DNA of 64,000 bases from Limnohabitans sp. (GTDB taxonomy: Bacteria > Pseudomonadota > Gammaproteobacteria > Burkholderiales > Burkholderiaceae_C). The notes under the pieces are model-generated. The model made no database searches, was not told where the DNA came from, and saw only the letters and a program-made list of their open reading frames with translations. Where the stretch lies: the NCBI GenBank assembly GCA_030158125.1, contig JAOATL010000010.1:124001-188000 (forward strand), given 5' to 3'. This document shows positions 1 through 64,000 of the stretch, piece by piece (positions within the stretch are counted from its first letter, which is position 1; each line of letters starts with the position of its first letter). A program made the position numbers and the translations under genes.

Positions 1-450
1 TCCGTGTTGGCGCAAATGGTGCAAGCCTATGAGCAACAGGGTCGTTCTATTTTGGCAGTACAAGAAGTGCCCCTTGAGCAGGTCAAACGCTACGGGATTG
101 TGGCCGGTGAATCGGCCGGCAAACAACTGATACGCGTTGAACAAATTGTAGAAAAGCCCTCACCCGAGCAAGCACCCTCTCGCATGGGTGTCGCAGGCCG
201 CTACATTCTCACGCCCGGTATTTTTGATGAAATTAGAAATCAACCCACAGGTGTGGGTGGTGAGATTCAACTGACCGATGCCATTGCTCGCTTGAAATCT
301 CGTGAGGCGGTGTACGCATTCCAATACGAAGGCAAACGCTACGACTGCGGCAGCAAAGAGGGCTTCTTGGAAGCCACTGTGGAATTGGCTTTGGAGCATC
401 CACAGGTGGGCGAGTCGTTTAGAAAATACCTCAAAACGCTCAGCCTTTAA
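1..450 (+). CDS. galU: UTP-glucose-1-phosphate uridylyltransferase, C-terminal part
   Basis: This is the 3' part (about 149 codons) of a gene that starts before the window. The visible protein carries the late GalU segments KPSPEQAPS, GVAGRYIL, GEIQLTDAIA and the terminal YDCGSKEGFLEA block, which are characteristic of bacterial UDP-glucose pyrophosphorylases (usually about 290-300 residues). The family makes UDP-glucose from UTP and glucose-1-phosphate in the cytoplasm, for envelope polysaccharides. The N-terminal nucleotide-binding loop is outside the window. A strong hairpin follows directly, so this is the last gene of its transcript. The family call is secure; an in-frame GTG at position 4 is internal and not a start. 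Confidence 0.93.
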   Translation, partial: SVLAQMVQAYEQQGRSILAVQEVPLEQVKRYGIVAGESAGKQLIRVEQIVEKPSPEQAPSRMGVAGRYILTPGIFDEIRNQPTGVGGEIQLTDAIARLKSREAVYAFQYEGKRYDCGSKEGFLEATVELALEHPQVGESFRKYLKTLSL

Positions 451-470
451 ACGGTCATGCACATCGATTC

Positions 471-498
471 AAAAAGCTTCACCAGGTGAAGCTTTTTT
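471..498. terminator. Bidirectional intrinsic terminator between galU and tusA
   Basis: A perfect 13-bp inverted repeat (arm AAAAAGCTTCACC, one-base loop) ends in T-runs on both strands. It lies between the stops of convergent galU and tusA and can terminate both. Confidence 0.85.
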
Positions 499-501
499 GT
501 G

Positions 502-735
502 TCAGCGGCGCTTCATCCAAATTAAAAATCGCTCACCTTCGGTTTCTTGCGCCAGCAGCTCATTGCCCGTTTGTTTGGCAAACGCTTGAAAGTCTCGCAT
601 GGCACCAGGATCTGTGGCCATCACCTTCAGCACTTGACCCGATGTCATGGTGGTCAAGGATTTTTTGGCTTTCAAGATGGGCAAGGGGCAGTTGAGACCA
701 CAGGTGTCCAACTCAATGTCAAATGCGAGGCTCAT
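502..735 (-). CDS. tusA: TusA-family sulfurtransferase
   Basis: A 77-residue protein, close to the usual TusA length of about 80. It shows the hallmark CGLNCPLPILK segment (C-x-x-P-x-P type) at residues 12-22; the cysteine before PLP carries the persulfide in this family. TusA proteins relay sulfur for tRNA thio-modification, molybdenum cofactor synthesis or other sulfur trafficking in the cytoplasm. It sits in a minus-strand run after a NUDIX hydrolase and cysM (cysteine synthase B), 33 bp behind the NUDIX stop, so the three may be co-transcribed and share a sulfur theme. TusA and other SirA/YeeD-like paralogs cannot be separated by eye. Confidence 0.85.
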   Translation of the reverse strand: MSLAFDIELDTCGLNCPLPILKAKKSLTTMTSGQVLKVMATDPGAMRDFQAFAKQTGNELLAQETEGERFLIWMKRR

Positions 736-768
736 TTTTTCTCCGAAATTCCAAACATGCGACGTGGC

Positions 769-1317
769 TTACTCGGCCGCACGACCTTGCGCATCGCGCT
801 CTTCCCAAGTCATGAACTTGGGCTCAATGCCCTGTGTGCGCAGCCAATCGCCCAGCGCGTAGCCCGTGCCTGCAGGCCAGCAAACCAACTCATCAAAATT
901 AAACATCTTATATTCCACCAACTCGGGGGACAGTTGTACCGTACCCGACGCCACCGCATGGTACGCAATGATGACTTGGTTCATGCGTTGGAAGTCATAG
1001 ACACCGATGAGTTTCAAGGCACTCACCTGCAGATTGGTTTCCTCTGCAATTTCTCGGGCAATGCCTTCTTCAGGTGTTTCACCAGCCTCCATAAAACCCG
1101 TGATCAGTGCAAATTTCCGCCCTGACCAAGCGGCATTGCGGGCCAACAAAACTTGATTGCCGACTTGCACAATTCCGGCCAACACTGGCGTGGGATTGTT
1201 CCAATGGGTAAAGTCACATTGGGTGCAACGCAAGCGCAGTTTTTCCCCACCATCCTCCATTTGTGGCACCCAAGCCAAAGGAGCGCCACAACAGGGGCAA
1301 AAGCGATATTCGGTCAT
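769..1317 (-). CDS. Zinc-ribbon NUDIX hydrolase
   Basis: 182 residues. The N-terminus has a zinc ribbon built from CPCC near residue 7 and RCTQC near residue 30. The NUDIX box runs from the GFMEAG segment to REIAEETNL: the G, E, RE and EE positions are kept, while the usual late glycine is asparagine. Zinc-ribbon NUDIX proteins resemble NudC and hydrolyse NDP-X compounds such as NADH or capped nucleotides, but this one is shorter than NudC (about 257 residues), so the substrate is unknown. Its ATG overlaps the cysM stop by 4 bp (ATGA), which indicates translational coupling with cysM. Confidence 0.85.
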   Translation of the reverse strand: MTEYRFCPCCGAPLAWVPQMEDGGEKLRLRCTQCDFTHWNNPTPVLAGIVQVGNQVLLARNAAWSGRKFALITGFMEAGETPEEGIAREIAEETNLQVSALKLIGVYDFQRMNQVIIAYHAVASGTVQLSPELVEYKMFNFDELVCWPAGTGYALGDWLRTQGIEPKFMTWEERDAQGRAAE

Positions 1318-2216
1318 GCTGGGAAGACGCCAGTGGAAAGGTAGCGATCACCGCGATCGCAGACAATGAAAACGATGGTGGCATTGGATTCGCGTGCAGC
1401 GATTTGCTGGGCGACCCAACATGCGCCCGCGGTTGAGATGCCGGCAAACAAGCCTTCTTCCCGTGCCAATTGACGGCATGTGTCTTCTGCATCGTCCTGA
1501 CTCACATAAATCAGCTCGTCCACATTGGCAGGGTTGTATATTTTGGGCAGGTACTCTTCAGGCCATTTGCGAATGCCTGGAATGCGGGAGCCTTCGCTAG
1601 GCTGGGCGCCCACAATTTGAACCTTGGGATTCTTCTCTTTCAAAAACTGCGACACACCTGTGATGGTGCCAGTGGTCCCCATGGCACTCACAAAATGAGT
1701 GACCCGACCTTCGGTTTGCGCCCAAATTTCGGGACCCGTGGTTTCGTAATGAATGCGGGGATTGTCGGGATTGGAAAACTGATCGAGGATACGTCCCTTG
1801 CCTTGTGCCGCCATGTTGTCGGCCAAATCGCGGGCGTACTCCATGCCGCCACTCTTAGGGGTCAGGATCAGTTCGGCACCAAACGCCTTCATCGTTTGCG
1901 CACGCTCAATCGACAAGTCTTCGGGCATGATCAAAATCATGCGATAACCCTTGATGGCGGCGGCCATGGCCAGCGCTATACCGGTGTTGCCCGAAGTGGC
2001 TTCAATCAGGGTGTCACCCGGCTTGATTTCGCCGCGCTCTTCGGCTCGCTTGATCATGGACAACGCAGGGCGGTCTTTGACAGAACCGGCCGGGTTGTTG
2101 CCTTCCAATTTACCAAGAATGACATTGCCTTTGGGTGCCATCCACTCAGTGGACAAGCGCTGCAATCTCACCAGCGGGGTGTTGCCAATCGATTCATCAA
2201 GGGTTGGGTATTTCAT
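1314..2216 (-). CDS. cysM: Cysteine synthase B (O-acetylserine sulfhydrylase B)
   Basis: 300 residues, against 303 for E. coli CysM. It is a fold-type II PLP enzyme: the Schiff-base lysine lies in AGSVKDRPAL near residue 46 and the phosphate/substrate loop in TSGNTGIALA near residue 74. The family makes cysteine from O-acetylserine and sulfide; the B isozyme can also use thiosulfate. Features such as IGNTPLVRLQRL at the start and the length favour CysM over CysK. It is first in the cysM-NUDIX-tusA run and follows the antiporter gene by about 70 bp. Confidence 0.9.
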   Translation of the reverse strand: MKYPTLDESIGNTPLVRLQRLSTEWMAPKGNVILGKLEGNNPAGSVKDRPALSMIKRAEERGEIKPGDTLIEATSGNTGIALAMAAAIKGYRMILIMPEDLSIERAQTMKAFGAELILTPKSGGMEYARDLADNMAAQGKGRILDQFSNPDNPRIHYETTGPEIWAQTEGRVTHFVSAMGTTGTITGVSQFLKEKNPKVQIVGAQPSEGSRIPGIRKWPEEYLPKIYNPANVDELIYVSQDDAEDTCRQLAREEGLFAGISTAGACWVAQQIAARESNATIVFIVCDRGDRYLSTGVFPA

Positions 2217-2286
2217 AGCGTCATTATCCTTCGAACCACAAGGCCTTGCATGAGGTCTGAATCAGGGTTTGCCGCCACCTGACGCC

Positions 2287-4044
2287 TCACTTGGCGGAAT
2301 GGTCGGGCAACTCATCCTCGCCCGCGTCAAAGTCTCTCAGCAATTCATAACGCTGACTGCGCTGCGCCTGTACCATCCGGATCACGCGCTTCATGGGCAC
2401 ACCCACAAGGACTAGCGCATGAGTGGCAAGCATCAACGAACCCTCAATGGTCTCTGGTACCACCTCTGTGGCGCCAGCCGCCTGAAACTTGTCCAAATCT
2501 CGATCATCTTGTGTTCGAACCACCACGGGCACGTGAGGTGCATGTTCGCGCGTTAAACCCACCACCTTCAAAGAGGAAGCATTGTCCAAATAGGTCACCA
2601 CCACGGCGCTGGCTCTGGCCAAACCCACCGCCATCAGTGTTTGCAAACGCGCCGCATCCCCGTAAGCCACCTTCTCGCCCAACGCAACGGCACGACTGAC
2701 CCGATCGGGATCGAGGTCCAATGCCATGTAAGGAATCTTTTGCGCTTTCAACAACTTGGCCAAGTTTTGACCACACCGCCCGTAGCCACAAATGATGATG
2801 TGCTTTTCCGTGCTGATGCTCTTTTGTGCAATTTGCGTCATTTCCAAAGACTGCTGCAACCAATCGCTGGCAGCCCACTTCATGACCCACTGATTGGCAT
2901 TCATGATGATGAACGGTGTGGCCAGCATCGACAGCACCATGCTGGCCAGCACAGGGTTGAACCATGCCGCTGGAATCAGCTGATTTTGGTTTCCAAGTGT
3001 GAGCAACACGAAACCAAACTCACCCGCTTGCGCCAAATACAAACCCGTCCGCAATGAGATGCCTTCACTGGCGCCACTCAACCGCGTCAGTGCTGCAATG
3101 AGCAGGAATTTGAAGGCGACCGGCACTGTCACCAACAGCAAAACGAATGCCCAACGGTCCCACACAATGTGCCAGTCGAGCATCATGCCAATGGTGATGA
3201 AAAACAAACCCAGCAACACATCGTGAAATGGCTTGATGTCTGTTTCCACTTGGTGCTTGAATTCTGTTTCAGAAATCAGCATCCCTGCCACAAAAGCGCC
3301 CAACGCCAAACTGAGGCCCACCATTTCAGTTAACCAGGCCAAGCCCAGGGTGGTCAACAAAATGTTCAGCATGAACAGCTCTTGACTTTGACGTCGCGCC
3401 ACCAGCATCAACCACCAATGCATCACGCGTTGACCACCGGTCAACAGCAGCGCCAGCAGCAATGCGGCCTTGACGCCCGCAAACAGCAAAGCTGTGGCAA
3501 TTTGTTCAGGCGGTGAGCCCAAGGCTGGAATGAGGACAAGCAATGGCACGACTGCCAGGTCTTGAAACAGCAACACGCCCACCACCCGTTTGCCATGCTC
3601 AGAATCGAGCTCCAAACGGTCGACCATCATCTTGATCACAATGGCTGTGCTGCTCATGGCCAAAGCGCCCGACAACGCCAACGCCGTTTGCCAAGGCATG
3701 TGCCAGAGCGTTGGCGCCATGGAAGCCAGAAACATCGAGCCCACGGTCACGCACAGCATGGTCAGGACCACCTGCATTGAACCCAGTCCAAATACATGCC
3801 GCCGCATGGCCCTGAGCTTGGGCAAATTGAATTCCAAGCCAATCACAAACATCAAAAAAACCACGCCAAATTCGGCCAGATGGCGAATGCCTTCTGAGTT
3901 TTGGGCCAGCGCTAAGGCATTCGGACCAATTAGAACGCCCACCACCAAATAGCCCAGCATGGTGGGCATCTTTAAAAACCGACAGGCAACCACCCCTAGC
4001 ACGGCCGCCAGCAAATAAAGGAGTGTCAATTCAAGGGAACTCAT
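2287..4044 (-). CDS. Kef/CPA2-type monovalent cation:proton antiporter with RCK domain
   Basis: 585 residues. Residues 1 to about 385 are very hydrophobic, with roughly a dozen membrane segments in the Na+/H+ exchanger fold. Residues about 415-540 form a TrkA-N (RCK) nucleotide-binding domain starting with the Rossmann loop ICGYGRCGQN. This is the KefB/KefC/YbaL arrangement: K+ efflux coupled to proton entry in the inner membrane, gated by NAD(H) or glutathione adducts. No KefF/KefG ancillary subunit is next to it, so glutathione gating cannot be assumed. A TrkA-C domain is not evident. Confidence 0.88.
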   Translation of the reverse strand: MSSLELTLLYLLAAVLGVVACRFLKMPTMLGYLVVGVLIGPNALALAQNSEGIRHLAEFGVVFLMFVIGLEFNLPKLRAMRRHVFGLGSMQVVLTMLCVTVGSMFLASMAPTLWHMPWQTALALSGALAMSSTAIVIKMMVDRLELDSEHGKRVVGVLLFQDLAVVPLLVLIPALGSPPEQIATALLFAGVKAALLLALLLTGGQRVMHWWLMLVARRQSQELFMLNILLTTLGLAWLTEMVGLSLALGAFVAGMLISETEFKHQVETDIKPFHDVLLGLFFITIGMMLDWHIVWDRWAFVLLLVTVPVAFKFLLIAALTRLSGASEGISLRTGLYLAQAGEFGFVLLTLGNQNQLIPAAWFNPVLASMVLSMLATPFIIMNANQWVMKWAASDWLQQSLEMTQIAQKSISTEKHIIICGYGRCGQNLAKLLKAQKIPYMALDLDPDRVSRAVALGEKVAYGDAARLQTLMAVGLARASAVVVTYLDNASSLKVVGLTREHAPHVPVVVRTQDDRDLDKFQAAGATEVVPETIEGSLMLATHALVLVGVPMKRVIRMVQAQRSQRYELLRDFDAGEDELPDHSAK

Positions 4045-4141
4045 GGCCCCATCCTAACCAATTGATATCTCAGAAGCACATAAGCCCACAAAAAATCCAC
4101 AGACAGGGTTCTACTTCATAATGATATTTTGGGAGAAAAAA

Positions 4142-4324
4142 ATGTTTCAAGTCGTCGTGCAGTCGGCCATTCGCAACTTGAAATCCAAGTTCAAATTGCG
4201 GCCACCTCCGCCCGCCGGGACCACACCAGAGTCTCACAAAAAAGACAAGACAGGCTTCATCTTGTGGGTGTTTTTGGTGTGCGCCATCTTTTTGTTTTTG
4301 GTTTTCACCAACCTGGGTTTGTAA
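4142..4324 (+). CDS. Small single-pass membrane protein, unknown function
   Basis: 60 residues from the ATG at 4142. I chose this start because GGGAG lies about 7 bases upstream; an in-frame ATG at 4121 would add seven residues and has no such site. The first 38 residues are basic with a proline run (RPPPPAG). Residues about 40-58 form one membrane helix (TGFILWVFLVCAIFLFLVF) ending close to the C-terminus. It is divergent from the antiporter and 160 bp upstream of tRNA-Leu. I do not recognise a family. It could be a tail-anchored accessory protein or a spurious frame. Confidence 0.5.
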   Translation: MFQVVVQSAIRNLKSKFKLRPPPPAGTTPESHKKDKTGFILWVFLVCAIFLFLVFTNLGL

Positions 4325-4459
4325 GACACCAGCCTCTTTGAATTGAAAGTCCCAAGCTCAAGCATGGGCAAAGAAGGTCATTAGAATTAGGGGCAATGAC
4401 AGCATTTGGTCAGAGTGCAAAAATCCAAAGACCTGATGCAAAACTCTCAAAAAATATGT

Positions 4460-4465
4460 CATAAT
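4460..4465 (+). promoter_or_regulatory. Probable -10 box for tRNA-Leu
   Basis: CATAAT (5 of 6 to consensus) lies 18 bases before the mature 5' end of the tRNA, as expected for a short tRNA leader. No good -35 hexamer is visible 16-18 bases upstream. Confidence 0.45.
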
Positions 4466-4483
4466 CGCGTTCTTCGCAATCCT

Positions 4484-4568
4484 GCCCGGGTGGTGAAATT
4501 GGTAGACGCAGGGGACTCAAAATCCCCCGCCGCAAGGCGTGCCGGTTCGATTCCGGCCTCGGGCACCA
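4484..4568 (+). tRNA. tRNA-Leu(CAA)
   Basis: 85 nt class II tRNA. The acceptor stem GCCCGGG pairs with CTCGGGC (one G-U pair), then discriminator A and encoded CCA. The anticodon arm is GGGGA-CTCAAAA-TCCCC, giving anticodon CAA (reads UUG). The D-arm has TGGTGAAATTGGTAGAC, the long variable arm is typical of leucine, and the T-arm has GGTTCGATTCC. Protein genes in this window use TTG heavily for leucine, which fits the need for this species. Confidence 0.97.
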
Positions 4569-4588
4569 TCGATTTGCTTCAAATCGAT
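4568..4588 (+). terminator. Hairpin directly after tRNA-Leu
   Basis: A perfect 9-bp stem (ATCGATTTG with CAAATCGAT) with a 3-base loop begins at the last base of the tRNA. The T-run after it is poor (CTTAATACTATT), so it may be a weak terminator or a processing signal. Confidence 0.5.
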
Positions 4589-4605
4589 CTTAATACTATT
4601 GCGAA

Positions 4606-5163
4606 ATGCATCTACTCTTGATACTTGCATTAGCTGTGCTGTTTCCTGCAGTGCACATCCTGAATGGTTGGCTGTTTGACTTTGCCACCATCACATCCCA
4701 CATATCCCTGATATACCTCCCTGCGTTTTTGCGACTGTTCAACCTGCTGGTATTGGGTCCGGCATTTGGTTCGCTGGCCACTTTTCTGGGTGGCTTGTTG
4801 CTCGTCATTCAATTTAACAACGAGTCAACGACTCTGCTTCTGCTCTACATTGCTTGCTCTTGCACCGGACCCTTGCTCAGCCTTTGGCTGTTCAAGCTGC
4901 AATTCAAACGCAACTTACGCCTTAGCTCGCTCAAAGACCTGACGGTTCTCGTGATCACTTACAGCTTTTTAAATGCTGTCCTCCACAGCTTGGTTTGGAT
5001 TTTCTTCGACAGCGAACAAGCGTTTAGCTTTCAGGGTGCACTGTGGATGTTCATCGGCGATTTCAATGGCGCACTTCTTGGCGCCTACCTTATGAAGGCC
5101 ATGGTCGACGCCGTTGAAAAACGAACGCTCAGGGTTTCAGGCTCTTCGCAGCCCAAAAACTAA
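4606..5163 (+). CDS. Integral membrane protein, unknown function
   Basis: 185 residues with about five hydrophobic segments (residues about 1-20, 30-55, 55-85, 108-130, 140-160). The late stretch ALWMFIGDFNGALLGAYLMKA recalls the end of MASE1-type membrane sensor domains and YeeE-like proteins, but I cannot name a family. No kinase or GGDEF output domain follows. The ATG is only 38 bp after the tRNA and lacks a clear Shine-Dalgarno site. The last 35 bp overlap the 3' end of the convergent MFS gene. It may be co-transcribed with the tRNA. Confidence 0.6.
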   Translation: MHLLLILALAVLFPAVHILNGWLFDFATITSHISLIYLPAFLRLFNLLVLGPAFGSLATFLGGLLLVIQFNNESTTLLLLYIACSCTGPLLSLWLFKLQFKRNLRLSSLKDLTVLVITYSFLNAVLHSLVWIFFDSEQAFSFQGALWMFIGDFNGALLGAYLMKAMVDAVEKRTLRVSGSSQPKN

Positions 5164-6295
5164 GCAGCACCAACGGCAGCCCTGCTGCAAAGGTGGCGCG
5201 TATGCCAAAGGATTCGGCCACCCAGCCCAACAAGGGGGGGCCCAGTAAAAAAATGACAAACGATGTTTGTGCCAACGCCGCCACATTGACTGCGGCAGGC
5301 CGGTCTGTGCGCTGTGCCGCCGCAGACATGGCCAACGGAAATATGGCACTGGTGCCCACGCCCATCAAGGCCAAGCCCCATAAAGCCATCCACGCGTTCT
5401 GAGCCCAAGTCACAGCACAAACGCCCAAGCCCAAAATCAAAATCAAACTTCTGGCAACACGCACGGGCTGAAAACGCTCGACGAAGTGATCTGCAAAAAA
5501 TCGCGTCACAGCTTGCGTGCTTGCACCTGCTGCCACGGCCAAGCCGCACAGAAAGGGGCTGCTTGCAAACACATCACGCATGTAAATGGCAGACCAATCA
5601 ATGCCGGCACCTTCCATCAGCATGGCCCCCAACGTAGCGGCCACCAGCATCAAGATGGGAGGTGTTGGCCATGCAAACTTCACAGCACTGCCGACATCTG
5701 ACGTCGCAGACCCAGGTCGCACGGATGCCGCTTCAAACTGTCCCAACAGTACCCACACCAACAACCCAAGCACGCCCACCATGCCCACCAAATGCATTTG
5801 TGGCGTGATGCCCCATTGGGCGGCCAAGCCCCCCAGCAAGCCGGCCGATGCAAAGCCCATGCTCCAAAAGGCATGCGCGCGGTTCATGATGCGCCTGCCC
5901 AGCGCAAACTCAACGCGGTCGGCTTCCAAATTGACCACTTGCTCAATGGCGCCAATGCAAATTCCGGCGGGCAACAAACACACAAACATGGACCAAGGCT
6001 CTGCAGCGAAAGCTGCCAACGCATAAAAAACTGCCACCAGAGGCAGTCCCATCCAAAGGATTTTCTGCGCACCCAAGCGAGCAATCCACCGCCCACCAAA
6101 GGTCAACGAAATGAGCGTGCCGGAAGCTGTACCAATCAGGCCAAGCCCCAATGCACCCTCGGCCACGCCCATGCCTTGCTGAATTTCAGCCATGCGAGGG
6201 TACAAACCACCCAATGCCAAGGCATAGAGAAAAAACGCGGTATACACCCGGTGTGCCGCCGACAAACGCCAACCCAATGCACTGATTGAATTCAT
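5129..6295 (-). CDS. MFS transporter
   Basis: 388 residues with about 12 hydrophobic segments in two halves, typical of the major facilitator superfamily. The loop between segments 2 and 3 (GGRWIARLGAQK) is a degenerate MFS motif A. General shape and length resemble the YbjJ/fucose-permease-like branch, whose substrates are poorly defined. The ATG overlaps the stop of the epimerase-like gene upstream by 4 bp, so the two are coupled. The 3' end overlaps the convergent membrane-protein gene by 35 bp. Confidence 0.85.
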   Translation of the reverse strand: MNSISALGWRLSAAHRVYTAFFLYALALGGLYPRMAEIQQGMGVAEGALGLGLIGTASGTLISLTFGGRWIARLGAQKILWMGLPLVAVFYALAAFAAEPWSMFVCLLPAGICIGAIEQVVNLEADRVEFALGRRIMNRAHAFWSMGFASAGLLGGLAAQWGITPQMHLVGMVGVLGLLVWVLLGQFEAASVRPGSATSDVGSAVKFAWPTPPILMLVAATLGAMLMEGAGIDWSAIYMRDVFASSPFLCGLAVAAGASTQAVTRFFADHFVERFQPVRVARSLILILGLGVCAVTWAQNAWMALWGLALMGVGTSAIFPLAMSAAAQRTDRPAAVNVAALAQTSFVIFLLGPPLLGWVAESFGIRATFAAGLPLVLLSFWAAKSLKP

Positions 6296-7257
6296 TCGAA
6301 CAATTTCAAATTATCGGCAGCTGTTTTGATGGCGAGTGATTGCAGACCCTCTTTGACCGTAGGGTGCTGAAGTCGAATCTTCAGCTCTGTTTTAAGCCGC
6401 TCATTGTTCAGGCGGCGCGACTCACTCATGAAGCTCAGCAGCATCAAGGGCAAGGTTTCTTGCGCCTGCGTACGCGCCACACGGGGCGGCCGACGCAGGC
6501 CCATCAAATCAGCAGCCATGTCAAAGTAATCTCCCATTTTCAGGTGAGTGTCGTCGGAAACGTGCACGACTCTTTGCGGCTTGCCACGCCAAATGGCTGC
6601 AACACAGGCCCTGGCCAAATCATCGGCATGAATGTGATTGGTAAAGACATCGTCCTTTTTCACCAACACGGGCGTACCTTTCATGAGGCGTTCGCGTGGT
6701 GTGCCGTTGGGTCTGTCGGCAGCGTAAATGCCCGGAATTCGCAAAATGCTGCTGCGAACACCTGTTTGCCCCAGATAGCGGATGATGCGCTCTGCATCGA
6801 CTCGGCGAATGGCCCTAGGGGTGTGTGGCTGCACCGCTTGTGTTTCGGACACCCAAGCACCCTCGCAGTCGCCGTACACGCCGCTGGTGGAGCCGTAGAC
6901 CAGGCTAATGGGCAGGCTTCGCTTTTTGAGTGCACGCACCAAGTTCAAGGTTCGAGGATCGGTGGCCCACCCCCCCACACGATCAGACGGCGGGGGCGCC
7001 AAATGCAGTACCCGTGTTGCCCAACCAGCCAACCGCTGCAAACTGTCTGGGAAATCCAAATTACCGACCAAAGGTACGATGCCTTGCTGCCTCAGAGCTG
7101 GGGCTTTTTGAGGGCTAGACGTGAGGGCCGCAACCCTGGCTCGCCCCACCCATTGTTTGGCCGCACGTTGACCTACATCACCACAACCGATGATCAGGAC
7201 GCGCTCTTTTCGAAAGCGAGCGGGCAAGGCGCCCAAAGGGGTTTGGTTTGAAGGCAA
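6292..7257 (-). CDS. NAD-dependent epimerase/dehydratase-like (extended SDR) protein
   Basis: About 321 residues from a TTG at 7257. It opens with the Rossmann motif VLIIGCGDVGQRAAK and has GSTSGVYGD and LRIPGIYAADR segments typical of atypical extended SDRs related to UDP-sugar epimerases (YeeZ-like). The canonical YxxxK is not obvious: the region reads RRVDAERIIR. The frame stays open upstream to 8193, but that part is antisense to the reductase gene and I exclude it. The exact start is uncertain; no ATG precedes the Rossmann motif, and other TTG/CTG codons are near. It is coupled (ATGA) to the MFS gene downstream. Confidence 0.75.
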   Translation of the reverse strand: MPSNQTPLGALPARFRKERVLIIGCGDVGQRAAKQWVGRARVAALTSSPQKAPALRQQGIVPLVGNLDFPDSLQRLAGWATRVLHLAPPPSDRVGGWATDPRTLNLVRALKKRSLPISLVYGSTSGVYGDCEGAWVSETQAVQPHTPRAIRRVDAERIIRYLGQTGVRSSILRIPGIYAADRPNGTPRERLMKGTPVLVKKDDVFTNHIHADDLARACVAAIWRGKPQRVVHVSDDTHLKMGDYFDMAADLMGLRRPPRVARTQAQETLPLMLLSFMSESRRLNNERLKTELKIRLQHPTVKEGLQSLAIKTAADNLKLFE

Positions 7258-7302
7258 AATCAGGGGTTGAAGAATTTCAGACCCCTCTAGGATACCGAAA
7301 AC

Positions 7303-8349
7303 ATGAGCTTCCAAATTACCGTAGAGCCCAGCGGCCGTACTTTTAGCGCAGACAACAGCGAAACATTGCTGGCCGCCGGCATTCGGCAAGGCATTGGCCT
7401 GCCCTATGGCTGCAAAGATGGCGCGTGTGGTTCTTGCAAATGCAAAAAGATTTCTGGCACGGTGGTGCACGGTGAGCACCAAGCCAAAGCCTTGAGTGCC
7501 GAGGAGGAAGCGCAAGGCTTGATCTTGACCTGTTGCTCTACTGCGCAAAGTGATTTGGTGCTCGAGTCGCGCCAAGTGACTGAAGAGGGCAGCTTCCCCA
7601 TTAAGAAAATGCCTGTGCGCGTGGTCAGCCTTGAGAAAAAGTCGGATGACGTGATGTCGGTCTTCATGCAATTGCCCGCCACCGACCTCATGAAATTCCA
7701 TGCGGGTCAGTATGTGGAATTTTTGCTGCGTGACGGTTCGCGCAGAAGCTACAGCATGGCCAACGCACCCCACACGCTGGACCCTGCTGCGCCCAAAGTG
7801 GAATTGCACATTCGCCACATGCCAGGGGGCAAGTTTACCGATGTGGTGTTCAGCACCATGAAGGAAAAAGACATTCTGCGAATCGAAGGCCCCTACGGCA
7901 GTTTCTACTTGCGTGAAGACTCGCAAGCGCCCATGATTTTGTTGGCCTCGGGTACGGGCTTTGCACCGATCAAAGCCTTGCTCGAGCACATGCAGCACAA
8001 GAACATCACGCGACCCGCTACTTTGTATTGGGGCGGCCGCCGTCCCTCCGATTTGTACATGAGCGACTGGGTGGAAGCGCAAGTGAAAGCCATGCCCAAC
8101 CTCACCTATGTGCCCGTGGTGTCCAATGCCTTGCCAGAAGACGCATGGACCGGCCGCACAGGCTTTGTCCACCAAGCTGTGTTGCAAGACCACGCAGACT
8201 TAAGTGGCTACCAAGTTTATGCTTGCGGTGCGCCCATTGTGGTGGACTCTGCGCGCGCAGATTACGTTGGCAAAGCAGGCTTGCCCGAAGAAGCCTTTTT
8301 TGCAGATTCATTCACCACGGAAGCCGACAAGGCCAAGGAGACCAATTGA
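7303..8349 (+). CDS. 2Fe-2S ferredoxin / FAD / NAD(P) oxidoreductase (CDP-6-deoxy-glucoseen reductase-like)
   Basis: 348 residues in the order plant-type [2Fe-2S] ferredoxin, FAD domain, NAD domain. Cluster cysteines are in CKDGACGSCKC near residue 37 plus one in LTCCS near residue 73. The FAD motif is RSYSMAN near residue 149 and the NAD-binding loop ASGTGFAP near residue 217. In Comamonadaceae such proteins are usually annotated as CDP-6-deoxy-delta-3,4-glucoseen reductase (AscD), but no sugar genes are near and the real electron acceptor is unknown. A terminal oxygenase is also absent nearby. Its TGA overlaps the ATG of the next gene by one base (TGATG), so the receptor gene behind it is translated in coupling. 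Confidence 0.87.
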   Translation: MSFQITVEPSGRTFSADNSETLLAAGIRQGIGLPYGCKDGACGSCKCKKISGTVVHGEHQAKALSAEEEAQGLILTCCSTAQSDLVLESRQVTEEGSFPIKKMPVRVVSLEKKSDDVMSVFMQLPATDLMKFHAGQYVEFLLRDGSRRSYSMANAPHTLDPAAPKVELHIRHMPGGKFTDVVFSTMKEKDILRIEGPYGSFYLREDSQAPMILLASGTGFAPIKALLEHMQHKNITRPATLYWGGRRPSDLYMSDWVEAQVKAMPNLTYVPVVSNALPEDAWTGRTGFVHQAVLQDHADLSGYQVYACGAPIVVDSARADYVGKAGLPEEAFFADSFTTEADKAKETN

Positions 8350-9377
8350 TGCAAAACAAGACAGGCACTCACAAACGCACTTGGCTAGGCTCGATCAGCG
8401 CCATGACTGCGCTTGCGCTCATGGGCAGCATTGGCTTTGCCAGCGCACAAAGCGGCACAGCCACCACCACGGCACCATCGAGCAAACCGATTCGTTTGGT
8501 GGTCCCTTATGCACCCGGTGGCCCCATCGATGTGACGGCACGTGCTTTGGCCGAACGCGTCAAAGACACGCTAGGCCTCGTCATCATTGACAACAAACCT
8601 GGTGCGGGCGGCAACTTGGGTGTTGACATTGTGGCCAAGGCACCTGCAGACGGATACACCATTGGCATCGCTGCAGTCGCTACACATGCCATCAATCCTT
8701 GGCTGTTCAGCAAGATGCCATTCAATGCCAGCACCGACTTTGCCGCCATCACGCAAATGGTGCGTGTGCCCAACGTGCTGGTCATGAATGCAGACACAGC
8801 CCAACGTCTCAAAATCAACACCGTGGCCGATTTGATTGCCTACGGCAAAGCTCACCCTGGCAAGCTGAATGTGGGCTCTGGTGGCAATGGCAGCGCGGGT
8901 CATTTGGCTGCCGAGATGTTCAAACGCGACGCTGGCATCTTTGCTGTTCACATTCCCTACAACGGCGGCAACCCCGCACAACTGGCCTTGTTGTCAGGTC
9001 AAGTCGATTTCAACTTTGACAACTTGGCCACGGCGGCTCCCAACATCAAAGCAGGCAAACTCAAAGCCCTCGCGGTCACCACGGCACAGCGCAGCAATGC
9101 CCTCCCCGACATTCCAGCCATGGCCGAAACTTTAAAGGGCTTTGAAGTGGACACTTGGTGGGGCTTGGTGGCACCGGCGGGTACGCCCGCCGCTGTGGTC
9201 TCACGTTTGAACCAAGCCTTTGCAACAGCCTTGGCTGCGCCCGAAACCAAAACACGCTTTGGGTTGATGATGGCCGAGCCTGTGAGCAGCACTCCTGAAC
9301 AATTTGCAGCGTTCATGAAGCGCGAATTGAGCAAATACGAGCCAGTGGTGAAAGCCAGCGGCGCCAAAGTCGATTGA
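8349..9377 (+). CDS. Bug-family (TctC) tripartite tricarboxylate receptor
   Basis: 342 residues. I chose the ATG at 8349 because it begins a clear signal peptide (basic NKTGTHKRTW, hydrophobic ISAMTALALMGSIGFASA) cut near ASAQ. The mature part has the Bug signatures KPIRLVVPYAPGGPIDVTAR and NKPGAGGNLGVDIVAKAPADGYT. These periplasmic proteins bind small carboxylates or aromatics and deliver them to TctAB permeases. No tctAB pair is adjacent; the window's pair is at 36.7-38.7 kb with its own receptor, so this may be an orphan receptor. The frame is open upstream to 8028 inside the reductase gene; that part is not real. Confidence 0.9.
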   Translation: MQNKTGTHKRTWLGSISAMTALALMGSIGFASAQSGTATTTAPSSKPIRLVVPYAPGGPIDVTARALAERVKDTLGLVIIDNKPGAGGNLGVDIVAKAPADGYTIGIAAVATHAINPWLFSKMPFNASTDFAAITQMVRVPNVLVMNADTAQRLKINTVADLIAYGKAHPGKLNVGSGGNGSAGHLAAEMFKRDAGIFAVHIPYNGGNPAQLALLSGQVDFNFDNLATAAPNIKAGKLKALAVTTAQRSNALPDIPAMAETLKGFEVDTWWGLVAPAGTPAAVVSRLNQAFATALAAPETKTRFGLMMAEPVSSTPEQFAAFMKRELSKYEPVVKASGAKVD

Positions 9378-9398
9378 AGCGACGCAGGCATCTCCCTC

Positions 9399-9430
9399 AA
9401 AAAAAAGGCGCTGAATTCAGCGCCTTTTTT
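9399..9430. terminator. Bidirectional intrinsic terminator
   Basis: The perfect palindrome GGCGCTGAATTCAGCGCC is flanked by an A-run on the left and a T-run on the right. It separates the convergent Bug receptor gene and livF. Confidence 0.9.
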
Positions 9431-10146
9431 CATTCACCTAAATAGGCTGCTCGAACTTTCGGATCGCTGAGCAATTCTTGCCCGGGCCCCGTCATGGAGA
9501 TCAAACCCGACTCCATCACATAGCCCCGGTTGGCAATGGCCAAAGCGCGGCTGGCGTTTTGTTCAACCAACAACACTGTGACGCCTTGCGCAAACACATC
9601 GCGCACCACTTCAAAGATTTTGTCCACCATGATGGGGGACAAACCCATAGAAGGCTCGTCCAGCAGCAACACTTTAGGACGGCTCATCAGCGCGCGGCCC
9701 ATGGCCAACATTTGCTGCTCACCGCCCGACATGGTGCCGGCCAATTGGTCTTTGCGTTCACGCAAGCGTGGAAAGGTGTGAAAGACTTTTTCGATGTCGT
9801 CTTGAATGGCGGCATTGTCGGTGCGAATGTAGGCACCCATCAGCAAATTCTCGATGATGGTCATGCGCGTGAACACCCCCCGGCCTTCTGGCACCATGGC
9901 CAAGCCTTGTTTGACCAAGTCCCAGGGGCCCTGCCCCACAATGCTTTTGCCCAAATACTCGATGTCACCACCGTGGATGGGCAAGGTGCCGGTGATGGCT
10001 TTCATGGTGGTGGTTTTGCCCGCACCATTGGAGCCAATCAAGGACACCAATTCGCCTTCGTGCACTTCAAAGTCCACGCCCTTGACAGCCTGAATGCCGC
10101 CGTAGGCCACTTGCAGGCCTTTGACTTTCAACAATGTGGCTGTCAT
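9430..10146 (-). CDS. livF: Branched-chain amino acid ABC transporter ATP-binding protein LivF
   Basis: 238 residues. Walker A is GSNGAGKTT near residue 38, the ABC signature MSGGEQQML near residue 139 and Walker B VLLLDEPSMGLSP near residue 159. Length and the ending EELLSDPKVRAAYLGE-type tail are typical of LivF. It is the last gene of the livHMGF order and lies one base after livG. It powers uptake of branched-chain amino acids or, in many Burkholderiales, other small amides or aromatic acids. Confidence 0.93.
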   Translation of the reverse strand: MTATLLKVKGLQVAYGGIQAVKGVDFEVHEGELVSLIGSNGAGKTTTMKAITGTLPIHGGDIEYLGKSIVGQGPWDLVKQGLAMVPEGRGVFTRMTIIENLLMGAYIRTDNAAIQDDIEKVFHTFPRLRERKDQLAGTMSGGEQQMLAMGRALMSRPKVLLLDEPSMGLSPIMVDKIFEVVRDVFAQGVTVLLVEQNASRALAIANRGYVMESGLISMTGPGQELLSDPKVRAAYLGE

Positions 10147-10147
10147 C

Positions 10148-10936
10148 TCAATGTCCTCCGGTGCCCAAATAGGCTTCGATCACTTTTTCATTTTTCTGCA
10201 CGTCAGCGGGGGTGCCTTCGGCAATTTTTTTGCCGTAGTCGAGCACGGTGACGCGATCGCACAAACCCATCACCAACTTCACATCGTGCTCAATCAGCAA
10301 GATGGTGCGGTTGTCTTTGCGGATTCGGTCGATGAGTTCGCGCAATTGGACTTTTTCGGTGGCATTCATACCAGCAGCAGGCTCGTCCAGCGCTATCAGC
10401 TGCGGGTCTGTGGCCAAGGCGCGCGCAATTTCCAAACGGCGTTGATCGCCATACGACAAGGTGCGTGCACGGTAGTCGGCGTATTTGCCAATGCCCACGT
10501 AGTCCAATAGCTCTTGTGCACGTTGCGCAATTTCGGCTTCTTCTTGTTTGAATGTGGGCGTTCTGAAAATGGCACCCAACAAACCTGATGAGGTTCGCAC
10601 GTGGCGCCCCACCATCACGTTTTCCAAAGCCGTCATTTCTGCAAACAAACGGATGTTTTGGAAGGTGCGTGCAATACCGGCCTGTGCCACTTCGTGCACG
10701 GCTGTGGGTTGGTAGGGCTTTCCTGCCAATTCAAACGTACCGCTGTCTGGCGTGTAGAGGCCCGTGATGACGTTGAAGAAGGTGGTTTTGCCTGCACCAT
10801 TTGGACCGATCAGGCCATACACCTGACCGCGTTCAATCGTCATATCGACATCGGACAAAGCTTGCAAGCCGCCAAAGCGTTTGGAGATGCCCGCCACTTT
10901 TAAAACTGTATTGCTCATTGGATTTTCTACACGCAT
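10148..10936 (-). CDS. livG: Branched-chain amino acid ABC transporter ATP-binding protein LivG
   Basis: 262 residues from the ATG at 10936, chosen because GGGAG lies 6 bases upstream; it begins 1 base after the livM stop. A longer frame to 10978 runs into livM. Walker A is GPNGAGKTT, the signature is LSYGDQRRLEIARAL (SYGDQ instead of SGGQQ, typical for LivG) and Walker B is LIALDEPAAGMN. LivG is the second ATPase subunit, forming a heterodimer with LivF at the inner membrane. Confidence 0.93.
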   Translation of the reverse strand: MRVENPMSNTVLKVAGISKRFGGLQALSDVDMTIERGQVYGLIGPNGAGKTTFFNVITGLYTPDSGTFELAGKPYQPTAVHEVAQAGIARTFQNIRLFAEMTALENVMVGRHVRTSSGLLGAIFRTPTFKQEEAEIAQRAQELLDYVGIGKYADYRARTLSYGDQRRLEIARALATDPQLIALDEPAAGMNATEKVQLRELIDRIRKDNRTILLIEHDVKLVMGLCDRVTVLDYGKKIAEGTPADVQKNEKVIEAYLGTGGH

Positions 10937-10937
10937 C

Positions 10938-12023
10938 TCAGGCTCCCTCTTTCGTTTGAAGGGCTTTGCCATGTTCATGGGAAGGCCACAAACCGCGAGG
11001 ACGCATCAGCATGATGATGATCATGGCCAAGGCAATCAGCAATTGGCGCAGAATGGCCGCGTCAATTCGGCCGTCGGTCATGGACTGCAAAGGCCCCGCC
11101 ACATATCGCAAAATTTCGGGCAAGGCGGACAACAGCACTGCGCCCAAAATTACGCCTGGCAAGTGGCCCAAGCCCCCCAACACCACCATGGCCACAATCA
11201 TGACCGACTCCATCAAGCTGAACGACTCAGGGGATATGAAACCCTGGAAACCGGCAAACATGGCACCCGAAATGCCGCCAAAAGTAGCGCCCATGCCAAA
11301 GGCCATGAGTTTCAAATTGCGCGTGTTCAAGCCCATCGCTTTGGCGGCAATTTCGTCTTCGCGAATGGCCATCCAAGCGCGGCCAATGCGAGAGACTTCT
11401 AAGCGATAAGAAATCAGGATGGTGACCAGCACCAAGGCCAAGAACAGGTAGTAGTACAAACTGACGGACGCCACCTCAAAGCCCAGCACGTCCAGTTTTT
11501 TACCTAAGTTGATGCCAAAGAAATGGATCGCATCAATTTGATTCAAGCCCTTGGGCCCATTGGTGATGTTGACGGGCTGGTCCAGGTTGTTCAAAAACAC
11601 ACGGATGATTTCGCCAAAACCCAATGTGACGATGGCCAAGTAATCACCGCGCAGCTTCAGTGTAGGTGCGCCCAGCAACATGCCAAACAAACCTGCCACA
11701 ACAGCCCCTACCGGCACGATGACCCACAGGGGCATGTGCAAGCCGCCCGGAAACATGGCGGCAATGAGCGGGAAGGTTTCAGTCAAATGCGGCGAAGCCA
11801 AGAGACCGTACATGTAAGCGCCAACCGCAAAGAAGGCAACATAACCCAAGTCTAGCAAGCCGGCGTAACCCACCACAATGTTCAGGCCAACAGCCAGCAA
11901 AACGTAGAGCAAAGCCATGTCGGCAATGCGCACCCAGGCATTGCCAAACTGCTGCAATACCAAGGGCAACACCAGCAACAACACGCCTAGGGCAAGCGCT
12001 TTTGAATTTTTAGAGACATTCAT
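10938..12023 (-). CDS. livM: Branched-chain amino acid ABC transporter permease LivM
   Basis: 361 residues from the ATG at 12023 (MNVSKNSKAL). A frame open to 12068 would overlap livH and is less likely. It has about nine hydrophobic segments and the LivM hallmark blocks VVGYAGLLDLGYVAFFAVGA near the start and LRGDYLAIVTLGFGEI in the middle. It pairs with LivH to form the membrane channel. It lies 19 bp after livH and 1 bp before livG, in one operon. Confidence 0.92.
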   Translation of the reverse strand: MNVSKNSKALALGVLLLVLPLVLQQFGNAWVRIADMALLYVLLAVGLNIVVGYAGLLDLGYVAFFAVGAYMYGLLASPHLTETFPLIAAMFPGGLHMPLWVIVPVGAVVAGLFGMLLGAPTLKLRGDYLAIVTLGFGEIIRVFLNNLDQPVNITNGPKGLNQIDAIHFFGINLGKKLDVLGFEVASVSLYYYLFLALVLVTILISYRLEVSRIGRAWMAIREDEIAAKAMGLNTRNLKLMAFGMGATFGGISGAMFAGFQGFISPESFSLMESVMIVAMVVLGGLGHLPGVILGAVLLSALPEILRYVAGPLQSMTDGRIDAAILRQLLIALAMIIIMLMRPRGLWPSHEHGKALQTKEGA

Positions 12024-12042
12024 ATTATTTTGAAACTCCAAC

Positions 12043-12972
12043 TTAAGCGCGATCGGCCACACGTTCACCCATCAAGCCCGAAGGTCGCAGGGTCAGCACC
12101 ACAATGAGCACAATGAACGCAAAAATATCGGCATAGTGACTGCCCAGCACACCGCCTGTGAGATGCCCAATGTAGCCAGAGCCAATTGACTCAATGAGGC
12201 CAAGCAAGATACCGCCCACCACAGCCCCAGTTAAATTGCCAATGCCGCCAAACACCGCTGCGGTAAAGGCTTTCAAGCCAGGCAAAAAGCCCATGCTGTG
12301 ATGCACAGTGCCGTAGTTGGAGGCAAACATCACCCCCGCAATGGCAGCCAACACAGCACCGATGATGAAGGTGGCAGATATGACCATGTCTGGTTTGACA
12401 CCCATCAAGGCCGCCACCCGAGGATTCTCGGAAGTGGCGCGCATGGCTCGACCCAGTTTGGTGGCATTGACCAACCACATCAGCACTGCCAAAGAAATGG
12501 CCGTGACACCCAGAATCATGATTTGAGTGGTGGAGATGACCGCCCCTCCCAATTGAATGGGCGTGGTGGACAACAAGGTTGGGAATGGCTTGTAGTTGGG
12601 CTTCCAGATGATCATGGCCAAGGTTTGCAGCAAGATGCTAACGCCAATGGCCGTGATGAGCGGCGCCAACTTAGGGCTGTTGCGCAAAGGGCGGTAGGCA
12701 ATTTTTTCAATTGCAAAATTGAGCGACGCAGCGACCACACTGGCAATCACCAAAGAGATTAACAACATCAACCAACCCGGCATGCCAGGTGTCGCCTCTT
12801 GCATCAAAGCAATGACCGACCAACTGGTAAGCGCCGCCACCATCAGTACTTCGCCATGCGCGAAGTTGATCAAATTAATGATGCCGTACACCATGGTGTA
12901 GCCCAAGGCGATCAAAGCATACATGCTGCCTTGCACCAAGCCATTGATCACTTGTTGAATAAATACATCCAT
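12043..12972 (-). CDS. livH: Branched-chain amino acid ABC transporter permease LivH
   Basis: 309 residues, all-membrane. Blocks typical of LivH are visible: QQVINGLVQGSMYALIALGY at the N-terminus, MVYGIINLINFAHGE, and ENPRVAALMGVKPD. It is the first gene of livHMGF. No livK/livJ substrate-binding gene is in front of it: the upstream neighbour on the same strand is rarA. The binding protein must be elsewhere, so the true ligand cannot be read from context. Confidence 0.92.
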   Translation of the reverse strand: MDVFIQQVINGLVQGSMYALIALGYTMVYGIINLINFAHGEVLMVAALTSWSVIALMQEATPGMPGWLMLLISLVIASVVAASLNFAIEKIAYRPLRNSPKLAPLITAIGVSILLQTLAMIIWKPNYKPFPTLLSTTPIQLGGAVISTTQIMILGVTAISLAVLMWLVNATKLGRAMRATSENPRVAALMGVKPDMVISATFIIGAVLAAIAGVMFASNYGTVHHSMGFLPGLKAFTAAVFGGIGNLTGAVVGGILLGLIESIGSGYIGHLTGGVLGSHYADIFAFIVLIVVLTLRPSGLMGERVADRA

Positions 12973-12985
12973 ACCTACACTCCTG

Positions 12986-14287
12986 TTATTTGGCCGGTCG
13001 TGCGCGATTCATGTCGCGCAAACTGGCCATTTTTTCTGCTATTTTCAACTCTAAGCCCCGCTCAACCGGTCGATAAAAACCTGGTGCAGGCATGCCATCA
13101 GGGAGGTAATTCTCGCCTGCTGCAAAGCCATCTGCTTCATCATGGGCATAGCGATAACCCTTGCCGTAGTCCAAAGACTTCATCAATTGAGTGGGCGCAT
13201 TGCGTAAATGCATCGGCACAGGCCTGGTTCCGTCTTTTTTGACCCAGGCCTTGGCTTCGTTGAAAGCTTTGTAAACCGCATTTGATTTGGCCGCCACAGC
13301 CAAATAAATGACGCATTCTGCCAGAGCCAGTTCCCCCTCCGGGCTACCAAGGCGTTCGTACACCTCGGCCGCGTCTAGCGCCAGTCGCAGCGCCCGGGGA
13401 TCGGCCAAGCCGATGTCCTCGGCCGCCATTCGAATAAGGCGCCGCGCCATGTACCTGGGATCGGCGCCACCATCGAGCATGCGCGTGAACCAGTACAAAG
13501 CGGCATCGGGGTCAGAGCCTCTGACCGATTTGTGCAAGGCACTGATGGTGTCGTAAAACTGCTCACCACCTTTGTCGTATCGCCGCATGCGCTCGCCTAG
13601 CACCTTCAAAAGCCAGGCATCTGAAATGCTGTCGAGTTTTTCGCGCTGTGCGGCCACTGCCAAGGTTTCTAGCGTGTTGAGCAAACGTCGCGCATCACCG
13701 TCGGCGTAAGCAATGAGCCGCTGTTCTGCGTCTGCCTCTATGGCTGCAATGGCACCAATTGCCAGTGCGCGCTTGACGATTTGCTTCAGATCGTCTTCAT
13801 TCAAAGCTTGCAACACATACACCGCGGCACGCGACAGCAAGGCTGAGTTGACCTCAAACGAAGGGTTTTCTGTGGTGGCCCCAATGAAGGTGAACAAGCC
13901 ACTTTCGACATGCGGCAAGAAAGCGTCTTGTTGGCTTTTGTTGAAGCGATGCACCTCGTCCACAAACACGATGGTGCGCTGAGGTTGAAGGCCATGGAGG
14001 GCCGCCTGCGCTTTTTCCACCGCTTCACGAATGTCTTTGACGCCACCCAAAACCGCACTGATGCTGATGAATTGAGCATCAAAGGCATCTGCCATCAAGC
14101 GTGCAATGGTGGTTTTTCCCACGCCCGGCGGGCCCCACAAAATACAACTGTGAGGCTGACCCGATTCAAATGCGAGGCGCAAGGCCAAGCCCTCGCCAAT
14201 CAGATGCTGTTGGCCAATGACCTCACCCAAGTTGCGTGGCCGCAATCGCTCAGCGAGCGGTTGTTGCAAATGAGCACTGGCCGTCAT
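12986..14287 (-). CDS. rarA: Replication-associated recombination protein A (MgsA/RarA AAA ATPase)
   Basis: 433 residues, close to E. coli RarA (447). It starts with PLAERLRPRNLGEVIGQQHL, followed by Walker A WGPPGVGKTT near residue 51, Walker B IVFVDEVHRFNKSQQD near residue 107 and the sensor GATTENPSFEVNSALLSRA near residue 136. The C-terminal MgsA tetramerisation domain includes SVRGSDPDAALYW. The family acts at stalled replication forks. It overlaps lolA by 4 bp at its start. Confidence 0.94.
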   Translation of the reverse strand: MTASAHLQQPLAERLRPRNLGEVIGQQHLIGEGLALRLAFESGQPHSCILWGPPGVGKTTIARLMADAFDAQFISISAVLGGVKDIREAVEKAQAALHGLQPQRTIVFVDEVHRFNKSQQDAFLPHVESGLFTFIGATTENPSFEVNSALLSRAAVYVLQALNEDDLKQIVKRALAIGAIAAIEADAEQRLIAYADGDARRLLNTLETLAVAAQREKLDSISDAWLLKVLGERMRRYDKGGEQFYDTISALHKSVRGSDPDAALYWFTRMLDGGADPRYMARRLIRMAAEDIGLADPRALRLALDAAEVYERLGSPEGELALAECVIYLAVAAKSNAVYKAFNEAKAWVKKDGTRPVPMHLRNAPTQLMKSLDYGKGYRYAHDEADGFAAGENYLPDGMPAPGFYRPVERGLELKIAEKMASLRDMNRARPAK

Positions 14288-14952
14288 GGGCGAATGACCT
14301 GCGCACCAGCGGGCGTTTTGAATTGGAAGGTGTCCGAAGATAACTTGGGGTTGACCTCAAAATTCTGAAAACTGAGTCGCGAGGTTTGACCTAAACCATC
14401 CACAATTTCGAGCACGGTTAAGACAGGCACAGTGCCTGTGCCTAAGTCAGACTTCAAGCCCACACGAATGCTTTGGAGCGCACCATCAGAACGCTTTGGC
14501 GTGGCACTGACCCATTGCAGCCCCTCGGCGTCGGGTTCTGCTTTCAAATTGAATTCCACTTGAAGCGCCTTCAGATCACCCGAAGAGGCAATGAACGCGG
14601 CGGGTGTTTGGCTCAACAATTGGCTTTGCTTGCGTACCGTCACCTGGTTCAAGTCTGCGTCGTAAAGCCACAGAGACTGGCCATCCGACACCATGCTTTG
14701 GACAAAGGGTTTTTGATAGAGGAACCGAAACTGCTGCGGCCTTTGAAAATCGAAGGTACCCGAAGAAGTTTTTCGCCTTGGCGCCTGGTCAGCTTTGGTG
14801 GGACCAGTGACCACTTGGGTGAACTGCGCCCGACCGCTTTGCGTTTGCTTGAGAAAAAGACTCAAGGCATCCAGCGGATTTTGAGCAAAAGCCAAGGTCG
14901 AGAGTTGCAATGCGAGTAAACCGATGCCGATGGACTGAAGGATGACTTTCAT
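14284..14952 (-). CDS. lolA: Outer-membrane lipoprotein carrier protein LolA
   Basis: 222 residues. A signal peptide (MKVILQSIGIGLLALQLSTLAFA) ends near residue 23. The mature part has the LolA core: SGTFDFQRPQQFRFLYQKPF, DGQSLWLYDADLNQVTVR and the terminal LSFQNFEVNPKLSSDTFQF. LolA carries lipoproteins through the periplasm from LolCDE to LolB. Gene order ftsK-lolA-rarA is common in betaproteobacteria. It is 26 bp after ftsK and overlaps rarA by 4 bp. Confidence 0.93.
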   Translation of the reverse strand: MKVILQSIGIGLLALQLSTLAFAQNPLDALSLFLKQTQSGRAQFTQVVTGPTKADQAPRRKTSSGTFDFQRPQQFRFLYQKPFVQSMVSDGQSLWLYDADLNQVTVRKQSQLLSQTPAAFIASSGDLKALQVEFNLKAEPDAEGLQWVSATPKRSDGALQSIRVGLKSDLGTGTVPVLTVLEIVDGLGQTSRLSFQNFEVNPKLSSDTFQFKTPAGAQVIRP

Positions 14953-14978
14953 GGCTAGACCTGAGATGGTGCAAAGGC

Positions 14979-17402
14979 TTATTCAGTGCGCGCAGGCACC
15001 AAAATTTCCCGTTGGCCATTGTTGCTCATGGCACTGACCAAGCCCGCCTTTTCCATTTCTTCGACCAAACGTGCGGCGCGGTTGTAGCCAATTTTGAGAT
15101 GACGTTGCACCAGTGAAATACTGGCCTTGCGATTCTTCAACACCACTTCGACCGCTTGGTCGTACATGGGGTCTTTTTCGGCATCACCACTCTCACCATA
15201 GCCCGTGTCTTCACCGTCGGTGGTGCCACCTTCCAACACGCCTTCAATGTAATCGGGGTCGCCTTGGGTTTTAAGGTAGCTGACCACGCGGTGCACTTCT
15301 TCGTCACTGACAAAGGCGCCATGAACACGAATAGGAAAACCCGTGCCCGATGGCATGTACAACATGTCGCCCATGCCCAGCAAGGCCTCTGCGCCCATCT
15401 GGTCCAGGATGGTTCGGCTGTCAATTTTGCTGGACACTTGGAACGCAATGCGTGTGGGAATGTTGGCTTTGATCAAGCCCGTGATCACATCCACACTGGG
15501 ACGCTGCGTGGCTAAAATCAAATGAATGCCGGCAGCCCGTGCCTTTTGTGCCAAACGCGCAATGAGCTCTTCAATTTTCTTGCCCACCACCATCATCAGG
15601 TCGGCCAACTCGTCGATCACCACCACAATGTGCGGTAAGCGCTTGAGTGGTTCGGGATCATCGGGCGTGAGGCTAAACGGGTTCAAAATGAACTCTTCGC
15701 GTTCGGTGGCTTCGTCAATTTTGGCGTTGTAACCGGCCAAATTGCGCACGCCCATTTTGCTCATCAACTTGTAGCGACGTTCCATTTCGCCCACACACCA
15801 ATTGAGGCCGTGGGCCGCTTGTCGCATGTCGGTGACCACGGGTGCCAACAAGTGCGGAATGCCTTCGTAGACCGACATCTCCAACATCTTGGGGTCGATC
15901 ATGAGCAGCCTGACATCGCGCGCTTCGGCTTTGTAGAGCAAAGACAAAATCATGGCGTTGATACCCACGGATTTACCAGAGCCCGTGGTACCCGCCACCA
16001 ACACGTGCGGCATCTTGGCCAAATCAGCCACAACAGGGTTGCCCACAATGTCTTTGCCCAAACCCATGGTGAGCAAGGACTTGGCTTCGTTGTAGACCTG
16101 TGAGCCCAAAATTTCGCTGAGCTTGATGGACTGGCGTTTGGCATTGGGCAATTCCAAGGCCATGTAATTTTTTCCCGGAATGGTTTCGACCACACGAATG
16201 GAAATGAGACTGAGTGAACGCGCCAGATCTTTGGCCAAGTTGACCACTTGCGAACCCTTCACACCCGTGGCAGGCTCGATCTCGTACCGCGTGATGACGG
16301 GCCCAGGCGCAGCCGCCACCACACGCACTTCCACGCCAAAATCTTTGAGGCGTTTTTCAATCATGCGGCTGGTCATTTCCAGCGTTTCAGGGGCCACGCC
16401 TTCTTGGCGGAGCGTGAGGCTGTCGAGCAAATCAACCTGCGGCAATTTGCTGTCGGGCAACTCGTTGAACAAAGGCTTTTGACGCTCTTTGACCACCCGC
16501 TCACTGCGTGGCACTTCCACCACAGGGGCTTCAATGACCATGGGTGCCACAGGCTCGGCAAACACGGGGGCTGCAACGCCTGCTGCGGCAAACAGGGGTT
16601 TTTCTTCAAATTCATTTTCAAAGGGATGCAGTTGCGGCTCAACGGGCAACTTGGCTTGCAATTGTTCGCGCTCACGCAAGGCCTGCTGGCCCATGGCCAA
16701 GTCTTCTTCCATTTCGCGTTTGACTTGGCGTGACTGCATCAGGCCATCCAATTTGGCGCCCAAGTTTTCACACACTTGTCCCCAAGAAAAACCAAACGCC
16801 CAACCCATGCCCAAGGCCAAGCAGGCAACTTCTATCAAGGTTGCGCCGTTGAATCCCAGCCACTTGAGTGAAAAATGCCCCACGGCGTAGCCCAATGCAC
16901 CGCCGCTTGTGCCTGGCAACAGCACATCCCAACGGGTGAGCCGAGCCCACTCGAGTGCACTGCTGGAAGACATGAGAACCACCAATCCGGCCCAAAACAC
17001 CAAGCGTGTTTTCCAGCTGGCTTCTTCTGAGGGTTGCGCAGCAATGGCGGCTTCATCGCCCCTGAGCCATTCAGCCCAGGCATTGAGCCAAACACGCGCC
17101 AACAAGGCGACCAACCACCAGGCTGAATAACCAAAGCAAAAATACATGCCATCGGCCAACCATGCGCCCACCAAGCCCATCCAATTGAGTACAGGGCCAC
17201 CCAGTCCCGAGCCAGACCACGAGGGGTCTTTGGGACTGAAACTGAACATGGCCAAAGCCAAGACCAAAAGCAAAGCTGCGCCCATGAACAGGACGATTTC
17301 TTGCGTGAAACGCATCAAACCGGTACCTTCAGACAACCCATTGCGTGAGTCGTTTTCTGAGGCGCCAGCAGCGTTGGTGAGGGTACGGAGTGAGTAAGTC
17401 AT
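14979..17402 (-). CDS. ftsK: DNA translocase FtsK
   Basis: 807 residues. The first 200 residues hold about four membrane segments; a short linker (about 220-310) follows. The motor has Walker [13 protein letters not shown] near residue 470 and Walker [15 protein letters not shown]. The C-terminal winged-helix gamma domain ([20 protein letters not shown]) reads KOPS sites. FtsK anchors at the septum, pumps DNA and activates XerCD at dif. Start chosen at 17402 because GAGGG lies 7 bases upstream. The linker is short compared with E. coli FtsK (1329 residues), as is usual for SpoIIIE-sized betaproteobacterial versions. Confidence 0.95.
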
Positions 17403-17476
17403 GGTTTAACCCTCAAGCTTACCCGATAGACCCTGTCAAACAGGTGTTTGCCAAGCTTCTTACAATGTGGTTTTAG

Positions 17477-18472
<996 letters not shown>

Positions 18473-18485
18473 TTCTCCGTAACAG

Positions 18486-18506
18486 GGGGTGGTTTTGTGC
18501 CACCCC
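18486..18506 (+). terminator. Possible terminator hairpin after trxB
   Basis: A 7-bp stem (GGGGTGG with CCACCCC) with a 7-base loop begins 13 bases after the trxB stop. No T-run follows, so it may not terminate alone. Confidence 0.35.
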
Positions 18507-18540
18507 AAGCCTTGGTCGCTTGGTTTTTGGCACTTTTTGC

Positions 18541-18570
18541 TTGGTTGAGGCCCAAAAAGCTGTCTATAAT
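18541..18570 (+). promoter_or_regulatory. Sigma-70-type promoter for rpmB-rpmG
   Basis: The hexamers TTGGTT and TATAAT (perfect -10) are 18 bases apart. Transcription would start near 18577, giving a leader of about 160 bases before rpmB. I see no recognisable ribosomal-protein leader structure in it. Confidence 0.65.
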
Positions 18571-18737
18571 CCAAGGCTTTGCTGAGTACTCCCTCTTGGG
18601 GACTTTTCAAAATGGGTTACCGCCACCCTTCTGGCGAGGTGAGGCTGGAGCGCCTTAAGTTGTGCAAGTCAGCGATCGCGCTGCCTTCGCATCACTGATC
18701 AGGCACCAGCTGTTTATAAAAGTATCGGAGTGTCCAC

Positions 18738-18971
18738 ATGGCACGCGTCTGCGACGTAACGGGCAAAGGCCCAATGGTCGGAAACAATGTTTCCCACGCC
18801 AACAACAAAACCAAGCGCCGGTTCCTGCCGAACCTGCAATATCGCCGTTTCTGGGTAGAGAGCGAAAACCGTTGGGTGCGCCTGCGCGTTTCCAGCGCCG
18901 CTTTGCGCCTGATCGACAAAAATGGCATTGATGCCGTTCTCGCAGACCTGCGTGAACGCGGTCAAGCCTAA
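18738..18971 (+). CDS. rpmB: 50S ribosomal protein L28
   Basis: 77 residues, the standard L28 length. It starts [21 protein letters not shown] and contains [20 protein letters not shown], both diagnostic of L28. CGGAG lies 7 bases before the ATG. rpmG follows after 20 bp, the widespread rpmB-rpmG pair. Both are structural proteins of the large ribosomal subunit. Confidence 0.97.
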
Positions 18972-18991
18972 ACCCTAACAGGAGCACCATC

Positions 18992-19162
18992 ATGGCAAGC
19001 AAAGGCGGACGCGAAAAAATCAAGCTGGAATCTACAGCTGGTACTGGTCACTTCTACACGACCAGCAAGAACAAGAAAACAATGCCCGAGAAAATGTCGA
19101 TCATGAAGTTCGACCCAAAAGCTCGCAAGCACGTTGAGTACAAGGAAATCAAACTGAAGTAA
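18992..19162 (+). CDS. rpmG: 50S ribosomal protein L33
   Basis: 56 residues: starts [20 protein letters not shown] and ends [14 protein letters not shown], a standard proteobacterial L33. AGGAG is 7 bases before the ATG. The zinc-binding cysteines of some L33 versions are absent (the C-minus form), common in betaproteobacteria. Second gene of the rpmB operon, closed by a strong terminator. Confidence 0.97.
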
Positions 19163-19177
19163 TTCAGCTTGACCCAA

Positions 19178-19206
19178 CAAAAAGCCCGCTGACGCGGGCT
19201 TTTTTG
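19178..19206 (+). terminator. Intrinsic terminator of rpmB-rpmG
   Basis: A GC-rich stem (AAGCCCGC with GCGGGCTT) with a 4-base TGAC loop is followed by a seven-T run. Confidence 0.93.
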
Positions 19207-19219
19207 TTTCTGAGGTTGA

Positions 19220-19433
19220 TTTAATTGGGGTCAGATCAACATTAATTCGGTCATTCAAAGGGGCTAAAGGCTGAGGGGGCTCAATAATTGGGGTCAGATC
19301 AACATTAATTTTCAAGATTCAAAGCGACCTGTGCGCTGAGTAAATTAATGTTGATCTGACCCCATTTATTGTCAGCCCCCTCAGCCTTTAGCCCCTTTGA
19401 ATGGGAATTAATGTTGATCTGACCCCAATTAAA
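19220..19433. repeat. Palindromic MITE/REPIN-like element with four copies of one 25-bp unit
   Basis: Two arms (19220-19312 and 19342-19433) are inverted repeats of each other. Each arm has an outer and an inner copy of a 25-bp unit whose core is GGTCAGATCAACATTAAT: 19223-19247 and 19286-19310 forward, 19343-19367 (small mismatch at its end) and 19406-19430 reversed. Between the copies is a perfect 30-bp inverted match (19252-19281 with 19374-19403). The centre (19313-19341) is unique. Similar GGGGTCAGA motifs occur in REP/REPIN-type elements mobilised by Y1 (RAYT) transposases, but none is in this window. It lies exactly between the rpmG terminator and the desaturase stop. Confidence 0.85.
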
Positions 19434-19436
19434 TTC

Positions 19437-20642
19437 TTACGCTCTAGCGGCGCGCAGTTGGGTGGAGAAATCGCGCAAGGCGGCGATGCCGCTCTCTTCG
19501 GCACGTTTGCACCAGGCCTGCAGGTCAAGGGCCAGTTGTTCGCGGTTGTGGGATGTATTGAGCCAGATCTGGCGGAGTTCTTCGCGCATGGCCAACATCT
19601 TGTCCAACACGGGATAAGCAGCACGCGTGGCAATGAGGCTGGCCTGGGCTTCTGCGGGCACTTTGTCGCCATCGCGGTGAATCCAGCGAGAAGCAATTTT
19701 CAAAGCACTGGCATCCAACTTGGCATTGGCCACTTCTTGACGGAAGACACTGCGCATTTGACGCGCATAACCGGCCATCACTTCGTAGCGGTTGGTGATG
19801 AGGGCTTCCAAGGTTTTCTCGTCAGCCACAGGACGCACTTCGCCGTAGGCCAAAACAGGGGGCGTTTTCTTCACGGTTGCAAGACCAAAAAACTGCAAGA
19901 TGCAGATATAGGCCCAGCCCAAGTCAAACTCATACGGTTTGACCGACAACTTGGCCGATGTGGGGTAGGTGTGATGGTTGTTGTGCAACTCTTCACCACC
20001 AATGATGATGCCCCATGGCGAAATGTTGGTGCTGGCGTCGTGCGCTTCAAAGTTGCGATAGCCCCAATAGTGCGCAGCCCCATTGATGATGCCGGCAGCG
20101 GTGACGGGAATCCATGCCATTTGGACGGCCCACACCGTGAGACCCAATGAGCCAAACAAAGCCACGTCGATGATCAACATCAAGGCCACACCCTGCCAAG
20201 AAAAGCGCGAATACACGTTGCGCTCCATCCAGTCGTCGGGGGTACCGTGGCCATAGCGGCTGAGGGTTTCTTTGTTCTTAGATTCTTTGCGATACAACTC
20301 AGCGCCTGTGAACAACACCGTTTTGATTCCGTGCACGTGAGGGCTGTGGGGGTCTTCGGCTTGCTCGCACTTGGCGTGGTGTTTGCGGTGAATCGCTGCC
20401 CACTCTTTGGTCACTTGGCCCGTGGTCATCCACAACCAGAAGCGGAAAAAATGCGACACGATGGGATGCAAGTCCAGGGCTCTGTGCGCCTGATGACGGT
20501 GCAAAAAGATGGTGACGCTGGCAATGGTGATGTGGGTCAGGCCCAAAATCACAAAGAACACTTGCCAACCAGAAAACCCCAAAAGTCCATTGGCCAGCCA
20601 ATTGAGGATTGCATCAAATACAGCCGAGTCGAGTAACAACAT
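19437..20642 (-). CDS. Membrane fatty acid (acyl-CoA) desaturase
   Basis: 401 residues. Three histidine boxes of the delta-9 desaturase class are visible: HRHQAH near residue 48, HRKHH near residue 85 and HNNHHTYP near residue 218; they bind the di-iron centre. Hydrophobic pairs flank the boxes. The C-terminal 130 residues are soluble and helical. The enzyme would insert a double bond in saturated acyl chains at the inner membrane, adjusting fluidity. The repeat element abuts its stop codon (3 bp away), so its mRNA probably ends in that hairpin. Confidence 0.9.
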   Translation of the reverse strand: MLLLDSAVFDAILNWLANGLLGFSGWQVFFVILGLTHITIASVTIFLHRHQAHRALDLHPIVSHFFRFWLWMTTGQVTKEWAAIHRKHHAKCEQAEDPHSPHVHGIKTVLFTGAELYRKESKNKETLSRYGHGTPDDWMERNVYSRFSWQGVALMLIIDVALFGSLGLTVWAVQMAWIPVTAAGIINGAAHYWGYRNFEAHDASTNISPWGIIIGGEELHNNHHTYPTSAKLSVKPYEFDLGWAYICILQFFGLATVKKTPPVLAYGEVRPVADEKTLEALITNRYEVMAGYARQMRSVFRQEVANAKLDASALKIASRWIHRDGDKVPAEAQASLIATRAAYPVLDKMLAMREELRQIWLNTSHNREQLALDLQAWCKRAEESGIAALRDFSTQLRAARA

Positions 20643-20756
20643 GCAGTCGCTTTCTATGTAGGAATGCCCTTGCAGGCAATCTCACTATTTTAAGATTTTC
20701 GAATTCAATTTGAAAGTTAATTCAACAAAGGGCTTTCGAAATGAAGCCTTTGGAAT

Positions 20757-22013
20757 TCACTTTCGGACCCAGATGGCAGCAAAGAAACCATCGGTGCCAT
20801 GGCGATGCGGCCACAAGCGTAAAAATTGGCCGCTGCACAAAGTTTGCGGGTTGGCCACCTTCAATCGCGTGAGCTCGTCCACCACAGGCATTTGCACAAA
20901 ATCGGGGTGTGCTGCCGAGAATGCATTGGCAATGTCTTCGTTTTCTTGGGGCAGCACACTGCACGTGGCATACACCAAGCGACCACCCGATTTGAGCAAG
21001 CGCGCAGCGCTGTCCAAAATGGCCGTTTGCGTGGCCGCCACATCGGCAATGCCCTCAGGCTTTTGTCGCCATTTGAGATCGGGGTTACGGCGTAAAGTGC
21101 CCAAGCCCGAACAAGGCGCATCGACCAACACGCGGTCAATCTTGCCGGCCAAGCGCTTGACCCGATCGTCGCGTTCGTGCGCAATGGCAGCAGGATGGAC
21201 GTTGGACAATTGGCTGCGCGCCAAGCGGGGCTTCAACGCATCCAAACGATGCGCGGAGGTGTCCATGGCGTATAGGCGCCCCGTGTTACGCATCGAAGCA
21301 CCGATGGCCAAGGTCTTGCCACCCGCCCCCGCGCAAAAATCCACCACCATTTCGCCGCGATGGGCATCCAAGAGCAGCGCCAGCAATTGCGAGCCTTCGT
21401 CTTGCACTTCCACCGCACCGCGCTCAAAGGCTTTGACTTTGGCCAAGGAAGGTTTGCCCTGCAAACGCAAGCCCCATGGGGAGAAAGGCGTAGGCTCGCA
21501 AACAATCCCTGCCGCAGTTAATTCTTTTTGAACTTCAGAACGTTTTTCGTTCAGATCGTTCACGCGCAAATCTAATGTGCCAGGCTGTTGCAAGCTTTCT
21601 GCCAAAGCATCGAACTCATCACCCAATTGTTCTTTGAGCGGACGCGCCAACCAATCGGGCAAATTGTGAATGTGTTGCGACATCAAGTCCGAAGGCTGAA
21701 TGCTGTCGCACATGTCGAGCCATTTTTTTTCAGTGTCGTTGAGCGCACTTTTGACAAAGTCGCGAGGACCTGCAAAACCCAAGATGGCCAAGCGGCGTTC
21801 TTTGGCGCCACTGCCCGAGCGGGCCATGTGCTCAAACAACAACTTTTGGCGCAGTACTTTGAACACCGTCTCGGACAAGGTGGCGCGTTCACGCGGGCCC
21901 AAATTGCGGTTGTCGCGAAAAAATCGAGAGACCACCGCGTCGGCGGGATGGTTAAATTGAAGGGTGAGCCTGACCAATTCGGCGCAGGCATCTAACAGGG
22001 CTTTAGGATGCAT
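20757..22013 (-). CDS. rsmB: 16S rRNA (cytosine-C5) methyltransferase, RsmB/NOP family
   Basis: 418 residues. The N-terminal third resembles the NusB-like RNA-binding part. The SAM-binding motif is DFCAGAGGKTLAIGA. The two cysteines of m5C RNA methyltransferases are in DAPCSGLGTLRRNPD (motif IV) and ATCSVLPQENED (motif VI). RsmB methylates C967 of 16S rRNA. Length fits RsmB (429 in E. coli); other NOP-family enzymes (RsmF) are longer. Divergent from the DUF1653 gene. Confidence 0.85.
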   Translation of the reverse strand: MHPKALLDACAELVRLTLQFNHPADAVVSRFFRDNRNLGPRERATLSETVFKVLRQKLLFEHMARSGSGAKERRLAILGFAGPRDFVKSALNDTEKKWLDMCDSIQPSDLMSQHIHNLPDWLARPLKEQLGDEFDALAESLQQPGTLDLRVNDLNEKRSEVQKELTAAGIVCEPTPFSPWGLRLQGKPSLAKVKAFERGAVEVQDEGSQLLALLLDAHRGEMVVDFCAGAGGKTLAIGASMRNTGRLYAMDTSAHRLDALKPRLARSQLSNVHPAAIAHERDDRVKRLAGKIDRVLVDAPCSGLGTLRRNPDLKWRQKPEGIADVAATQTAILDSAARLLKSGGRLVYATCSVLPQENEDIANAFSAAHPDFVQMPVVDELTRLKVANPQTLCSGQFLRLWPHRHGTDGFFAAIWVRK

Positions 22014-22054
22014 AGCCTCTATTGTCCCACTGCTCGCCCCCTGAAAAGCCCAAC

Positions 22055-22309
22055 ATGCAAGAAGAAACCTTACCGCCGCTCATCATCACCCGCCCCGGTT
22101 ACTACCGCCATTACAAAAATTTGCTGTACCAAGTGCTAGGCACGGTTCGTCACAGCGAGTCATTGGAGCCCATGACTTTGTACAAAGCACTGTACGGCGA
22201 ACAAGGCATGTGGGTTCGCCCTGCGGCGATGTTCAACGAAACGGTGGAGATCAATGGCGTGGTGCAACCCCGGTTTACCTGGGTGGGTGAAGAGCGCCCT
22301 CAGGCTTGA
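22055..22309 (+). CDS. DUF1653 family protein
   Basis: 84 residues from the ATG at 22055; a longer TTG-started frame (22022) is unlikely. It contains the DUF1653 hallmark GYYRHYKNLLYQVLGTVRHS and ALYGEQGMWVRPAAMF. The domain is small, all-beta and of unknown biochemical role. The last 35 bp overlap the 3' end of convergent purN. Confidence 0.85.
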   Translation: MQEETLPPLIITRPGYYRHYKNLLYQVLGTVRHSESLEPMTLYKALYGEQGMWVRPAAMFNETVEINGVVQPRFTWVGEERPQA

Positions 22310-22889
22310 AGAAGGCCGCCACAGCCGCGGGATACATCAAGTGTTCTTGCGTCAAAACACGCGCCGCCAAAGCCTCTGCGGTATCGCCTGGCAACACAGG
22401 CACCACAGACTGCGCCAAGATTTGACCATGGTCTAACTCGGAAGTCACTTGATGAACTGTGGCACCCGCAAATTTGCAGCCCGCATCAAGGGCTCGTTGA
22501 TGCGTGTTCAGGCCTGTAAATGCAGGCAACAAAGAAGGATGAATGTTGATCAATCGTCCCTCGTAGTGCGTCACAAAACCAGGGGTCAAAATTCTCATGA
22601 ACCCTGCCAACACCACCAAATCAGGGGCATGCCGGTCGATGCGTTGCATCAAGGCTTGGTCAAAGGCTTCGCGGGATTCAAATTGCGTATGGTCCAAGAC
22701 CTCTGTTTGGATAGCCGAATGTTCTGAGTGCGATCGAACCCAAGCCAAACCTGAAGCCTGCGGTTTGTTGCTGATCACCGCTGAAACCTGCACACCCAGT
22801 CGCTCTCGCCAGCGCTGCTGTTGCGCTGATTGAACGATGGCCGCCATGTTGGAGCCGGTGCCTGAAATCAAGATGACAATGTTTTTCAC
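22275..22889 (-). CDS. purN: Phosphoribosylglycinamide formyltransferase
   Basis: 204 residues from the GTG at 22889, chosen because the protein then begins directly with the Rossmann-like VKNIVILISGTGSN, as in other PurN proteins (212 in E. coli). The frame open to 22958 adds a non-conserved leader. Motifs: LAGFMRILTPGFV, the catalytic-type NIHPSLLPAFTGLN and HQVTSELDHGQI. It transfers a formyl group from 10-formyl-THF to GAR in purine synthesis. It overlaps convergent DUF1653 by 35 bp. Confidence 0.92.
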   Translation of the reverse strand: MKNIVILISGTGSNMAAIVQSAQQQRWRERLGVQVSAVISNKPQASGLAWVRSHSEHSAIQTEVLDHTQFESREAFDQALMQRIDRHAPDLVVLAGFMRILTPGFVTHYEGRLINIHPSLLPAFTGLNTHQRALDAGCKFAGATVHQVTSELDHGQILAQSVVPVLPGDTAEALAARVLTQEHLMYPAAVAAFFKPEGALHPPR

Positions 22890-23014
22890 CCTAGGATTAT
22901 CCCTGCTCTCGCAGCCTAAATAGGGTTTTGTCGCAGCCAAGACAGCGTATTTGCGCACGGTCGTGCTAAAAACGGCTTTTCATCAATCACTGGCTTTGAC
23001 CGGAGACACATTTC

Positions 23015-24196
23015 ATGGATTTGGCATTCACACCCGAAGAGCTCGCGTTTCGCGAGGAAATTCGCACTTGGGTTAAAGCAAACTTACCCGCAGAAATTTC
23101 GAAGAAAGTTCACAGTGCCATGCGTTTGACGCGAGATGACTTGCAGCGCTGGGCCAAAATTTTGGGCAAAAAAGGTTGGTTGGGTTGGGGCTGGCCCGAA
23201 CAATTTGGTGGCCCAGGCTGGACAGCGGTGCAAAAACATTTGTTCGAAGAAGAATGTGCTTTGGCCGGCGCACCCCGCGTGGTGCCTTTCGGCCCTGTCA
23301 TGGTGGCACCCGTCATCATGGCCTTTGGCAATGCTGAACAACAAAAACGTTTCTTGCCTGGCATTGCCAGCGGCGAAGTGTGGTGGAGCCAGGGCTACTC
23401 AGAGCCAGGCTCGGGTTCCGACTTGGCCTCCCTCAAAACACGCGCTGACCGTGTGGGCGACAAGTACATCGTCAACGGTCAAAAAACATGGACCACCTTG
23501 GGCCAATACGGCGAGTGGATTTTCTGCTTGGTCCGCACCAGCAACGAAGGCAAGCCCCAAACCGGCATCTCCTTCTTGTTGATCGACATGAAGACACCGG
23601 GCATCACGGTTCGTCCCATCAAACTTTTGGATGGCGAATGCGAAGTGAACGAAGTCTGGTTTGACAACGTCGAAGTGCCAGCCGAGAACTTGATCGGTGA
23701 AGAAAACAAAGGCTGGAACTATGCCAAGCATTTGTTGGCCCACGAGCGCACCAACATTGCCGACGTGAACCGCGCCAAGCGTGAACTCGAGCGCCTCAAA
23801 CGCATTGCCAAAACTGAAGGCGTTTACGACGACATGCGTTTCCGCGATGAAATCTCCAAACTGGAAGTCGACATCGTTGCCTTGGAAATGTTGGTGTTGC
23901 GTGTGTTGTCTGCCGAGAAATCTGGCAAAAATTCGCTCGACATTGCGGGCCTCTTGAAAATCAAGGGCAGCGAAATTCAGCAGCGCTACAGCGAACTGAT
24001 GATGATGGCCGCCGGCCCTTACAGCCTGCCCTTCATTTTCGAAGCGATGGATGCGGGTTGGCAAGGCGACTTCCCAGGCCACGAGGTGTCCAACGCACCC
24101 TTGGCCGCCAACTATTTCAACATGCGCAAAACCACGATTTACGGCGGCAGCAATGAAGTGCAGCGCAACATCGTGGCTCAAGTAGTTTTGGGTTAA
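23015..24196 (+). CDS. Acyl-CoA dehydrogenase, large-subunit type (PimC-like)
   Basis: 393 residues of the FAD-dependent ACAD fold: N-terminal helices, the flavin segment WWSQGYSEPGSGSDLASLKT near residue 127, and the C-terminal IYGGSNEVQRNIVAQ. The usual late catalytic glutamate (YEG in many ACADs) is glycine here; a glutamate in LLAHERTN (near residue 245), the helix-G position used by isovaleryl-CoA-type enzymes, could serve instead. It is followed after 26 bp by a second, smaller ACAD, the arrangement of pimeloyl-CoA dehydrogenase PimC/PimD. Substrate is inferred only. GGAG lies 9 bases before the ATG. Confidence 0.88.
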   Translation: MDLAFTPEELAFREEIRTWVKANLPAEISKKVHSAMRLTRDDLQRWAKILGKKGWLGWGWPEQFGGPGWTAVQKHLFEEECALAGAPRVVPFGPVMVAPVIMAFGNAEQQKRFLPGIASGEVWWSQGYSEPGSGSDLASLKTRADRVGDKYIVNGQKTWTTLGQYGEWIFCLVRTSNEGKPQTGISFLLIDMKTPGITVRPIKLLDGECEVNEVWFDNVEVPAENLIGEENKGWNYAKHLLAHERTNIADVNRAKRELERLKRIAKTEGVYDDMRFRDEISKLEVDIVALEMLVLRVLSAEKSGKNSLDIAGLLKIKGSEIQQRYSELMMMAAGPYSLPFIFEAMDAGWQGDFPGHEVSNAPLAANYFNMRKTTIYGGSNEVQRNIVAQVVLG

Positions 24197-24222
24197 TTCG
24201 TTTAACCGTACAAGGACAGATC

Positions 24223-25338
24223 ATGGATTTCGATTTTTCAGACGACCAAGAACAACTGCGCGACGCAGTGCGCAAGTGGGTGGACAAAGGTTATACCTTT
24301 GACCGCCGTCGCGAAATTACCAGCGCTGGCGGTTTTGACCGCGCAGCCTACACCGAACTGGCCGAACTGGGCCTGTGCGGCCTGTATGTCAGCGAAGATC
24401 ATGGCGGCATGGGCATGGGCCCTGTTGAAGGCATGGTGGTGATGGAAGAGCTGGGCCGTGGCATTGTGATGGAACCTGTTCAGCAAGCCCTGATTTCAGG
24501 TGCCGTCTTAGAAGGCTACGCACCCGACACTCTCAAAGCCGAATGGTTGCCCAAAATTGCAGGTGGCGAAGCCATTGTGGTGTTGGCCCAGCAAGAGCGT
24601 AAATCTCGCTACAACGTCCACAAATGCGACGCGCAAGCACAACAACAAGAGGGCCAGTGGAACATCACAGGCACCAAGAGCGTCGTGGCAGTGGGTGACC
24701 ACGCCGACGCCTTTTTGGTGCCCGCCATGGCCGCTGGCAAACTGGCTTTGTTCTTGGTGGCCAAAGGCGCCAAGGGCTCAGCCACTTCAGGTTATGTGAC
24801 GCAAGACGGTGCACGCGCTGCCGAACTCACGCTCAGCCAAACGCCTGCCAGCTTGGTGACCTTGGATGGCCAGACCGCCTTGAGCCACGCTGTAGACATT
24901 GGCATTGCCAGTGTGTGCGCCGAAGCTGTGGGCGTGATGGACAAAACCTTGGCCATCACCGTGGACTACATGAATACGCGCAAGCAGTTCAACACCACCA
25001 TTGCAACTTTCCAAGCCTTGCGCCACCGCGTGGCCGACATGAAAATGCAATTGGAACTGGGCCGCTCTATGAGCTACTACGCCAGCTTGAAATTGAACAC
25101 CCCTGTTGCCGAACGCCATCAAGCCATGGCCCGCGCCAAGTACCAACTGGGCAATTCCATGCGCTTTGTGGGCCAGCAATCGGTTCAACTGCACGGCGGC
25201 ATTGGCGTAACGGACGAGTACATCGTGAGCCACTATTTCAAGAAATTGACACAGTTGGAAATGACCTTTGGTGACACCCTGCACCACTTGGGCGAAGTGT
25301 CCAACAGCATGCAGGACACGGCGGGCGTTTTTGCCTAA
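24223..25338 (+). CDS. Acyl-CoA dehydrogenase, small-subunit type (PimD-like)
   Basis: 371 residues, ACAD fold but divergent: the middle flavin-contact region is weak (AQQERKSRYNVHK in place of a SEPxxGSD block), while the C-terminal half keeps NTRKQFNTTIATFQALRHRVADM and QLHGGIGVTDEYIVSHYFK. That asymmetry is typical of heteromeric ACAD pairs, in which one subunit supplies most flavin contacts. It probably forms a complex with the preceding gene product to oxidise an acyl- or dicarboxyl-CoA. An intrinsic terminator closes the two-gene operon. Confidence 0.87.
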   Translation: MDFDFSDDQEQLRDAVRKWVDKGYTFDRRREITSAGGFDRAAYTELAELGLCGLYVSEDHGGMGMGPVEGMVVMEELGRGIVMEPVQQALISGAVLEGYAPDTLKAEWLPKIAGGEAIVVLAQQERKSRYNVHKCDAQAQQQEGQWNITGTKSVVAVGDHADAFLVPAMAAGKLALFLVAKGAKGSATSGYVTQDGARAAELTLSQTPASLVTLDGQTALSHAVDIGIASVCAEAVGVMDKTLAITVDYMNTRKQFNTTIATFQALRHRVADMKMQLELGRSMSYYASLKLNTPVAERHQAMARAKYQLGNSMRFVGQQSVQLHGGIGVTDEYIVSHYFKKLTQLEMTFGDTLHHLGEVSNSMQDTAGVFA

Positions 25339-25388
25339 GCCTTTCAACCTGCCATCGCATTGTTTGCGCAATGCTTTGGCGTGGCCTG

Positions 25389-25412
25389 AAACCGCCCTCG
25401 TGGCGGTTTTTT
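25389..25412 (+). terminator. Intrinsic terminator of the acyl-CoA dehydrogenase pair
   Basis: Stem AAACCGCC with GGCGGTTT, 5-base loop, and a T-run of six at its end. Confidence 0.9.
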
Positions 25413-25472
25413 CATGGCCCTCAAGTAAGTCACAATAGAGCTCATTGAAATCGAGCATCACACATCACAGGC

Positions 25473-26510
25473 ATGAAGGTATTTCGCGGCTTTAACCATC
25501 CCGACAGGGCCACTCAGTGTGCCTTGACCATTGGTAATTTTGACGGTGTCCACCGCGGCCACCAAGCCATGCTTGCGCTTTTGAAAAACGAAGCAGCTCA
25601 TCGAGGCGTGCCCAGCTGTGTGATGACCTTCGAGCCCCATCCCCGCGATTTTTTCGCCAAATTACACAACAAACCCGACTTGGCGCCAGCCCGCATTGCC
25701 ACGCTGCGCGACAAACTGCTTGAGCTTGAGCGTTGCGGTATTGACCAAGTGGTGGTGCTGCCTTTTGACGAACGTCTGGCCAGCCAAACCCCTGAGGACT
25801 TCATCCAACAAGTTTTGGTGAAGGGTTTGGGCGTGAAGTACTTGTTGGTGGGCGACGATTTCCGTTTTGGCGCCAAACGCGCGGGCGATTACGGCATGCT
25901 GGACGCAGCGGGTCAGCAACAAGGCTTTGACGTGGCCCGCATGAACAGCTACGAGGTGCATGGCCTGCGCGTGTCGAGCTCCGCTGTACGGGATGCACTT
26001 GGCCGAGGCGACATGGAGGCTGTGGCGCGCCTTTTGGGTCGACCTTACAGCGTTAGCGGCCATGTGGTGCATGGCCGCAAGCTGGGCCGTGGCCTTGGCG
26101 CGTCCAAAGAAGGGGCCGAAGACGGCTTTAGAACCCTCAATTTGCGCTTCAGCCACTGGAAACCCGCGGCCAGCGGTATTTTCAACGTTGAAGTGCACGG
26201 CTTAACGTCAAAACCCGTGCCGGGGGTGGCCAATTTGGGCATTCGCCCCTCTTTAGACCCCAACGATGTCAATGGTGGCCGGGTTCTTTTAGAGACCCAT
26301 TGCCTCGATTGGCCCACCAGCCTGGGAGACGCGGGTGGCTACGGTAAAATCATCCGCGTGGACCTCTTGCACAAATTACACGACGAACTCAAATACGACA
26401 GCCTGGAAGCCCTGACTGTGGGCATCGCCAAGGACTGTGATGACGCGCGTGCTTTTTTTGCATCCCGTCATGGTCAAACCCATCGCCAAACATCGCGCGA
26501 TCGAATTTGA
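25473..26510 (+). CDS. ribF: Bifunctional riboflavin kinase / FAD synthetase
   Basis: 345 residues (313 in E. coli). The N-terminal FAD synthetase domain has GNFDGVHRGHQAML (nucleotidyl-transfer HxGH) near residue 23 and VSSSAVRDALGRGD. The C-terminal flavokinase domain begins near residue 190 with YSVSGHVVHGRKLGR and has PGVANLGIRPS. It makes FMN and FAD. ribF-ileS-lspA is a conserved order. No FMN riboswitch is seen in front. There is an insertion of about ten residues (LGASKEGAEDG) after the GRKLGR motif. Confidence 0.94.
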   Translation: MKVFRGFNHPDRATQCALTIGNFDGVHRGHQAMLALLKNEAAHRGVPSCVMTFEPHPRDFFAKLHNKPDLAPARIATLRDKLLELERCGIDQVVVLPFDERLASQTPEDFIQQVLVKGLGVKYLLVGDDFRFGAKRAGDYGMLDAAGQQQGFDVARMNSYEVHGLRVSSSAVRDALGRGDMEAVARLLGRPYSVSGHVVHGRKLGRGLGASKEGAEDGFRTLNLRFSHWKPAASGIFNVEVHGLTSKPVPGVANLGIRPSLDPNDVNGGRVLLETHCLDWPTSLGDAGGYGKIIRVDLLHKLHDELKYDSLEALTVGIAKDCDDARAFFASRHGQTHRQTSRDRI

Positions 26511-26572
26511 CGCTCGCCACGCCCCTCACCTGATGTGCAGCTTTGTGAATGCCTGCACTTTCTTTGTGATCC

Positions 26573-26609
26573 AAACCTGCATTTTGTGAAATCAACACAC
26601 TGCAGGTTT
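26573..26609 (+). terminator. Weak hairpin between ribF and ileS
   Basis: A 9-bp perfect stem (AAACCTGCA with TGCAGGTTT) has a 19-base loop and only a short T-run. It may attenuate or terminate ribF transcripts; evidence is structural only. Confidence 0.35.
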
Positions 26610-26647
26610 TCATTGCAAACCCCTTTTGAAGATTGAATCGTTTGACC

Positions 26648-29512
26648 ATGTCCGAACAAAAAACAAATTACCGTGCCACCCTGAACATGCCTGACACCGC
26701 CTTTGCGATGCGCGGCGACTTGCCCAAACGTGAGCCAGCCTGGGCCAAAGCCTGGAGCGATCAAGGTCTGTACAAAAAACTGCGTGTGGCCCGCACAGGT
26801 GCGCCCTTGTTCGTGTTGCACGACGGCCCCCCTTACGCCAATGGCAAATTGCACATCGGTCACGCCCTCAACAAAGTGCTCAAAGACATGATCGTCAAGT
26901 CCAAGCAATTGGCTGGGTTTGACGCGCAATACATTCCCGGTTGGGACTGCCACGGTTTGCCCATTGAAAACGCGATTGAAAAACTGCATGGCCGCAAACT
27001 CAGCCGTGACGACATGCAAGCCAAGAGCCGCGCCTTTGCCACCGAGCAAATTGACCAACAGCGCGAAGACTTCAAACGCTTGGGTGTTTTGGGTGATTGG
27101 GAGCGTCCTTATCGCACCATGGACTTTGCCAATGAGGCCGGTGAAATCCGCGCCTTCAAACGCGTCATTGAGCGCGGCTTTGTGTACCGCGGCTTGAAGC
27201 CGGTTTACTGGTGCTTCGATTGCGGCTCTTCTTTGGCCGAGTTTGAAATTGAATACGCCGACAAAAAGAGCGACACATTGGATGTGGCCTTTGAAGCAGC
27301 TGACAACACTGCCGTGGCCAAGGCATTTGGCTTGGCTGCCTTGCCTGGCCAAGAAGCTGCACCCAAATCTGCTTTCGCCGTGATTTGGACGACCACTGCC
27401 TGGACCTTGCCCGCCAACCAAGCATTGAACGTGAACCCCGAATTGGTTTACGCCTTGGTCAACACCGACAAAGGTTTGTTGGTCTTGGCTGAATCCTTGG
27501 TCGAGAAATGTTTAGAGCGCTACAAGTTGGAAGGCACAGTGGTGGCCACCACCACCGGCGACAAACTGGGTGGCTTGAATTTCAAGCATCCTTTGTACGA
27601 CGTGCACGAAGGCTACAAGCGTTTCTCGCCTGTGTATGTGGCCGAGTACGTCAGTGCACAAGATGGCACCGGCATCGTTCACTCCTCACCCGCTTATGGT
27701 GTGGATGACTTCAACTCTTGCGTGGCCAATGGTTTGGCTTACGACGACATCCTGAACCCCGTTCAAGGCAACGGCAGCTATGCCGACGACCTGCCCCTGT
27801 TTGGCGGCATGAACATTTGGAAAGCTTGCGCACGCGTCATTGAAGTCTTGGGGGAAAGCAATCGCCTCATGGCCACCTATGCCATCACCCACAGCTACCC
27901 GCATTGCTGGCGCCACAAAACGCCGGTCATTTACCGGGCTGCAGCCCAGTGGTTTGTGCGCATGGACGAAGGCCCTGGCGTCTTCACCACAGACAAAGCC
28001 CCCAAGACGCTGCGTCAGTTGGCACTCGATGCCATCGACCAAACCCATTTCTATCCCGAAAACGGCAAGACACGTTTGCGCGACATGATTGCCAACCGCC
28101 CTGACTGGTGCATCTCCCGTCAACGCAGCTGGGGCGTGCCCGTGCCCTTCTTCCTGCACAAAGACTCGGGCGAGTTGCATCCTCGCACCATGGAGATCTT
28201 GGACCAAGCAGCCAACATCGTTGAAAAAGGCGGCATTGAAGCATGGAGTCGCGTCACCGTTGAAGAAATTTTGGGTGCGGCCGATGCGCCCAACTACACC
28301 AAGAGCACTGACATTTTGGAGGTGTGGTTTGACTCAGGCTCCACGTTCCAACACGTGCTGCGCGGCAGCCACAAAGATGCCTATGATCGCAACCCCTTCC
28401 ATGACGCTGGCCCCGAAGCCGACCTTTATTTGGAAGGCCACGATCAACACCGCGGTTGGTTCCACAGCTCTTTGCTGCTCGGTTGTGCGCTGTACGACCG
28501 TGCACCCTACAAAGGTTTGCTAACCCACGGTTTTGCCACCGACGGTCAGGGCCGCAAGATGAGCAAGAGCTTGGGCAATGTGATGGCACCCCAAGAGATC
28601 AGCGACAAGATGGGCGCCGAAATTGTGCGCTTGTGGGTAGCCTCGACAGACTACTCTGGCGACCTCAACATCGACGACAAAATTTTGGCACGCGTGGTGG
28701 ATGCCTATCGCCGCATTCGCAACACCTTGCGTTTCTTGCTGGCCAACGTGAGCGACTTTGACCCTGCCAAAGATGCCGTGGCCGATGCCGATTTGCTAGA
28801 AATCGATCGCTTTGCTTTAAGCCGTGCCGCGCAATTGCAAGCCGACATCTTGGCGCACTTCAAGGTGTACGAGTTCCACCCCGTGGTATCCAAGTTGCAG
28901 GTGTATTGCTCTGAAGATTTGGGCGCGTTCTATTTGGACGTACTCAAAGATCGCCTCTACACCAGCGCGCCTAAATCCTTGGCACGCCGCTCTGCGCAAA
29001 CCGTGCTGTATCGCATCACGCATGCCATGTTGCGCTTGATGGCGCCCTTCTTGAGCTTTACCGCCGAAGAAGCTTGGCAAACCTTTGGCAGTTCTGAATC
29101 GATCTTCATGGAAACCTTCAGTGACTTGGGCACGCCCAATGAAGCACTGCTGGCCAAGTGGGCCCGCATTCGCGAAATTCGCGATCAAGTGAACAAAGAC
29201 ATCGAAGCCTTGCGCGCCGATGGCAAAGTGGGTGCCTCACTCCAAGCGGCGGTCACTTTGCAAGCCGGACCCGAAGACCATGCCTTGTTGGCCAGTTTAG
29301 GAAACGACTTGAAGTTTGTGTTCATCACCTCACAACTCAATTTGGAAGCCGGCGATAGCTTGGCGGCCAAAGTGGCTGTGAGCACCGACACCAAGTGCGA
29401 GCGCTGCTGGCATTACGCCCCTGACGTGGGTGTAAATCCAGCGCATCCCACACTCTGCGGCCGTTGCGATAGCAACTTGCATGGCCATGGTGAGAAGCGT
29501 TTGTTTGCTTGA
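26648..29512 (+). CDS. ileS: Isoleucine-tRNA ligase
   Basis: 954 residues from the ATG at 26648. Class I synthetase motifs: [15 protein letters not shown] (HIGH type) near residue 62 and [10 protein letters not shown] (KMSKS) near residue 635. The editing CP1 domain has [13 protein letters not shown] and ARRSAQT lies in the anticodon region. The C-terminal zinc finger CERCWHYA...CGRC is present. It charges tRNA-Ile. Its stop is 5 bases before the lspA start, so the two are coupled. Confidence 0.97.
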
Positions 29513-29517
29513 CGCTC

Positions 29518-30021
29518 ATGGCCAAACACAAAAACGCTTTTAAATCAGGCGCAGGGGTGTGGCTCTGGTTGGGCATTGCGCTCCTTACCCTGCTGCTCGA
29601 TCAGCTCACCAAAATTGCAGTGGTGGGCGCGTTTCAGTTGGGTGAGACATTGCCCATGACGTCCTATTTCAACTTGGTGCGCGTCCACAATCCCGGTGCG
29701 GCATTTTCTTTTTTGGCCGATGCTGGTGGCTGGCAACGTTGGTTCTTCACGGGGCTGGGCGTGGTGGCAGCAGGCATCATGGTTTATCTACTGCGCATGC
29801 ACACGGGGCAAACGGTATTTTGTTTGGCTTTGTCTTTGTTGTTGGGCGGTGCTGTGGGCAATGTGATCGACCGATTGCTATACAGCCACGTGATTGACTT
29901 CTTAGATTTTTACTACGGCACGTGGCACTTCCCAGCCTTCAACGTAGCCGACAGTGCCATCACACTGGGCGCTGCACTGCTCATCTTGGATGAGTTGCTG
30001 CGGGTGCGTCGCGGCAAATAA
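29518..30021 (+). CDS. lspA: Lipoprotein signal peptidase (signal peptidase II)
   Basis: 167 residues with four membrane helices. The catalytic aspartates are in [12 protein letters not shown] and [20 protein letters not shown] is the early conserved block. It cleaves prolipoproteins after lipidation, at the inner membrane. The ATG at 29518 gives a standard length; an in-frame TTG at 29509 overlaps ileS. An intrinsic terminator follows, ending the ribF-ileS-lspA run. Confidence 0.96.
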
Positions 30022-30032
30022 TTAGAGGACAC

Positions 30033-30062
30033 AAAAAAGGGCACTCACGAAGTGCCCTTTTT
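30033..30062. terminator. Intrinsic terminator after lspA
   Basis: Stem AAAAGGGCACT with AGTGCCCTTTT, 5-base CACGA loop, A-run before and T-run after, so it can also serve the convergent oxidoreductase gene. Confidence 0.92.
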
Positions 30063-30106
30063 GAGGCGCCAAGGACATTCATTGTCCTTTGCGCTATGCC
30101 TGACTG

Positions 30107-31090
30107 TTACAGCGTGAGGATGGTGCAACCTGTGGTCTTGCGCGCTTCCAAGGCTTTGTGCGCTTCTTGCACTTGGGCCAATGGGAAGGTTTGGTCAATG
30201 TGAATTTTGACCTTGCCGCTTTGCACCACTGCAAACAAATCGTCCGCCATGGCTTGCGTGCTTTCACGTGTGGTGATGTGACTGAACAAAGTTTGACGGG
30301 TGACGTACAAAGAACCTTTGTTGCCCAAGATGCCCGGCGCAAAAGGTGGGACAGGGCCTGAGGCATTGCCAAAGGTGGCCATCAAACCAAAGGGGCGCAA
30401 GCAATCGAGAGATTTTTCCCAGGTGTCTTTGCCAACAGAGTCGTAGACCACTTTCAAACCTTTGCCACCCGTGATGTCTTTCACACGCGCCAAGAAATCT
30501 TCCGAGCTGTAATTGATGCAATGCTCGGCGCCATTGGCAATGGCCAACTGGCATTTGGCATCGGAACCTGCCGTACCGATCATGCGAAAACCCAAGGCCT
30601 TGCCCCATTGGCAAGCAATGAGGCCCACACCACCTGCGGCGGCATGGAACAACACGTGGTCGCCCGCTTGCAGGCCTTCTACGGGACGAGTTTTCATGAG
30701 CAGGTATTGGGCGGTGAGGCCCTTCAGCATCATGGCAGCGCCTGTTTCAAAAGAGATATCGTCGGGCAATTTGCAAACGCACTTGGCAGGCATGACACGC
30801 TCTTCGCAGTAGCTGCCAGGGGGCTGACTGGCGTACGCTGCGCGATCGCCAACCTTGAGGTGCGTGACGCCCTCGCCCACGGCTTCCACAATGCCTGCAG
30901 CCTCCATGCCCAACTTGAGAGGCATGGGCAAGGTGTACAAACCGCTGCGCTGGTACACGTCAATGAAATTCAGGCCAATGGCTTTGTGGCGAATTCGAAT
31001 TTCACCAGGGCCAGGTTGGCCCACCACCACGTCCACCAATTTGAGTTGTTCTGGACCACCGTGTTGGTCGATTTGGACGGCTAAGCTCAT
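30107..31090 (-). CDS. qor: NADPH:quinone oxidoreductase (zeta-crystallin-like MDR)
   Basis: 327 residues, the length of E. coli QOR. Medium-chain reductase without zinc ligands. It has IRHKAIGLNFIDVYQRSGLY near the N-terminus, GMEAAGIVEAVG, and the NADPH loop HAAAGGVGLIACQWGKALG near residue 150. It reduces quinones by one-electron steps with NADPH in the cytoplasm. Single-gene unit between convergent lspA and a divergent EamA exporter. Confidence 0.9.
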   Translation of the reverse strand: MSLAVQIDQHGGPEQLKLVDVVVGQPGPGEIRIRHKAIGLNFIDVYQRSGLYTLPMPLKLGMEAAGIVEAVGEGVTHLKVGDRAAYASQPPGSYCEERVMPAKCVCKLPDDISFETGAAMMLKGLTAQYLLMKTRPVEGLQAGDHVLFHAAAGGVGLIACQWGKALGFRMIGTAGSDAKCQLAIANGAEHCINYSSEDFLARVKDITGGKGLKVVYDSVGKDTWEKSLDCLRPFGLMATFGNASGPVPPFAPGILGNKGSLYVTRQTLFSHITTRESTQAMADDLFAVVQSGKVKIHIDQTFPLAQVQEAHKALEARKTTGCTILTL

Positions 31091-31222
31091 GCGTGTCTCC
31101 TTGAAAATTTAAACAGATGGCGAGGGCCCTGTGAGCCGAACTCGCATTGACCGCTACTTTGCCATGAATTGAATGTCCCTGCCCGCCTAAACGGACATGC
31201 CCTTGCCGTTACAGTCACGGGC

Positions 31223-32128
31223 ATGACACAAAAACTCTTTCCAGGCACAGCCTTGATGCTCACCGTGCCACCCTTGCTTTGGGCGGGCAATGCGGTGGTG
31301 GGCCGTCTGGTCAGCGATATGGTGCCGCCCATCACTTTGAATTTCTTGCGATGGGTCATTGCCTTCTTCATCTTGTTGCCACTAGCCGGCCACCTGCTCA
31401 AACCCAGCAGTGCCCTTTGGCCTTTTTGGCGGCGCTTTGCATTGCTGAGTTTGTTGGGGGTGGGTTGCTACAACGCATTGCAATATTTGGCACTGCAAAC
31501 GTCCACACCTTTGAATGTGACCTTGGTTGCGGCCAGCACACCTGTCTTCATGCTGGCAATAGGGGCTCTGTTTTTCCAAACACCAGCCAGACCGGCCCAG
31601 TGGTGGGGTGCGGCGCTTTCTATCGCAGGCGTGCTGGTGGTGTTGTCGCGGGGTGATTGGCAACAGTTGCAACAAGTGCAGTTTGTGGTGGGCGATCTCT
31701 ACATTTTGTTGGCCACTGCCTGCTGGGCACTTTACAGCTGGCTTTTGAGTCAACGCAATGAACCCGATGAGATTCGCAGCAATTGGGCCGCGTTCCTCAT
31801 GGCACAAGTGATTTTTGGATTAGGTTGGGCTGGCATGTTCACTGGCGCAGAATGGGCTCTGACCGATGCGCACATTGTTTGGGGCCTGCCTTTGTATGCG
31901 GCATTGGCCTTTGTGGCCATCGGGCCTGCGGTGCTGGCCTATCGGTGCTGGGGCGTGGGTGTTCAAGCGGCAGGTCCAGCGGTGGCAGGTTTCTTTTCTA
32001 ACCTCACACCGCTGTTTGCGGCCGTCATGTCCAGCGTGTTCTTGGGCGATCTGCCCAAGGTCTATCACGCCGTGGCATTTGGCCTCATCGTGAGTGGCAT
32101 TGTGGTGTCCTCACGACGCGCCAACTAA
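31223..32128 (+). CDS. EamA-family (DMT) transporter
   Basis: 301 residues from the ATG at 31223 (MTQKLFPG); a frame open to 31169 adds a non-hydrophobic leader. About ten membrane helices in two EamA repeats: PPLLWAGNAVVGRLVSD in the first and ILLATACWALYSWLLSQR in the second. Such carriers export metabolites or amino acids; the substrate is unknown. Divergent from qor, convergent with the SDR gene 3 bp away. Confidence 0.88.
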   Translation: MTQKLFPGTALMLTVPPLLWAGNAVVGRLVSDMVPPITLNFLRWVIAFFILLPLAGHLLKPSSALWPFWRRFALLSLLGVGCYNALQYLALQTSTPLNVTLVAASTPVFMLAIGALFFQTPARPAQWWGAALSIAGVLVVLSRGDWQQLQQVQFVVGDLYILLATACWALYSWLLSQRNEPDEIRSNWAAFLMAQVIFGLGWAGMFTGAEWALTDAHIVWGLPLYAALAFVAIGPAVLAYRCWGVGVQAAGPAVAGFFSNLTPLFAAVMSSVFLGDLPKVYHAVAFGLIVSGIVVSSRRAN

Positions 32129-32131
32129 CAC

Positions 32132-32929
32132 TCAGTAAGTGCCTGGGTAAGCTCCGCCATCGGTCAGAAAGTTTTGGCCGGTGATGTAAGAAGCTTGTTG
32201 ACTGCAAATGAAAGCGCACAACGCACCAAACTCTTGCGGCGTACCGTAACGGCCCGCGGGCACCAAGGCTTGTTGCTGCGCGCGGATTTCGGCCACCGTT
32301 TTGCCCGTCTTTTGCGCCGTCGCTTCTACCGTGGTGCGAATGCGATCGGTGTCAAACTTACCAGGCAAGATGTTGTTGATCGTGACGCCTTGCGCTGCAA
32401 TTTTGGTGCGAGCCACACCCGCCACAAAACCCGTCAAGCCACTGCGTGCACCATTGGACAAGCCCAAAATATCGATGGGTGATTTGACGGAACTGGACGT
32501 GATGTTGACGATGCGTCCAAAGCCGCGGGCCGCCATGCCATCGACAGTGGCTTTGATCAATTCAATGGGTGTGAGCATGTTGGCGTCAACCGCTTTGATC
32601 CAAGCTTCGCGATCCCAATTGCGGAAATCTCCGGGTGGTGGGCCACCCGCATTGGTCACCACAATGTCGAAGTCTTTGCCGGGGCCACCCGCCACAGAAA
32701 ACAAAGCGGTACGACCCGCTTCAGTGGTGATGTCTGCAGCCACAGGAATCAAGCTAACGCCAGGTACTTCCTTTTGTAAATCGGCCACGGCTTGCTGCAG
32801 TGCGTCTGCGCCGCGCGCCACCATGACCACATTCACACCCTCCAAGGCCAGTGCGCGTGCGCAGCCCCAGCCAAGGCCCTTGCTGGCGCCGCCTACCAAA
32901 GCCCATTTACCTTTGATGCCTAAGTCCAT
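32132..32929 (-). CDS. SDR-family oxidoreductase with an altered active site
   Basis: 265 residues. Cofactor loop GGASKGLGWGCARALA near residue 14 and TNAGGPPPGDF near residue 94 show a classical SDR Rossmann fold. The catalytic serine cluster is ITSSSVKS near residue 144, but where YxxxK is expected the sequence reads LGLSNGARSG, so the tyrosine and lysine are replaced. This LSN-type is seen in a subgroup of proteins annotated as 3-oxoacyl-ACP reductases. The reaction is unknown. It follows the second EamA gene on the minus strand after about 60 bp. Confidence 0.85.
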   Translation of the reverse strand: MDLGIKGKWALVGGASKGLGWGCARALALEGVNVVMVARGADALQQAVADLQKEVPGVSLIPVAADITTEAGRTALFSVAGGPGKDFDIVVTNAGGPPPGDFRNWDREAWIKAVDANMLTPIELIKATVDGMAARGFGRIVNITSSSVKSPIDILGLSNGARSGLTGFVAGVARTKIAAQGVTINNILPGKFDTDRIRTTVEATAQKTGKTVAEIRAQQQALVPAGRYGTPQEFGALCAFICSQQASYITGQNFLTDGGAYPGTY

Positions 32930-32990
32930 TTGATTTCTCCAAAATTAACGCACATGCCGACAGGCCCATTGGGACACCGCAGACTCAAAA

Positions 32991-33896
32991 TTATTCAACA
33001 ATTTTGGGAGTTTGTGTCACCCAAAAAACACCGCCCAAGACCAGTGCGGTACCCATGAGGGTCCACACATTAAAGGGCTCATTCAAAAATACAGCACCCA
33101 TGGTCAAGGTCGACATGGGGCCAATCATGCCAATTTGCGCCGTCAAGCCAGGGCCAATGCGTTCGATGGCCATCATGACCATCAAAACGGGCAACACGGT
33201 ACAGGCCGTTGCGTTGAGCATAGACAAGAAGATCACTTCTGGGGCTACTTCCAACGCGGAGGCTGGCTTTAGAACGACAAATTGCAAAAGACACAGGGCA
33301 CATGCCACGGTGGTGGCCAAGCCGGCCAGACGCAGTGAGCCGAGGCGCTGTACCAACTGGCCGCTGTAAGTCAGGTAGATGGCATAGGTGATGGCACTCG
33401 AGAAAACCAAAGCGGTACCCAAAGCCACGTTGTCGCCGACCAAAGACACCTCATGCCCAAACACCAACAACACGCCGCTGTAACTCACCGCCATGGCCAC
33501 GCCTTGACGGTAAGAAATTTTGCGTTTGTACAACACCCAGCCCAGTACCAATACCAAGGTGGGGTTGAGGTACAAGATCAGCCGCTCAAAAGAAGCGCTG
33601 ATGTATTGCAGACCTAAAAAGTCTAAGAAGCTGGACAAGTAGTAGCCCGAAAAACCCAAGCCCAACACACCCAACCAATCGCTTCGCGTGAGCGGTGCTT
33701 TACCGCGTCCTGCCCACCAGGCCATGGCGATGAAGAATGGCACTGCAAACAGCATGCGAAACATGACCAGTGTGATGGCGTCGACGCCATGCCGATAGGC
33801 CAGCTTCACAATGATGGCCTTGCCACTGAAGGCGATCGAGCCTGCTGCCGCCAGCAGCAAGCCTGATGTGAATTTGGATTTAACGCTGCTTGTCAA
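32991..33896 (-). CDS. EamA-family (DMT) transporter
   Basis: 301 residues, ten membrane helices in two EamA repeats (SIAFSGKAIIVKLAYRHGVD; LGTALVFSSAITYAIYLTY). It overlaps the gamma-glutamyltransferase stop by 4 bp (ATGA), so it belongs to the transporter-GGT operon upstream and may export a product of that pathway. It is not a close copy of the EamA gene at 31.2 kb. Confidence 0.88.
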   Translation of the reverse strand: MTSSVKSKFTSGLLLAAAGSIAFSGKAIIVKLAYRHGVDAITLVMFRMLFAVPFFIAMAWWAGRGKAPLTRSDWLGVLGLGFSGYYLSSFLDFLGLQYISASFERLILYLNPTLVLVLGWVLYKRKISYRQGVAMAVSYSGVLLVFGHEVSLVGDNVALGTALVFSSAITYAIYLTYSGQLVQRLGSLRLAGLATTVACALCLLQFVVLKPASALEVAPEVIFLSMLNATACTVLPVLMVMMAIERIGPGLTAQIGMIGPMSTLTMGAVFLNEPFNVWTLMGTALVLGGVFWVTQTPKIVE

Positions 33897-35515
33897 AAGC
33901 CAACCGCCTGCCCGTCTCGACGGGGATCGGAGGCTGCAACGTAACCGTGCACTTTAGGATCGCCCATGCGCCAGATGAATTGGCCCGCACCAAAGTCCAT
34001 GTAGGTATCGTTGATCACCGCCAGTTCGTGTCCCAAATCGCTCAAGCCTTGCACGGTGGTCTGGTTCATTGAGGCCTCAACATTGATGGACATGCCCTTA
34101 TTGCTGCGCCAGCGCGGTGCATCACAAGCTGCTTGCGGATTTTGTCCGTAGTCCAGCATTCGCACCAAGGTTTGCATGTGGCCTTGGGGCTGCATGTTGC
34201 CGCCCATCACGCCATAGCTCATGACGGGCTGGCCGTCTTTCGAGAGAAACGCTGGAATGATGGTGTGGAATGGCCGCTTGCCTGGGGCCACCAAATTGGC
34301 AGGGTTGAGACCTTGAGGGTCGGTACTGAAATCAAAACCACGGTTGTGCAAACTGATGCCGTAGGTAGGCTCGACCACACCCGAACCAAAGCCCATGTAA
34401 TTGCTTTGAATGAAGCTGACCATCATGCCATTTTCATCCGCGGCCGTGAGGTAAATGGTGCCGCCCTTCACGGGATTGCCCGCTTTGAAGTCTTGTGCTT
34501 GCTTCATGTCAATGAGCTTGGCGCGGCTCTTCAAGTAGGCCGGGTCAAGCATTTGCGCAGGTGTGACTTCCATGTTGCGCGGATCGGCCACGTAGCGGTA
34601 CACATCGGCAAACGCCAACTTCATGGCCTCAATTTGCAAGTGCTGCGATTCAATGCCATCGACCTTCATGCTGGCCAGATCAAAGTTTTCCAAAATGCCC
34701 AAGGCAATCAGGGCGGCGATGCCTTGGCCATTGGGTGGAATTTCGTTGAGGGTGTAACCGCGGTAATTTTGCGCAATGGGCTCAACCCATTCTGGACGGT
34801 ACTGCGCCAAATCTTGCATTGTCAAAGCGCCGCCATGCTGATTGGAAAACTTGACCAAGGCCTCGGCAATTTCACCTTCGTAAAAAGCACGGCCTTTGGT
34901 TTCAGCAATGGCACGCAGGCCGCGCGCTGCGGCTTTAAACTGAAACAACTCACCCACGTTGGGCGCACGCCCCCAAGGCAAGAAGCTTTCGGCAAAGCCT
35001 GGCAAGGATTGCAAAAGGGGCGTGGCGGCATCCCATTTTTGCTGCACAACCACGGGCAACAAATAACCCCTCTCGGCAATTTCAATGGCGGGCTCCATCA
35101 AATCGGCAAAGGGCAATTTACCAAAACGTTCACTCAATGCAACCCACGCACTCACCGCACCAGGCACGGTGACCGAGTCCCACCCACGCTTGGGCGGATT
35201 GACAGCATCGGTGCCATATTTTTTGTGAAAGTACTCTGGCGTCCAAGCTTGCGGTGCTGGGCCGGAGGCATTGAGACCATGCATTTTTTGGCCGTCCCAC
35301 AAAATACAAAATGCATCAGAACCCAAACCACAGCTGACGGGCTCGGTGATGGTGATGGCCGCCGCCGCCGCAATGGCTGCGTCAACCGCATTGCCGCCTT
35401 TGAGCATCATGCGCAAGCCAGCTTGCGCGGCCAGCGGATGCGAGGTGGAGACAATGTTGCGCGCAAACAGCGGCAAACGTGCAGAAGCATAAGGGGTGCT
35501 GAAATCAAAGCTCAT
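33893..35515 (-). CDS. Gamma-glutamyltransferase / glutathione hydrolase family
   Basis: 540 residues, no signal peptide, so probably cytoplasmic, unlike E. coli Ggt. It is an Ntn hydrolase: autocleavage would expose the threonine in KGGTIYLTAADENG (Thr353). Other GGT blocks: GGNAVDAAIAAAAAITITEP near residue 40, NEIPPNGQGIAAL near residue 257, and SYGVMGGNMQPQGHMQ near residue 425. The family cleaves gamma-glutamyl bonds, and many annotated members act on other amides. It sits 3 bp after a Bug receptor and overlaps an EamA exporter, so the substrate may be what the TctABC system imports. Confidence 0.9.
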   Translation of the reverse strand: MSFDFSTPYASARLPLFARNIVSTSHPLAAQAGLRMMLKGGNAVDAAIAAAAAITITEPVSCGLGSDAFCILWDGQKMHGLNASGPAPQAWTPEYFHKKYGTDAVNPPKRGWDSVTVPGAVSAWVALSERFGKLPFADLMEPAIEIAERGYLLPVVVQQKWDAATPLLQSLPGFAESFLPWGRAPNVGELFQFKAAARGLRAIAETKGRAFYEGEIAEALVKFSNQHGGALTMQDLAQYRPEWVEPIAQNYRGYTLNEIPPNGQGIAALIALGILENFDLASMKVDGIESQHLQIEAMKLAFADVYRYVADPRNMEVTPAQMLDPAYLKSRAKLIDMKQAQDFKAGNPVKGGTIYLTAADENGMMVSFIQSNYMGFGSGVVEPTYGISLHNRGFDFSTDPQGLNPANLVAPGKRPFHTIIPAFLSKDGQPVMSYGVMGGNMQPQGHMQTLVRMLDYGQNPQAACDAPRWRSNKGMSINVEASMNQTTVQGLSDLGHELAVINDTYMDFGAGQFIWRMGDPKVHGYVAASDPRRDGQAVGF

Positions 35516-35518
35516 GGT

Positions 35519-36538
35519 TCAATCCAAAGTGATTTTGCGTTCGGAGATGATTTTTTTCCACTTGGCCGATTCTGTGGCCAGCATGGTCGTGAACTGCGCA
35601 GGCGAGGTGCCGATGGCTTCAATGCCCAAACGCTGCAACTTGTCTTTCACCTCAGGCTCGTTCAGGGCTTGAAGGGCGGCGGTATTGACGCGCGTCACCA
35701 ACTCAGGGCGCATGCCTTGCGGACCAAACAAACCAAACCAAGTGGTGGACTCATAGCCTGGCAGAACTTCTGCAATGGCCGGCAAACCAGGCGCCATGTT
35801 GGTTCTTTGTGCAGAAGTGACGCCCAGGGCACGCAAACGCCCCTCTTTCACGTGCGGCAATCCTGTGGGCAAAGAGTCGAACAAGACATCGACTTTGCCG
35901 CTGATGAGGTCTGGCATGGCCAGCGCTGTGCCTTTGTAGGGAATGTGGACCACAAACAAACCCGCCTGAGATTTGAACAACTCTGCCGTCAATTGAACAA
36001 TGGTGCCGTTGCCACTGGAGGCGTAGTTGAGACGTCCGGGATTCTTCTTGGCCAGCTCAATCCACTCTTGAATGGTTTTGGCTGGTGAACTGTTGGGCAC
36101 CAGCATGATGCTGGGTGCATTGCCCACCTGACCGATGGGCGTGAAATCGCGCACTGCATCGTAGGGCATTTTGGGATTGAGATTGGGGCCAATGGAGTGC
36201 GTGCTGGAGGTTGCCAACAAGATGGTGTAACCATCGGGTGCGGACTTGGCCACGATGTCTGAGCCCAAGGTACCGCCTGCGCCTGGCTTGTTCTCGACCA
36301 CCACCGTGGTGCCTAATTTTTCGGCCAACTTTTGCGACAAGGTGCGGGCAAAAATATCGGTTGCACCACCAGCAGGGAATGGCACAACCAATCTGATGGG
36401 CTTGTTGGGGTAAGCGCCAGTCTGAGCATTGGCCAAAGAGGTGCTCATTACACCTGAAGCAAGCAAAATTGTGGCAAGACAAGTGCCACAAGCGAGGCCC
36501 GCCACACGGCGACGTTTCAAATTCATTTTAGACAGCAT
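35519..36538 (-). CDS. Bug-family (TctC) solute-binding protein
   Basis: 339 residues from the ATG at 36538 (GGAA about 8 bases upstream). Signal peptide with RRRVAGLACGTCLATILLASG, cut near ANAQ. Bug blocks NKPIRLVVPFPAGGATDIFAR and ENKPGAGGTLGSDIVAKSAPDGYT are present. It is the periplasmic receptor of the tctB-tctA pair just upstream on the same strand and is followed by GGT after 3 bp. Ligands in this family are carboxylates; the specific one is not readable. Confidence 0.92.
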   Translation of the reverse strand: MLSKMNLKRRRVAGLACGTCLATILLASGVMSTSLANAQTGAYPNKPIRLVVPFPAGGATDIFARTLSQKLAEKLGTTVVVENKPGAGGTLGSDIVAKSAPDGYTILLATSSTHSIGPNLNPKMPYDAVRDFTPIGQVGNAPSIMLVPNSSPAKTIQEWIELAKKNPGRLNYASSGNGTIVQLTAELFKSQAGLFVVHIPYKGTALAMPDLISGKVDVLFDSLPTGLPHVKEGRLRALGVTSAQRTNMAPGLPAIAEVLPGYESTTWFGLFGPQGMRPELVTRVNTAALQALNEPEVKDKLQRLGIEAIGTSPAQFTTMLATESAKWKKIISERKITLD

Positions 36539-36635
36539 GATGAAATTTCCATAGACGCATGAAGACAAACATTGTGGCAGGAAAAGTGTGAAACGACGTC
36601 ACCGCCACGTGTCACTTTTTGGGTCATCCAAGAGA

Positions 36636-36657
36636 AACGGCACCCGAGGGTGCCGTT
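36636..36657 (-). terminator. Hairpin between tctA and the Bug receptor gene
   Basis: Perfect 10-bp inverted repeat (AACGGCACCC with GGGTGCCGTT). On the minus strand it is followed by TCTCTTGG, a poor T-run. It may reduce rather than stop read-through, or stabilise the upstream mRNA. Confidence 0.5.
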
Positions 36658-36678
36658 GCGGTTCAAACTGAAAGAGAT

Positions 36679-38190
36679 TTACTCTTCCACGAAGGCTTCT
36701 TCACGCTTTGATTTGACGGAAGGCAAAAGCACCACGATGAGCAACACAGCCGCTGCGGCCAGCAAGCTGGCGGACAAGCCACGTGTGACAAACACCGACC
36801 AGTCGCCACGAGACAGCAGCAATGCACGGCGCAAGTTTTCTTCCATCATGGGGCCTAAGATGAAGCCCAACAGCAATGGTGCGGGCTCCATGCCCAACTT
36901 GATGAACATGTAACCAATGACACCAAAGCCACCCACCATCCAAATGTCGAAGGTGTTGTTGTTGGTGGAGTACACGCCAATGGCGCAGAACAACACAATG
37001 GCCGGGAACAACCAACGGTAAGGCACTGTGAGCAATTTGATCCAGATGCCGATGAGGGGCAAGTTCAAAATGACCAACATCAAGTTACCAATCCACATGG
37101 AGGCGATCAGGCCCCAGAACAATTCCGGGTTGCTGGTCATCACCTGGGGGCCTGGCTGGATGTTGTGAATGGTCATGGCACCCACCATCAAGGCCATCAC
37201 CGCATTGGGTGGAATACCCAGTGTGAGCAAGGGAATGAAGGAGGTTTGTGAACCCGCATTGTTGGCAGACTCAGGGGCTGCCACACCGCGGATGTTGCCT
37301 TGACCAAACGGCACTTCACCAGGACGCAATTTGGTTTTCTTCTCGATGGTGTAAGCCGCAAACGCGGCCAACAATGCACCGCCGCCAGGCAAGATGCCCA
37401 GGCATGAACCAATGGTGGTGCCGCGCAACACAGCTGGGATCATGTTGCGGAAGTCTTCACCGGTTGGGAACAAGCCCTTCACTTTGCCTGTGAACACTTC
37501 GCGCTTGTCTTCTGGTTGGGACAAGTTTGAAATGATTTCGCCGTAACCAAAAACACCCATGGCGATGGTGATGAAACCAATGCCGTCAGTGAGTTCTGGA
37601 ATGTCAAAACTGTAACGCGCCACACCAGAGTTAACGTCAGTACCGATCAAGCCCATGAGCAGACCCAAGACGATCATGCCAACGGCTTTGATGAGTGAGC
37701 CAGAAGCCAACACCACAGCACCAATCAGGCCCAAAATCATGAGCGAGAAGTATTCTGCAGGGCCGAACTTAAAGGCAACCTCTGTCAGTGGCGCAGCGAA
37801 CGCGGCCAAAATCAGGGTACCAACGCAGCCAGCGAAGAAGGAGCCCAAGCCAGCAGCTGCCAGCGCGGGGCCCGCACGACCTTTGCGGGCCATCTGGTAA
37901 CCGTCAATGACCGTGACCACAGAAGATGACTCACCCGGCAAGTTCACCAAAATAGCGGTTGTAGAACCACCGTATTGGGCACCGTAATAAATACCGGCCA
38001 ACATGATCAGCGCCGCAATAGGTGGCAGCGCATAGGTGGCAGGCAACAGCATGGCAATGGTTGCAACAGGACCAATACCTGGCAGCACACCAATCAAAGT
38101 GCCGAGCAAACAGCCAATGAATGCGTAAATCAGGTTTTGAAACGTAAATGCAACGCCAAAACCCAGGCTTAAGTTGTCAATCAAGTCCAT
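36679..38190 (-). CDS. tctA: Tripartite tricarboxylate transporter, large permease TctA
   Basis: 503 residues, about 12 membrane segments. TctA blocks: LIGVLPGIGPVATIAMLLP near residue 38, YYGAQYGGSTTAILVNLPGE near residue 69, and the LGIPPNAVMALMVGAM segment. It forms the inner-membrane channel with TctB and takes solute from TctC. It begins 11 bp after tctB. Confidence 0.94.
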   Translation of the reverse strand: MDLIDNLSLGFGVAFTFQNLIYAFIGCLLGTLIGVLPGIGPVATIAMLLPATYALPPIAALIMLAGIYYGAQYGGSTTAILVNLPGESSSVVTVIDGYQMARKGRAGPALAAAGLGSFFAGCVGTLILAAFAAPLTEVAFKFGPAEYFSLMILGLIGAVVLASGSLIKAVGMIVLGLLMGLIGTDVNSGVARYSFDIPELTDGIGFITIAMGVFGYGEIISNLSQPEDKREVFTGKVKGLFPTGEDFRNMIPAVLRGTTIGSCLGILPGGGALLAAFAAYTIEKKTKLRPGEVPFGQGNIRGVAAPESANNAGSQTSFIPLLTLGIPPNAVMALMVGAMTIHNIQPGPQVMTSNPELFWGLIASMWIGNLMLVILNLPLIGIWIKLLTVPYRWLFPAIVLFCAIGVYSTNNNTFDIWMVGGFGVIGYMFIKLGMEPAPLLLGFILGPMMEENLRRALLLSRGDWSVFVTRGLSASLLAAAAVLLIVVLLPSVKSKREEAFVEE

Positions 38191-38201
38191 TTTTTAACTC
38201 C

Positions 38202-38690
38202 TTAACCTGCAATGAAAGAAGGCCAAACAGGGAATTGCAGTTTGAGCAACACGATGAAGGCAAGGTAACTCATGATTGACAAGACAGTGGCCAAAGCCAA
38301 AACTTCTTTCAGCTTGAATTTATCGCCAGCCATGCTAACCACGAGCGTGGTGCCGTAGATGGCCACGATCAAACCCATGGCGGGGAATTTGATGCTGGGC
38401 AAGCCGCCCAACAAAACGCCAAACAACAAGTTGCCGGCAATGATGAAGGACAAAGGCTTCCAGGCCCATGCCCCAATTGGATCACCGGTCGGTGTTTCGA
38501 CCACCATGGATTTGAACAAAATAAAGGCACCAATGACTGCCAAAATAATGCCCAGCATGAGCGGGAAATAGCCGGGGCCCATGCGGGCGCCGGATCCAAT
38601 GGTGTAACTTGTTGCTCCGTAGGCAAATGATGCACCAACCAAGGTGAACACCAAGCCAGAGAAAAAGTCTTTTTGACTTTTGATTTTCAC
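38202..38690 (-). CDS. tctB: Tripartite tricarboxylate transporter, small permease TctB
   Basis: 162 residues with four hydrophobic segments. The stretch GSGARMGPGYFPLMLGIIL near residue 32 is the TctB hallmark. First gene of tctB-tctA-Bug-GGT-EamA on the minus strand; the 130 bp in front of it presumably hold the promoter, but I see no clear hexamers. Confidence 0.92.
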   Translation of the reverse strand: MKIKSQKDFFSGLVFTLVGASFAYGATSYTIGSGARMGPGYFPLMLGIILAVIGAFILFKSMVVETPTGDPIGAWAWKPLSFIIAGNLLFGVLLGGLPSIKFPAMGLIVAIYGTTLVVSMAGDKFKLKEVLALATVLSIMSYLAFIVLLKLQFPVWPSFIAG

Positions 38691-38823
38691 AGGGACACTC
38701 CTCCAAAAAGTTTGGGATGGCCGAATTCTGAGGCTATTCCACCCTCAAGATGATGTGGATTTCACCTACAAAATCGCCTTGAACACCCCCATTTACATGG
38801 GTAAACCCTAGATTTAAGCGCCT

Positions 38824-39588
38824 CTACTTCAACAAAGGCTTGAAGACGCGCAACCATTTGGTAGCGGGCAAGTCGAATCGGTTCTCAATGGCCTCTGCTT
38901 GGGCCAGCAAAACTTCTCGCTTGGGTCGACTGGGGGTGCGCTGCGCCAAGACCACTGTGTTGCCTTCGCGCGTGGGCTTGAAGGCCCACAAAGCATCTTC
39001 GCCAAACGCCTCGGCCATTTTGGCCAAACTTTTTTCATAACTGGAGGTACGGCCAAACAAATTGACCGTCATGGTGCCTTCATCACTGAGCACCGCGCGG
39101 CAGTTTTGATAAAACTCAACAGAATCTAAAACCGGTGCGGCCGCTTCGTGGTCATACAAATCGACATGCAGAATGTCCACGGTGCCTTGCCATTCATCGC
39201 TTTGAATTTCTTGCGCCGCATCGGCAATGATGACGCGCATGCGGGGACCATCTTCTGGCAACTTGAACCAGCCACGGCAGGCATGCAACACACCTGGATT
39301 GAGCTCAATGGCGGTACATGTCCAGCGCAATTTCTTGTAACAAAACTTGGTCAGGCTGGCCGCGCCCAAACCCAACTGCATGGCGTGCCTGCCAGACACC
39401 GATGCGCTTTTTAGAAACAGCAAACCGGCCATCATGCGCTGCACATACTCAAGGTCCAACTCAAAGGGCTCTTTGATTTTCATGGCGCCTTGAATCCAGG
39501 GTGTGCCCAAATGCAAATAACGCGACTCACCGTCCTCCGAAAAGTTCACTTCGGGCAATTCGATGGCTTTTGTTTTTTTAACAGACAT
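38824..39588 (-). CDS. Spermidine-synthase-like methyltransferase-fold protein
   Basis: 254 residues. A SAM-type Rossmann motif reads AMQLGLGAASLTKFCYK near residue 89, followed by TAIELNPGVLHACR and DAAQEI, HVDLYDHEAAAPV. This is the spermidine synthase (SpeE) superfamily core, but the N-terminus is short and no polyamine genes are near, so the substrate is unknown. Its start overlaps the tatD end by 11 bp in the chain lolC-lolD-tatD-this gene. Confidence 0.8.
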   Translation of the reverse strand: MSVKKTKAIELPEVNFSEDGESRYLHLGTPWIQGAMKIKEPFELDLEYVQRMMAGLLFLKSASVSGRHAMQLGLGAASLTKFCYKKLRWTCTAIELNPGVLHACRGWFKLPEDGPRMRVIIADAAQEIQSDEWQGTVDILHVDLYDHEAAAPVLDSVEFYQNCRAVLSDEGTMTVNLFGRTSSYEKSLAKMAEAFGEDALWAFKPTREGNTVVLAQRTPSRPKREVLLAQAEAIENRFDLPATKWLRVFKPLLK

Positions 39589-40462
39589 TGGGGCTAACAG
39601 TTGGATTCAATGAAAGACGCGGCAAAACGCGCTGGGTATTGCGCAGCGTGGCTGTGGCCACACTGGCAACAGAGTCACCGCGCAATTGGGCCAGCACGGC
39701 AGCAATTTGCGGCAACTCACAGGGCTCGTTTCTGCCTTGCGACAAGCCTTCTGATTGTCGCTGTGAGTGGGTTCGGTACAGCCAATGCGGCGGCATATCG
39801 GGGGCATCTGTTTCCAGCACGATGGCGGCCAAGGGCAAGGTCGTAGCCAAGTGACGCAATTGCAAAGCGCGTTCAAAGGTCATGGCACCGCCAAAACCCA
39901 AGGCAAAACCCAAGTTGATGAATTGCTGGGCTTGCTGTTCGCTGCCATTGAAGGCATGCGCAATGCCGCCGCTGACACGCTGTTGCCGCAGGCCTTTGAG
40001 CAACTCATCGGCCGATTTGCGCACGTGCAAAATCACAGGCAGGTCATAGGCCTTCGCCAGTTTCAATTGCGCGTGATAGAAAAAATATTGTTTCTCCCGC
40101 AGGGCCGGTTCGCACAGACGGGGTACCCAGAAATCCAGGCCTATTTCACCCACGGCCACCAAGCGAGGGTCGCTCGCAACACCTTCAGCATTCAAGGCCA
40201 GTGCCGCTTGCAGGTGCTGCTCTAGCAGCACCAAATCGGCATCTTGGGCTTGGGGCACATACAAGGGATGAATGCCCAAGGCATAGGGCTGGCCGGTGGT
40301 GCCTGCCAATTCTGCGAGGGGTGCGAAGTCTTGGGCTTGCACGGCGGGCATGACGCACGCGACAACACCCTGTGCTTGCGCACGCTGCAACACAGCCAAG
40401 CGATCAAGCGCAAACTCTGGTGCATCCAAATGGCAATGGCTGTCGATCCATTGCAGGGTCAT
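39578..40462 (-). CDS. TatD-family metal-dependent hydrolase (DNase-like)
   Basis: 294 residues, TIM-barrel. Metal ligands visible: DSHCHLD near residue 8, GEIGLDFWV near residue 104, HVRKS near residue 145, HAFNGS near residue 169, and ETDAPDMPP near residue 220. The family includes TatD, YcfH and YjjV 3'-exonucleases or aminoacyl-DNA hydrolases. Its ATG overlaps the lolD stop (ATGA). Confidence 0.9.
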
Positions 40463-41163
40463 GGCTGTAGCACGCCCCTGTCCAAACGCAACACCCGACT
40501 ACAGCGCGCGGCCAATTGCGCATCGTGTGTCACAACCACAAACGCAGTACCCTGACTGTGCGCCGTGCTCAGCATGACATCGAACACCCCTTCCGCGGTA
40601 ACACGGTCCAGGTTGCCTGTAGGCTCATCCGCCAAAACACACGCAGGTTGCGTCACCATGGCGCGGGCAATGGCCACGCGTTGGCGCTCACCGCCCGACA
40701 ATTCCGCGGGGCGGTGCAAGGCGCGGTGATCGAGGCCAACGCGCTCCAACCACTTCAGGGCGACTTGCTCGGCCTGCGCACGCGAATTGCGGCGAATCCA
40801 CAAAGGCATGGCCACGTTTTCTAGCGCCGTGAACTCTGGCAGCAAATGGTGAAACTGGTACACAAAGCCCAACAACTGATTTCGTCTGGCGCCTTGTGCC
40901 CTGGCACCCAATTCAGACCACGCTTGCCCCTGCAGCAAGACCTGCCCTTGTGTGGGTTGGTCTAAACCGCCCATCAAGTGCATCAAGGTACTTTTACCCG
41001 AGCCGGAGGCACCCACAATGGCCACCGTCTCGCCCGCAGCCACTTTCAAATTCACATCTTGCAGCACCGACACATTGAGGCCGCCTTCACTGAAGCGTTT
41101 ACTCAAACCGCTCACTTCTAAAACGGGTGTCGCTGCCGACAGGGGGCTTGAGGGCTTATTCAT
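40459..41163 (-). CDS. lolD: Lipoprotein-releasing ABC transporter ATPase LolD
   Basis: 234 residues from the ATG at 41163, which overlaps the lolC stop by 8 bp; a longer frame to 41226 lies inside lolC. Walker [19 protein letters not shown] near residue 51, signature [15 protein letters not shown], Walker [13 protein letters not shown]. LolD drives release of lipoproteins to LolA, whose gene is at 14.3 kb. Confidence 0.93.
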
Positions 41164-42433
41164 ATCGCAAAGCCTCCGCAGGATTGACCTGGCTGGCGCG
41201 CCAACTGGGGTACACCGTGGCCACAAAGGACAACAGCAAGGAAATGATCACCACCGGCAAGATGTCGCTCATTTGCGGATCGCTGGGCATGCGGCTGATC
41301 AGGTAAATGTCTTTGGGCAAGAAGCTGGCATGAAACAAAGCTTCCAGTGCGGGCACGATCACATCGATGTTGAAGGCAATCAGCAAACCAAGCAGCATGC
41401 CGCCCAAGGTGCCGATCACGCCCACCATGGCACCTTGCACCATGAAGACGCCCATGATGCTTTGGGGGCTGGCACCCAAGGTGCGCAAGATCGCAATGTC
41501 GGCGCGTTTGTCGGTGACGGTCATGACCAAGGTGCTGACCAAATTGAACGCTGCCACCGCCACGATGAGGGTCAAGATGATGAACATCATGCGTTTTTCA
41601 ACTTGCACCGCCGCAAACCAGGTGCGGTTTTGTTGCGTCCAATCTCGCACGGCCATGCCCAGGGGCAAAGCGGGCGCCAATTCTTTGGCAACCGTCCGCG
41701 CTTCGTGCAAATCTTTGATTTTTAAGCGAATGCCTGTGGCACCTTCAAGCCTGAAAATTTTGCCAGCATCGGCCACATGCAGCATGACCAGTGCCGAGTC
41801 GTATTCGTAATGACCTGAATTGAACAGGCCCACCACTTGCATTTGTTTGAGCCGCGGCAACACCCCTGCAGGTGTCACTTGGCCATTCGGCGCAATGAGC
41901 GTGACTGGATCGCCGGTGCGCAGGCCCAACTGCCTGGCCAAATCGACCCCTAACACCACACCAAACTGACCTGGCACCAGCGCGTTGATGCCGGGCATGC
42001 CTTTGTTGAAACCTTGGGAGGCGAGCGACAGATCGACCACGCCAGGCTCGAGTGCCGGATCGATACCGCGCACCAAAACCCCCTTCATGTCTTCGCCACG
42101 GGCCAACAAGGCCTGCGCGGCAATGAAGGGCGCAGCGCCAACCACCTGGGGGTGAGCGCGGACTTGATGCAAGGTGCTGGCCACATCTTCGAGAGCTCCA
42201 CCATCGGCCGAAATCACCTCGATGTGGGACACCACACTGAGCATGCGATCGCGCACTTCTTTTTGGAAGCCATTCATGACCGACAACACAATGACCAAGG
42301 CCGCCACCCCAAGGCCAATGCCCAGCATGGACACACCCGAGATGAACGAGATAAATCCGTTGCGACGCGTGGCACGGCCTGCGCGGGTGTAGCGCCAGCC
42401 CAAAACCAATTCGTACGGTATTTCCAGTGTCAT
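41156..42433 (-). CDS. lolC: Lipoprotein-releasing ABC transporter permease LolC/LolE
   Basis: 425 residues. One membrane helix near residue 30, a large periplasmic domain (about 55-275) and three helices at the C-terminus: the MacB/LolCE topology. It starts with the typical [26 protein letters not shown]. Only one permease gene is here, as in species with a single LolF-type homodimer, so LolC versus LolE is not meaningful. The 71 bp in front are shared with the divergent gene at 42.5 kb. Confidence 0.92.
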
Positions 42434-42504
42434 GCCTTTTTCATTTTCAGTTTGCCTTATCAGACTCGCAACAGGGTGATTGTGTCATCCCTGACAATAC
42501 GGCC

Positions 42505-43443
42505 ATGAACGACGCTTTGCCTTTGCCTCCTATGCACACCGATACCGATCAGCAGCATTGGGTGATTGCCTATGCCAGCAGCCATGCGGCGCCCTTGCAA
42601 AAGGCCTTGGCCACATTGTATTTGCCCCATTTGGAAAAAGCCTTGTCAGGCATGGCATGTGTCGCAGAATCGGACTTATCCCGCGAAACTGCCTCGCCCC
42701 TGCTACCACATGAAAATACACCCGCCTTGTGGCAACAAATGCCTATTTGGGGCGATGAAGCCCTCATCACGCCTTGCCATTGGCAAGTGGGCATGAACGA
42801 AGTGCTGCTTTTGAACCCTGAAGAGATGCACCTGAGCGCTGATGAATCACAGCAATTGCTGGCCGCGGTCAAGCCTTATTTTGAAGAAGATGGCTTGAGC
42901 CTCTCCTATGAAAGCCCCTTGGTCTGGCACGCCAAAGGCAAGCTGCTTCAAGACATGCCATTTGCATCTTTGGACAAAGTCGCTGGCCAGCACGTGAAAG
43001 ACTGGCTGCCCCAGGGCCCTCACGCACGCACCTTGCAACGTTTGCAAAGTGAAATGCAAATGCTGCTGTACCAGCATCCTGTCAACGAACTTCGCAGCCA
43101 GCAAGGCCGCTGGAACGTCAATTCTTTTTGGGTGCATCGCAGTTTCAAGCAGCTCTATCCCAACACGCCAATGGCGCAAATTCATTTAGAGCTGCGCGAT
43201 GCCGCTTGCGCCGCCAACACAGAAGCTTGGTGCCAACAATGGCAACTGCTGGACACCCGCGTGGCTGAGGCCATTCAGGCTTCACCCTCTCGCGTGGCGT
43301 CCATTTCGCTGTGCAGTGAAACCAGTTGGCGCCACTATCGCCCCCAAAACACGTCTTGGCTTCACACATTGAAGCGCAGGTTGTCCCCTTTGAAAGTGCA
43401 AGCTGAATTGCGCGCACTCACCGCTGGAGTTTCTGCCTCATGA
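42505..43443 (+). CDS. Conserved protein upstream of recJ, PGM-like annotation in relatives
   Basis: 312 residues from the ATG at 42505; a frame open to 42427 overlaps the lolC start. Blocks HWVIAYASSHAAPLQKALATL, LPHLEKAL, LNPEEMHLSADESQQLL and RWNVNSFWVHRS are visible. From memory, proteins at this position in Comamonadaceae are often labelled (cofactor-independent) phosphoglycerate mutase, but I see no catalytic serine or metal ligands of that family. It overlaps recJ by 4 bp. Function unknown. Confidence 0.7.
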   Translation: MNDALPLPPMHTDTDQQHWVIAYASSHAAPLQKALATLYLPHLEKALSGMACVAESDLSRETASPLLPHENTPALWQQMPIWGDEALITPCHWQVGMNEVLLLNPEEMHLSADESQQLLAAVKPYFEEDGLSLSYESPLVWHAKGKLLQDMPFASLDKVAGQHVKDWLPQGPHARTLQRLQSEMQMLLYQHPVNELRSQQGRWNVNSFWVHRSFKQLYPNTPMAQIHLELRDAACAANTEAWCQQWQLLDTRVAEAIQASPSRVASISLCSETSWRHYRPQNTSWLHTLKRRLSPLKVQAELRALTAGVSAS

Positions 43444-45155
43444 GTTTGCAAATTTTGACGCGCGATGTACCACCTCGCACCGCGTGGTCCCTTGAACAAG
43501 CAGGCGTTCACCCGCTCCTCTCGCGCTTGTTTGCTGCGCGTGGCATTCAAAGCCCGGAAGAACTCGACGATGGCTTGGCCAAGTTATTGCCGCCCTCGAC
43601 GCTCAAAGGCACTGAGGCAGCTGCGGTGTTATTGGCCGATGCCATTGCCGCCCAAAAACGCTTGTGCATCGTGGCCGATTACGATTGCGATGGCGCCACG
43701 GCTTGTGCCGTGGGCTTGCGCGGCTTGCGCATGCTGGGCGCGCAACACGTGACCTACATCGTGCCCGACCGCGTGGTCGATGGCTACGGCCTCACCGCCC
43801 CCATTGCACAACGCGTTCAGCAATCGGGCGCCGATGTGTTGATCACCGTAGACAACGGCATTGCCAGCATGGACGGTGTGGCAGAGGCGCAAGCTTTGGG
43901 GCTGAAAGTGTTGGTCACCGACCACCATTTGCCCGCCGCCGCATTGCCCAGTGCGGATGTGATCGTGAATCCCAATCAGCCAGGCTGCAGTTTTGAAAGC
44001 AAATCTTTGGCAGGCGTCGGCGTGATGTTTTATGTGCTGCTGGCTTTGCGTGCTGAGTTGCGCAAGCGCGGCCTGTTCACAGCCGAGACTCAACCCAAAC
44101 TGGATGCACTCTTGCCTTTGGTCGCTTTGGGCACTGTGGCCGATGTGGTCAAGTTGGACAACAACAACCGACGCTTGGTGGCACAAGGTTTGAAACGCAT
44201 TCGCGCAGGCGCCATGCCCTCTGGCATGTTGGCCTTGTTCAAGGCTGCAGGCCGTGACGCACGCGTGGCCACCACCTTTGATTTTGGTTTTGCATTAGGC
44301 CCGCGCATCAATGCGGCGGGCCGTTTGTCCGACATGACCTTGGGCATTGAATGCCTGCGCACCGACGATGCCGCGCGCGCTGATGAATTGGCCCGTCAAC
44401 TCGACAGCATCAACCGCGAACGCCGTGACATTGAAGGGGACATGCGCCAGCAGGCCATGGAAATTGCAGAGTCATTGATGGACGAAAGCGACGAGCCGCC
44501 ACCCGCCATTTGCGTCTTCGACCCCGATTTTCATGAAGGCGTGGTGGGCATTGTGGCCTCGCGCATCAAGGACAAGTTTCACCGTCCGTGTTTTGTCTTT
44601 GCTGCAAGCAATGCGCCTGGCAAAGAACACGAACTCAAAGGCTCAGGCCGCTCCATTCCCGGTTTTCATTTGCGCGACGCCCTCGACCTGATGGTCAAGA
44701 AGCACCCTCACCTGTTGTTGCGTTTTGGCGGTCACGCCATGGCAGCGGGCTGCACCATTGAAGAAGAACATTTGGAATTGTTTGAGGCTTGCTTTATGGA
44801 AGTGGCTGCGCAATTGCTGTCACCTGCCACGCTGCAGCGCAAACTGGAAACCGATGGCCCGCTAGAAGCGCAATACCGCCGCGTTGAGTTTGTCGATGTG
44901 ATGCACAAAGAAGTGTGGGGCCAAGGCTTTGCGCCGCCGGTGTTCAGTGACGACGTAGAAGTGGTGTCTCAACGTTTGGTGGGTGAAAAACACTTGGCTT
45001 TGAAACTCAAACACCAGGGCCAAGCGGTGGATGGCATTTGGTTTGGCCGCATTGAGCCACTGCCTGCGCGCGTGAAGCTGGCTTACCGCTTGGATGTAGA
45101 CGAATGGCAAGGCCAAAAACGCATTCGATTCATGGTGGAAGCGGCAGAGCTTTAA
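43440..45155 (+). CDS. recJ: Single-stranded-DNA-specific exonuclease RecJ
   Basis: 571 residues (577 in E. coli). DHH phosphoesterase motifs: VADYDCDGATA near residue 77, VDNGIAS near residue 138, VTDHHLPAA near residue 158. The DHHA1 domain has KGSGRSIPGFHLRDAL and FGGHAMAAGCTI near residues 400-440. RecJ degrades single-stranded DNA 5' to 3' in recombination and repair. Coupled to the preceding gene by ATGA. Confidence 0.95.
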   Translation: MSLQILTRDVPPRTAWSLEQAGVHPLLSRLFAARGIQSPEELDDGLAKLLPPSTLKGTEAAAVLLADAIAAQKRLCIVADYDCDGATACAVGLRGLRMLGAQHVTYIVPDRVVDGYGLTAPIAQRVQQSGADVLITVDNGIASMDGVAEAQALGLKVLVTDHHLPAAALPSADVIVNPNQPGCSFESKSLAGVGVMFYVLLALRAELRKRGLFTAETQPKLDALLPLVALGTVADVVKLDNNNRRLVAQGLKRIRAGAMPSGMLALFKAAGRDARVATTFDFGFALGPRINAAGRLSDMTLGIECLRTDDAARADELARQLDSINRERRDIEGDMRQQAMEIAESLMDESDEPPPAICVFDPDFHEGVVGIVASRIKDKFHRPCFVFAASNAPGKEHELKGSGRSIPGFHLRDALDLMVKKHPHLLLRFGGHAMAAGCTIEEEHLELFEACFMEVAAQLLSPATLQRKLETDGPLEAQYRRVEFVDVMHKEVWGQGFAPPVFSDDVEVVSQRLVGEKHLALKLKHQGQAVDGIWFGRIEPLPARVKLAYRLDVDEWQGQKRIRFMVEAAEL

Positions 45156-45179
45156 AGCTTCTGCTTTGACACAAACGCT

Positions 45180-45662
45180 TTAGCGCTTGGCGTGAAGCGC
45201 CTTCAAAACCGCCGGCGACACCAAGCCTTCCACTTTGCCGCCTAAGGTGGAAATTTCACGCACCAAGGTGCTGCTGATGTGCTGCACCGATGCGCTGGTG
45301 TGCAAAAAGATGGTGTCCACTTCGGGGGCCAAATGACGGTTCATGCCGGCCATTTGCGTTTCGTAGTCGTAATCGGTGACGGAGCGGAGTCCGCGCACAA
45401 TGACGCGTGCGCCTTGGCTGTGCACAAAATCACAGAGCAAGCCAGTGAACGACACCACCTCAACATTGCCCATGTCTTGGGTTACTTCTTGTGCCAAGGC
45501 CAGTCGCTCATCCAAGGTGAACATGGTTTTTTTGTGGTGCGCCACGGCCACCGCCACCACCACCTTGTCAAACATTTGTGCTGCGCGATAGACCACATCC
45601 TCATGACCCAAAGTGATGGGGTCAAAGGTACCTGAATAAACGGCAGTGACTGAGCGACTCAT
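45180..45662 (-). CDS. coaD: Phosphopantetheine adenylyltransferase
   Basis: 160 residues, standard. Nucleotidyl-transfer motif SGTFDPITLGHEDV near residue 11, VIVRGLRSVTDYDYETQMA near residue 88, and ISSTLVREIS near residue 129. It converts 4'-phosphopantetheine to dephospho-CoA. It lies 25 bp after rsmD; the rsmD-coaD pair is widespread. Confidence 0.95.
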   Translation of the reverse strand: MSRSVTAVYSGTFDPITLGHEDVVYRAAQMFDKVVVAVAVAHHKKTMFTLDERLALAQEVTQDMGNVEVVSFTGLLCDFVHSQGARVIVRGLRSVTDYDYETQMAGMNRHLAPEVDTIFLHTSASVQHISSTLVREISTLGGKVEGLVSPAVLKALHAKR

Positions 45663-45687
45663 GGGAACTCCTGATCAATGACGGTCA

Positions 45688-46305
45688 TTATCCCTCGATG
45701 GGACGTTGCAGCAAATGCGCGTGCACGGCACCCGCCTTCATGTACTTGACGGGCTGCAATCCGCAGGCGGACAGCGCTTCAGCCTGCCACGCCACGGGCG
45801 CTTCCAAATAAACCCAGCCACCCGGCACCACCGCTTGGGCTGAAGCCTGCAAAGCTTTTTCAAAGTGCGATCCATCAAAGGGGGGATCCAAAAAGACCAC
45901 ATCCATGCTGCCAGGCGCGAGACGTTGCAGGGCCATCATGGCATCGCCTTTTTGAACTTGAACGGCCGTGGCCCCCAAGCGCTTTTGGGTCTCACCCAGC
46001 AAGCCCACCAATTGGGCATCTTGTTCCAGCATGAGAACCGATTTGGCGCCCCGCGAGGCAGCCTCAAAACCCAGCGCGCCTGTGCCTGCAAAGGCATCCA
46101 CACAACGCCAATCTGTCAAATCTTGCCCAAGCCAATTGAACAGCGTCTCTCGAACGCGGTCTGGCGTAGGACGCAAACCGGGTTTGTCAATGACTTTGAT
46201 TTTGCTGCGTTTCCATTGGCCGCCAATGATTCTCAGCTCATGGGATGGAGAACCTGTCACAGCCTTGGCCACAGGTGTTGTCTTGTTGACGGGTTTAGAT
46301 CTCAT
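45688..46305 (-). CDS. rsmD: 16S rRNA (guanine(966)-N(2))-methyltransferase RsmD
   Basis: 205 residues from the ATG at 46305; a frame open to 46353 begins at TTG and is less likely. Family blocks: LRIIGGQWKRSKIKV, RPTPDRVRETLFNWLGQDL, CVDAFAGTGALGFEAASRGA (SAM site) and the catalytic VFLDPPFDGSHFE. It methylates G966 of 16S rRNA. Confidence 0.93.
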   Translation of the reverse strand: MRSKPVNKTTPVAKAVTGSPSHELRIIGGQWKRSKIKVIDKPGLRPTPDRVRETLFNWLGQDLTDWRCVDAFAGTGALGFEAASRGAKSVLMLEQDAQLVGLLGETQKRLGATAVQVQKGDAMMALQRLAPGSMDVVFLDPPFDGSHFEKALQASAQAVVPGGWVYLEAPVAWQAEALSACGLQPVKYMKAGAVHAHLLQRPIEG

Positions 46306-46433
46306 AGGCCACAAGCTTAACGTCTTGTCGGCCTGACGCTTGACTTGGATCAAAAAAAGTGAGGTTTCAACTTGGCTAGCCTCGCGACAAGCTCTAGAGT
46401 GAAGTCCATCGATTCTCAGAACAAGGAATGGGC

Positions 46434-46994
46434 ATGCGCCAACACACCAACACCTCCCCCGAAAACTACACCGTTGACACCGATGCGCCGCTGACCAACT
46501 TCAACCATTGCCACATTGGCATCCTGAATCACATCGATCGGCTGTCTGAGCTTCCCGCTTTGCTAGGGCCAGCCATGTTGGCGCAAAAAATTGCCTCACA
46601 AGCTGTTGAGTTTTTTCACCGCGGCATGTTTGCGCATCACCAGGAAGAGGAGCGGGAGTTGTTTCCGGCCGTGCAACACAGCGCCAACATGGGTGAAGAG
46701 CGCCTGCTGGTCGACCAATGGGTTGACAAGCTGAAGCATGAACACCGCGCATTAGAGCAACTGTGGGAAGGCCTCGAGCCGGCCCTTAAAAAGGTGGCAA
46801 AAGGGCAAGAAACCCAACTGGACATGGCCAATTTGCAAGCTTTGGTCGAGCGCTACACAGCCCACGCAGACGCAGAAGAGCGTGTGTTTCTACCCTTGGC
46901 TGAAAAAATACTGGGGCGCAACAGCAACCACATGGCAGCCCTTGGTTTGTCTCTGCACATGCGTCATGCGCCCCGCATTTTGAGCCACATCTGA
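46434..46994 (+). CDS. Hemerythrin-domain protein
   Basis: 186 residues. I chose the second ATG (46434): AAGGA lies 6 bases before it but directly touches the ATG at 46428. Histidine and glutamate ligands of a four-helix hemerythrin bundle are visible: FNHCHIGILNHID, FAHHQEEERELFP, LKHEHRALEQLW and YTAHADAEERVFLPLAEKIL. These proteins hold a di-iron site that binds oxygen or senses iron, redox or nitric oxide. Cytoplasmic, monocistronic, with ftsY 37 bp downstream. Confidence 0.85.
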   Translation: MRQHTNTSPENYTVDTDAPLTNFNHCHIGILNHIDRLSELPALLGPAMLAQKIASQAVEFFHRGMFAHHQEEERELFPAVQHSANMGEERLLVDQWVDKLKHEHRALEQLWEGLEPALKKVAKGQETQLDMANLQALVERYTAHADAEERVFLPLAEKILGRNSNHMAALGLSLHMRHAPRILSHI

Positions 46995-47031
46995 GTTTTT
47001 CATAGAATGGACGCCTAGCCAACGTCCTAAT

Positions 47032-48054
47032 ATGTTCCGATTCTTCCGCTCACCCCCCAAACCAGCCGCCCCTGAGGCCGCCATCGCTGCGCCTGTCGCG
47101 TTGGCAGATCAGCCCGCCGCCACGACCGACGCCCATGCGCAAACCGCGCCGGCACCACGTCAGTCTTGGCTGAGCAAACTCAAAGCAGGCTTGCGTAAAA
47201 CAGGGGGCAGCATTGCGGCTGTTTTCACAGGCACGCAAATTGACGAAGCACTCTACGAAGAATTGGAAACAGCGCTACTGATGGCAGACACCGGGGTCAA
47301 GGCCACCGAACACTTGCTCAACGATTTGAAGGCACGGGTTAAAGCCACCAAAGCCACAGCACCCGCGGACGTGAAAACGCTCCTCATTGAGGCCATCACA
47401 GAAATGTTGATGCCGCTGCAAAAACAGCTGCAAATCGGCGATCAAAAACCCATGGTGCTGATGGTGGCCGGCGTCAATGGCGCAGGCAAAACCACCTCCA
47501 TTGGCAAATTGACACACCACTTGGCAGACCAAGGGGCCAGCGTCTTGTTGGCCGCGGCCGACACATTTCGTGCGGCCGCGCGTGAGCAATTGGCGGTATG
47601 GGCTCAGCGAAATACGGTCGAGATCATCAGCCAAGAAGGCGGCGATCCTGCAGCGGTCAGCTTTGACGCCGTCTCAGCAGGTAAAGCGCGGGGCCGAGAT
47701 GTGGTGTTGGTCGACACCGCTGGCCGTTTGCCCACCCAATTGCACCTCATGGAAGAGCTGAAGAAAATCAAACGCGTGGTGCAAAAGGCCGATGCCCAGG
47801 CGCCGCATGAAGTATTGCTGGTGATCGATGGCAACACCGGACAAAATGCGCTCACTCAGGTCAAAGCCTTTGATGAAGCACTGGGCCTCACAGGTTTGAT
47901 CGTGACCAAACTGGATGGCACCGCCAAAGGTGGTGTGCTGTGCGCCATTGCCCGCGAAAAACCCATCCCGGTTTATTTCATTGGCGTGGGTGAGCAGCTT
48001 GACGATCTGCAAACGTTTGATGCGCACGAATTTGCGCAAGCTTTGCTCAATTAA
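47032..48054 (+). CDS. ftsY: Signal recognition particle receptor FtsY
   Basis: 340 residues. A short N-terminal Ala/Pro-rich tail (about 40 residues) replaces the long acidic A domain of E. coli. NG domain: MVAGVNGAGKTTSIGKL near residue 142, DTFRAAAREQL near residue 181, VDTAGRLPTQLHLMEEL near residue 225, TKLDGTAKGG near residue 287. It docks ribosome-SRP complexes at the membrane. Its end overlaps the convergent oxidase gene by 4 bp. Confidence 0.95.
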   Translation: MFRFFRSPPKPAAPEAAIAAPVALADQPAATTDAHAQTAPAPRQSWLSKLKAGLRKTGGSIAAVFTGTQIDEALYEELETALLMADTGVKATEHLLNDLKARVKATKATAPADVKTLLIEAITEMLMPLQKQLQIGDQKPMVLMVAGVNGAGKTTSIGKLTHHLADQGASVLLAAADTFRAAAREQLAVWAQRNTVEIISQEGGDPAAVSFDAVSAGKARGRDVVLVDTAGRLPTQLHLMEELKKIKRVVQKADAQAPHEVLLVIDGNTGQNALTQVKAFDEALGLTGLIVTKLDGTAKGGVLCAIAREKPIPVYFIGVGEQLDDLQTFDAHEFAQALLN

Positions 48055-49334
48055 TATCGCGCTGGGCTGAAAGGCGCAGGATTGATGCTGGTGCTTTCGC
48101 CCGCCATCAACTCCGACAGCAAAACGCCTGTACCCGGCCCCGTGCTAAAACCAATGTGTTGGTGGCCAAACGCCAACCACAAGCCCGGGCATTGCGGCAT
48201 CTCGCCAATCACGGGTCGACTGTCGGGCGTGGTGGGGCGTGAGCCTATCCAATCGGTTCCAGTCACCGCCTCTTTCAACGGAATGACGCGACGAACAGCG
48301 TTTTCTGCGGCTTCTAATTGCGCAGTGTTGGGTGCGGCATCGCGTGCCGCCAACTCAACACCCGTGGTCATTCTGAACACCTGCTCGCCTTCTGCATTGC
48401 GCATGGGAGACAACACATACGCCCCCGCCGTGTCGTACACCGGCCGTTGCAAAGTGACGCCCGCAACAGGTTTGAAATGTCGGTGATAGCCGCGCTCAAA
48501 GGCCATGTGCGATTTGAAATCAGACGGCAGGTGACTGGCCTTGAGCAAGCTCTCGGACCAAGGGCCCATGGCCAACACCAGATTGGCAGACCCATGGGAC
48601 AAACCGGCCGTGTCTTGCCATTGCCAACCCTGGGGGTGACGTTGCAAGGCCCGCACCTCGGCTTGGTGATAGACCCCGCCCAACTTGACAAACTGATCGG
48701 CATAGGCTTTGACCACCGCACTGGGGTTGTCCACCGATGCGGCATCTTTGATCCACAGCGCATGTGAAAAATTAGCGGCCAAGTGCGGCTCTAGCGCCTG
48801 AATATCGGCCCCCCGCAGCGTTTCGGATGCCACCGAGAATTCTGCCAACACCGTTCGCGCAAACGCACTGCTGGCCCAGGCCGCATCGTTTTGAAAGAGC
48901 CACAGCCAACCCGTCTCGCGCAGCCGCTGCTGCTCAGCGGCTTGCATCAGCCAGTGTTTGTGTGTCTGCACCGACAGTTGAATCAGGCCATCCAAAGCCA
49001 CCGTCGTGACGTCAAAAGACGCACGTCTGGCATGCCACAAAAACCGCCACATGAAGCGCCAGTGCGTCAAAGCACTGGGCCGAACTTGCAAACTGGGGCC
49101 ACCTTGGCGCAACATGCGCGGCAAACTTTGCCACAGTCCAGGACGATTGAAAGGCAAGAGCGAACTGCGCGACAGCACGCCCGCGTTGCCTGCGGAGGTT
49201 TCCTCGCCGGGCGCTTGTTTGTCGACCAAGGTCACTTGCCAGCCCTTAGACTGCAAAGCCAGCGCACATGACACGCCGACCATGCCTGCACCGAGCACCG
49301 TGACCTGTCGACTGGTTTCAAAGAAATTCATCAT
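48051..49334 (-). CDS. FAD-dependent D-amino acid dehydrogenase-like oxidoreductase
   Basis: 427 residues, DAO fold. The FAD loop VTVLGAGMVGVSCALALQSK is at residues 11-30, with GEETSAGNAGVLSRSS after it and a second nucleotide contact GLWLAFGHQHIGFSTGPGTG near the end. Length and sequence style fit DadA-type D-amino acid dehydrogenases, which feed electrons into the membrane chain. No alanine racemase or Lrp gene is adjacent. It marks the last core-like gene before the sulfatase island. Confidence 0.82.
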   Translation of the reverse strand: MMNFFETSRQVTVLGAGMVGVSCALALQSKGWQVTLVDKQAPGEETSAGNAGVLSRSSLLPFNRPGLWQSLPRMLRQGGPSLQVRPSALTHWRFMWRFLWHARRASFDVTTVALDGLIQLSVQTHKHWLMQAAEQQRLRETGWLWLFQNDAAWASSAFARTVLAEFSVASETLRGADIQALEPHLAANFSHALWIKDAASVDNPSAVVKAYADQFVKLGGVYHQAEVRALQRHPQGWQWQDTAGLSHGSANLVLAMGPWSESLLKASHLPSDFKSHMAFERGYHRHFKPVAGVTLQRPVYDTAGAYVLSPMRNAEGEQVFRMTTGVELAARDAAPNTAQLEAAENAVRRVIPLKEAVTGTDWIGSRPTTPDSRPVIGEMPQCPGLWLAFGHQHIGFSTGPGTGVLLSELMAGESTSINPAPFSPARY

Positions 49335-49473
49335 GACATTGTGCTCGAAAACCCTCGGTTGAATGATTGTCAGGCAACCCCCCTAAATGCTCACGCCAGG
49401 TTTACAGCCACCCCAAGCCCCCTTATAGTCTTGCGTCTTGTATGCAATTTGGTATCCACCGCCCACGCCCTCC

Positions 49474-51165
49474 ATGAAACGTTCCCGAAAACTGCTGATC
49501 GCCCTGCTGTTGTTGTCAGTTGCTGTGGGCTGGTTGGGTTATGCCAATCGACTGCTGGTGCTTCAGTACAGTTTGGGCTGGTACACCGATTGGGCCCATC
49601 CGCGTGCAGCGGCACAAGACGTGCCTTGGACTCAAGGCCCCAAAGAGGCTCAGCAAACACCGGCGCAGCGTCCGCCCAACATCATCGTGATATTGGCCGA
49701 CGATTTGGGCATCAACGACGTCACCCTGCACGGCGGTGGTCGCAGTGCAGAAGGCGTGCCCACGCCGCACATCGACGGCATTGCCAAAGCCGGGGTTCGG
49801 TTCAACCAAGCCTATGCGGGCAGTGCCGTGTGTACGGTTTCCAGGGCCGCGCTCCTGACAGGTCGATACCCTTGGCGCTTTGGGGTGGAGTTCACGCCAA
49901 CCCCAGGACAAATGGCCCGTGTTGCTGGTTCGCTTTACGCCAACCCCAACAACCTTTATCCCATCAACGTGGACCACGACAAAGCCAAGGCCACACCAGA
50001 ATTTGATCACTTGGGAATGCCCGCCTCTGAGAAAACCGTGGCCGAGCTTCTCAAAACACGGGGCTATCACAACATCCACATTGGCAAATGGCACTTGGGC
50101 AGCACCGCCGAAATGCGCCCAAACAACCAAGGTTTCGACGAAAGCCTGTTCATGGAAAGCGGCTTGTACTTGCCCGAGAACGACCCCCGCACCGTCAACT
50201 CCAAACAAGACTTCGACCCCATCGATCGCTTTTTGTGGCCCAACATGCGCTTTGGCGTGAGCTACAACGGGGGCGCTTGGTTTGAACCCAAACGCTACCT
50301 CACCGATTACTTCACCGACGAGGCTGTCAGTGCCATTGGTCAAAACAAACACCGCCCATTCTTCATGTACTTGGCGCATTGGGGGGTGCACACCCCACTT
50401 CAGGCCAGCAAGGAAGACTACGACGCGTTGCCCCACATCAAAGACCACCGTCGACGTGTCTATGGCGCCATGATTCGCTCTGTCGATCGCAGTGTGGGTC
50501 GCGTGATGCAGGCGCTCAAAGACAATGGGCTGGACCAAAACACCATCGTCATTTTTTCCAGCGACAACGGTGCACCCGGCTACATTGGCATTCCCGATGT
50601 CAACCAACCTTATCGAGGCTGGAAGCTCACTTTCTTTGAAGGCGGCTTGCGCGTGCCAACCGCCATGCAATGGCCGGCCCAAATTGCCGCAGGCCAACAA
50701 TTTAACCAACCCACCTCACACATCGACTTCACCCCTACTGTGGTGGCAGCGGCGGGTGCACGCATGCCCACAGATCGCAGCATTGATGGCGTGAATTTAC
50801 TCACAGCTTTGAAGCGAACGGGCGTGCAGGCGCCCAAATCACCCTCGCCTTCTATGTCACCACGACCGCTGTTTTGGCGCGATGGTGGGCTGCGAGCTGT
50901 TCAAGCCAATCAATGGAAGCTCATTCACTCTGCAAAACCTGACAAAGATTTTTTGTACGACTTGAAGACCGACCCCACTGAACAAACCAACTTGGCCGCC
51001 TCACACCCCGCCAAATTGGCCGAACTCAAAGCCTTGTTGAACGCGCACCATCGCGGCATGGCCGAGCCGTTGTGGCCCACTTTCATTGAAATGCCCATCT
51101 TCATCGACAAGACGCTCAACCAAGTCCACAACCGGGATGATGAATACACCTACTGGTACAACTGA
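49474..51165 (+). CDS. Sulfatase 1 (alkaline-phosphatase fold, noncanonical maturation motif)
   Basis: 563 residues from the ATG at 49474. Residues about 7-24 form a signal peptide or anchor (LLIALLLLSVAVGWLGYA). The metal motif NIIVILADDLGIND gives Asp76 and Asp77. The signature is VCTVSRAALLTGR: Cys120 is the residue converted to formylglycine, but the usual Pro/Ala two positions later is Val. Other family blocks: HIGKWHLGS, FFMYLAHWGVHTPLQA, FSSDNGAPGY. It resembles sulfatase 3 at the other end of the cluster over most of its length. The stop touches the ATG of the FGE gene (TGAATG), so enzyme and activator are coupled. The substrate sulfate ester is unknown. Confidence 0.92.
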   Translation: MKRSRKLLIALLLLSVAVGWLGYANRLLVLQYSLGWYTDWAHPRAAAQDVPWTQGPKEAQQTPAQRPPNIIVILADDLGINDVTLHGGGRSAEGVPTPHIDGIAKAGVRFNQAYAGSAVCTVSRAALLTGRYPWRFGVEFTPTPGQMARVAGSLYANPNNLYPINVDHDKAKATPEFDHLGMPASEKTVAELLKTRGYHNIHIGKWHLGSTAEMRPNNQGFDESLFMESGLYLPENDPRTVNSKQDFDPIDRFLWPNMRFGVSYNGGAWFEPKRYLTDYFTDEAVSAIGQNKHRPFFMYLAHWGVHTPLQASKEDYDALPHIKDHRRRVYGAMIRSVDRSVGRVMQALKDNGLDQNTIVIFSSDNGAPGYIGIPDVNQPYRGWKLTFFEGGLRVPTAMQWPAQIAAGQQFNQPTSHIDFTPTVVAAAGARMPTDRSIDGVNLLTALKRTGVQAPKSPSPSMSPRPLFWRDGGLRAVQANQWKLIHSAKPDKDFLYDLKTDPTEQTNLAASHPAKLAELKALLNAHHRGMAEPLWPTFIEMPIFIDKTLNQVHNRDDEYTYWYN

Positions 51166-52200
51166 ATGCCGTTGAACATGCGTCTTGCCTGGACAGCAGG
51201 CTCTGTGTGTGTGGCCGTCGCGGTTTGGGCGGGTTGGACTGTCTCACAACCAGCCCCAACAAGCGCCAGTTCAAGCGCACCTTTGCAATGCGATCTACCA
51301 GCGCCCAACCCGGCTGAACGGCACCCAGGCATGGTCTGGGTACCGCCTGGCAGTTTTGACATGGGCGACACCGTCTACGCCGAAGAAAAAGCCGTGCGCA
51401 ATGTGCGCATCAAGGGTTTTTGGATGGACCGCACCGAAGTCACCAACCTCGAATTTGCTGCCTTTGTCAAGGCAACGGGCTATGTCACGGTGGCTGAACG
51501 ACCCGTAGACCCCAAGCTTCATGCCAGCCTGCCTGAGACCATGCGTCAGGCGGGGGCTGTGGTTTTCAAAATGCCGGCCAAGCTCACACAAGGCGACGAC
51601 CCCCGTCAATGGTGGCAGTACATACCTGGCGCCAATTGGCAGCACCCTGCGGGTCCAGCCACCCACATCGAACAGCACGGCCACTTTCCTGTGGTTCATG
51701 TCACTTACGAAGATGCCTTGGCCTACGCCCGCTGGAAAGGTCACACACTGCCGACCGAAGCGCAATGGGAGTGGGCTGCACGTGCCGGCGCCAAAGAAAT
51801 GCCTGGACAACACGATCAGCCCAGTCGTGCCAACACCTGGCAAGGCATTTTCCCAACAGCCAATTCTGCAGAAGATGGCTTCGCGGGCATCGCACCCGTG
51901 GGTTGCTATGGTGCCAATGCGTGGGGATTGTTTGACATGATTGGCAATGTGTGGGAACTCACAACCGATGTCTTTGTCGCAGACCGAAGCGCAGCCAACA
52001 GTGGCCAGGGTTTAGACCCCGATGCCGCACAAACGCCGCCCGCTTTCAAAACAGGTCAGCCGCAGGCGCGTGTGATCAAGGGCGGTTCGTTCTTATGCGC
52101 GCCTAACTATTGCATGCGATACCGAGCAGGCTCGCGCCAACCGCAGGAAGAAGACTTGGCGGTCAGCCATTTAGGCTTCCGAACCATTTTGCAGCCTTGA
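51166..52200 (+). CDS. Formylglycine-generating enzyme (SUMF1/EgtB-fold), exported
   Basis: 344 residues. Residues about 7-25 are hydrophobic (signal peptide or anchor), so the enzyme is predicted outside the cytoplasm. The FGE-sulfatase fold starts with MVWVPPGSFDMGD and FWMDRTEVTNLEFAAFV, continues with HTLPTEAQWEWAARAG, LFDMIGNVWELTTD, and ends with VIKGGSFLCAPNYCMRYR. Cys311 and Cys316 match the copper-binding, catalytic cysteine pair of FGE (spaced five, as Cys336/Cys341 in human). EgtB-type or other SUMF-fold proteins lack this pair, so a true sulfatase activator is likely. It immediately follows sulfatase 1. Confidence 0.9.
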   Translation: MPLNMRLAWTAGSVCVAVAVWAGWTVSQPAPTSASSSAPLQCDLPAPNPAERHPGMVWVPPGSFDMGDTVYAEEKAVRNVRIKGFWMDRTEVTNLEFAAFVKATGYVTVAERPVDPKLHASLPETMRQAGAVVFKMPAKLTQGDDPRQWWQYIPGANWQHPAGPATHIEQHGHFPVVHVTYEDALAYARWKGHTLPTEAQWEWAARAGAKEMPGQHDQPSRANTWQGIFPTANSAEDGFAGIAPVGCYGANAWGLFDMIGNVWELTTDVFVADRSAANSGQGLDPDAAQTPPAFKTGQPQARVIKGGSFLCAPNYCMRYRAGSRQPQEEDLAVSHLGFRTILQP

Positions 52201-52213
52201 CAGGACCCCTGCC

Positions 52214-53641
52214 GTGCCCACTTTTTTGTCACTGATCAAACGCGCTTTACTGATCACTTTCAGCATGGCGATTGCCCTCGCAGCGCTGTTGGCCTTGCTC
52301 AAAGACACAATCAGTTTGGGCGCAGAGGTTTATCTGTACGGGTACCCACTGGTGATGATGGAAACCACGCGCGTGCACAGCGGCCATTTCATTGGCCCTG
52401 AAAACCAACTGCGTCGAGTTCGACAATTTCCCGATGCTGCGTTCAAAGATGTGGTGAGACCGAACGTTGACACGCTGTACACCACTGCTTTTTTCAGCAT
52501 GAAAGAAGGACCATGGGTGTTTGAGGTGCCCGCCAACACGCAGCGCTACGAATTGATGCCCTTCATGGATGCTTGGACTCATGTATTTGCCTCGCCCGGT
52601 ACACGCACCAATGGCCATACTTCAGCCACCTACCTGCTGGCTGGGCCTGAGTGGCAAGGCGAGGTGCCGCGGGGCATGACCTTGCTTCGGTCACCCACCG
52701 ACATGGTGTGGCTGATTGGTAGGACACAAACCAATGGCATGGCAGATTTTGAAACCGTACACCGCTTGCAAGATCGGCTGCAGGTGCACAAATTGGGCAC
52801 AGAAAATACAGCGCACACCCGAATACAAACCCGCACGCACATCCACAAGCTTACGGCCACCCCTGACGCTGCGAATGCAAGTGACACATGGCACAAGCAC
52901 CACTCTGTTTCTGTACCGCCAGTGAGCCAAATGCGCAACATGTCCACCGCAGATTTTTTGACACACTTGATGCAATTGATGGTGCACAACCCGCCTTATG
53001 CTGCCGATGCCCCTCTGCTCAAGCGCATGGCCGCTGTGCAGTTGATACCTGGCAAAACCGTTCAATTGAAATGGCATCAACAGGCGTGTTTTGCACTGGG
53101 CCGGTGGCTTGCCGAGTACAAAGTTCGGGCTGTCTTGCACACCAAATCACCGGATGGCACCTGGAGCACACCGCCGCTGAACCTGGGCACTTACGGCACA
53201 GACTACAACACGCGTGCGGCTGTGGCCATGGTGGGATTGGGTGCCAACTTGCCGGAAGACGCGCTGTACCCCAACACCAGTGTTGACCACCGAGGCAAAC
53301 CCCTCACAGGACAGCATCGTTACCGCCTGCATTTCATGGCGGATCAACTGCCCCCCGTCAAAGCCTTTTGGTCTGTCACGGCTTATGGCGACAATGAATT
53401 TTTAATCGACAACCCGCTCCATCGTTATGCATTGGGCGATCGAGATGCCTTGCACTACAACGCCGATGGCTCTTTGGACCTTTGGATCCAAGCCGATGCG
53501 CCTGCCAACGCATTGCATCGTACCAATTGGCTTCCTGTGAAACACCATGCTGCGTTTTTACTCAATGCTCGCCTTTACTGGCCCAAGGACAGCGCCCTTC
53601 AAGGTCGATGGAAAATGCCAGCCGTTGAGCGCCTCGACTGA
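52214..53641 (+). CDS. DUF1254/DUF1214 protein with N-terminal membrane helix
   Basis: 475 residues. Helix about 10-28 anchors or exports it. The N-terminal DUF1254 part shows YLYGYPLVMMETTR near residue 38 and VVRPNVDTLYTTAFFSMKEGPWVFEVP near residue 78; the C-terminal DUF1214 part shows FWSVTAYGDNEFLIDNPLHRYALGDRD near residue 383 and NWLPV near the end. The biochemical role of this widespread pair is not established to my knowledge. It follows FGE after 13 bp, so it is in the same operon, suggesting a role in handling the sulfated substrate. It converges on the TetR gene. Confidence 0.88.
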   Translation: MPTFLSLIKRALLITFSMAIALAALLALLKDTISLGAEVYLYGYPLVMMETTRVHSGHFIGPENQLRRVRQFPDAAFKDVVRPNVDTLYTTAFFSMKEGPWVFEVPANTQRYELMPFMDAWTHVFASPGTRTNGHTSATYLLAGPEWQGEVPRGMTLLRSPTDMVWLIGRTQTNGMADFETVHRLQDRLQVHKLGTENTAHTRIQTRTHIHKLTATPDAANASDTWHKHHSVSVPPVSQMRNMSTADFLTHLMQLMVHNPPYAADAPLLKRMAAVQLIPGKTVQLKWHQQACFALGRWLAEYKVRAVLHTKSPDGTWSTPPLNLGTYGTDYNTRAAVAMVGLGANLPEDALYPNTSVDHRGKPLTGQHRYRLHFMADQLPPVKAFWSVTAYGDNEFLIDNPLHRYALGDRDALHYNADGSLDLWIQADAPANALHRTNWLPVKHHAAFLLNARLYWPKDSALQGRWKMPAVERLD

Positions 53642-53647
53642 CGTGGC

Positions 53648-54277
53648 TTAAGCCACTTGCTTTGCCACCAAGTAGTGCGAAATCAAGGTCCGCAAATAGG
53701 CGCGAATGTTGGGTGGGTTGGCGGGTCGACTCAATGCTTGGTACCCTCCCACAATGGCCAGGTACAGCAAAGCCGCCAAATCTCTGGCTTTTTTGGCGTC
53801 CTTCACCAGCACCAAAAATTTAGATTCAAACAAGTCCATTCGACCGGCATCGACTTCGACCAACAATTGGGCTGCATCAGCATGGTGTTGGCTAAGCGCA
53901 CGCATGGCTTGCTCAAACCGAAGGTTTTCGAGTTCAGAACCCGCTTGAAGAAAAGCGGCATCCACCACAAACTCTAAGTCCTTCAGCGCATCCCCGCTTT
54001 GCTGCGATTTCAGTTTGGCATCCAAGGCCAATTGCGCCAATTTCCAGCGCATGAGCAAACTGCCAATGAGGTCGGCATGGTCCGTGAAGTGCCAATAAAA
54101 ACTACCGCGTGTGACCTTGAGCTTTTCGGCCAAGGCAAGCACCTTGACATTGTCAAAACCGCCCACCACCACTGCCCTGAAGGCTTCATCGAGCCAATCG
54201 TCGCGCGTGAGTCGAGCCGCTTCAGGCGAAACAGTTTTTTGACGCTTGTTGTTTGAATCAGTGGCCATGAAAGTCAT
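53648..54277 (-). CDS. TetR-family transcriptional regulator
   Basis: 209 residues from 54277, or 206 from the second ATG at 54268; neither has a clear ribosome site. The helix-turn-helix is VKVLALAEKLKVTRGSFYWHFTDHADLI near residues 45-72, classical for TetR. The C-terminal ligand domain (about 80-205) is not informative. It is divergent from the outer-membrane channel gene; the 144 bp between them contain a near-perfect palindrome, so it probably represses itself and the channel operon until an inducer binds. Confidence 0.9.
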   Translation of the reverse strand: MTFMATDSNNKRQKTVSPEAARLTRDDWLDEAFRAVVVGGFDNVKVLALAEKLKVTRGSFYWHFTDHADLIGSLLMRWKLAQLALDAKLKSQQSGDALKDLEFVVDAAFLQAGSELENLRFEQAMRALSQHHADAAQLLVEVDAGRMDLFESKFLVLVKDAKKARDLAALLYLAIVGGYQALSRPANPPNIRAYLRTLISHYLVAKQVA

Positions 54278-54371
54278 TCAGCATTTTGCAACACGCAGCA
54301 GACGCCTCTATATTTGTCATCGCTAGCGGAAACCCTAAAGAGGAATCATCTTTGCTGTGCTAGAGTGATTT

Positions 54372-54393
54372 GTCAATACACATGTGTACTGAC
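54372..54393. promoter_or_regulatory. Candidate TetR operator palindrome
   Basis: 22-bp inverted repeat with half-sites GTCAATACACA and TGTGTACTGAC, 10 of 11 positions symmetric, core TACACATGTGTA. It lies between the divergent TetR and channel genes, 28 bp before the channel ATG, in a position where binding would block its promoter. No second copy was noticed in the window. Confidence 0.7.
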
Positions 54394-54421
54394 CTCACCC
54401 CACTCACCCACGGAGATACCC

Positions 54422-55576
54422 ATGATTCGTTCAATGCAAAACGCAACGCCTCGTCAGTCAATTCTTGCCACATTGCCTTGGGTTTGCCTGCTGGCCAGCG
54501 GCGTCAATGTGCAAGCCGCTGAAAGTTACAAACTGCGTCAAGCGCCCGTCGGTGCATTTGGCGGCGAGATTGCCTCTTCGGCCGACAATCCTGGCTTTTT
54601 TGGCACCGCCAGCCTGACGCAATTGCAGATTTACAAAATTGCAGACGCCTCTGGCAGCAACGTGTCACCCGCAGGCATTGCACCCATTCAACTGAACCCA
54701 GCGCTGCCCTACAAGGTGGCGTTTCCGACAGGTAGCTTGGCCTTCAACCAAGATCAAACACAGCTCAATGTGGTGGGCGGCTACCTCACAGAAGGCAAAT
54801 ACGGCGATGGCCATGTGGCCTTTGCCATCAACGTGCCTTTCATTCAACAAAAACGCAGCTTTGTGGTGACGCAGCCGGCAGGCACACTGACCCCCGCGCC
54901 CACCACACCGCCCTTGAGCCCAGCCATTGTGGGGCAACTCAATGCAGGCGCCGCCCAAGCCAATGCATTGGTTCAAGCCAAGGTTTTGGCCGCTGGCGTC
55001 AACCAAAATCTTGAAACATCCGGCGTTGGCGATACCGAGTTGTCGACGGTGTGGATCAGGCACGTCGATCGTCTCAAAGTGGCCGCTGGCGTTTCCTTGT
55101 TTGCACCCACCGGTTCCTACGACAAAAACCGTGGCCCCAACCCTGGCTTTGGCAACTTCTACACACTTCGACCCGGTGTGGCCGTGACTTACAACTTGAA
55201 CCCCAAGCACACCGATTCCGCCTGGGATGCTGGCGTCACCATTGCAGGCCGGGTGTCGTATGGCATCAACACCCGCAACAAAGACACCGATTACAAAAGC
55301 GGCAATTTCATTTACAGCGAAGGCGGCATTGTGAAGGTCAATGGCGACTGGGCCTACGGCTTGAATGTGTTTTCAATTCAACAAATTTCAGATGACACCG
55401 GCACCGGGGCCACGTTGGGTGGCAATCGCTACAAATCCAATGGCGTGGGGCCTTTTGTGTCTTTCAAATTGCCTGGCAAAGACGCCGGCTTTAATTTGCA
55501 GTACAGCGACAACTTTGGTGGTCGCAATGCCATCGTGGCCAAGTCACTGCAATTGCGATTTGTGAAGGCCTGGTAA
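54422..55576 (+). CDS. Outer-membrane channel, phenol MetA-degradation-like family
   Basis: 384 residues from the ATG at 54422 (GGAG 6 bases upstream). Signal peptide ends near VNVQAAES. The mature start SYKLRQAPVGAFGGEIASSADNPGFFGT, repeated amphipathic strands and the final aromatic-ended KSLQLRFVKAW are typical of the Phenol_MetA_deg (pfam13557-like) beta-barrel group found in aromatic and hydrophobic compound degradation clusters. It probably admits the substrate across the outer membrane. First gene under the TetR operator. Confidence 0.82.
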   Translation: MIRSMQNATPRQSILATLPWVCLLASGVNVQAAESYKLRQAPVGAFGGEIASSADNPGFFGTASLTQLQIYKIADASGSNVSPAGIAPIQLNPALPYKVAFPTGSLAFNQDQTQLNVVGGYLTEGKYGDGHVAFAINVPFIQQKRSFVVTQPAGTLTPAPTTPPLSPAIVGQLNAGAAQANALVQAKVLAAGVNQNLETSGVGDTELSTVWIRHVDRLKVAAGVSLFAPTGSYDKNRGPNPGFGNFYTLRPGVAVTYNLNPKHTDSAWDAGVTIAGRVSYGINTRNKDTDYKSGNFIYSEGGIVKVNGDWAYGLNVFSIQQISDDTGTGATLGGNRYKSNGVGPFVSFKLPGKDAGFNLQYSDNFGGRNAIVAKSLQLRFVKAW

Positions 55577-55597
55577 TCCCTTCATTGAGGCCACCCC

Positions 55598-56803
55598 ATG
55601 TCGTTCCGGCGCCTTCAAAGTTGGCTGATGCCTGTCATCAGCCAACGCTTTTTATCGCGCGAAAGACTCTTAAAGTTGCGGCAAAAAGCGGAACACAAAC
55701 GGCAAGTGCAAACTCGGCCGCATGTGCTTCATTTTTTTCAGCAAACAGATGATCCCTATTCGCAATTATTGGCGCTGGCGCTGCCGCAATTACAGTCACG
55801 CTATGCGGTGTCAGTGTTGCAACACCTGGTAGGCGAACCCGATGACTCAGCCGTGCCAGAACGCGACAAGCTCAAAGCCTACAGCCAGCTAGATGCCCAA
55901 CGCTTGGCATCGCATTACGGTTTGCGCTGGCCTGAAGTGGGCAATGATCGCAACAGGCCCAAGTCCTCGCCTGAAGCCCTGCAAACTGCTCATCGTCTGC
56001 GAAAAAAATGGGGGCACTACCTCAGCGGCATGATTTATTACGAAGGTGAATGGTATTGGGGCATAGACCGTTTGCATCACCTTGAGGCGCGCTTGACGGA
56101 ATTGGGCCTGTCGACCCATCTGAAATCTGCCAACCAGCAGCGCATCACGCCACTGTTTGAAACACCCCAATACCAACCCATCGGCAACGTGCCCGAAGGC
56201 ACGAACGTCGATTTTTACTTCTCTCTCAGAAGCCCCTATTCGGCCATTAGCGTCGCCAAAGTATTTGCGTGGGCAAAGGCAAATGGTGTGCAGTTGAACT
56301 TGAAATATGTCCTGCCAATGGTGATGCGCGGTTTGCCCGTGCCTGCAGAGAAAAGAAGGTACATCAGCTTGGATGCCGCCCGCGAGGCATTTGTTCAAAA
56401 CGTGCCTTTTGGACGACTGAACGACCCTGTTGGCAAACCCACAGAACGCGGCCTGGCACTCATTCCTTTTGCGCAAATGCACGAACAAGCAGAAGCCTAC
56501 ATTCAGTCTTTCATGCAAGGTGTGTGGTCAGAAGGCTTGGATGCCGGCACCGATGCACATTTGAAGCGCATCGTCGAGCGCGCAGGACTCAATTGGAATG
56601 CCGCCAAAGACATTTTGAACAACGAGGCCAATGACACGCATTGGCGCGCAGTGGCAGAGCAAAACCGACAAGCCATGTTGGCCTTAGGCTTGTGGGGTGT
56701 CCCTTCTTTTCGCTTTGAAGACACGGCTGTTTGGGGGCAAGACCGTTTTTGGGTCATCGAAAAAGCCCTGCACGCCAAGTTCGACTCACCTTCCCCGCTT
56801 TAA
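55598..56803 (+). CDS. Tandem DsbA/kappa-GST-fold protein (HCCA isomerase-like)
   Basis: 401 residues with two thioredoxin-like DSBA modules. Module 1 begins with HVLHFFQQTDDPYSQLLALALP near residue 43. Module 2 begins with VDFYFSLRSPYSAISVAK near residue 206 and ends with LGLWGVPSFRFEDTAVWGQDRF near residue 366, the cis-proline and FGQDR-type ending of 2-hydroxychromene-2-carboxylate isomerases and kappa-class GSTs. Neither module has a CxxC pair; Ser-Pro-Tyr (SPYS) takes its place, so a glutathione-dependent isomerase or transferase is more likely than a disulfide oxidase. No signal peptide. It ends 3 bp before sulfatase 2. Confidence 0.8.
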   Translation: MSFRRLQSWLMPVISQRFLSRERLLKLRQKAEHKRQVQTRPHVLHFFQQTDDPYSQLLALALPQLQSRYAVSVLQHLVGEPDDSAVPERDKLKAYSQLDAQRLASHYGLRWPEVGNDRNRPKSSPEALQTAHRLRKKWGHYLSGMIYYEGEWYWGIDRLHHLEARLTELGLSTHLKSANQQRITPLFETPQYQPIGNVPEGTNVDFYFSLRSPYSAISVAKVFAWAKANGVQLNLKYVLPMVMRGLPVPAEKRRYISLDAAREAFVQNVPFGRLNDPVGKPTERGLALIPFAQMHEQAEAYIQSFMQGVWSEGLDAGTDAHLKRIVERAGLNWNAAKDILNNEANDTHWRAVAEQNRQAMLALGLWGVPSFRFEDTAVWGQDRFWVIEKALHAKFDSPSPL

Positions 56804-56806
56804 ACC

Positions 56807-58582
56807 ATGCCCCTCTTTCGCAGTACCCGCCAAACTTGGCTGACCTTGTTCGTTGCCGCAATCTTGAGCCTGTGGGGTCATGCATGGGCCAAGCGCCCCA
56901 ACATCGTGGTCTTGTTGGCCGATGATTGGGGCTATAGCGACGTGGGTGCCTTTGGCAGCGAAATCAACACACCCCATTTGAACCAACTGGCGAAGTCTGG
57001 AACGCGTTTCTCCAACTTTCACGTGAGTGCCTCTTGCTCGCCCACGCGCTCGATGCTGCTGACCGGTGTGGACAACCATCTGAATGGGGTGGGCAACATG
57101 CGCGAGACCATTCCTCAATCGCACGTGGGACGCGCCGGTTATTTGAGTGTTTTGAACCAACGCGTGGTGACCGTGGCCAGTTTGTTGCAAGACAGTGGCT
57201 ATCGAACTTACGCTGCTGGTAAATGGCATGTGGGCAAGGAAGCGCACAACCTGCCGCCCGCTCGCGGCTTTGACCGTTCTTTGGTCATGGGTGACAGCGG
57301 CTCAGACAATTGGGAAACAGGCAAACTGTATTTGGATTTGACCGACAAGGTGTATTGGTACGACAACGGGCGTGAAGCCCCAATGCCCCAAACTTTTTAC
57401 TCGTCTGAGTTTTACGTCAGCAAGACGCTTGAGTATTTGAAGACCGATGCCAAATCGGACAAGCCGTTTTTTGCGTACCTGGCATTTCAAGCCAATCACA
57501 TACCTGTTCAAGCGCCGCAAGAATTCATCGACAAGTACAAAGGCCGCTACAACGCTGGCTGGGATGTACTGCGTCAAGAACGTCGCAACAAGGCCATCGA
57601 ACTGGGCTTGGTGCCACCCAACACGCCCATGGCAGCCTTGCCTGCATCGCATGTGGCGTGGGATTCACTGAGTTCGGACGACCAAGCTTATCAAGCGCGG
57701 CGCATGGAAGTTTATGCCGCCATGGCAGAAGCCATGGACTTTCACATTGGCCGCCTCTTGGCCCATTTGAAGCAAACGGGTGAATACAACAACACCGTGT
57801 TTGTGTTCATGTCTGACAATGGTGCAGAAGCCTCAGACCCTTACGCATTGGCAGTCGGCCGTTGGTGGCTTGATCAGCATTACAACCGTGACATCGATCG
57901 CCTGGGCAGCCCGGGCGCCTACAGCATCATTGGCCCCCACTGGGCACGTGCTGCCACCGCGCCTTTGAACACCTACAAATTCTTTGCCGGTGAAGGTGGC
58001 ATCAGGGTGCCCTTGATCATCTCGGGCATTCCAGCTTCAGCCAAACAATCTGTGCAGGGCAGCCTCACACACGTCAGCGACATCGTGCCCACCCTGCTCG
58101 AGTTGGCCAGCGTACAACACCCTGGCACGTCCTACAAAGGGCAAACCATTTATCCACTCACTGGGCACAGCTTGCTGCCTGTGCTGCGAGGTCAAGCCAC
58201 TCGGGTGCGCGGCCCCGACGAAGTCTTGGGCTACGAGTTGTCTGGCAACCGTGCGCTCTTCAAGGGCGACTACAAATTGCTCAGCAATTTAGCGCCTGTC
58301 GGTGATGGTCAATGGCATCTCTACAACATCGCCACAGATCCTGGTGAGACGCGCGATTTGCAACACGACATGCCCGAGTTGTTCCAAGGCATGCAAAACG
58401 ATTACGCCAAATGGTCCAAGGCCAATGGTGTGCTGCCCATGCCCGAGGGTTACGACCCGATCCAACAGGTGATCATCAACTCCTTGGTGTTTGTGTATTG
58501 GCCTCGTTACCAATGGCATCTGGCAGGTTTGGGTGTATTGCTCTTGCTGAGCGGGGTGTGGCTATGGCGACGCAGGCGCTAA
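56807..58582 (+). CDS. Arylsulfatase (sulfatase 2), exported and C-terminally anchored
   Basis: 591 residues. Signal peptide to about residue 28 (LTLFVAAILSLWGHAWA). Metal motif NIVVLLADDWGYSD (Asp39, Asp40). Canonical maturation signature ASCSPTRSMLLTG with Cys77. Other blocks: YAAGKWHVGKE, FAYLAFQANHIPVQAP, FVFMSDNGAEASDP, LNTYKFFAGEGGIRVPLI. Residues about 563-587 form a membrane helix followed by WRRRR, so the enzyme faces the periplasm while tethered to the inner membrane. Arylsulfatase-A-like by sequence style; the substrate is unknown. Confidence 0.93.
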   Translation: MPLFRSTRQTWLTLFVAAILSLWGHAWAKRPNIVVLLADDWGYSDVGAFGSEINTPHLNQLAKSGTRFSNFHVSASCSPTRSMLLTGVDNHLNGVGNMRETIPQSHVGRAGYLSVLNQRVVTVASLLQDSGYRTYAAGKWHVGKEAHNLPPARGFDRSLVMGDSGSDNWETGKLYLDLTDKVYWYDNGREAPMPQTFYSSEFYVSKTLEYLKTDAKSDKPFFAYLAFQANHIPVQAPQEFIDKYKGRYNAGWDVLRQERRNKAIELGLVPPNTPMAALPASHVAWDSLSSDDQAYQARRMEVYAAMAEAMDFHIGRLLAHLKQTGEYNNTVFVFMSDNGAEASDPYALAVGRWWLDQHYNRDIDRLGSPGAYSIIGPHWARAATAPLNTYKFFAGEGGIRVPLIISGIPASAKQSVQGSLTHVSDIVPTLLELASVQHPGTSYKGQTIYPLTGHSLLPVLRGQATRVRGPDEVLGYELSGNRALFKGDYKLLSNLAPVGDGQWHLYNIATDPGETRDLQHDMPELFQGMQNDYAKWSKANGVLPMPEGYDPIQQVIINSLVFVYWPRYQWHLAGLGVLLLLSGVWLWRRRR

Positions 58583-59850
58583 GCGGCTACTTTGACAGCC
58601 CGTGGCCTTGTGAAGATGCGGGTCCTGCACGATTGCAATCGCCGTACGCTGCAAAGGGTTTGGACATCAAGGCAAACGAAAGGCTGCACAGCACATCTCG
58701 TCGCACCCACCTTTCCACCATGACCGTGTTGGGCGCACCCGGCGAGGTTTTCTTGCTGACGCATTCTGTCCTTGGCGCGCACTTAGGCTTGGCCACCACC
58801 GCACAAGTTCAGTTGATTGACCCCATCACGCTGGCCACCCGCTGCCAATCGCCACGCTTGGCAGGTGGGCCCATGTGGCCGGGCGGCATGGCGGTTCTTG
58901 GCAACGGCCATGTGTTGGTGCTGTATGGTCGCTATGCGCATCTACTGAACAGGCAATGTGAATTGCTGCGTTCCAAGCAACTTCCCATCAACGAGCCCTA
59001 CAACAGCTTTGTGGTGTTGGCCAATGGCCTGGTGGTCACCAAAAACATCTCACCCACCACACCTGCGCGTTTAAGCGTGTTGCATCCCGACACACTTGAA
59101 CAGGCAGCACCCTGCATTGACTGTGAAGAGCCCGCCATCGCTCGCCTGAGTGCACAAGGCAATACGGTGTACATGGTGGGCATCACGTGTGTGGTGCGTT
59201 ACCACTGGGATGAAGCGAATTCAAGCTTGGTGAAAGATCCCACGTGGTCTTATCACTACTTGAAGGATTCAAAGCAAAGTTATGGCTGGGACATGGTGAT
59301 CACGGCACATGATGCCTGGTTCATGGACAACGGCAAGCACAATTACCTCATCAGCATGTTGGGGGCTGGCAAAAATAAGGCACCCAACCGGTTGCACCGT
59401 GTCTCGCTCAGTGATTCAAATTCTCACCAGCACTGGGAAGTGAGCAGCGTCCAAGGCGGCGCCATTACCAATCCACCCTTGGTCGATGAAGCGCGGCAAA
59501 TTGTGGTGGCGTTTGACTCGGCCAATCGTCATTTGCGCGCTTGGCGCATCATCCGAAACACAAGCCAAGACGGCTGCGTGGCCTTGCAAGACTTGTGGCA
59601 CCTCACACAATTTGGCGCTGCCAGTCACATGCTGCTGTTTGCGGACACTGGCGAACTGTGTGTCAACGATTACCGGCGCTTTAACGAGCAAGTGGTTATT
59701 TTGGACATTGAAACCGGCCTAGAAAAATCACGCACAAGCACAGGTGGCTTGATGCAAGGCGTGGTGTTTCCCAGTGCAGGCTGGCAACGCGACATTTATT
59801 GGTCCTCGATGGACCGTCTTACACGGATACACATCGCACCGCATGTCTAA
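58564..59850 (+). CDS. Predicted beta-propeller (quinoprotein-like) protein
   Basis: 428 residues from the ATG at 58564, which overlaps the sulfatase 2 end by 19 bp; the frame is open back to 58411, inside the sulfatase. Repeated strand patterns (MAVLGNGHVLVLYGRYAH, YNSFVVLANGLVVTKN, IARLSAQGNTVYMVGI, QGGAITNPPLVDEARQIVVAF) suggest a six- to eight-bladed propeller of the PQQ/SMP-30 kind. No signal peptide is seen, and no PQQ ligand motif. I do not recognise a family. Its stop overlaps the SDR start by 8 bp, so it is translationally coupled within the cluster. Confidence 0.7.
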   Translation: MATQALSGYFDSPWPCEDAGPARLQSPYAAKGLDIKANERLHSTSRRTHLSTMTVLGAPGEVFLLTHSVLGAHLGLATTAQVQLIDPITLATRCQSPRLAGGPMWPGGMAVLGNGHVLVLYGRYAHLLNRQCELLRSKQLPINEPYNSFVVLANGLVVTKNISPTTPARLSVLHPDTLEQAAPCIDCEEPAIARLSAQGNTVYMVGITCVVRYHWDEANSSLVKDPTWSYHYLKDSKQSYGWDMVITAHDAWFMDNGKHNYLISMLGAGKNKAPNRLHRVSLSDSNSHQHWEVSSVQGGAITNPPLVDEARQIVVAFDSANRHLRAWRIIRNTSQDGCVALQDLWHLTQFGAASHMLLFADTGELCVNDYRRFNEQVVILDIETGLEKSRTSTGGLMQGVVFPSAGWQRDIYWSSMDRLTRIHIAPHV

Positions 59851-60634
59851 AACCATTCTCATCACAGGCGCCGGCACAGGCATTGGCAAAGACACGGCCT
59901 TTGCCTTGGCGCAGCGTGGTCACCAGGTATTGGCCACCACGCAAACAGAGGCGCAAGCTTTGACTTTGAAGCAAGCTGCGAGCGAAAAAGGTCTGCGCTT
60001 GGAAGCCTTCAAACTGGACATCACCTTGGCAGAAGATCGTGCGTTGCTCTCGCAGCATGCCATCGATGTGTTGATCAACAACGCCGCCATGGGTGAATCT
60101 GGCTCTTTGGCCGAAGTGGACATGCAGCGCGTGCGTCAATTGTTTGAAGTCAATTTGTTTGCCACCTTAGAACTCACACAAGTGGCATTGCGCCAAATGA
60201 TCGAACGCGAAAGTGGCACCGTCTTGTTCATCAGCTCCATTGCGGGCCGTGTGCCCATGCCCTTTCTCATGCCGTACAGCATGAGCAAGTTTGCGCTGTC
60301 GGCTGCAGCTGCTGGCTTGCGCGCAGAAATGGACCAACTCAAAAAGAACGTTCACATTGCAGTCATTGAACCCGGCGCCATTCACACCGGCTTCAACCAA
60401 GCCATGACCGACAGCAAGTACGCATGGATGGGGCCGACGTCTTATTTTGCAGACCAAGCGGAGGCCATGAAAAAACAAGAACACCTCACCTTCCATTGGC
60501 TTGAGGCCAAAACCACAGCAAGCATTGTGAAAGCCATTGTGAAAGCGGCCGAATCACGCAGACCGCGTCTGCGTTATGTCGCACCTTGGATTCAAGGCTT
60601 TGGCGTGCGCTTGGCCAGAATTTTCGGAGTTTGA
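59843..60634 (+). CDS. Classical SDR oxidoreductase
   Basis: 263 residues from the ATG at 59843. NAD(P) loop ITGAGTGIGKDTA at residues 7-19, NNAAMGES near residue 80, catalytic Ser131/132 (LFISSIAG) and YSMSK at 145-149. A complete, functional classical SDR, able to oxidise a secondary alcohol or reduce a ketone in the cytoplasm. In this context it could act on the alcohol freed by a sulfatase. It ends 2 bp before the metallo-hydrolase start. Confidence 0.9.
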   Translation: MSKTILITGAGTGIGKDTAFALAQRGHQVLATTQTEAQALTLKQAASEKGLRLEAFKLDITLAEDRALLSQHAIDVLINNAAMGESGSLAEVDMQRVRQLFEVNLFATLELTQVALRQMIERESGTVLFISSIAGRVPMPFLMPYSMSKFALSAAAAGLRAEMDQLKKNVHIAVIEPGAIHTGFNQAMTDSKYAWMGPTSYFADQAEAMKKQEHLTFHWLEAKTTASIVKAIVKAAESRRPRLRYVAPWIQGFGVRLARIFGV

Positions 60635-60636
60635 AC

Positions 60637-61710
60637 ATGCGATTAAAAAAAACGACTCTCACATGGATGGTGCTGGGCTTGGTAGCGGCAGGTCTGTACA
60701 TGGCACGTGCGCCAATCAGCATGGCCATTGCCAAGCGTGTGGCCACGCAACGCCTCAGCAGCGACCCCTTGCGCGGTTTGCCCGATGGCCTGCATGTGGC
60801 CATTTGTGGTGCGGGCTCTCCCATGCCGGACGAACAGCGCGGCGGGCCTTGCACCATGGTCATCGCCGGTCAGCAAATTTTTGTGTTTGACGCGGGCAAT
60901 ACCAGCGCGCGCAACATCAACAAAATGGGTTTCAATGCGGGCAACATTCACAGCATCTTTTTAACCCACTACCATTCGGACCACATCGATGGCCTGGGAG
61001 AGTTGATGCTTCAGCGCTGGGTCTCCAATTCCAATGCAGAGCCTGTCAAAGTGCATGGCCCGATAGGTGTGGAAACAGTGGTGAACGGGTTCTTGCAAGC
61101 CTATAGCCTCGACCGCGGTTATCGTGTTGCACACCATGGCGATGCCGTGTTGCCCAACAAAGGCTTTGGGGCGATTGCCAAATCGTTTGCATTGCAAGAC
61201 GACAAAGCCACCGTGGTTTTTGAAAACGCCGACACACGCATCACGGCCTTCAGTGTCTCGCATGCCCCCATTCATCCCGCGGTAGGTTACCAAATTCGAT
61301 ACAAAGATCGCAGCATGGTGATCAGCGGCGACACCACCCCCTCCGCCCACGTGCAGCGTGAGGCCCAAGGTGTCGACCTCTTGGTGCATGAGGCCATGTC
61401 CACCGACCTCATGGCATTGATTCAAGAGGGCGCACACGAAGCCCAGCGCGACAAGCTGGCACAACTGATGAAAGACATTCTCAACTATCACACCACGCCG
61501 CAAGAAGCCGCCGACATTGCCAGCAAAGCGCAAGTGAACTTTTTGCTGTTGAACCATGTGGCACCACCGCTGCCCTTGCCAGGCTTGGTGGATGTGTTTT
61601 TAAAAGGCACTTCCGACATCTTCAAAGGCAAAATTCAAGTGGCCAAAGACGGTGATTTTTTAAGTTTGCCAGCCGGCCAAAAAATCATTCAAACCAGCTC
61701 CCGCTACTGA
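60637..61710 (+). CDS. MBL-fold hydrolase, tRNase-Z/AtsA-arylsulfatase-like
   Basis: 357 residues from the ATG at 60637 (GGAG 7 bases upstream). Hydrophobic N-terminus (about 7-30) suggests export or anchoring. The core CGAGSPMPDEQRGGPCTMVI, FVFDAGN and LTHYHSDHIDGLGEL (HxHxDH at 111-116), with SVSHAPIHPAVGYQI, VISGDTTPS and LLVHEAM, matches the tRNase Z-like branch of metallo-beta-lactamases. That branch includes the arylsulfatase AtsA of Pseudoalteromonas carrageenovora. Export argues against a tRNA nuclease. It may be a second, unrelated kind of sulfatase, or an esterase or lactonase. Confidence 0.85.
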   Translation: MRLKKTTLTWMVLGLVAAGLYMARAPISMAIAKRVATQRLSSDPLRGLPDGLHVAICGAGSPMPDEQRGGPCTMVIAGQQIFVFDAGNTSARNINKMGFNAGNIHSIFLTHYHSDHIDGLGELMLQRWVSNSNAEPVKVHGPIGVETVVNGFLQAYSLDRGYRVAHHGDAVLPNKGFGAIAKSFALQDDKATVVFENADTRITAFSVSHAPIHPAVGYQIRYKDRSMVISGDTTPSAHVQREAQGVDLLVHEAMSTDLMALIQEGAHEAQRDKLAQLMKDILNYHTTPQEAADIASKAQVNFLLLNHVAPPLPLPGLVDVFLKGTSDIFKGKIQVAKDGDFLSLPAGQKIIQTSSRY

Positions 61711-61713
61711 AAG

Positions 61714-62631
61714 ATGTTGATGCGCAAACTCCCTCACGTTCAAGACTTTCTTCGCACACCCGAAGAACGCTTCCAAAATCTGCCCGACTTCCCCTTCGAG
61801 CCCCACTACACCTTGGTGGGAGGCTTGCGCGTGGCGCACCTTGACGAAGGTCCACGCGATGGGCCCGTGGTGTTACTGATGCATGGTGAACCGGCATGGT
61901 CTTTTCTGTATCGCAAGATGATTCCTATTCTGGTCAGTGCAGGCTATCGCGTCTTGGTGCCCGATCAAATCGGTTTTGGCCGCAGCGACAAACCCGCGCA
62001 CCGCGCCGACTACACCTACAACCACCACGTGCAATGGATGAGTGCATGGCTTGAAGCGCAAAACGTGACGGGTATCACGCTTTTCTGCCAAGACTGGGGC
62101 TCACTCATTGGTTTGCGCATGGTGGCGGAAATGCCCGAGCGCTTTGACCGCATTGCCTTGAGCAACGGCGGCTTACCCACTGGCATGGAAAAAATTCCAA
62201 CAGCCTTCCACATCTGGCGTGCATTTGCCATGTACAGCCCTTGGTTTCCCATTGGCAAAATTGTGCGCACCGGTTGTGCACAAGGTTTGACTGATGCGGA
62301 AGTAGCGGCCTACGATGCGCCCTACCCAAGCAGTCGCTACAAAGCAGGTGCCAGGGTGTTTCCAACGCTGGTGCCCATTGACCCCAGCGATCCAGCGCGC
62401 GAAGCCAACGAGCGTGCTTGGGACTTGTTCAAAAACTGGCGCAAACCCTTCATCACCTTGTTCAGCACACGCGACCCAGTGACCAAAGGCGGACAAGTTA
62501 TTTGGCAGAAAAAAGTGCCTGGCGCAGCCGGCCAACATCACACCCAAATTAGAGGTGCGGCACACTTTGTCCAAGAAGACAAAGGCGAAGAAGTGGCGCA
62601 GGCTTTGGTGGAATTTATTCGTTGCAACTAG
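61714..62631 (+). CDS. Haloalkane dehalogenase (HLD-I type, alpha/beta hydrolase)
   Basis: 305 residues. Oxyanion and halide region MHGEPAWSFLYRKM near residue 56, nucleophile Asp127 in FCQDWGSLIGLR followed by the halide-binding Trp128, catalytic acid region LFSTRDPVTKGG near residue 250, and histidine in GAAHFVQEDKGEE. This is the DhlA-like HLD-I pattern. Epoxide hydrolases share the fold but usually carry other residues around the nucleophile. No signal peptide, so cytoplasmic. It closes the plus-strand cluster, 3 bp after the MBL gene, and converges on sulfatase 3 with 12 bp between. Confidence 0.88.
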   Translation: MLMRKLPHVQDFLRTPEERFQNLPDFPFEPHYTLVGGLRVAHLDEGPRDGPVVLLMHGEPAWSFLYRKMIPILVSAGYRVLVPDQIGFGRSDKPAHRADYTYNHHVQWMSAWLEAQNVTGITLFCQDWGSLIGLRMVAEMPERFDRIALSNGGLPTGMEKIPTAFHIWRAFAMYSPWFPIGKIVRTGCAQGLTDAEVAAYDAPYPSSRYKAGARVFPTLVPIDPSDPAREANERAWDLFKNWRKPFITLFSTRDPVTKGGQVIWQKKVPGAAGQHHTQIRGAAHFVQEDKGEEVAQALVEFIRCN

Positions 62632-62643
62632 GCGGCAGCGATA

Positions 62644-64000
62644 TCAGTTACCGTAATAAACGAACTCGTCGGTTGGCTGCATTTTGTCGCGCAAAGTTTT
62701 GTCGACGGCAATGGCGGCTTCGGCCATGGACGGCCAACTGGGTTTCACTTGGGTGGCATTGAAGGCTTCAAGCTCTTTTCGCATGCGGGTCACTCGTTCA
62801 GGCTCTTTGGCTGCCAGGTTTTTTTGCTCGGTTGGATCTAACGCCAAGTTGAACAGCCACTCTTTTGGAGGATTTTGCGCCACCTGCAGTTTCCAATCGC
62901 CCTGACGAATCACGCGGTACGTATCGGTTCGCCAAAACAAGGCGCGTGCGGGTCCTTTGTCGGCAGGCTTGTTGATTTGCGGCAACAAATTGATGCCATC
63001 CATGGACCGGTCCGCAGGGAGCTTGACGCCAGTGGCCGCTGCGATGGTGGCAAAAATGTCCATGTGATTCGAAGGTACTTGTGGCTTCACACCTTTGGGA
63101 ATGGCTGCAGGCCAGCGCATGAACAAAGGCACGCGTATGCCGCCTTCAAAAAACGTGGCCTTCCAACCCCTGTAGGGTTTGTTCAAATCCTTCAAACCCA
63201 CGTAATGTGCGCCGCCGTTGTCACTGGTAAATATCACCAGGGTGTTGTCGTCTAGGCCTTTGTCCTTGAGCGATTGAAGCACACGTCCAATGTTGCGATC
63301 CAAGTTGCGGACCATGGCTGCGTAGACACGCAACGTGTGGTCTTCAATGTGTGACAAGGCCTCGTAATCTTCTTTGGTGGCCTGCAAAGGCGTATGCGGT
63401 GCGGTGTAAGCCAAGTAAAGAAAGAAAGGCTGCTTGCGATTGGCCTCAATGGCTCTCTCTGCTTCATCTGTGAGGTAATCGGTCACATAGCGCTTTGGCT
63501 TGAACGCATCACCGCCATTGAAGTGCATGCCAAAGCTGCCGGCTGCCCACTGGAATTGGTCAATGATGTCAAACGATTGCTTGGCGTTCACCACATTGGG
63601 ATCGCTCTCCGGCAAGTAAAGTGAGCTGGCATGTTGAAACGACAAAGCTTCGTCAAAGCCATGCACGTGCGACCTGAACTCCGGTGCATCGCCCAAGTGC
63701 CATTTGCCGACATGCAGCGTTCGATAGCCATCCGCTTTGAGCAACTTGGCAAGCGTAATTTCCGAACGCGGCAAGCCCATGGTTTCATAGGGAATCAAAT
63801 CCTTTTCGCGCTCAGCGTGGTAGATGGCGTCGTGGATTTGTGTGGGTCCTTTGTAATGGCCAATCGCTTTCATGAAGGCCTTGGGGGTGGGGGTAAATTC
63901 ATACCCAAAACGAGTCGGGTACCGGCCGGTCATGATGGCGGCACGTGAAGGCGCACACGTGGCGTTGCCAGAGTAGCTGGTTTCAAAATTGGCGCCTTGT
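62644..64000 (-). CDS. Sulfatase 3 (5' part outside the window)
   Basis: About 451 residues visible; the start and metal-binding N-terminus lie beyond position 64000. An ATG at 63933 is internal: reading on to the edge gives ATCAPSRAAIMTGR, the canonical signature with the modified cysteine at 63955-63957. Other blocks: LHVGKWHLGD, FFLYLAYTAPHTPLQA, FTSDNGGAHYV. It shares with sulfatase 1 GRYP-RFG-EFTPTP, long LYLPE-DP--VN-KQ-F segments and a similar end (DEFVYYGN against DEYTYWYN), so the two are paralogs. It runs toward the dehalogenase gene. Confidence 0.92.
   Translation of the reverse strand, partial: QGANFETSYSGNATCAPSRAAIMTGRYPTRFGYEFTPTPKAFMKAIGHYKGPTQIHDAIYHAEREKDLIPYETMGLPRSEITLAKLLKADGYRTLHVGKWHLGDAPEFRSHVHGFDEALSFQHASSLYLPESDPNVVNAKQSFDIIDQFQWAAGSFGMHFNGGDAFKPKRYVTDYLTDEAERAIEANRKQPFFLYLAYTAPHTPLQATKEDYEALSHIEDHTLRVYAAMVRNLDRNIGRVLQSLKDKGLDDNTLVIFTSDNGGAHYVGLKDLNKPYRGWKATFFEGGIRVPLFMRWPAAIPKGVKPQVPSNHMDIFATIAAATGVKLPADRSMDGINLLPQINKPADKGPARALFWRTDTYRVIRQGDWKLQVAQNPPKEWLFNLALDPTEQKNLAAKEPERVTRMRKELEAFNATQVKPSWPSMAEAAIAVDKTLRDKMQPTDEFVYYGN

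Follow-up and report, generated by a model that had tools for sequence, protein, structure and literature searches.

A conserved Limnohabitans gene island that joins sulfatases and their maturase to a haloalkane dehalogenase

A group of 12 genes at one end of the window (the whole 64,000-nucleotide stretch of Limnohabitans sp. DNA that was analysed) forms one system, and a haloalkane dehalogenase (HLD) is a core partner in it. The identities of the genes are clear, their catalytic motifs are intact, and the gene neighbourhood, a palindrome beside the TetR gene and the co-occurrence of the genes recur in relatives. From these sequences we infer the reactions, their compartments and the class of substrate. 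The reading that we favour, by a little more than an even balance, is a catabolic system under TetR control that acts on a hydrophobic, lipid-like sulfate ester, probably one with carbon-halogen bonds. HLDs are found in many organisms that are not on record as degraders of synthetic organohalogens, and natural halogenated compounds have been proposed as their targets (PMC6299022). The conserved gene set links one HLD clade to sulfatases and a maturase, which makes the question of a natural role specific and testable, and the island could supply a natural job for dehalogenases of a class with no clear everyday substrate.

Gene content and conservation

All 12 genes are present and intact by gene calls and Pfam searches of positions 49474-64000 (Table 1), including every gene of the original prediction (three sulfatases, the maturase formylglycine-generating enzyme (FGE), a metallo-beta-lactamase (MBL)-fold hydrolase, a channel, a TetR regulator, an SDR, a kappa-GST-like protein, a DUF1254/DUF1214 protein and an HLD). 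The sulfatase S3 runs 326 bases beyond the window end and stops at position 64326 on the same contig. The prediction that the genes are expressed together is only partly right: intergenic gaps inside the two plus-strand blocks are -19 to +21 bp, but the island overall needs at least four transcription units because S1-FGE-DUF1254 (+), TetR (-), channel-to-HLD (+) and S3 (-) differ in strand or block. The predicted order of locations (outer membrane, periplasm, cytoplasm) agrees with the hydropathy of homologues.

Table 1. Features of the island, in window coordinates
Feature	Position	Strand	Evidence and remarks
Sulfatase S1	49474..51165	+	PF00884, 184.8 bits; membrane anchor at the N-terminus; formylglycine site CTVSR; motifs for metal, GKWH and DNG present
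FGE	51166..52200	+	PF03781; N-terminal hydrophobic anchor; both catalytic cysteines; best solved structure 6s07
DUF1254/DUF1214 protein	52214..53641	+	PF06863, PF06742; exported or anchored by hydropathy
TetR-family regulator	53648..54277	-	PF00440
Palindrome TCAATACACATGTGTACTGA	54373..54392	none	TetR-channel gap; likely TetR operator (putative)
Outer-membrane channel, Phenol_MetA_deg family	54422..55576	+	PF13557, 89.1 bits
DsbA2, tandem kappa-GST/HCCA-isomerase-like protein	55598..56803	+	AF2 model and Foldseek; probably cytosolic
Sulfatase S2	56807..58582	+	PF00884; signal peptide; C-terminal anchor; CSPTR; closest solved structure 1hdh
Prop, beta-propeller protein	58564..59850	+	No Pfam family; AF2 model and generic propeller matches; probably cytosolic
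SDR (short-chain dehydrogenase/reductase)	59843..60634	+	PF00106
MBL-fold hydrolase	60637..61710	+	N-terminal anchor; closest solved structure 8gyg 'Arysulfatase'
HLD	61714..62631	+	NF002043, 440.8 bits; probably cytosolic
Sulfatase S3	62644..64000 in window, ends 64326	-	PF00884, 207.9 bits on in-window part; CAPSR

The gene-neighbourhood comparison that had been proposed as a check was carried out in other genomes and found a conserved neighbourhood. Twelve loci from close relatives (L004-L015) were sampled, and the order channel-DsbA2-S2-Prop-SDR-MBL-HLD is kept in all eight that extend far enough to be judged. Undibacterium, Pelomonas and other Burkholderiales also carry the set, in a partly changed order, and this recurrence in other genera argues that the set is not a product of chance. 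Among 80 named loci, 36 are full-length; S2 is present in 23 of these, accompanied by Prop in 21, MBL in 22, HLD in 19 and TetR in 19, and a tandem DsbA occurs without S2 in 13. Prop was found in 37 and an HLD orthologue in 36 of 90 genomes of the genus, with both in 35. A sample of 399 family genomes holds eight with HLD, eight with Prop and six with both, the two genes lying within 3.2 kb of each other (start to start) in those six. All eight close HLD homologues in this sample adjoin other island genes, and the two genomes with HLD only retain DsbA2-S2-MBL-HLD. In an order-wide sample Prop was found in 1 of 399 genomes, that of the window itself, and the full island set is therefore rare. 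The plasmid search with DsbA2 returned 39 records, all below 60% identity and none covering 80% of the query, and thus gave no sign of plasmid carriage. No published description of this gene set was among the matches listed by title in open-licence papers, nor was a paper on DUF1254 together with a sulfatase found in the open-licence literature.

A gene for a protein resembling Baeyer-Villiger monooxygenases (BVMO) lies elsewhere in the genome in 35 of the 37 Prop carriers of the genus. Type I BVMOs are recognised by the fingerprint FxGxxxHxxxW, and the protein of locus L111 has FQGQWVHPQFW as well as the Rossmann motif GAGLSG; its best solved matches are BVMOs, with alignments limited to roughly its first 230 residues. 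Glyoxalase-like and hydrolase genes adjoin the BVMO-like gene in four of the five unlinked regions fetched, and in L024 it is fused to a hydrolase and sits beside DUF1254/FGE. On an ftsY tree of 30 rows the island needs five changes, and only two independent pairs fall on well-supported branches, which is too few for a test; the number of these pairs in which a gene tracks the island averages 1.9 of 2 for HLD and 0.9 of 2 for the BVMO-like gene. The co-occurrence of island, HLD and BVMO-like gene is thus confounded by descent and is not independent.

Catalytic proteins and the candidate operator

The island FGE scores 230.7 bits on PF03781 (cut-off 23.3). Its cysteine motif KGGSFLCAPNYC contains both catalytic cysteines and is also found in relatives; GGSFLCAPNYC aligns with GGSFLCHESYC of 6s07, the best match among the nearest solved structures, which are FGEs. 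The usual consensus at the formylglycine site of sulfatases is C-x-[PA]-x-R, and S2 and S3 conform to it (their SDNG motif was read by eye; the scripted pattern gave no match for these two). The S1 site departs from the consensus, with the remaining sulfatase motifs intact, and S1 may not be a maturase substrate. CT[VI]SR also occurs in the S1 of L004, L011, L015, L065, L077, L080 and L108. S1 is found in 3 of the 12 loci of close relatives and is missing from the other nine. A hydrophobic C-terminal segment is present in 41 of 49 S2 homologues.

Some relatives have the maturase anSME where others have FGE. It was found in 5 of the 80 loci (TIGR03942, run on the L046 protein, 486.9 bits against a cut-off of 349.45), none with a visible FGE, although three of the five are short contigs that may end before an FGE is reached. 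The claim that the island carries its own sulfatase activator is strengthened by these loci. No maturase lies within the stretch in 9 of the 23 full-length loci that bear S2. Known FGE- or anSME-activated sulfatases, such as the arylsulfatase 1hdh, have family, motifs and maturase in common with the island and differ from it in that the island has three anchored sulfatases at one locus, an anchored FGE and CTVSR in S1. Two features would be useful for studying maturase specificity: FGE and anSME replace each other within one type of locus, and a sulfatase lineage with an odd site stands beside an anchored FGE.

The HLD passes the curated NCBIfam model NF002043 (cut-off 265). Such enzymes are marked by an aspartate nucleophile followed by tryptophan and by an Asp/His pair, and these hallmarks are present here; E59, D127, W128, W168, D254 and H284 are invariant in 25 of 25 relatives. 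The closest solved structures are 6f9o, 5esr and 4mj3. Together with 1b6g, these are haloalkane dehalogenases of subfamily HLD-I, and they share with the island enzyme the aligned nucleophile Asp and Trp, the acid Asp and the His. The island gene is set within a conserved sulfatase/maturase island, whereas for the solved HLDs only the enzymes were compared. The predicted activity is hydrolytic removal of a halogen from carbon.

SdsA1/Pisa1-type MBL alkylsulfatases carry alkylsulfatase dimerisation and C-terminal domains; neither was found in the island hydrolase, for which Pfam yields MBL-superfamily families only. It carries HYHSDH, and the HxHxDH residues are invariant in 42 of 42 relatives. 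The degradation of SDS and sec-alkyl sulfates by SdsA1 and Pisa1 (PMC3920027) would share with the island an MBL enzyme and alkyl sulfate desulfation, but the island MBL is nearest to RNase-Z-like and arylsulfatase MBLs and the island sulfatases are of the formylglycine type. The AF2 model of DsbA2 (pLDDT 83.7) has 2imd as its best Foldseek match, and the protein holds DDPYS at 51 and RSPYS at 211. The fold search with the Prop model (pLDDT 84.5) led to generic propellers only.

The palindrome in the TetR-channel gap has no second perfect match in the genome; at up to three mismatches the window holds one site, against 0.05 expected. Similar palindromes lie upstream of TetR in other genera, and the palindrome is likely the TetR operator. 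A widened pattern, drawn up after sites had been seen, gave operator-like sites ahead of S3 in four of five close relatives (in L004, L005, L012 and L014 but not in L007) and ahead of S1 in one of three (L015). With it no such site came up ahead of FGE in five relatives, nor ahead of any of S1, FGE and S3 in the window itself. A wider TetR regulon in the window's genome was set aside, as the two extra sites at three mismatches equal the two control sites.

Proposed pathway and competing substrates

In the favoured pathway, the outer-membrane channel would let the compound in, and S1-S3, anchored in the inner membrane and activated by the exported FGE that is encoded beside them (or by anSME in some relatives), would take off sulfate in the periplasm, perhaps assisted by the anchored MBL hydrolase. 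In the cytosol, HLD would exchange halogen for hydroxyl and SDR would oxidise alcohols, giving carbonyls, while the tandem kappa-GST-like protein would work with glutathione. The separate locus with glyoxalase-like, BVMO-like and alpha/beta-hydrolase genes may cleave the ketones, and the resulting acids would enter beta-oxidation. Acyl-CoA-ligase and PF10118 genes stand before S1 in L151 and L152, so that in some relatives the island begins with a ligase gene; the island of the window lacks one. This lack counts against the pathway, as do the S2-bearing full-length loci without HLD (4 of 23) or maturase (9 of 23), the loci with tandem DsbA but no S2, the patchy presence and odd site of S1, and the missing operator-like sites ahead of three of the window's genes (S1, FGE and S3).

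A narrower version, which is rather unlikely, is that the island serves to break down the algal chlorosulfolipids of freshwater chrysophytes. The sulfatases would strip the sulfate esters, HLD and the glutathione-dependent proteins would strip chlorines, and SDR with the BVMO and hydrolase would break the chain at the carbon that had borne the secondary sulfate, giving acids for beta-oxidation. Relatives of these bacteria serve as chrysophyte food in culture. Bacterial chlorosulfolipid breakdown was not the subject of any of the matches listed by title in open-licence papers. If true, this version would provide a natural HLD substrate, a sink for freshwater chrysophyte lipids and a bacterial fate for this class of algal lipids.

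Aryl or non-halogenated alkyl sulfates, with the HLD-like enzyme used for another hydrolysis or for detoxification, are a possible substrate, if on the unlikely side. S2 and MBL are both closest to arylsulfatase structures, DsbA2 is closest to HCCA isomerase, the channel belongs to Phenol_MetA_deg, and HLD is absent from 4 of the 23 S2-bearing full-length loci. HLD is nevertheless tied to the island across the family with its catalytic residues, including the Trp after the nucleophile, invariant, and no ring-cleavage enzyme is among the 12 genes.

Sterol or steroid sulfates, which would give the BVMO-like enzyme steroid ketones to act on, are improbable. In their favour, solved structures related to that enzyme include a steroid monooxygenase, and relatives have acyl-CoA ligases. 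KshA_C is over the cut-off in two of eight carriers (strong in G012 with 208 bits, marginal in G001) but below it in a third and unmatched in five, including the window's genome, in a search where 0 of 14 control genomes passed and which therefore has no positive control. The steroid reading is kept as a weak rival because of the strong G012 match, though it is hard to see what a dehalogenase would do in the breakdown of sterol sulfates.

A locus that scavenges sulfur solely for sulfate supply is very improbable: three sulfatases with their own maturase would suit it, but the local TetR with one perfect candidate operator site in the genome and the HLD, SDR and kappa-GST genes argue that the carbon skeleton is used.

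The substrate also looks lipid-like rather than a sulfated polysaccharide. A sugar or an aromatic sulfate is possible as well, because S1 is closest to carrageenan sulfatases, and aromatic catabolism is another known setting of HCCA isomerase and PF13557. Sulfatase-bearing polysaccharide utilisation loci share co-located sulfatases with the island, but the 12 island genes include no CAZyme (glycoside hydrolase or lyase) and no SusC/D family, and such a locus is hardly to be expected here. In its favour stand the closest structures of S1 and an aldarate/uronate cluster that lies after S3 in the window and, in part, in close relatives. This cluster was set aside as a pathway part since UxaA shows in just the window and two loci, L007 and L056, which are the same contig. 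L056 is the only one of the 80 named loci with UxaA, and no aldarate genes lie in the roughly 4 kb visible after HLD in L151 and L152. Weak TctC homologues (34-41%) occur in 11 of the 80 named loci.

Gene content and predicted properties of the sulfatase island

Comparison of gene content and order confirmed the sulfate-ester island of the original prediction, more strongly than claimed, as a real and conserved system with its own predicted local regulation and a haloalkane dehalogenase (HLD) among its core genes. The individual enzymes belong to known families; what is new is their combination and the likely substrate class. All of the genes listed earlier are real and intact by sequence and profile searches, and the profile searches found no CAZyme or SusC/D protein among the 12 island genes. 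Intergenic gaps within both plus-strand blocks range from -19 to +21 bp. The island cannot be a single expression unit, since the TetR regulator gene and the sulfatase gene S3, which runs past the window end, lie on the opposite strand, giving at least four transcription units.

HLD passes its curated NCBIfam model, and its catalytic residues are unchanged in 25 of 25 relatives. Both cysteines are present in the sulfatase maturase FGE. The putative modified-cysteine site of sulfatase S1 reads CTVSR, with the remaining sulfatase motifs intact, and CT[VI]SR is retained across genera in all seven S1-type relatives seen, in place of C-x-P/A-x-R. S1 sits directly upstream of FGE, which is predicted to be anchored.

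Locations were called from an N-terminal hydrophobic segment (threshold 1.6) in size-filtered homologues, a crude measure by which the neighboring flavoprotein DAO scores 2.08 and the window's sulfatase S2 scores 1.59. The segment was found for S1/S3 (27/29), S2 (34/44), FGE (25/27), the DUF1254/DUF1214 protein (24/27), the outer-membrane channel (22/30) and the MBL-fold hydrolase (MBL, 38/38), and was nearly missing from the kappa-GST-like DsbA2 (0/62), the protein Prop (1/32), the short-chain dehydrogenase SDR (0/26) and HLD (0/22). A C-terminal hydrophobic segment occurs in 41 of 49 S2 homologues. The predicted model of Prop is a beta-propeller (pLDDT 84.5) with generic propeller matches. 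The DsbA2 model (pLDDT 83.7) resembles HCCA isomerase and kappa GST; the match covers roughly half of the protein, which the sequence comparison places in its second half, and the motifs DDPYS and RSPYS, one per half, fit a tandem protein.

Coordinates of the features discussed
Feature	Location	Remark
Window	G000:C10:124001-188000	genome of 3.06 Mb
S1	window 49474-51165	CT[VI]SR variant
TetR-channel palindrome	window 54373-54392
S3 end past the window	window 64326
Glyoxalase-like, BVMO-like and hydrolase genes	L111:8618-11781	window's genome, contig G000:C1
Cluster right after S3	L002:1428-9905	window 64427 onward
MBL gene in two pieces	L014:14548-15665	close relative
225-residue protein	L018:4226-4903	also in 12 other loci

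Conservation of the gene neighborhood

The neighborhood sought in other genomes is conserved among close relatives and recurs in other genera. FGE orthologues (57-81% identity) were found in 22 of 71 other same-genus genomes searched, along with one fragment, and 27 regions around FGE matches were fetched for gene-order comparison. FGE lies downstream of ftsY in 12 close regions (L004-L015). The channel, DsbA2, S2, Prop, SDR, MBL and HLD keep one order and orientation in all eight of these that extend beyond HLD; the remaining four end at contig borders. S1 is present in three of the 12, and DUF1254 was not found in two (L007, L010). In L014, tblastn splits the MBL gene into two pieces that overlap, which may reflect a frameshift.

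A second form of the island (L016-L021, L025) is rearranged, with S3 between TetR and the channel. Identities range from about 30% (channel) to 68% and several loci are incomplete; L019 has all island genes except S1, and HLD lies just beyond the fetched stretch in G043 and G062. The 225-residue protein, which has no Pfam or NCBIfam match, adjoins a PF10118 hydrolase upstream of FGE in rearranged islands. The island's FGE and DUF1254 are found in L022-L024, accompanied in two of these by S3 and MBL, and L026-L030 have little in common with the island.

Named genomes were also scanned with the DsbA2 alignment, and the best 80 of at least 544 relatives were kept, some being the same contigs as L007-L020. 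These include Undibacterium, Pelomonas, Rhodoferax, Polaromonas, Paucibacter and some Alphaproteobacteria. Limnohabitans is a freshwater genus; among the matching MAGs, a few titles name lakes (Baikal, Lac Pavin), some point to the sea or to soil, and most give no habitat. With presence scored at 38% identity or more over at least 30% of the query, S2 occurs in 23 of 36 full-length loci, accompanied by MBL (22), Prop (21), HLD (19), TetR (19), SDR (14), DUF1254 (13), FGE (12), the channel (10) and the maturase anSME (2). Prop, SDR, TetR, the channel and DUF1254 are all absent from the 13 full loci lacking S2, which hold MBL (4), HLD (2), FGE (2) and S1/S3-type sulfatases (2). Limnobacter has DsbA2 with the other island genes absent from the stretch, so DsbA2 by itself is no island marker. 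A MAG with the doubtful title Bordetella parapertussis (L058) carries the island TetR, DsbA2, Prop and SDR.

HLD, Prop and a flavin monooxygenase locus

Prop occurs in 37 of 90 genus genomes and an HLD orthologue in 36, 33 at 64-100% identity and three in pieces (G132, G122, G016); the next best homologue in the genus has 45% identity. Both occur in 35 (Fisher p 2e-21, ignoring descent), and the genomes with Prop only (G051, G058) or HLD only (G016) are fragmented assemblies. In a family sample of 399 genomes from 141 genera (E up to 1e-110 for HLD and 1e-80 for Prop), each was found in eight and both in six, then within 3.2 kb start to start (p 1.4e-10, ignoring descent). These ten genomes were examined through the window and six fetched regions, with three more judged by positions alone. 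DsbA2-S2-MBL-HLD is retained in both HLD-only genomes, and in both Prop-only genomes the island lacks just HLD; the other two fetched regions have the full set. HLD is dispensable, as it is absent from four of the 23 S2-bearing full loci (L045, L053, L086, L108).

A flavin monooxygenase gene is present in four island loci (L023, L024, L066, L080). The L024 copy forms a fusion with an Abhydrolase_3 domain and neighbors DUF1254, FGE and an SDR. The window's genome carries an orthologue of this Baeyer-Villiger-type (BVMO-like) gene on another contig, with the BVMO fingerprint. It is flanked on one side by a glyoxalase-like gene and on the other by a gene with an 83% orthologue in G006 that encodes an alpha/beta hydrolase. 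Such neighbors are present in four of five unlinked regions fetched; in the fifth (L114) the gene is near the contig end. Orthologues (52-58% identity, two partial) occur in 37 of 90 genus genomes, 35 of which have Prop (exceptions G017, G015; p 3.6e-20, ignoring descent). Prop occurs without the orthologue in G128 and G058; in 14 additional genomes the only homologue has 43-46% identity. Several orthologues have one in-frame stop inside the aligned stretch.

Descent was checked on an ftsY tree of 30 rows with genomes picked by the author, on which the island changes five times, two of them forced by well-supported branches. On average HLD tracks the island in 1.9 of two independent pairs. As two pairs are too few to test an association and the BVMO-like gene tracks the island in 0.9 of them on average, its link to the island is suggestive.

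Regulation, maturation and likely substrate

The TetR-channel gap carries TCAATACACATGTGTACTGA, the sole zero-mismatch site in the genome. Similar palindromes lie upstream of TetR in relatives as far as Undibacterium (L079, L081) as well as in L080, L088 and L108. None meeting the criterion was found there in L007, L010, L016-L019 and L021, barring an unrelated one in L016; the genome of L007 (G042) has the site with one mismatch. With a pattern widened after sites had been seen, operator-like sites were found upstream of S3 in four of five close relatives (L004, L005, L012, L014) and of S1 in one of three (L015), and none upstream of the window's own S1, FGE or S3. In relatives, TetR may thus also control S3 (or S1).

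A radical SAM protein, identified by similarity to that of L046, occurs in L042, L045, L046, L048 and L053. The L046 protein is an anSME (TIGR03942, 486.9 bits vs a cut-off of 349.45). FGE was not seen in any of these five loci, of which L042, L046 and L048 are short contigs, and none of the 80 loci has both maturases; nine of the 23 S2-bearing full loci have neither in the fetched stretch. Judged from gene content, anSME occupies the place of FGE in some islands, a predicted non-orthologous maturase exchange.

Acyl-CoA ligase genes are present in some islands. The L068 ligase is nearest long-chain acyl-CoA ligases yet falls below their cut-offs (824 vs 869 bits), and the L082 ligase passes a long-chain subfamily model (546 vs 476). 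KshA_C is missing from the window's own genome and is above the cut-off in two of eight carriers. Taking these ligases, HLD, SDR and the BVMO-like locus together, we infer that a lipid-like, halogenated sulfate ester best fits as substrate. Chlorosulfolipids would fit this class; danicalipin bears two sulfates, one primary and one secondary, as well as a gem-dichloride. Limnohabitans planktonicus has served to feed cultures of chrysophytes (PMC12966406). Chlorosulfolipids are described as carrying up to six chlorines and as known first from the freshwater chrysophyte Ochromonas danica and later from Poterioochromonas malhamensis (PMC13413282). Among the matches listed from the open-licence literature, nothing relevant was found on bacterial chlorosulfolipid breakdown, and no description of the same gene set. 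The stretch right after S3 holds genes for two TctC receptors, a galactarate/altronate-dehydratase-like protein, GntR, an MR_MLE enzyme and an HpcH/HpaI aldolase as well as epimerase-like and PfkB kinase genes, and is probably an aldarate/uronate cluster.
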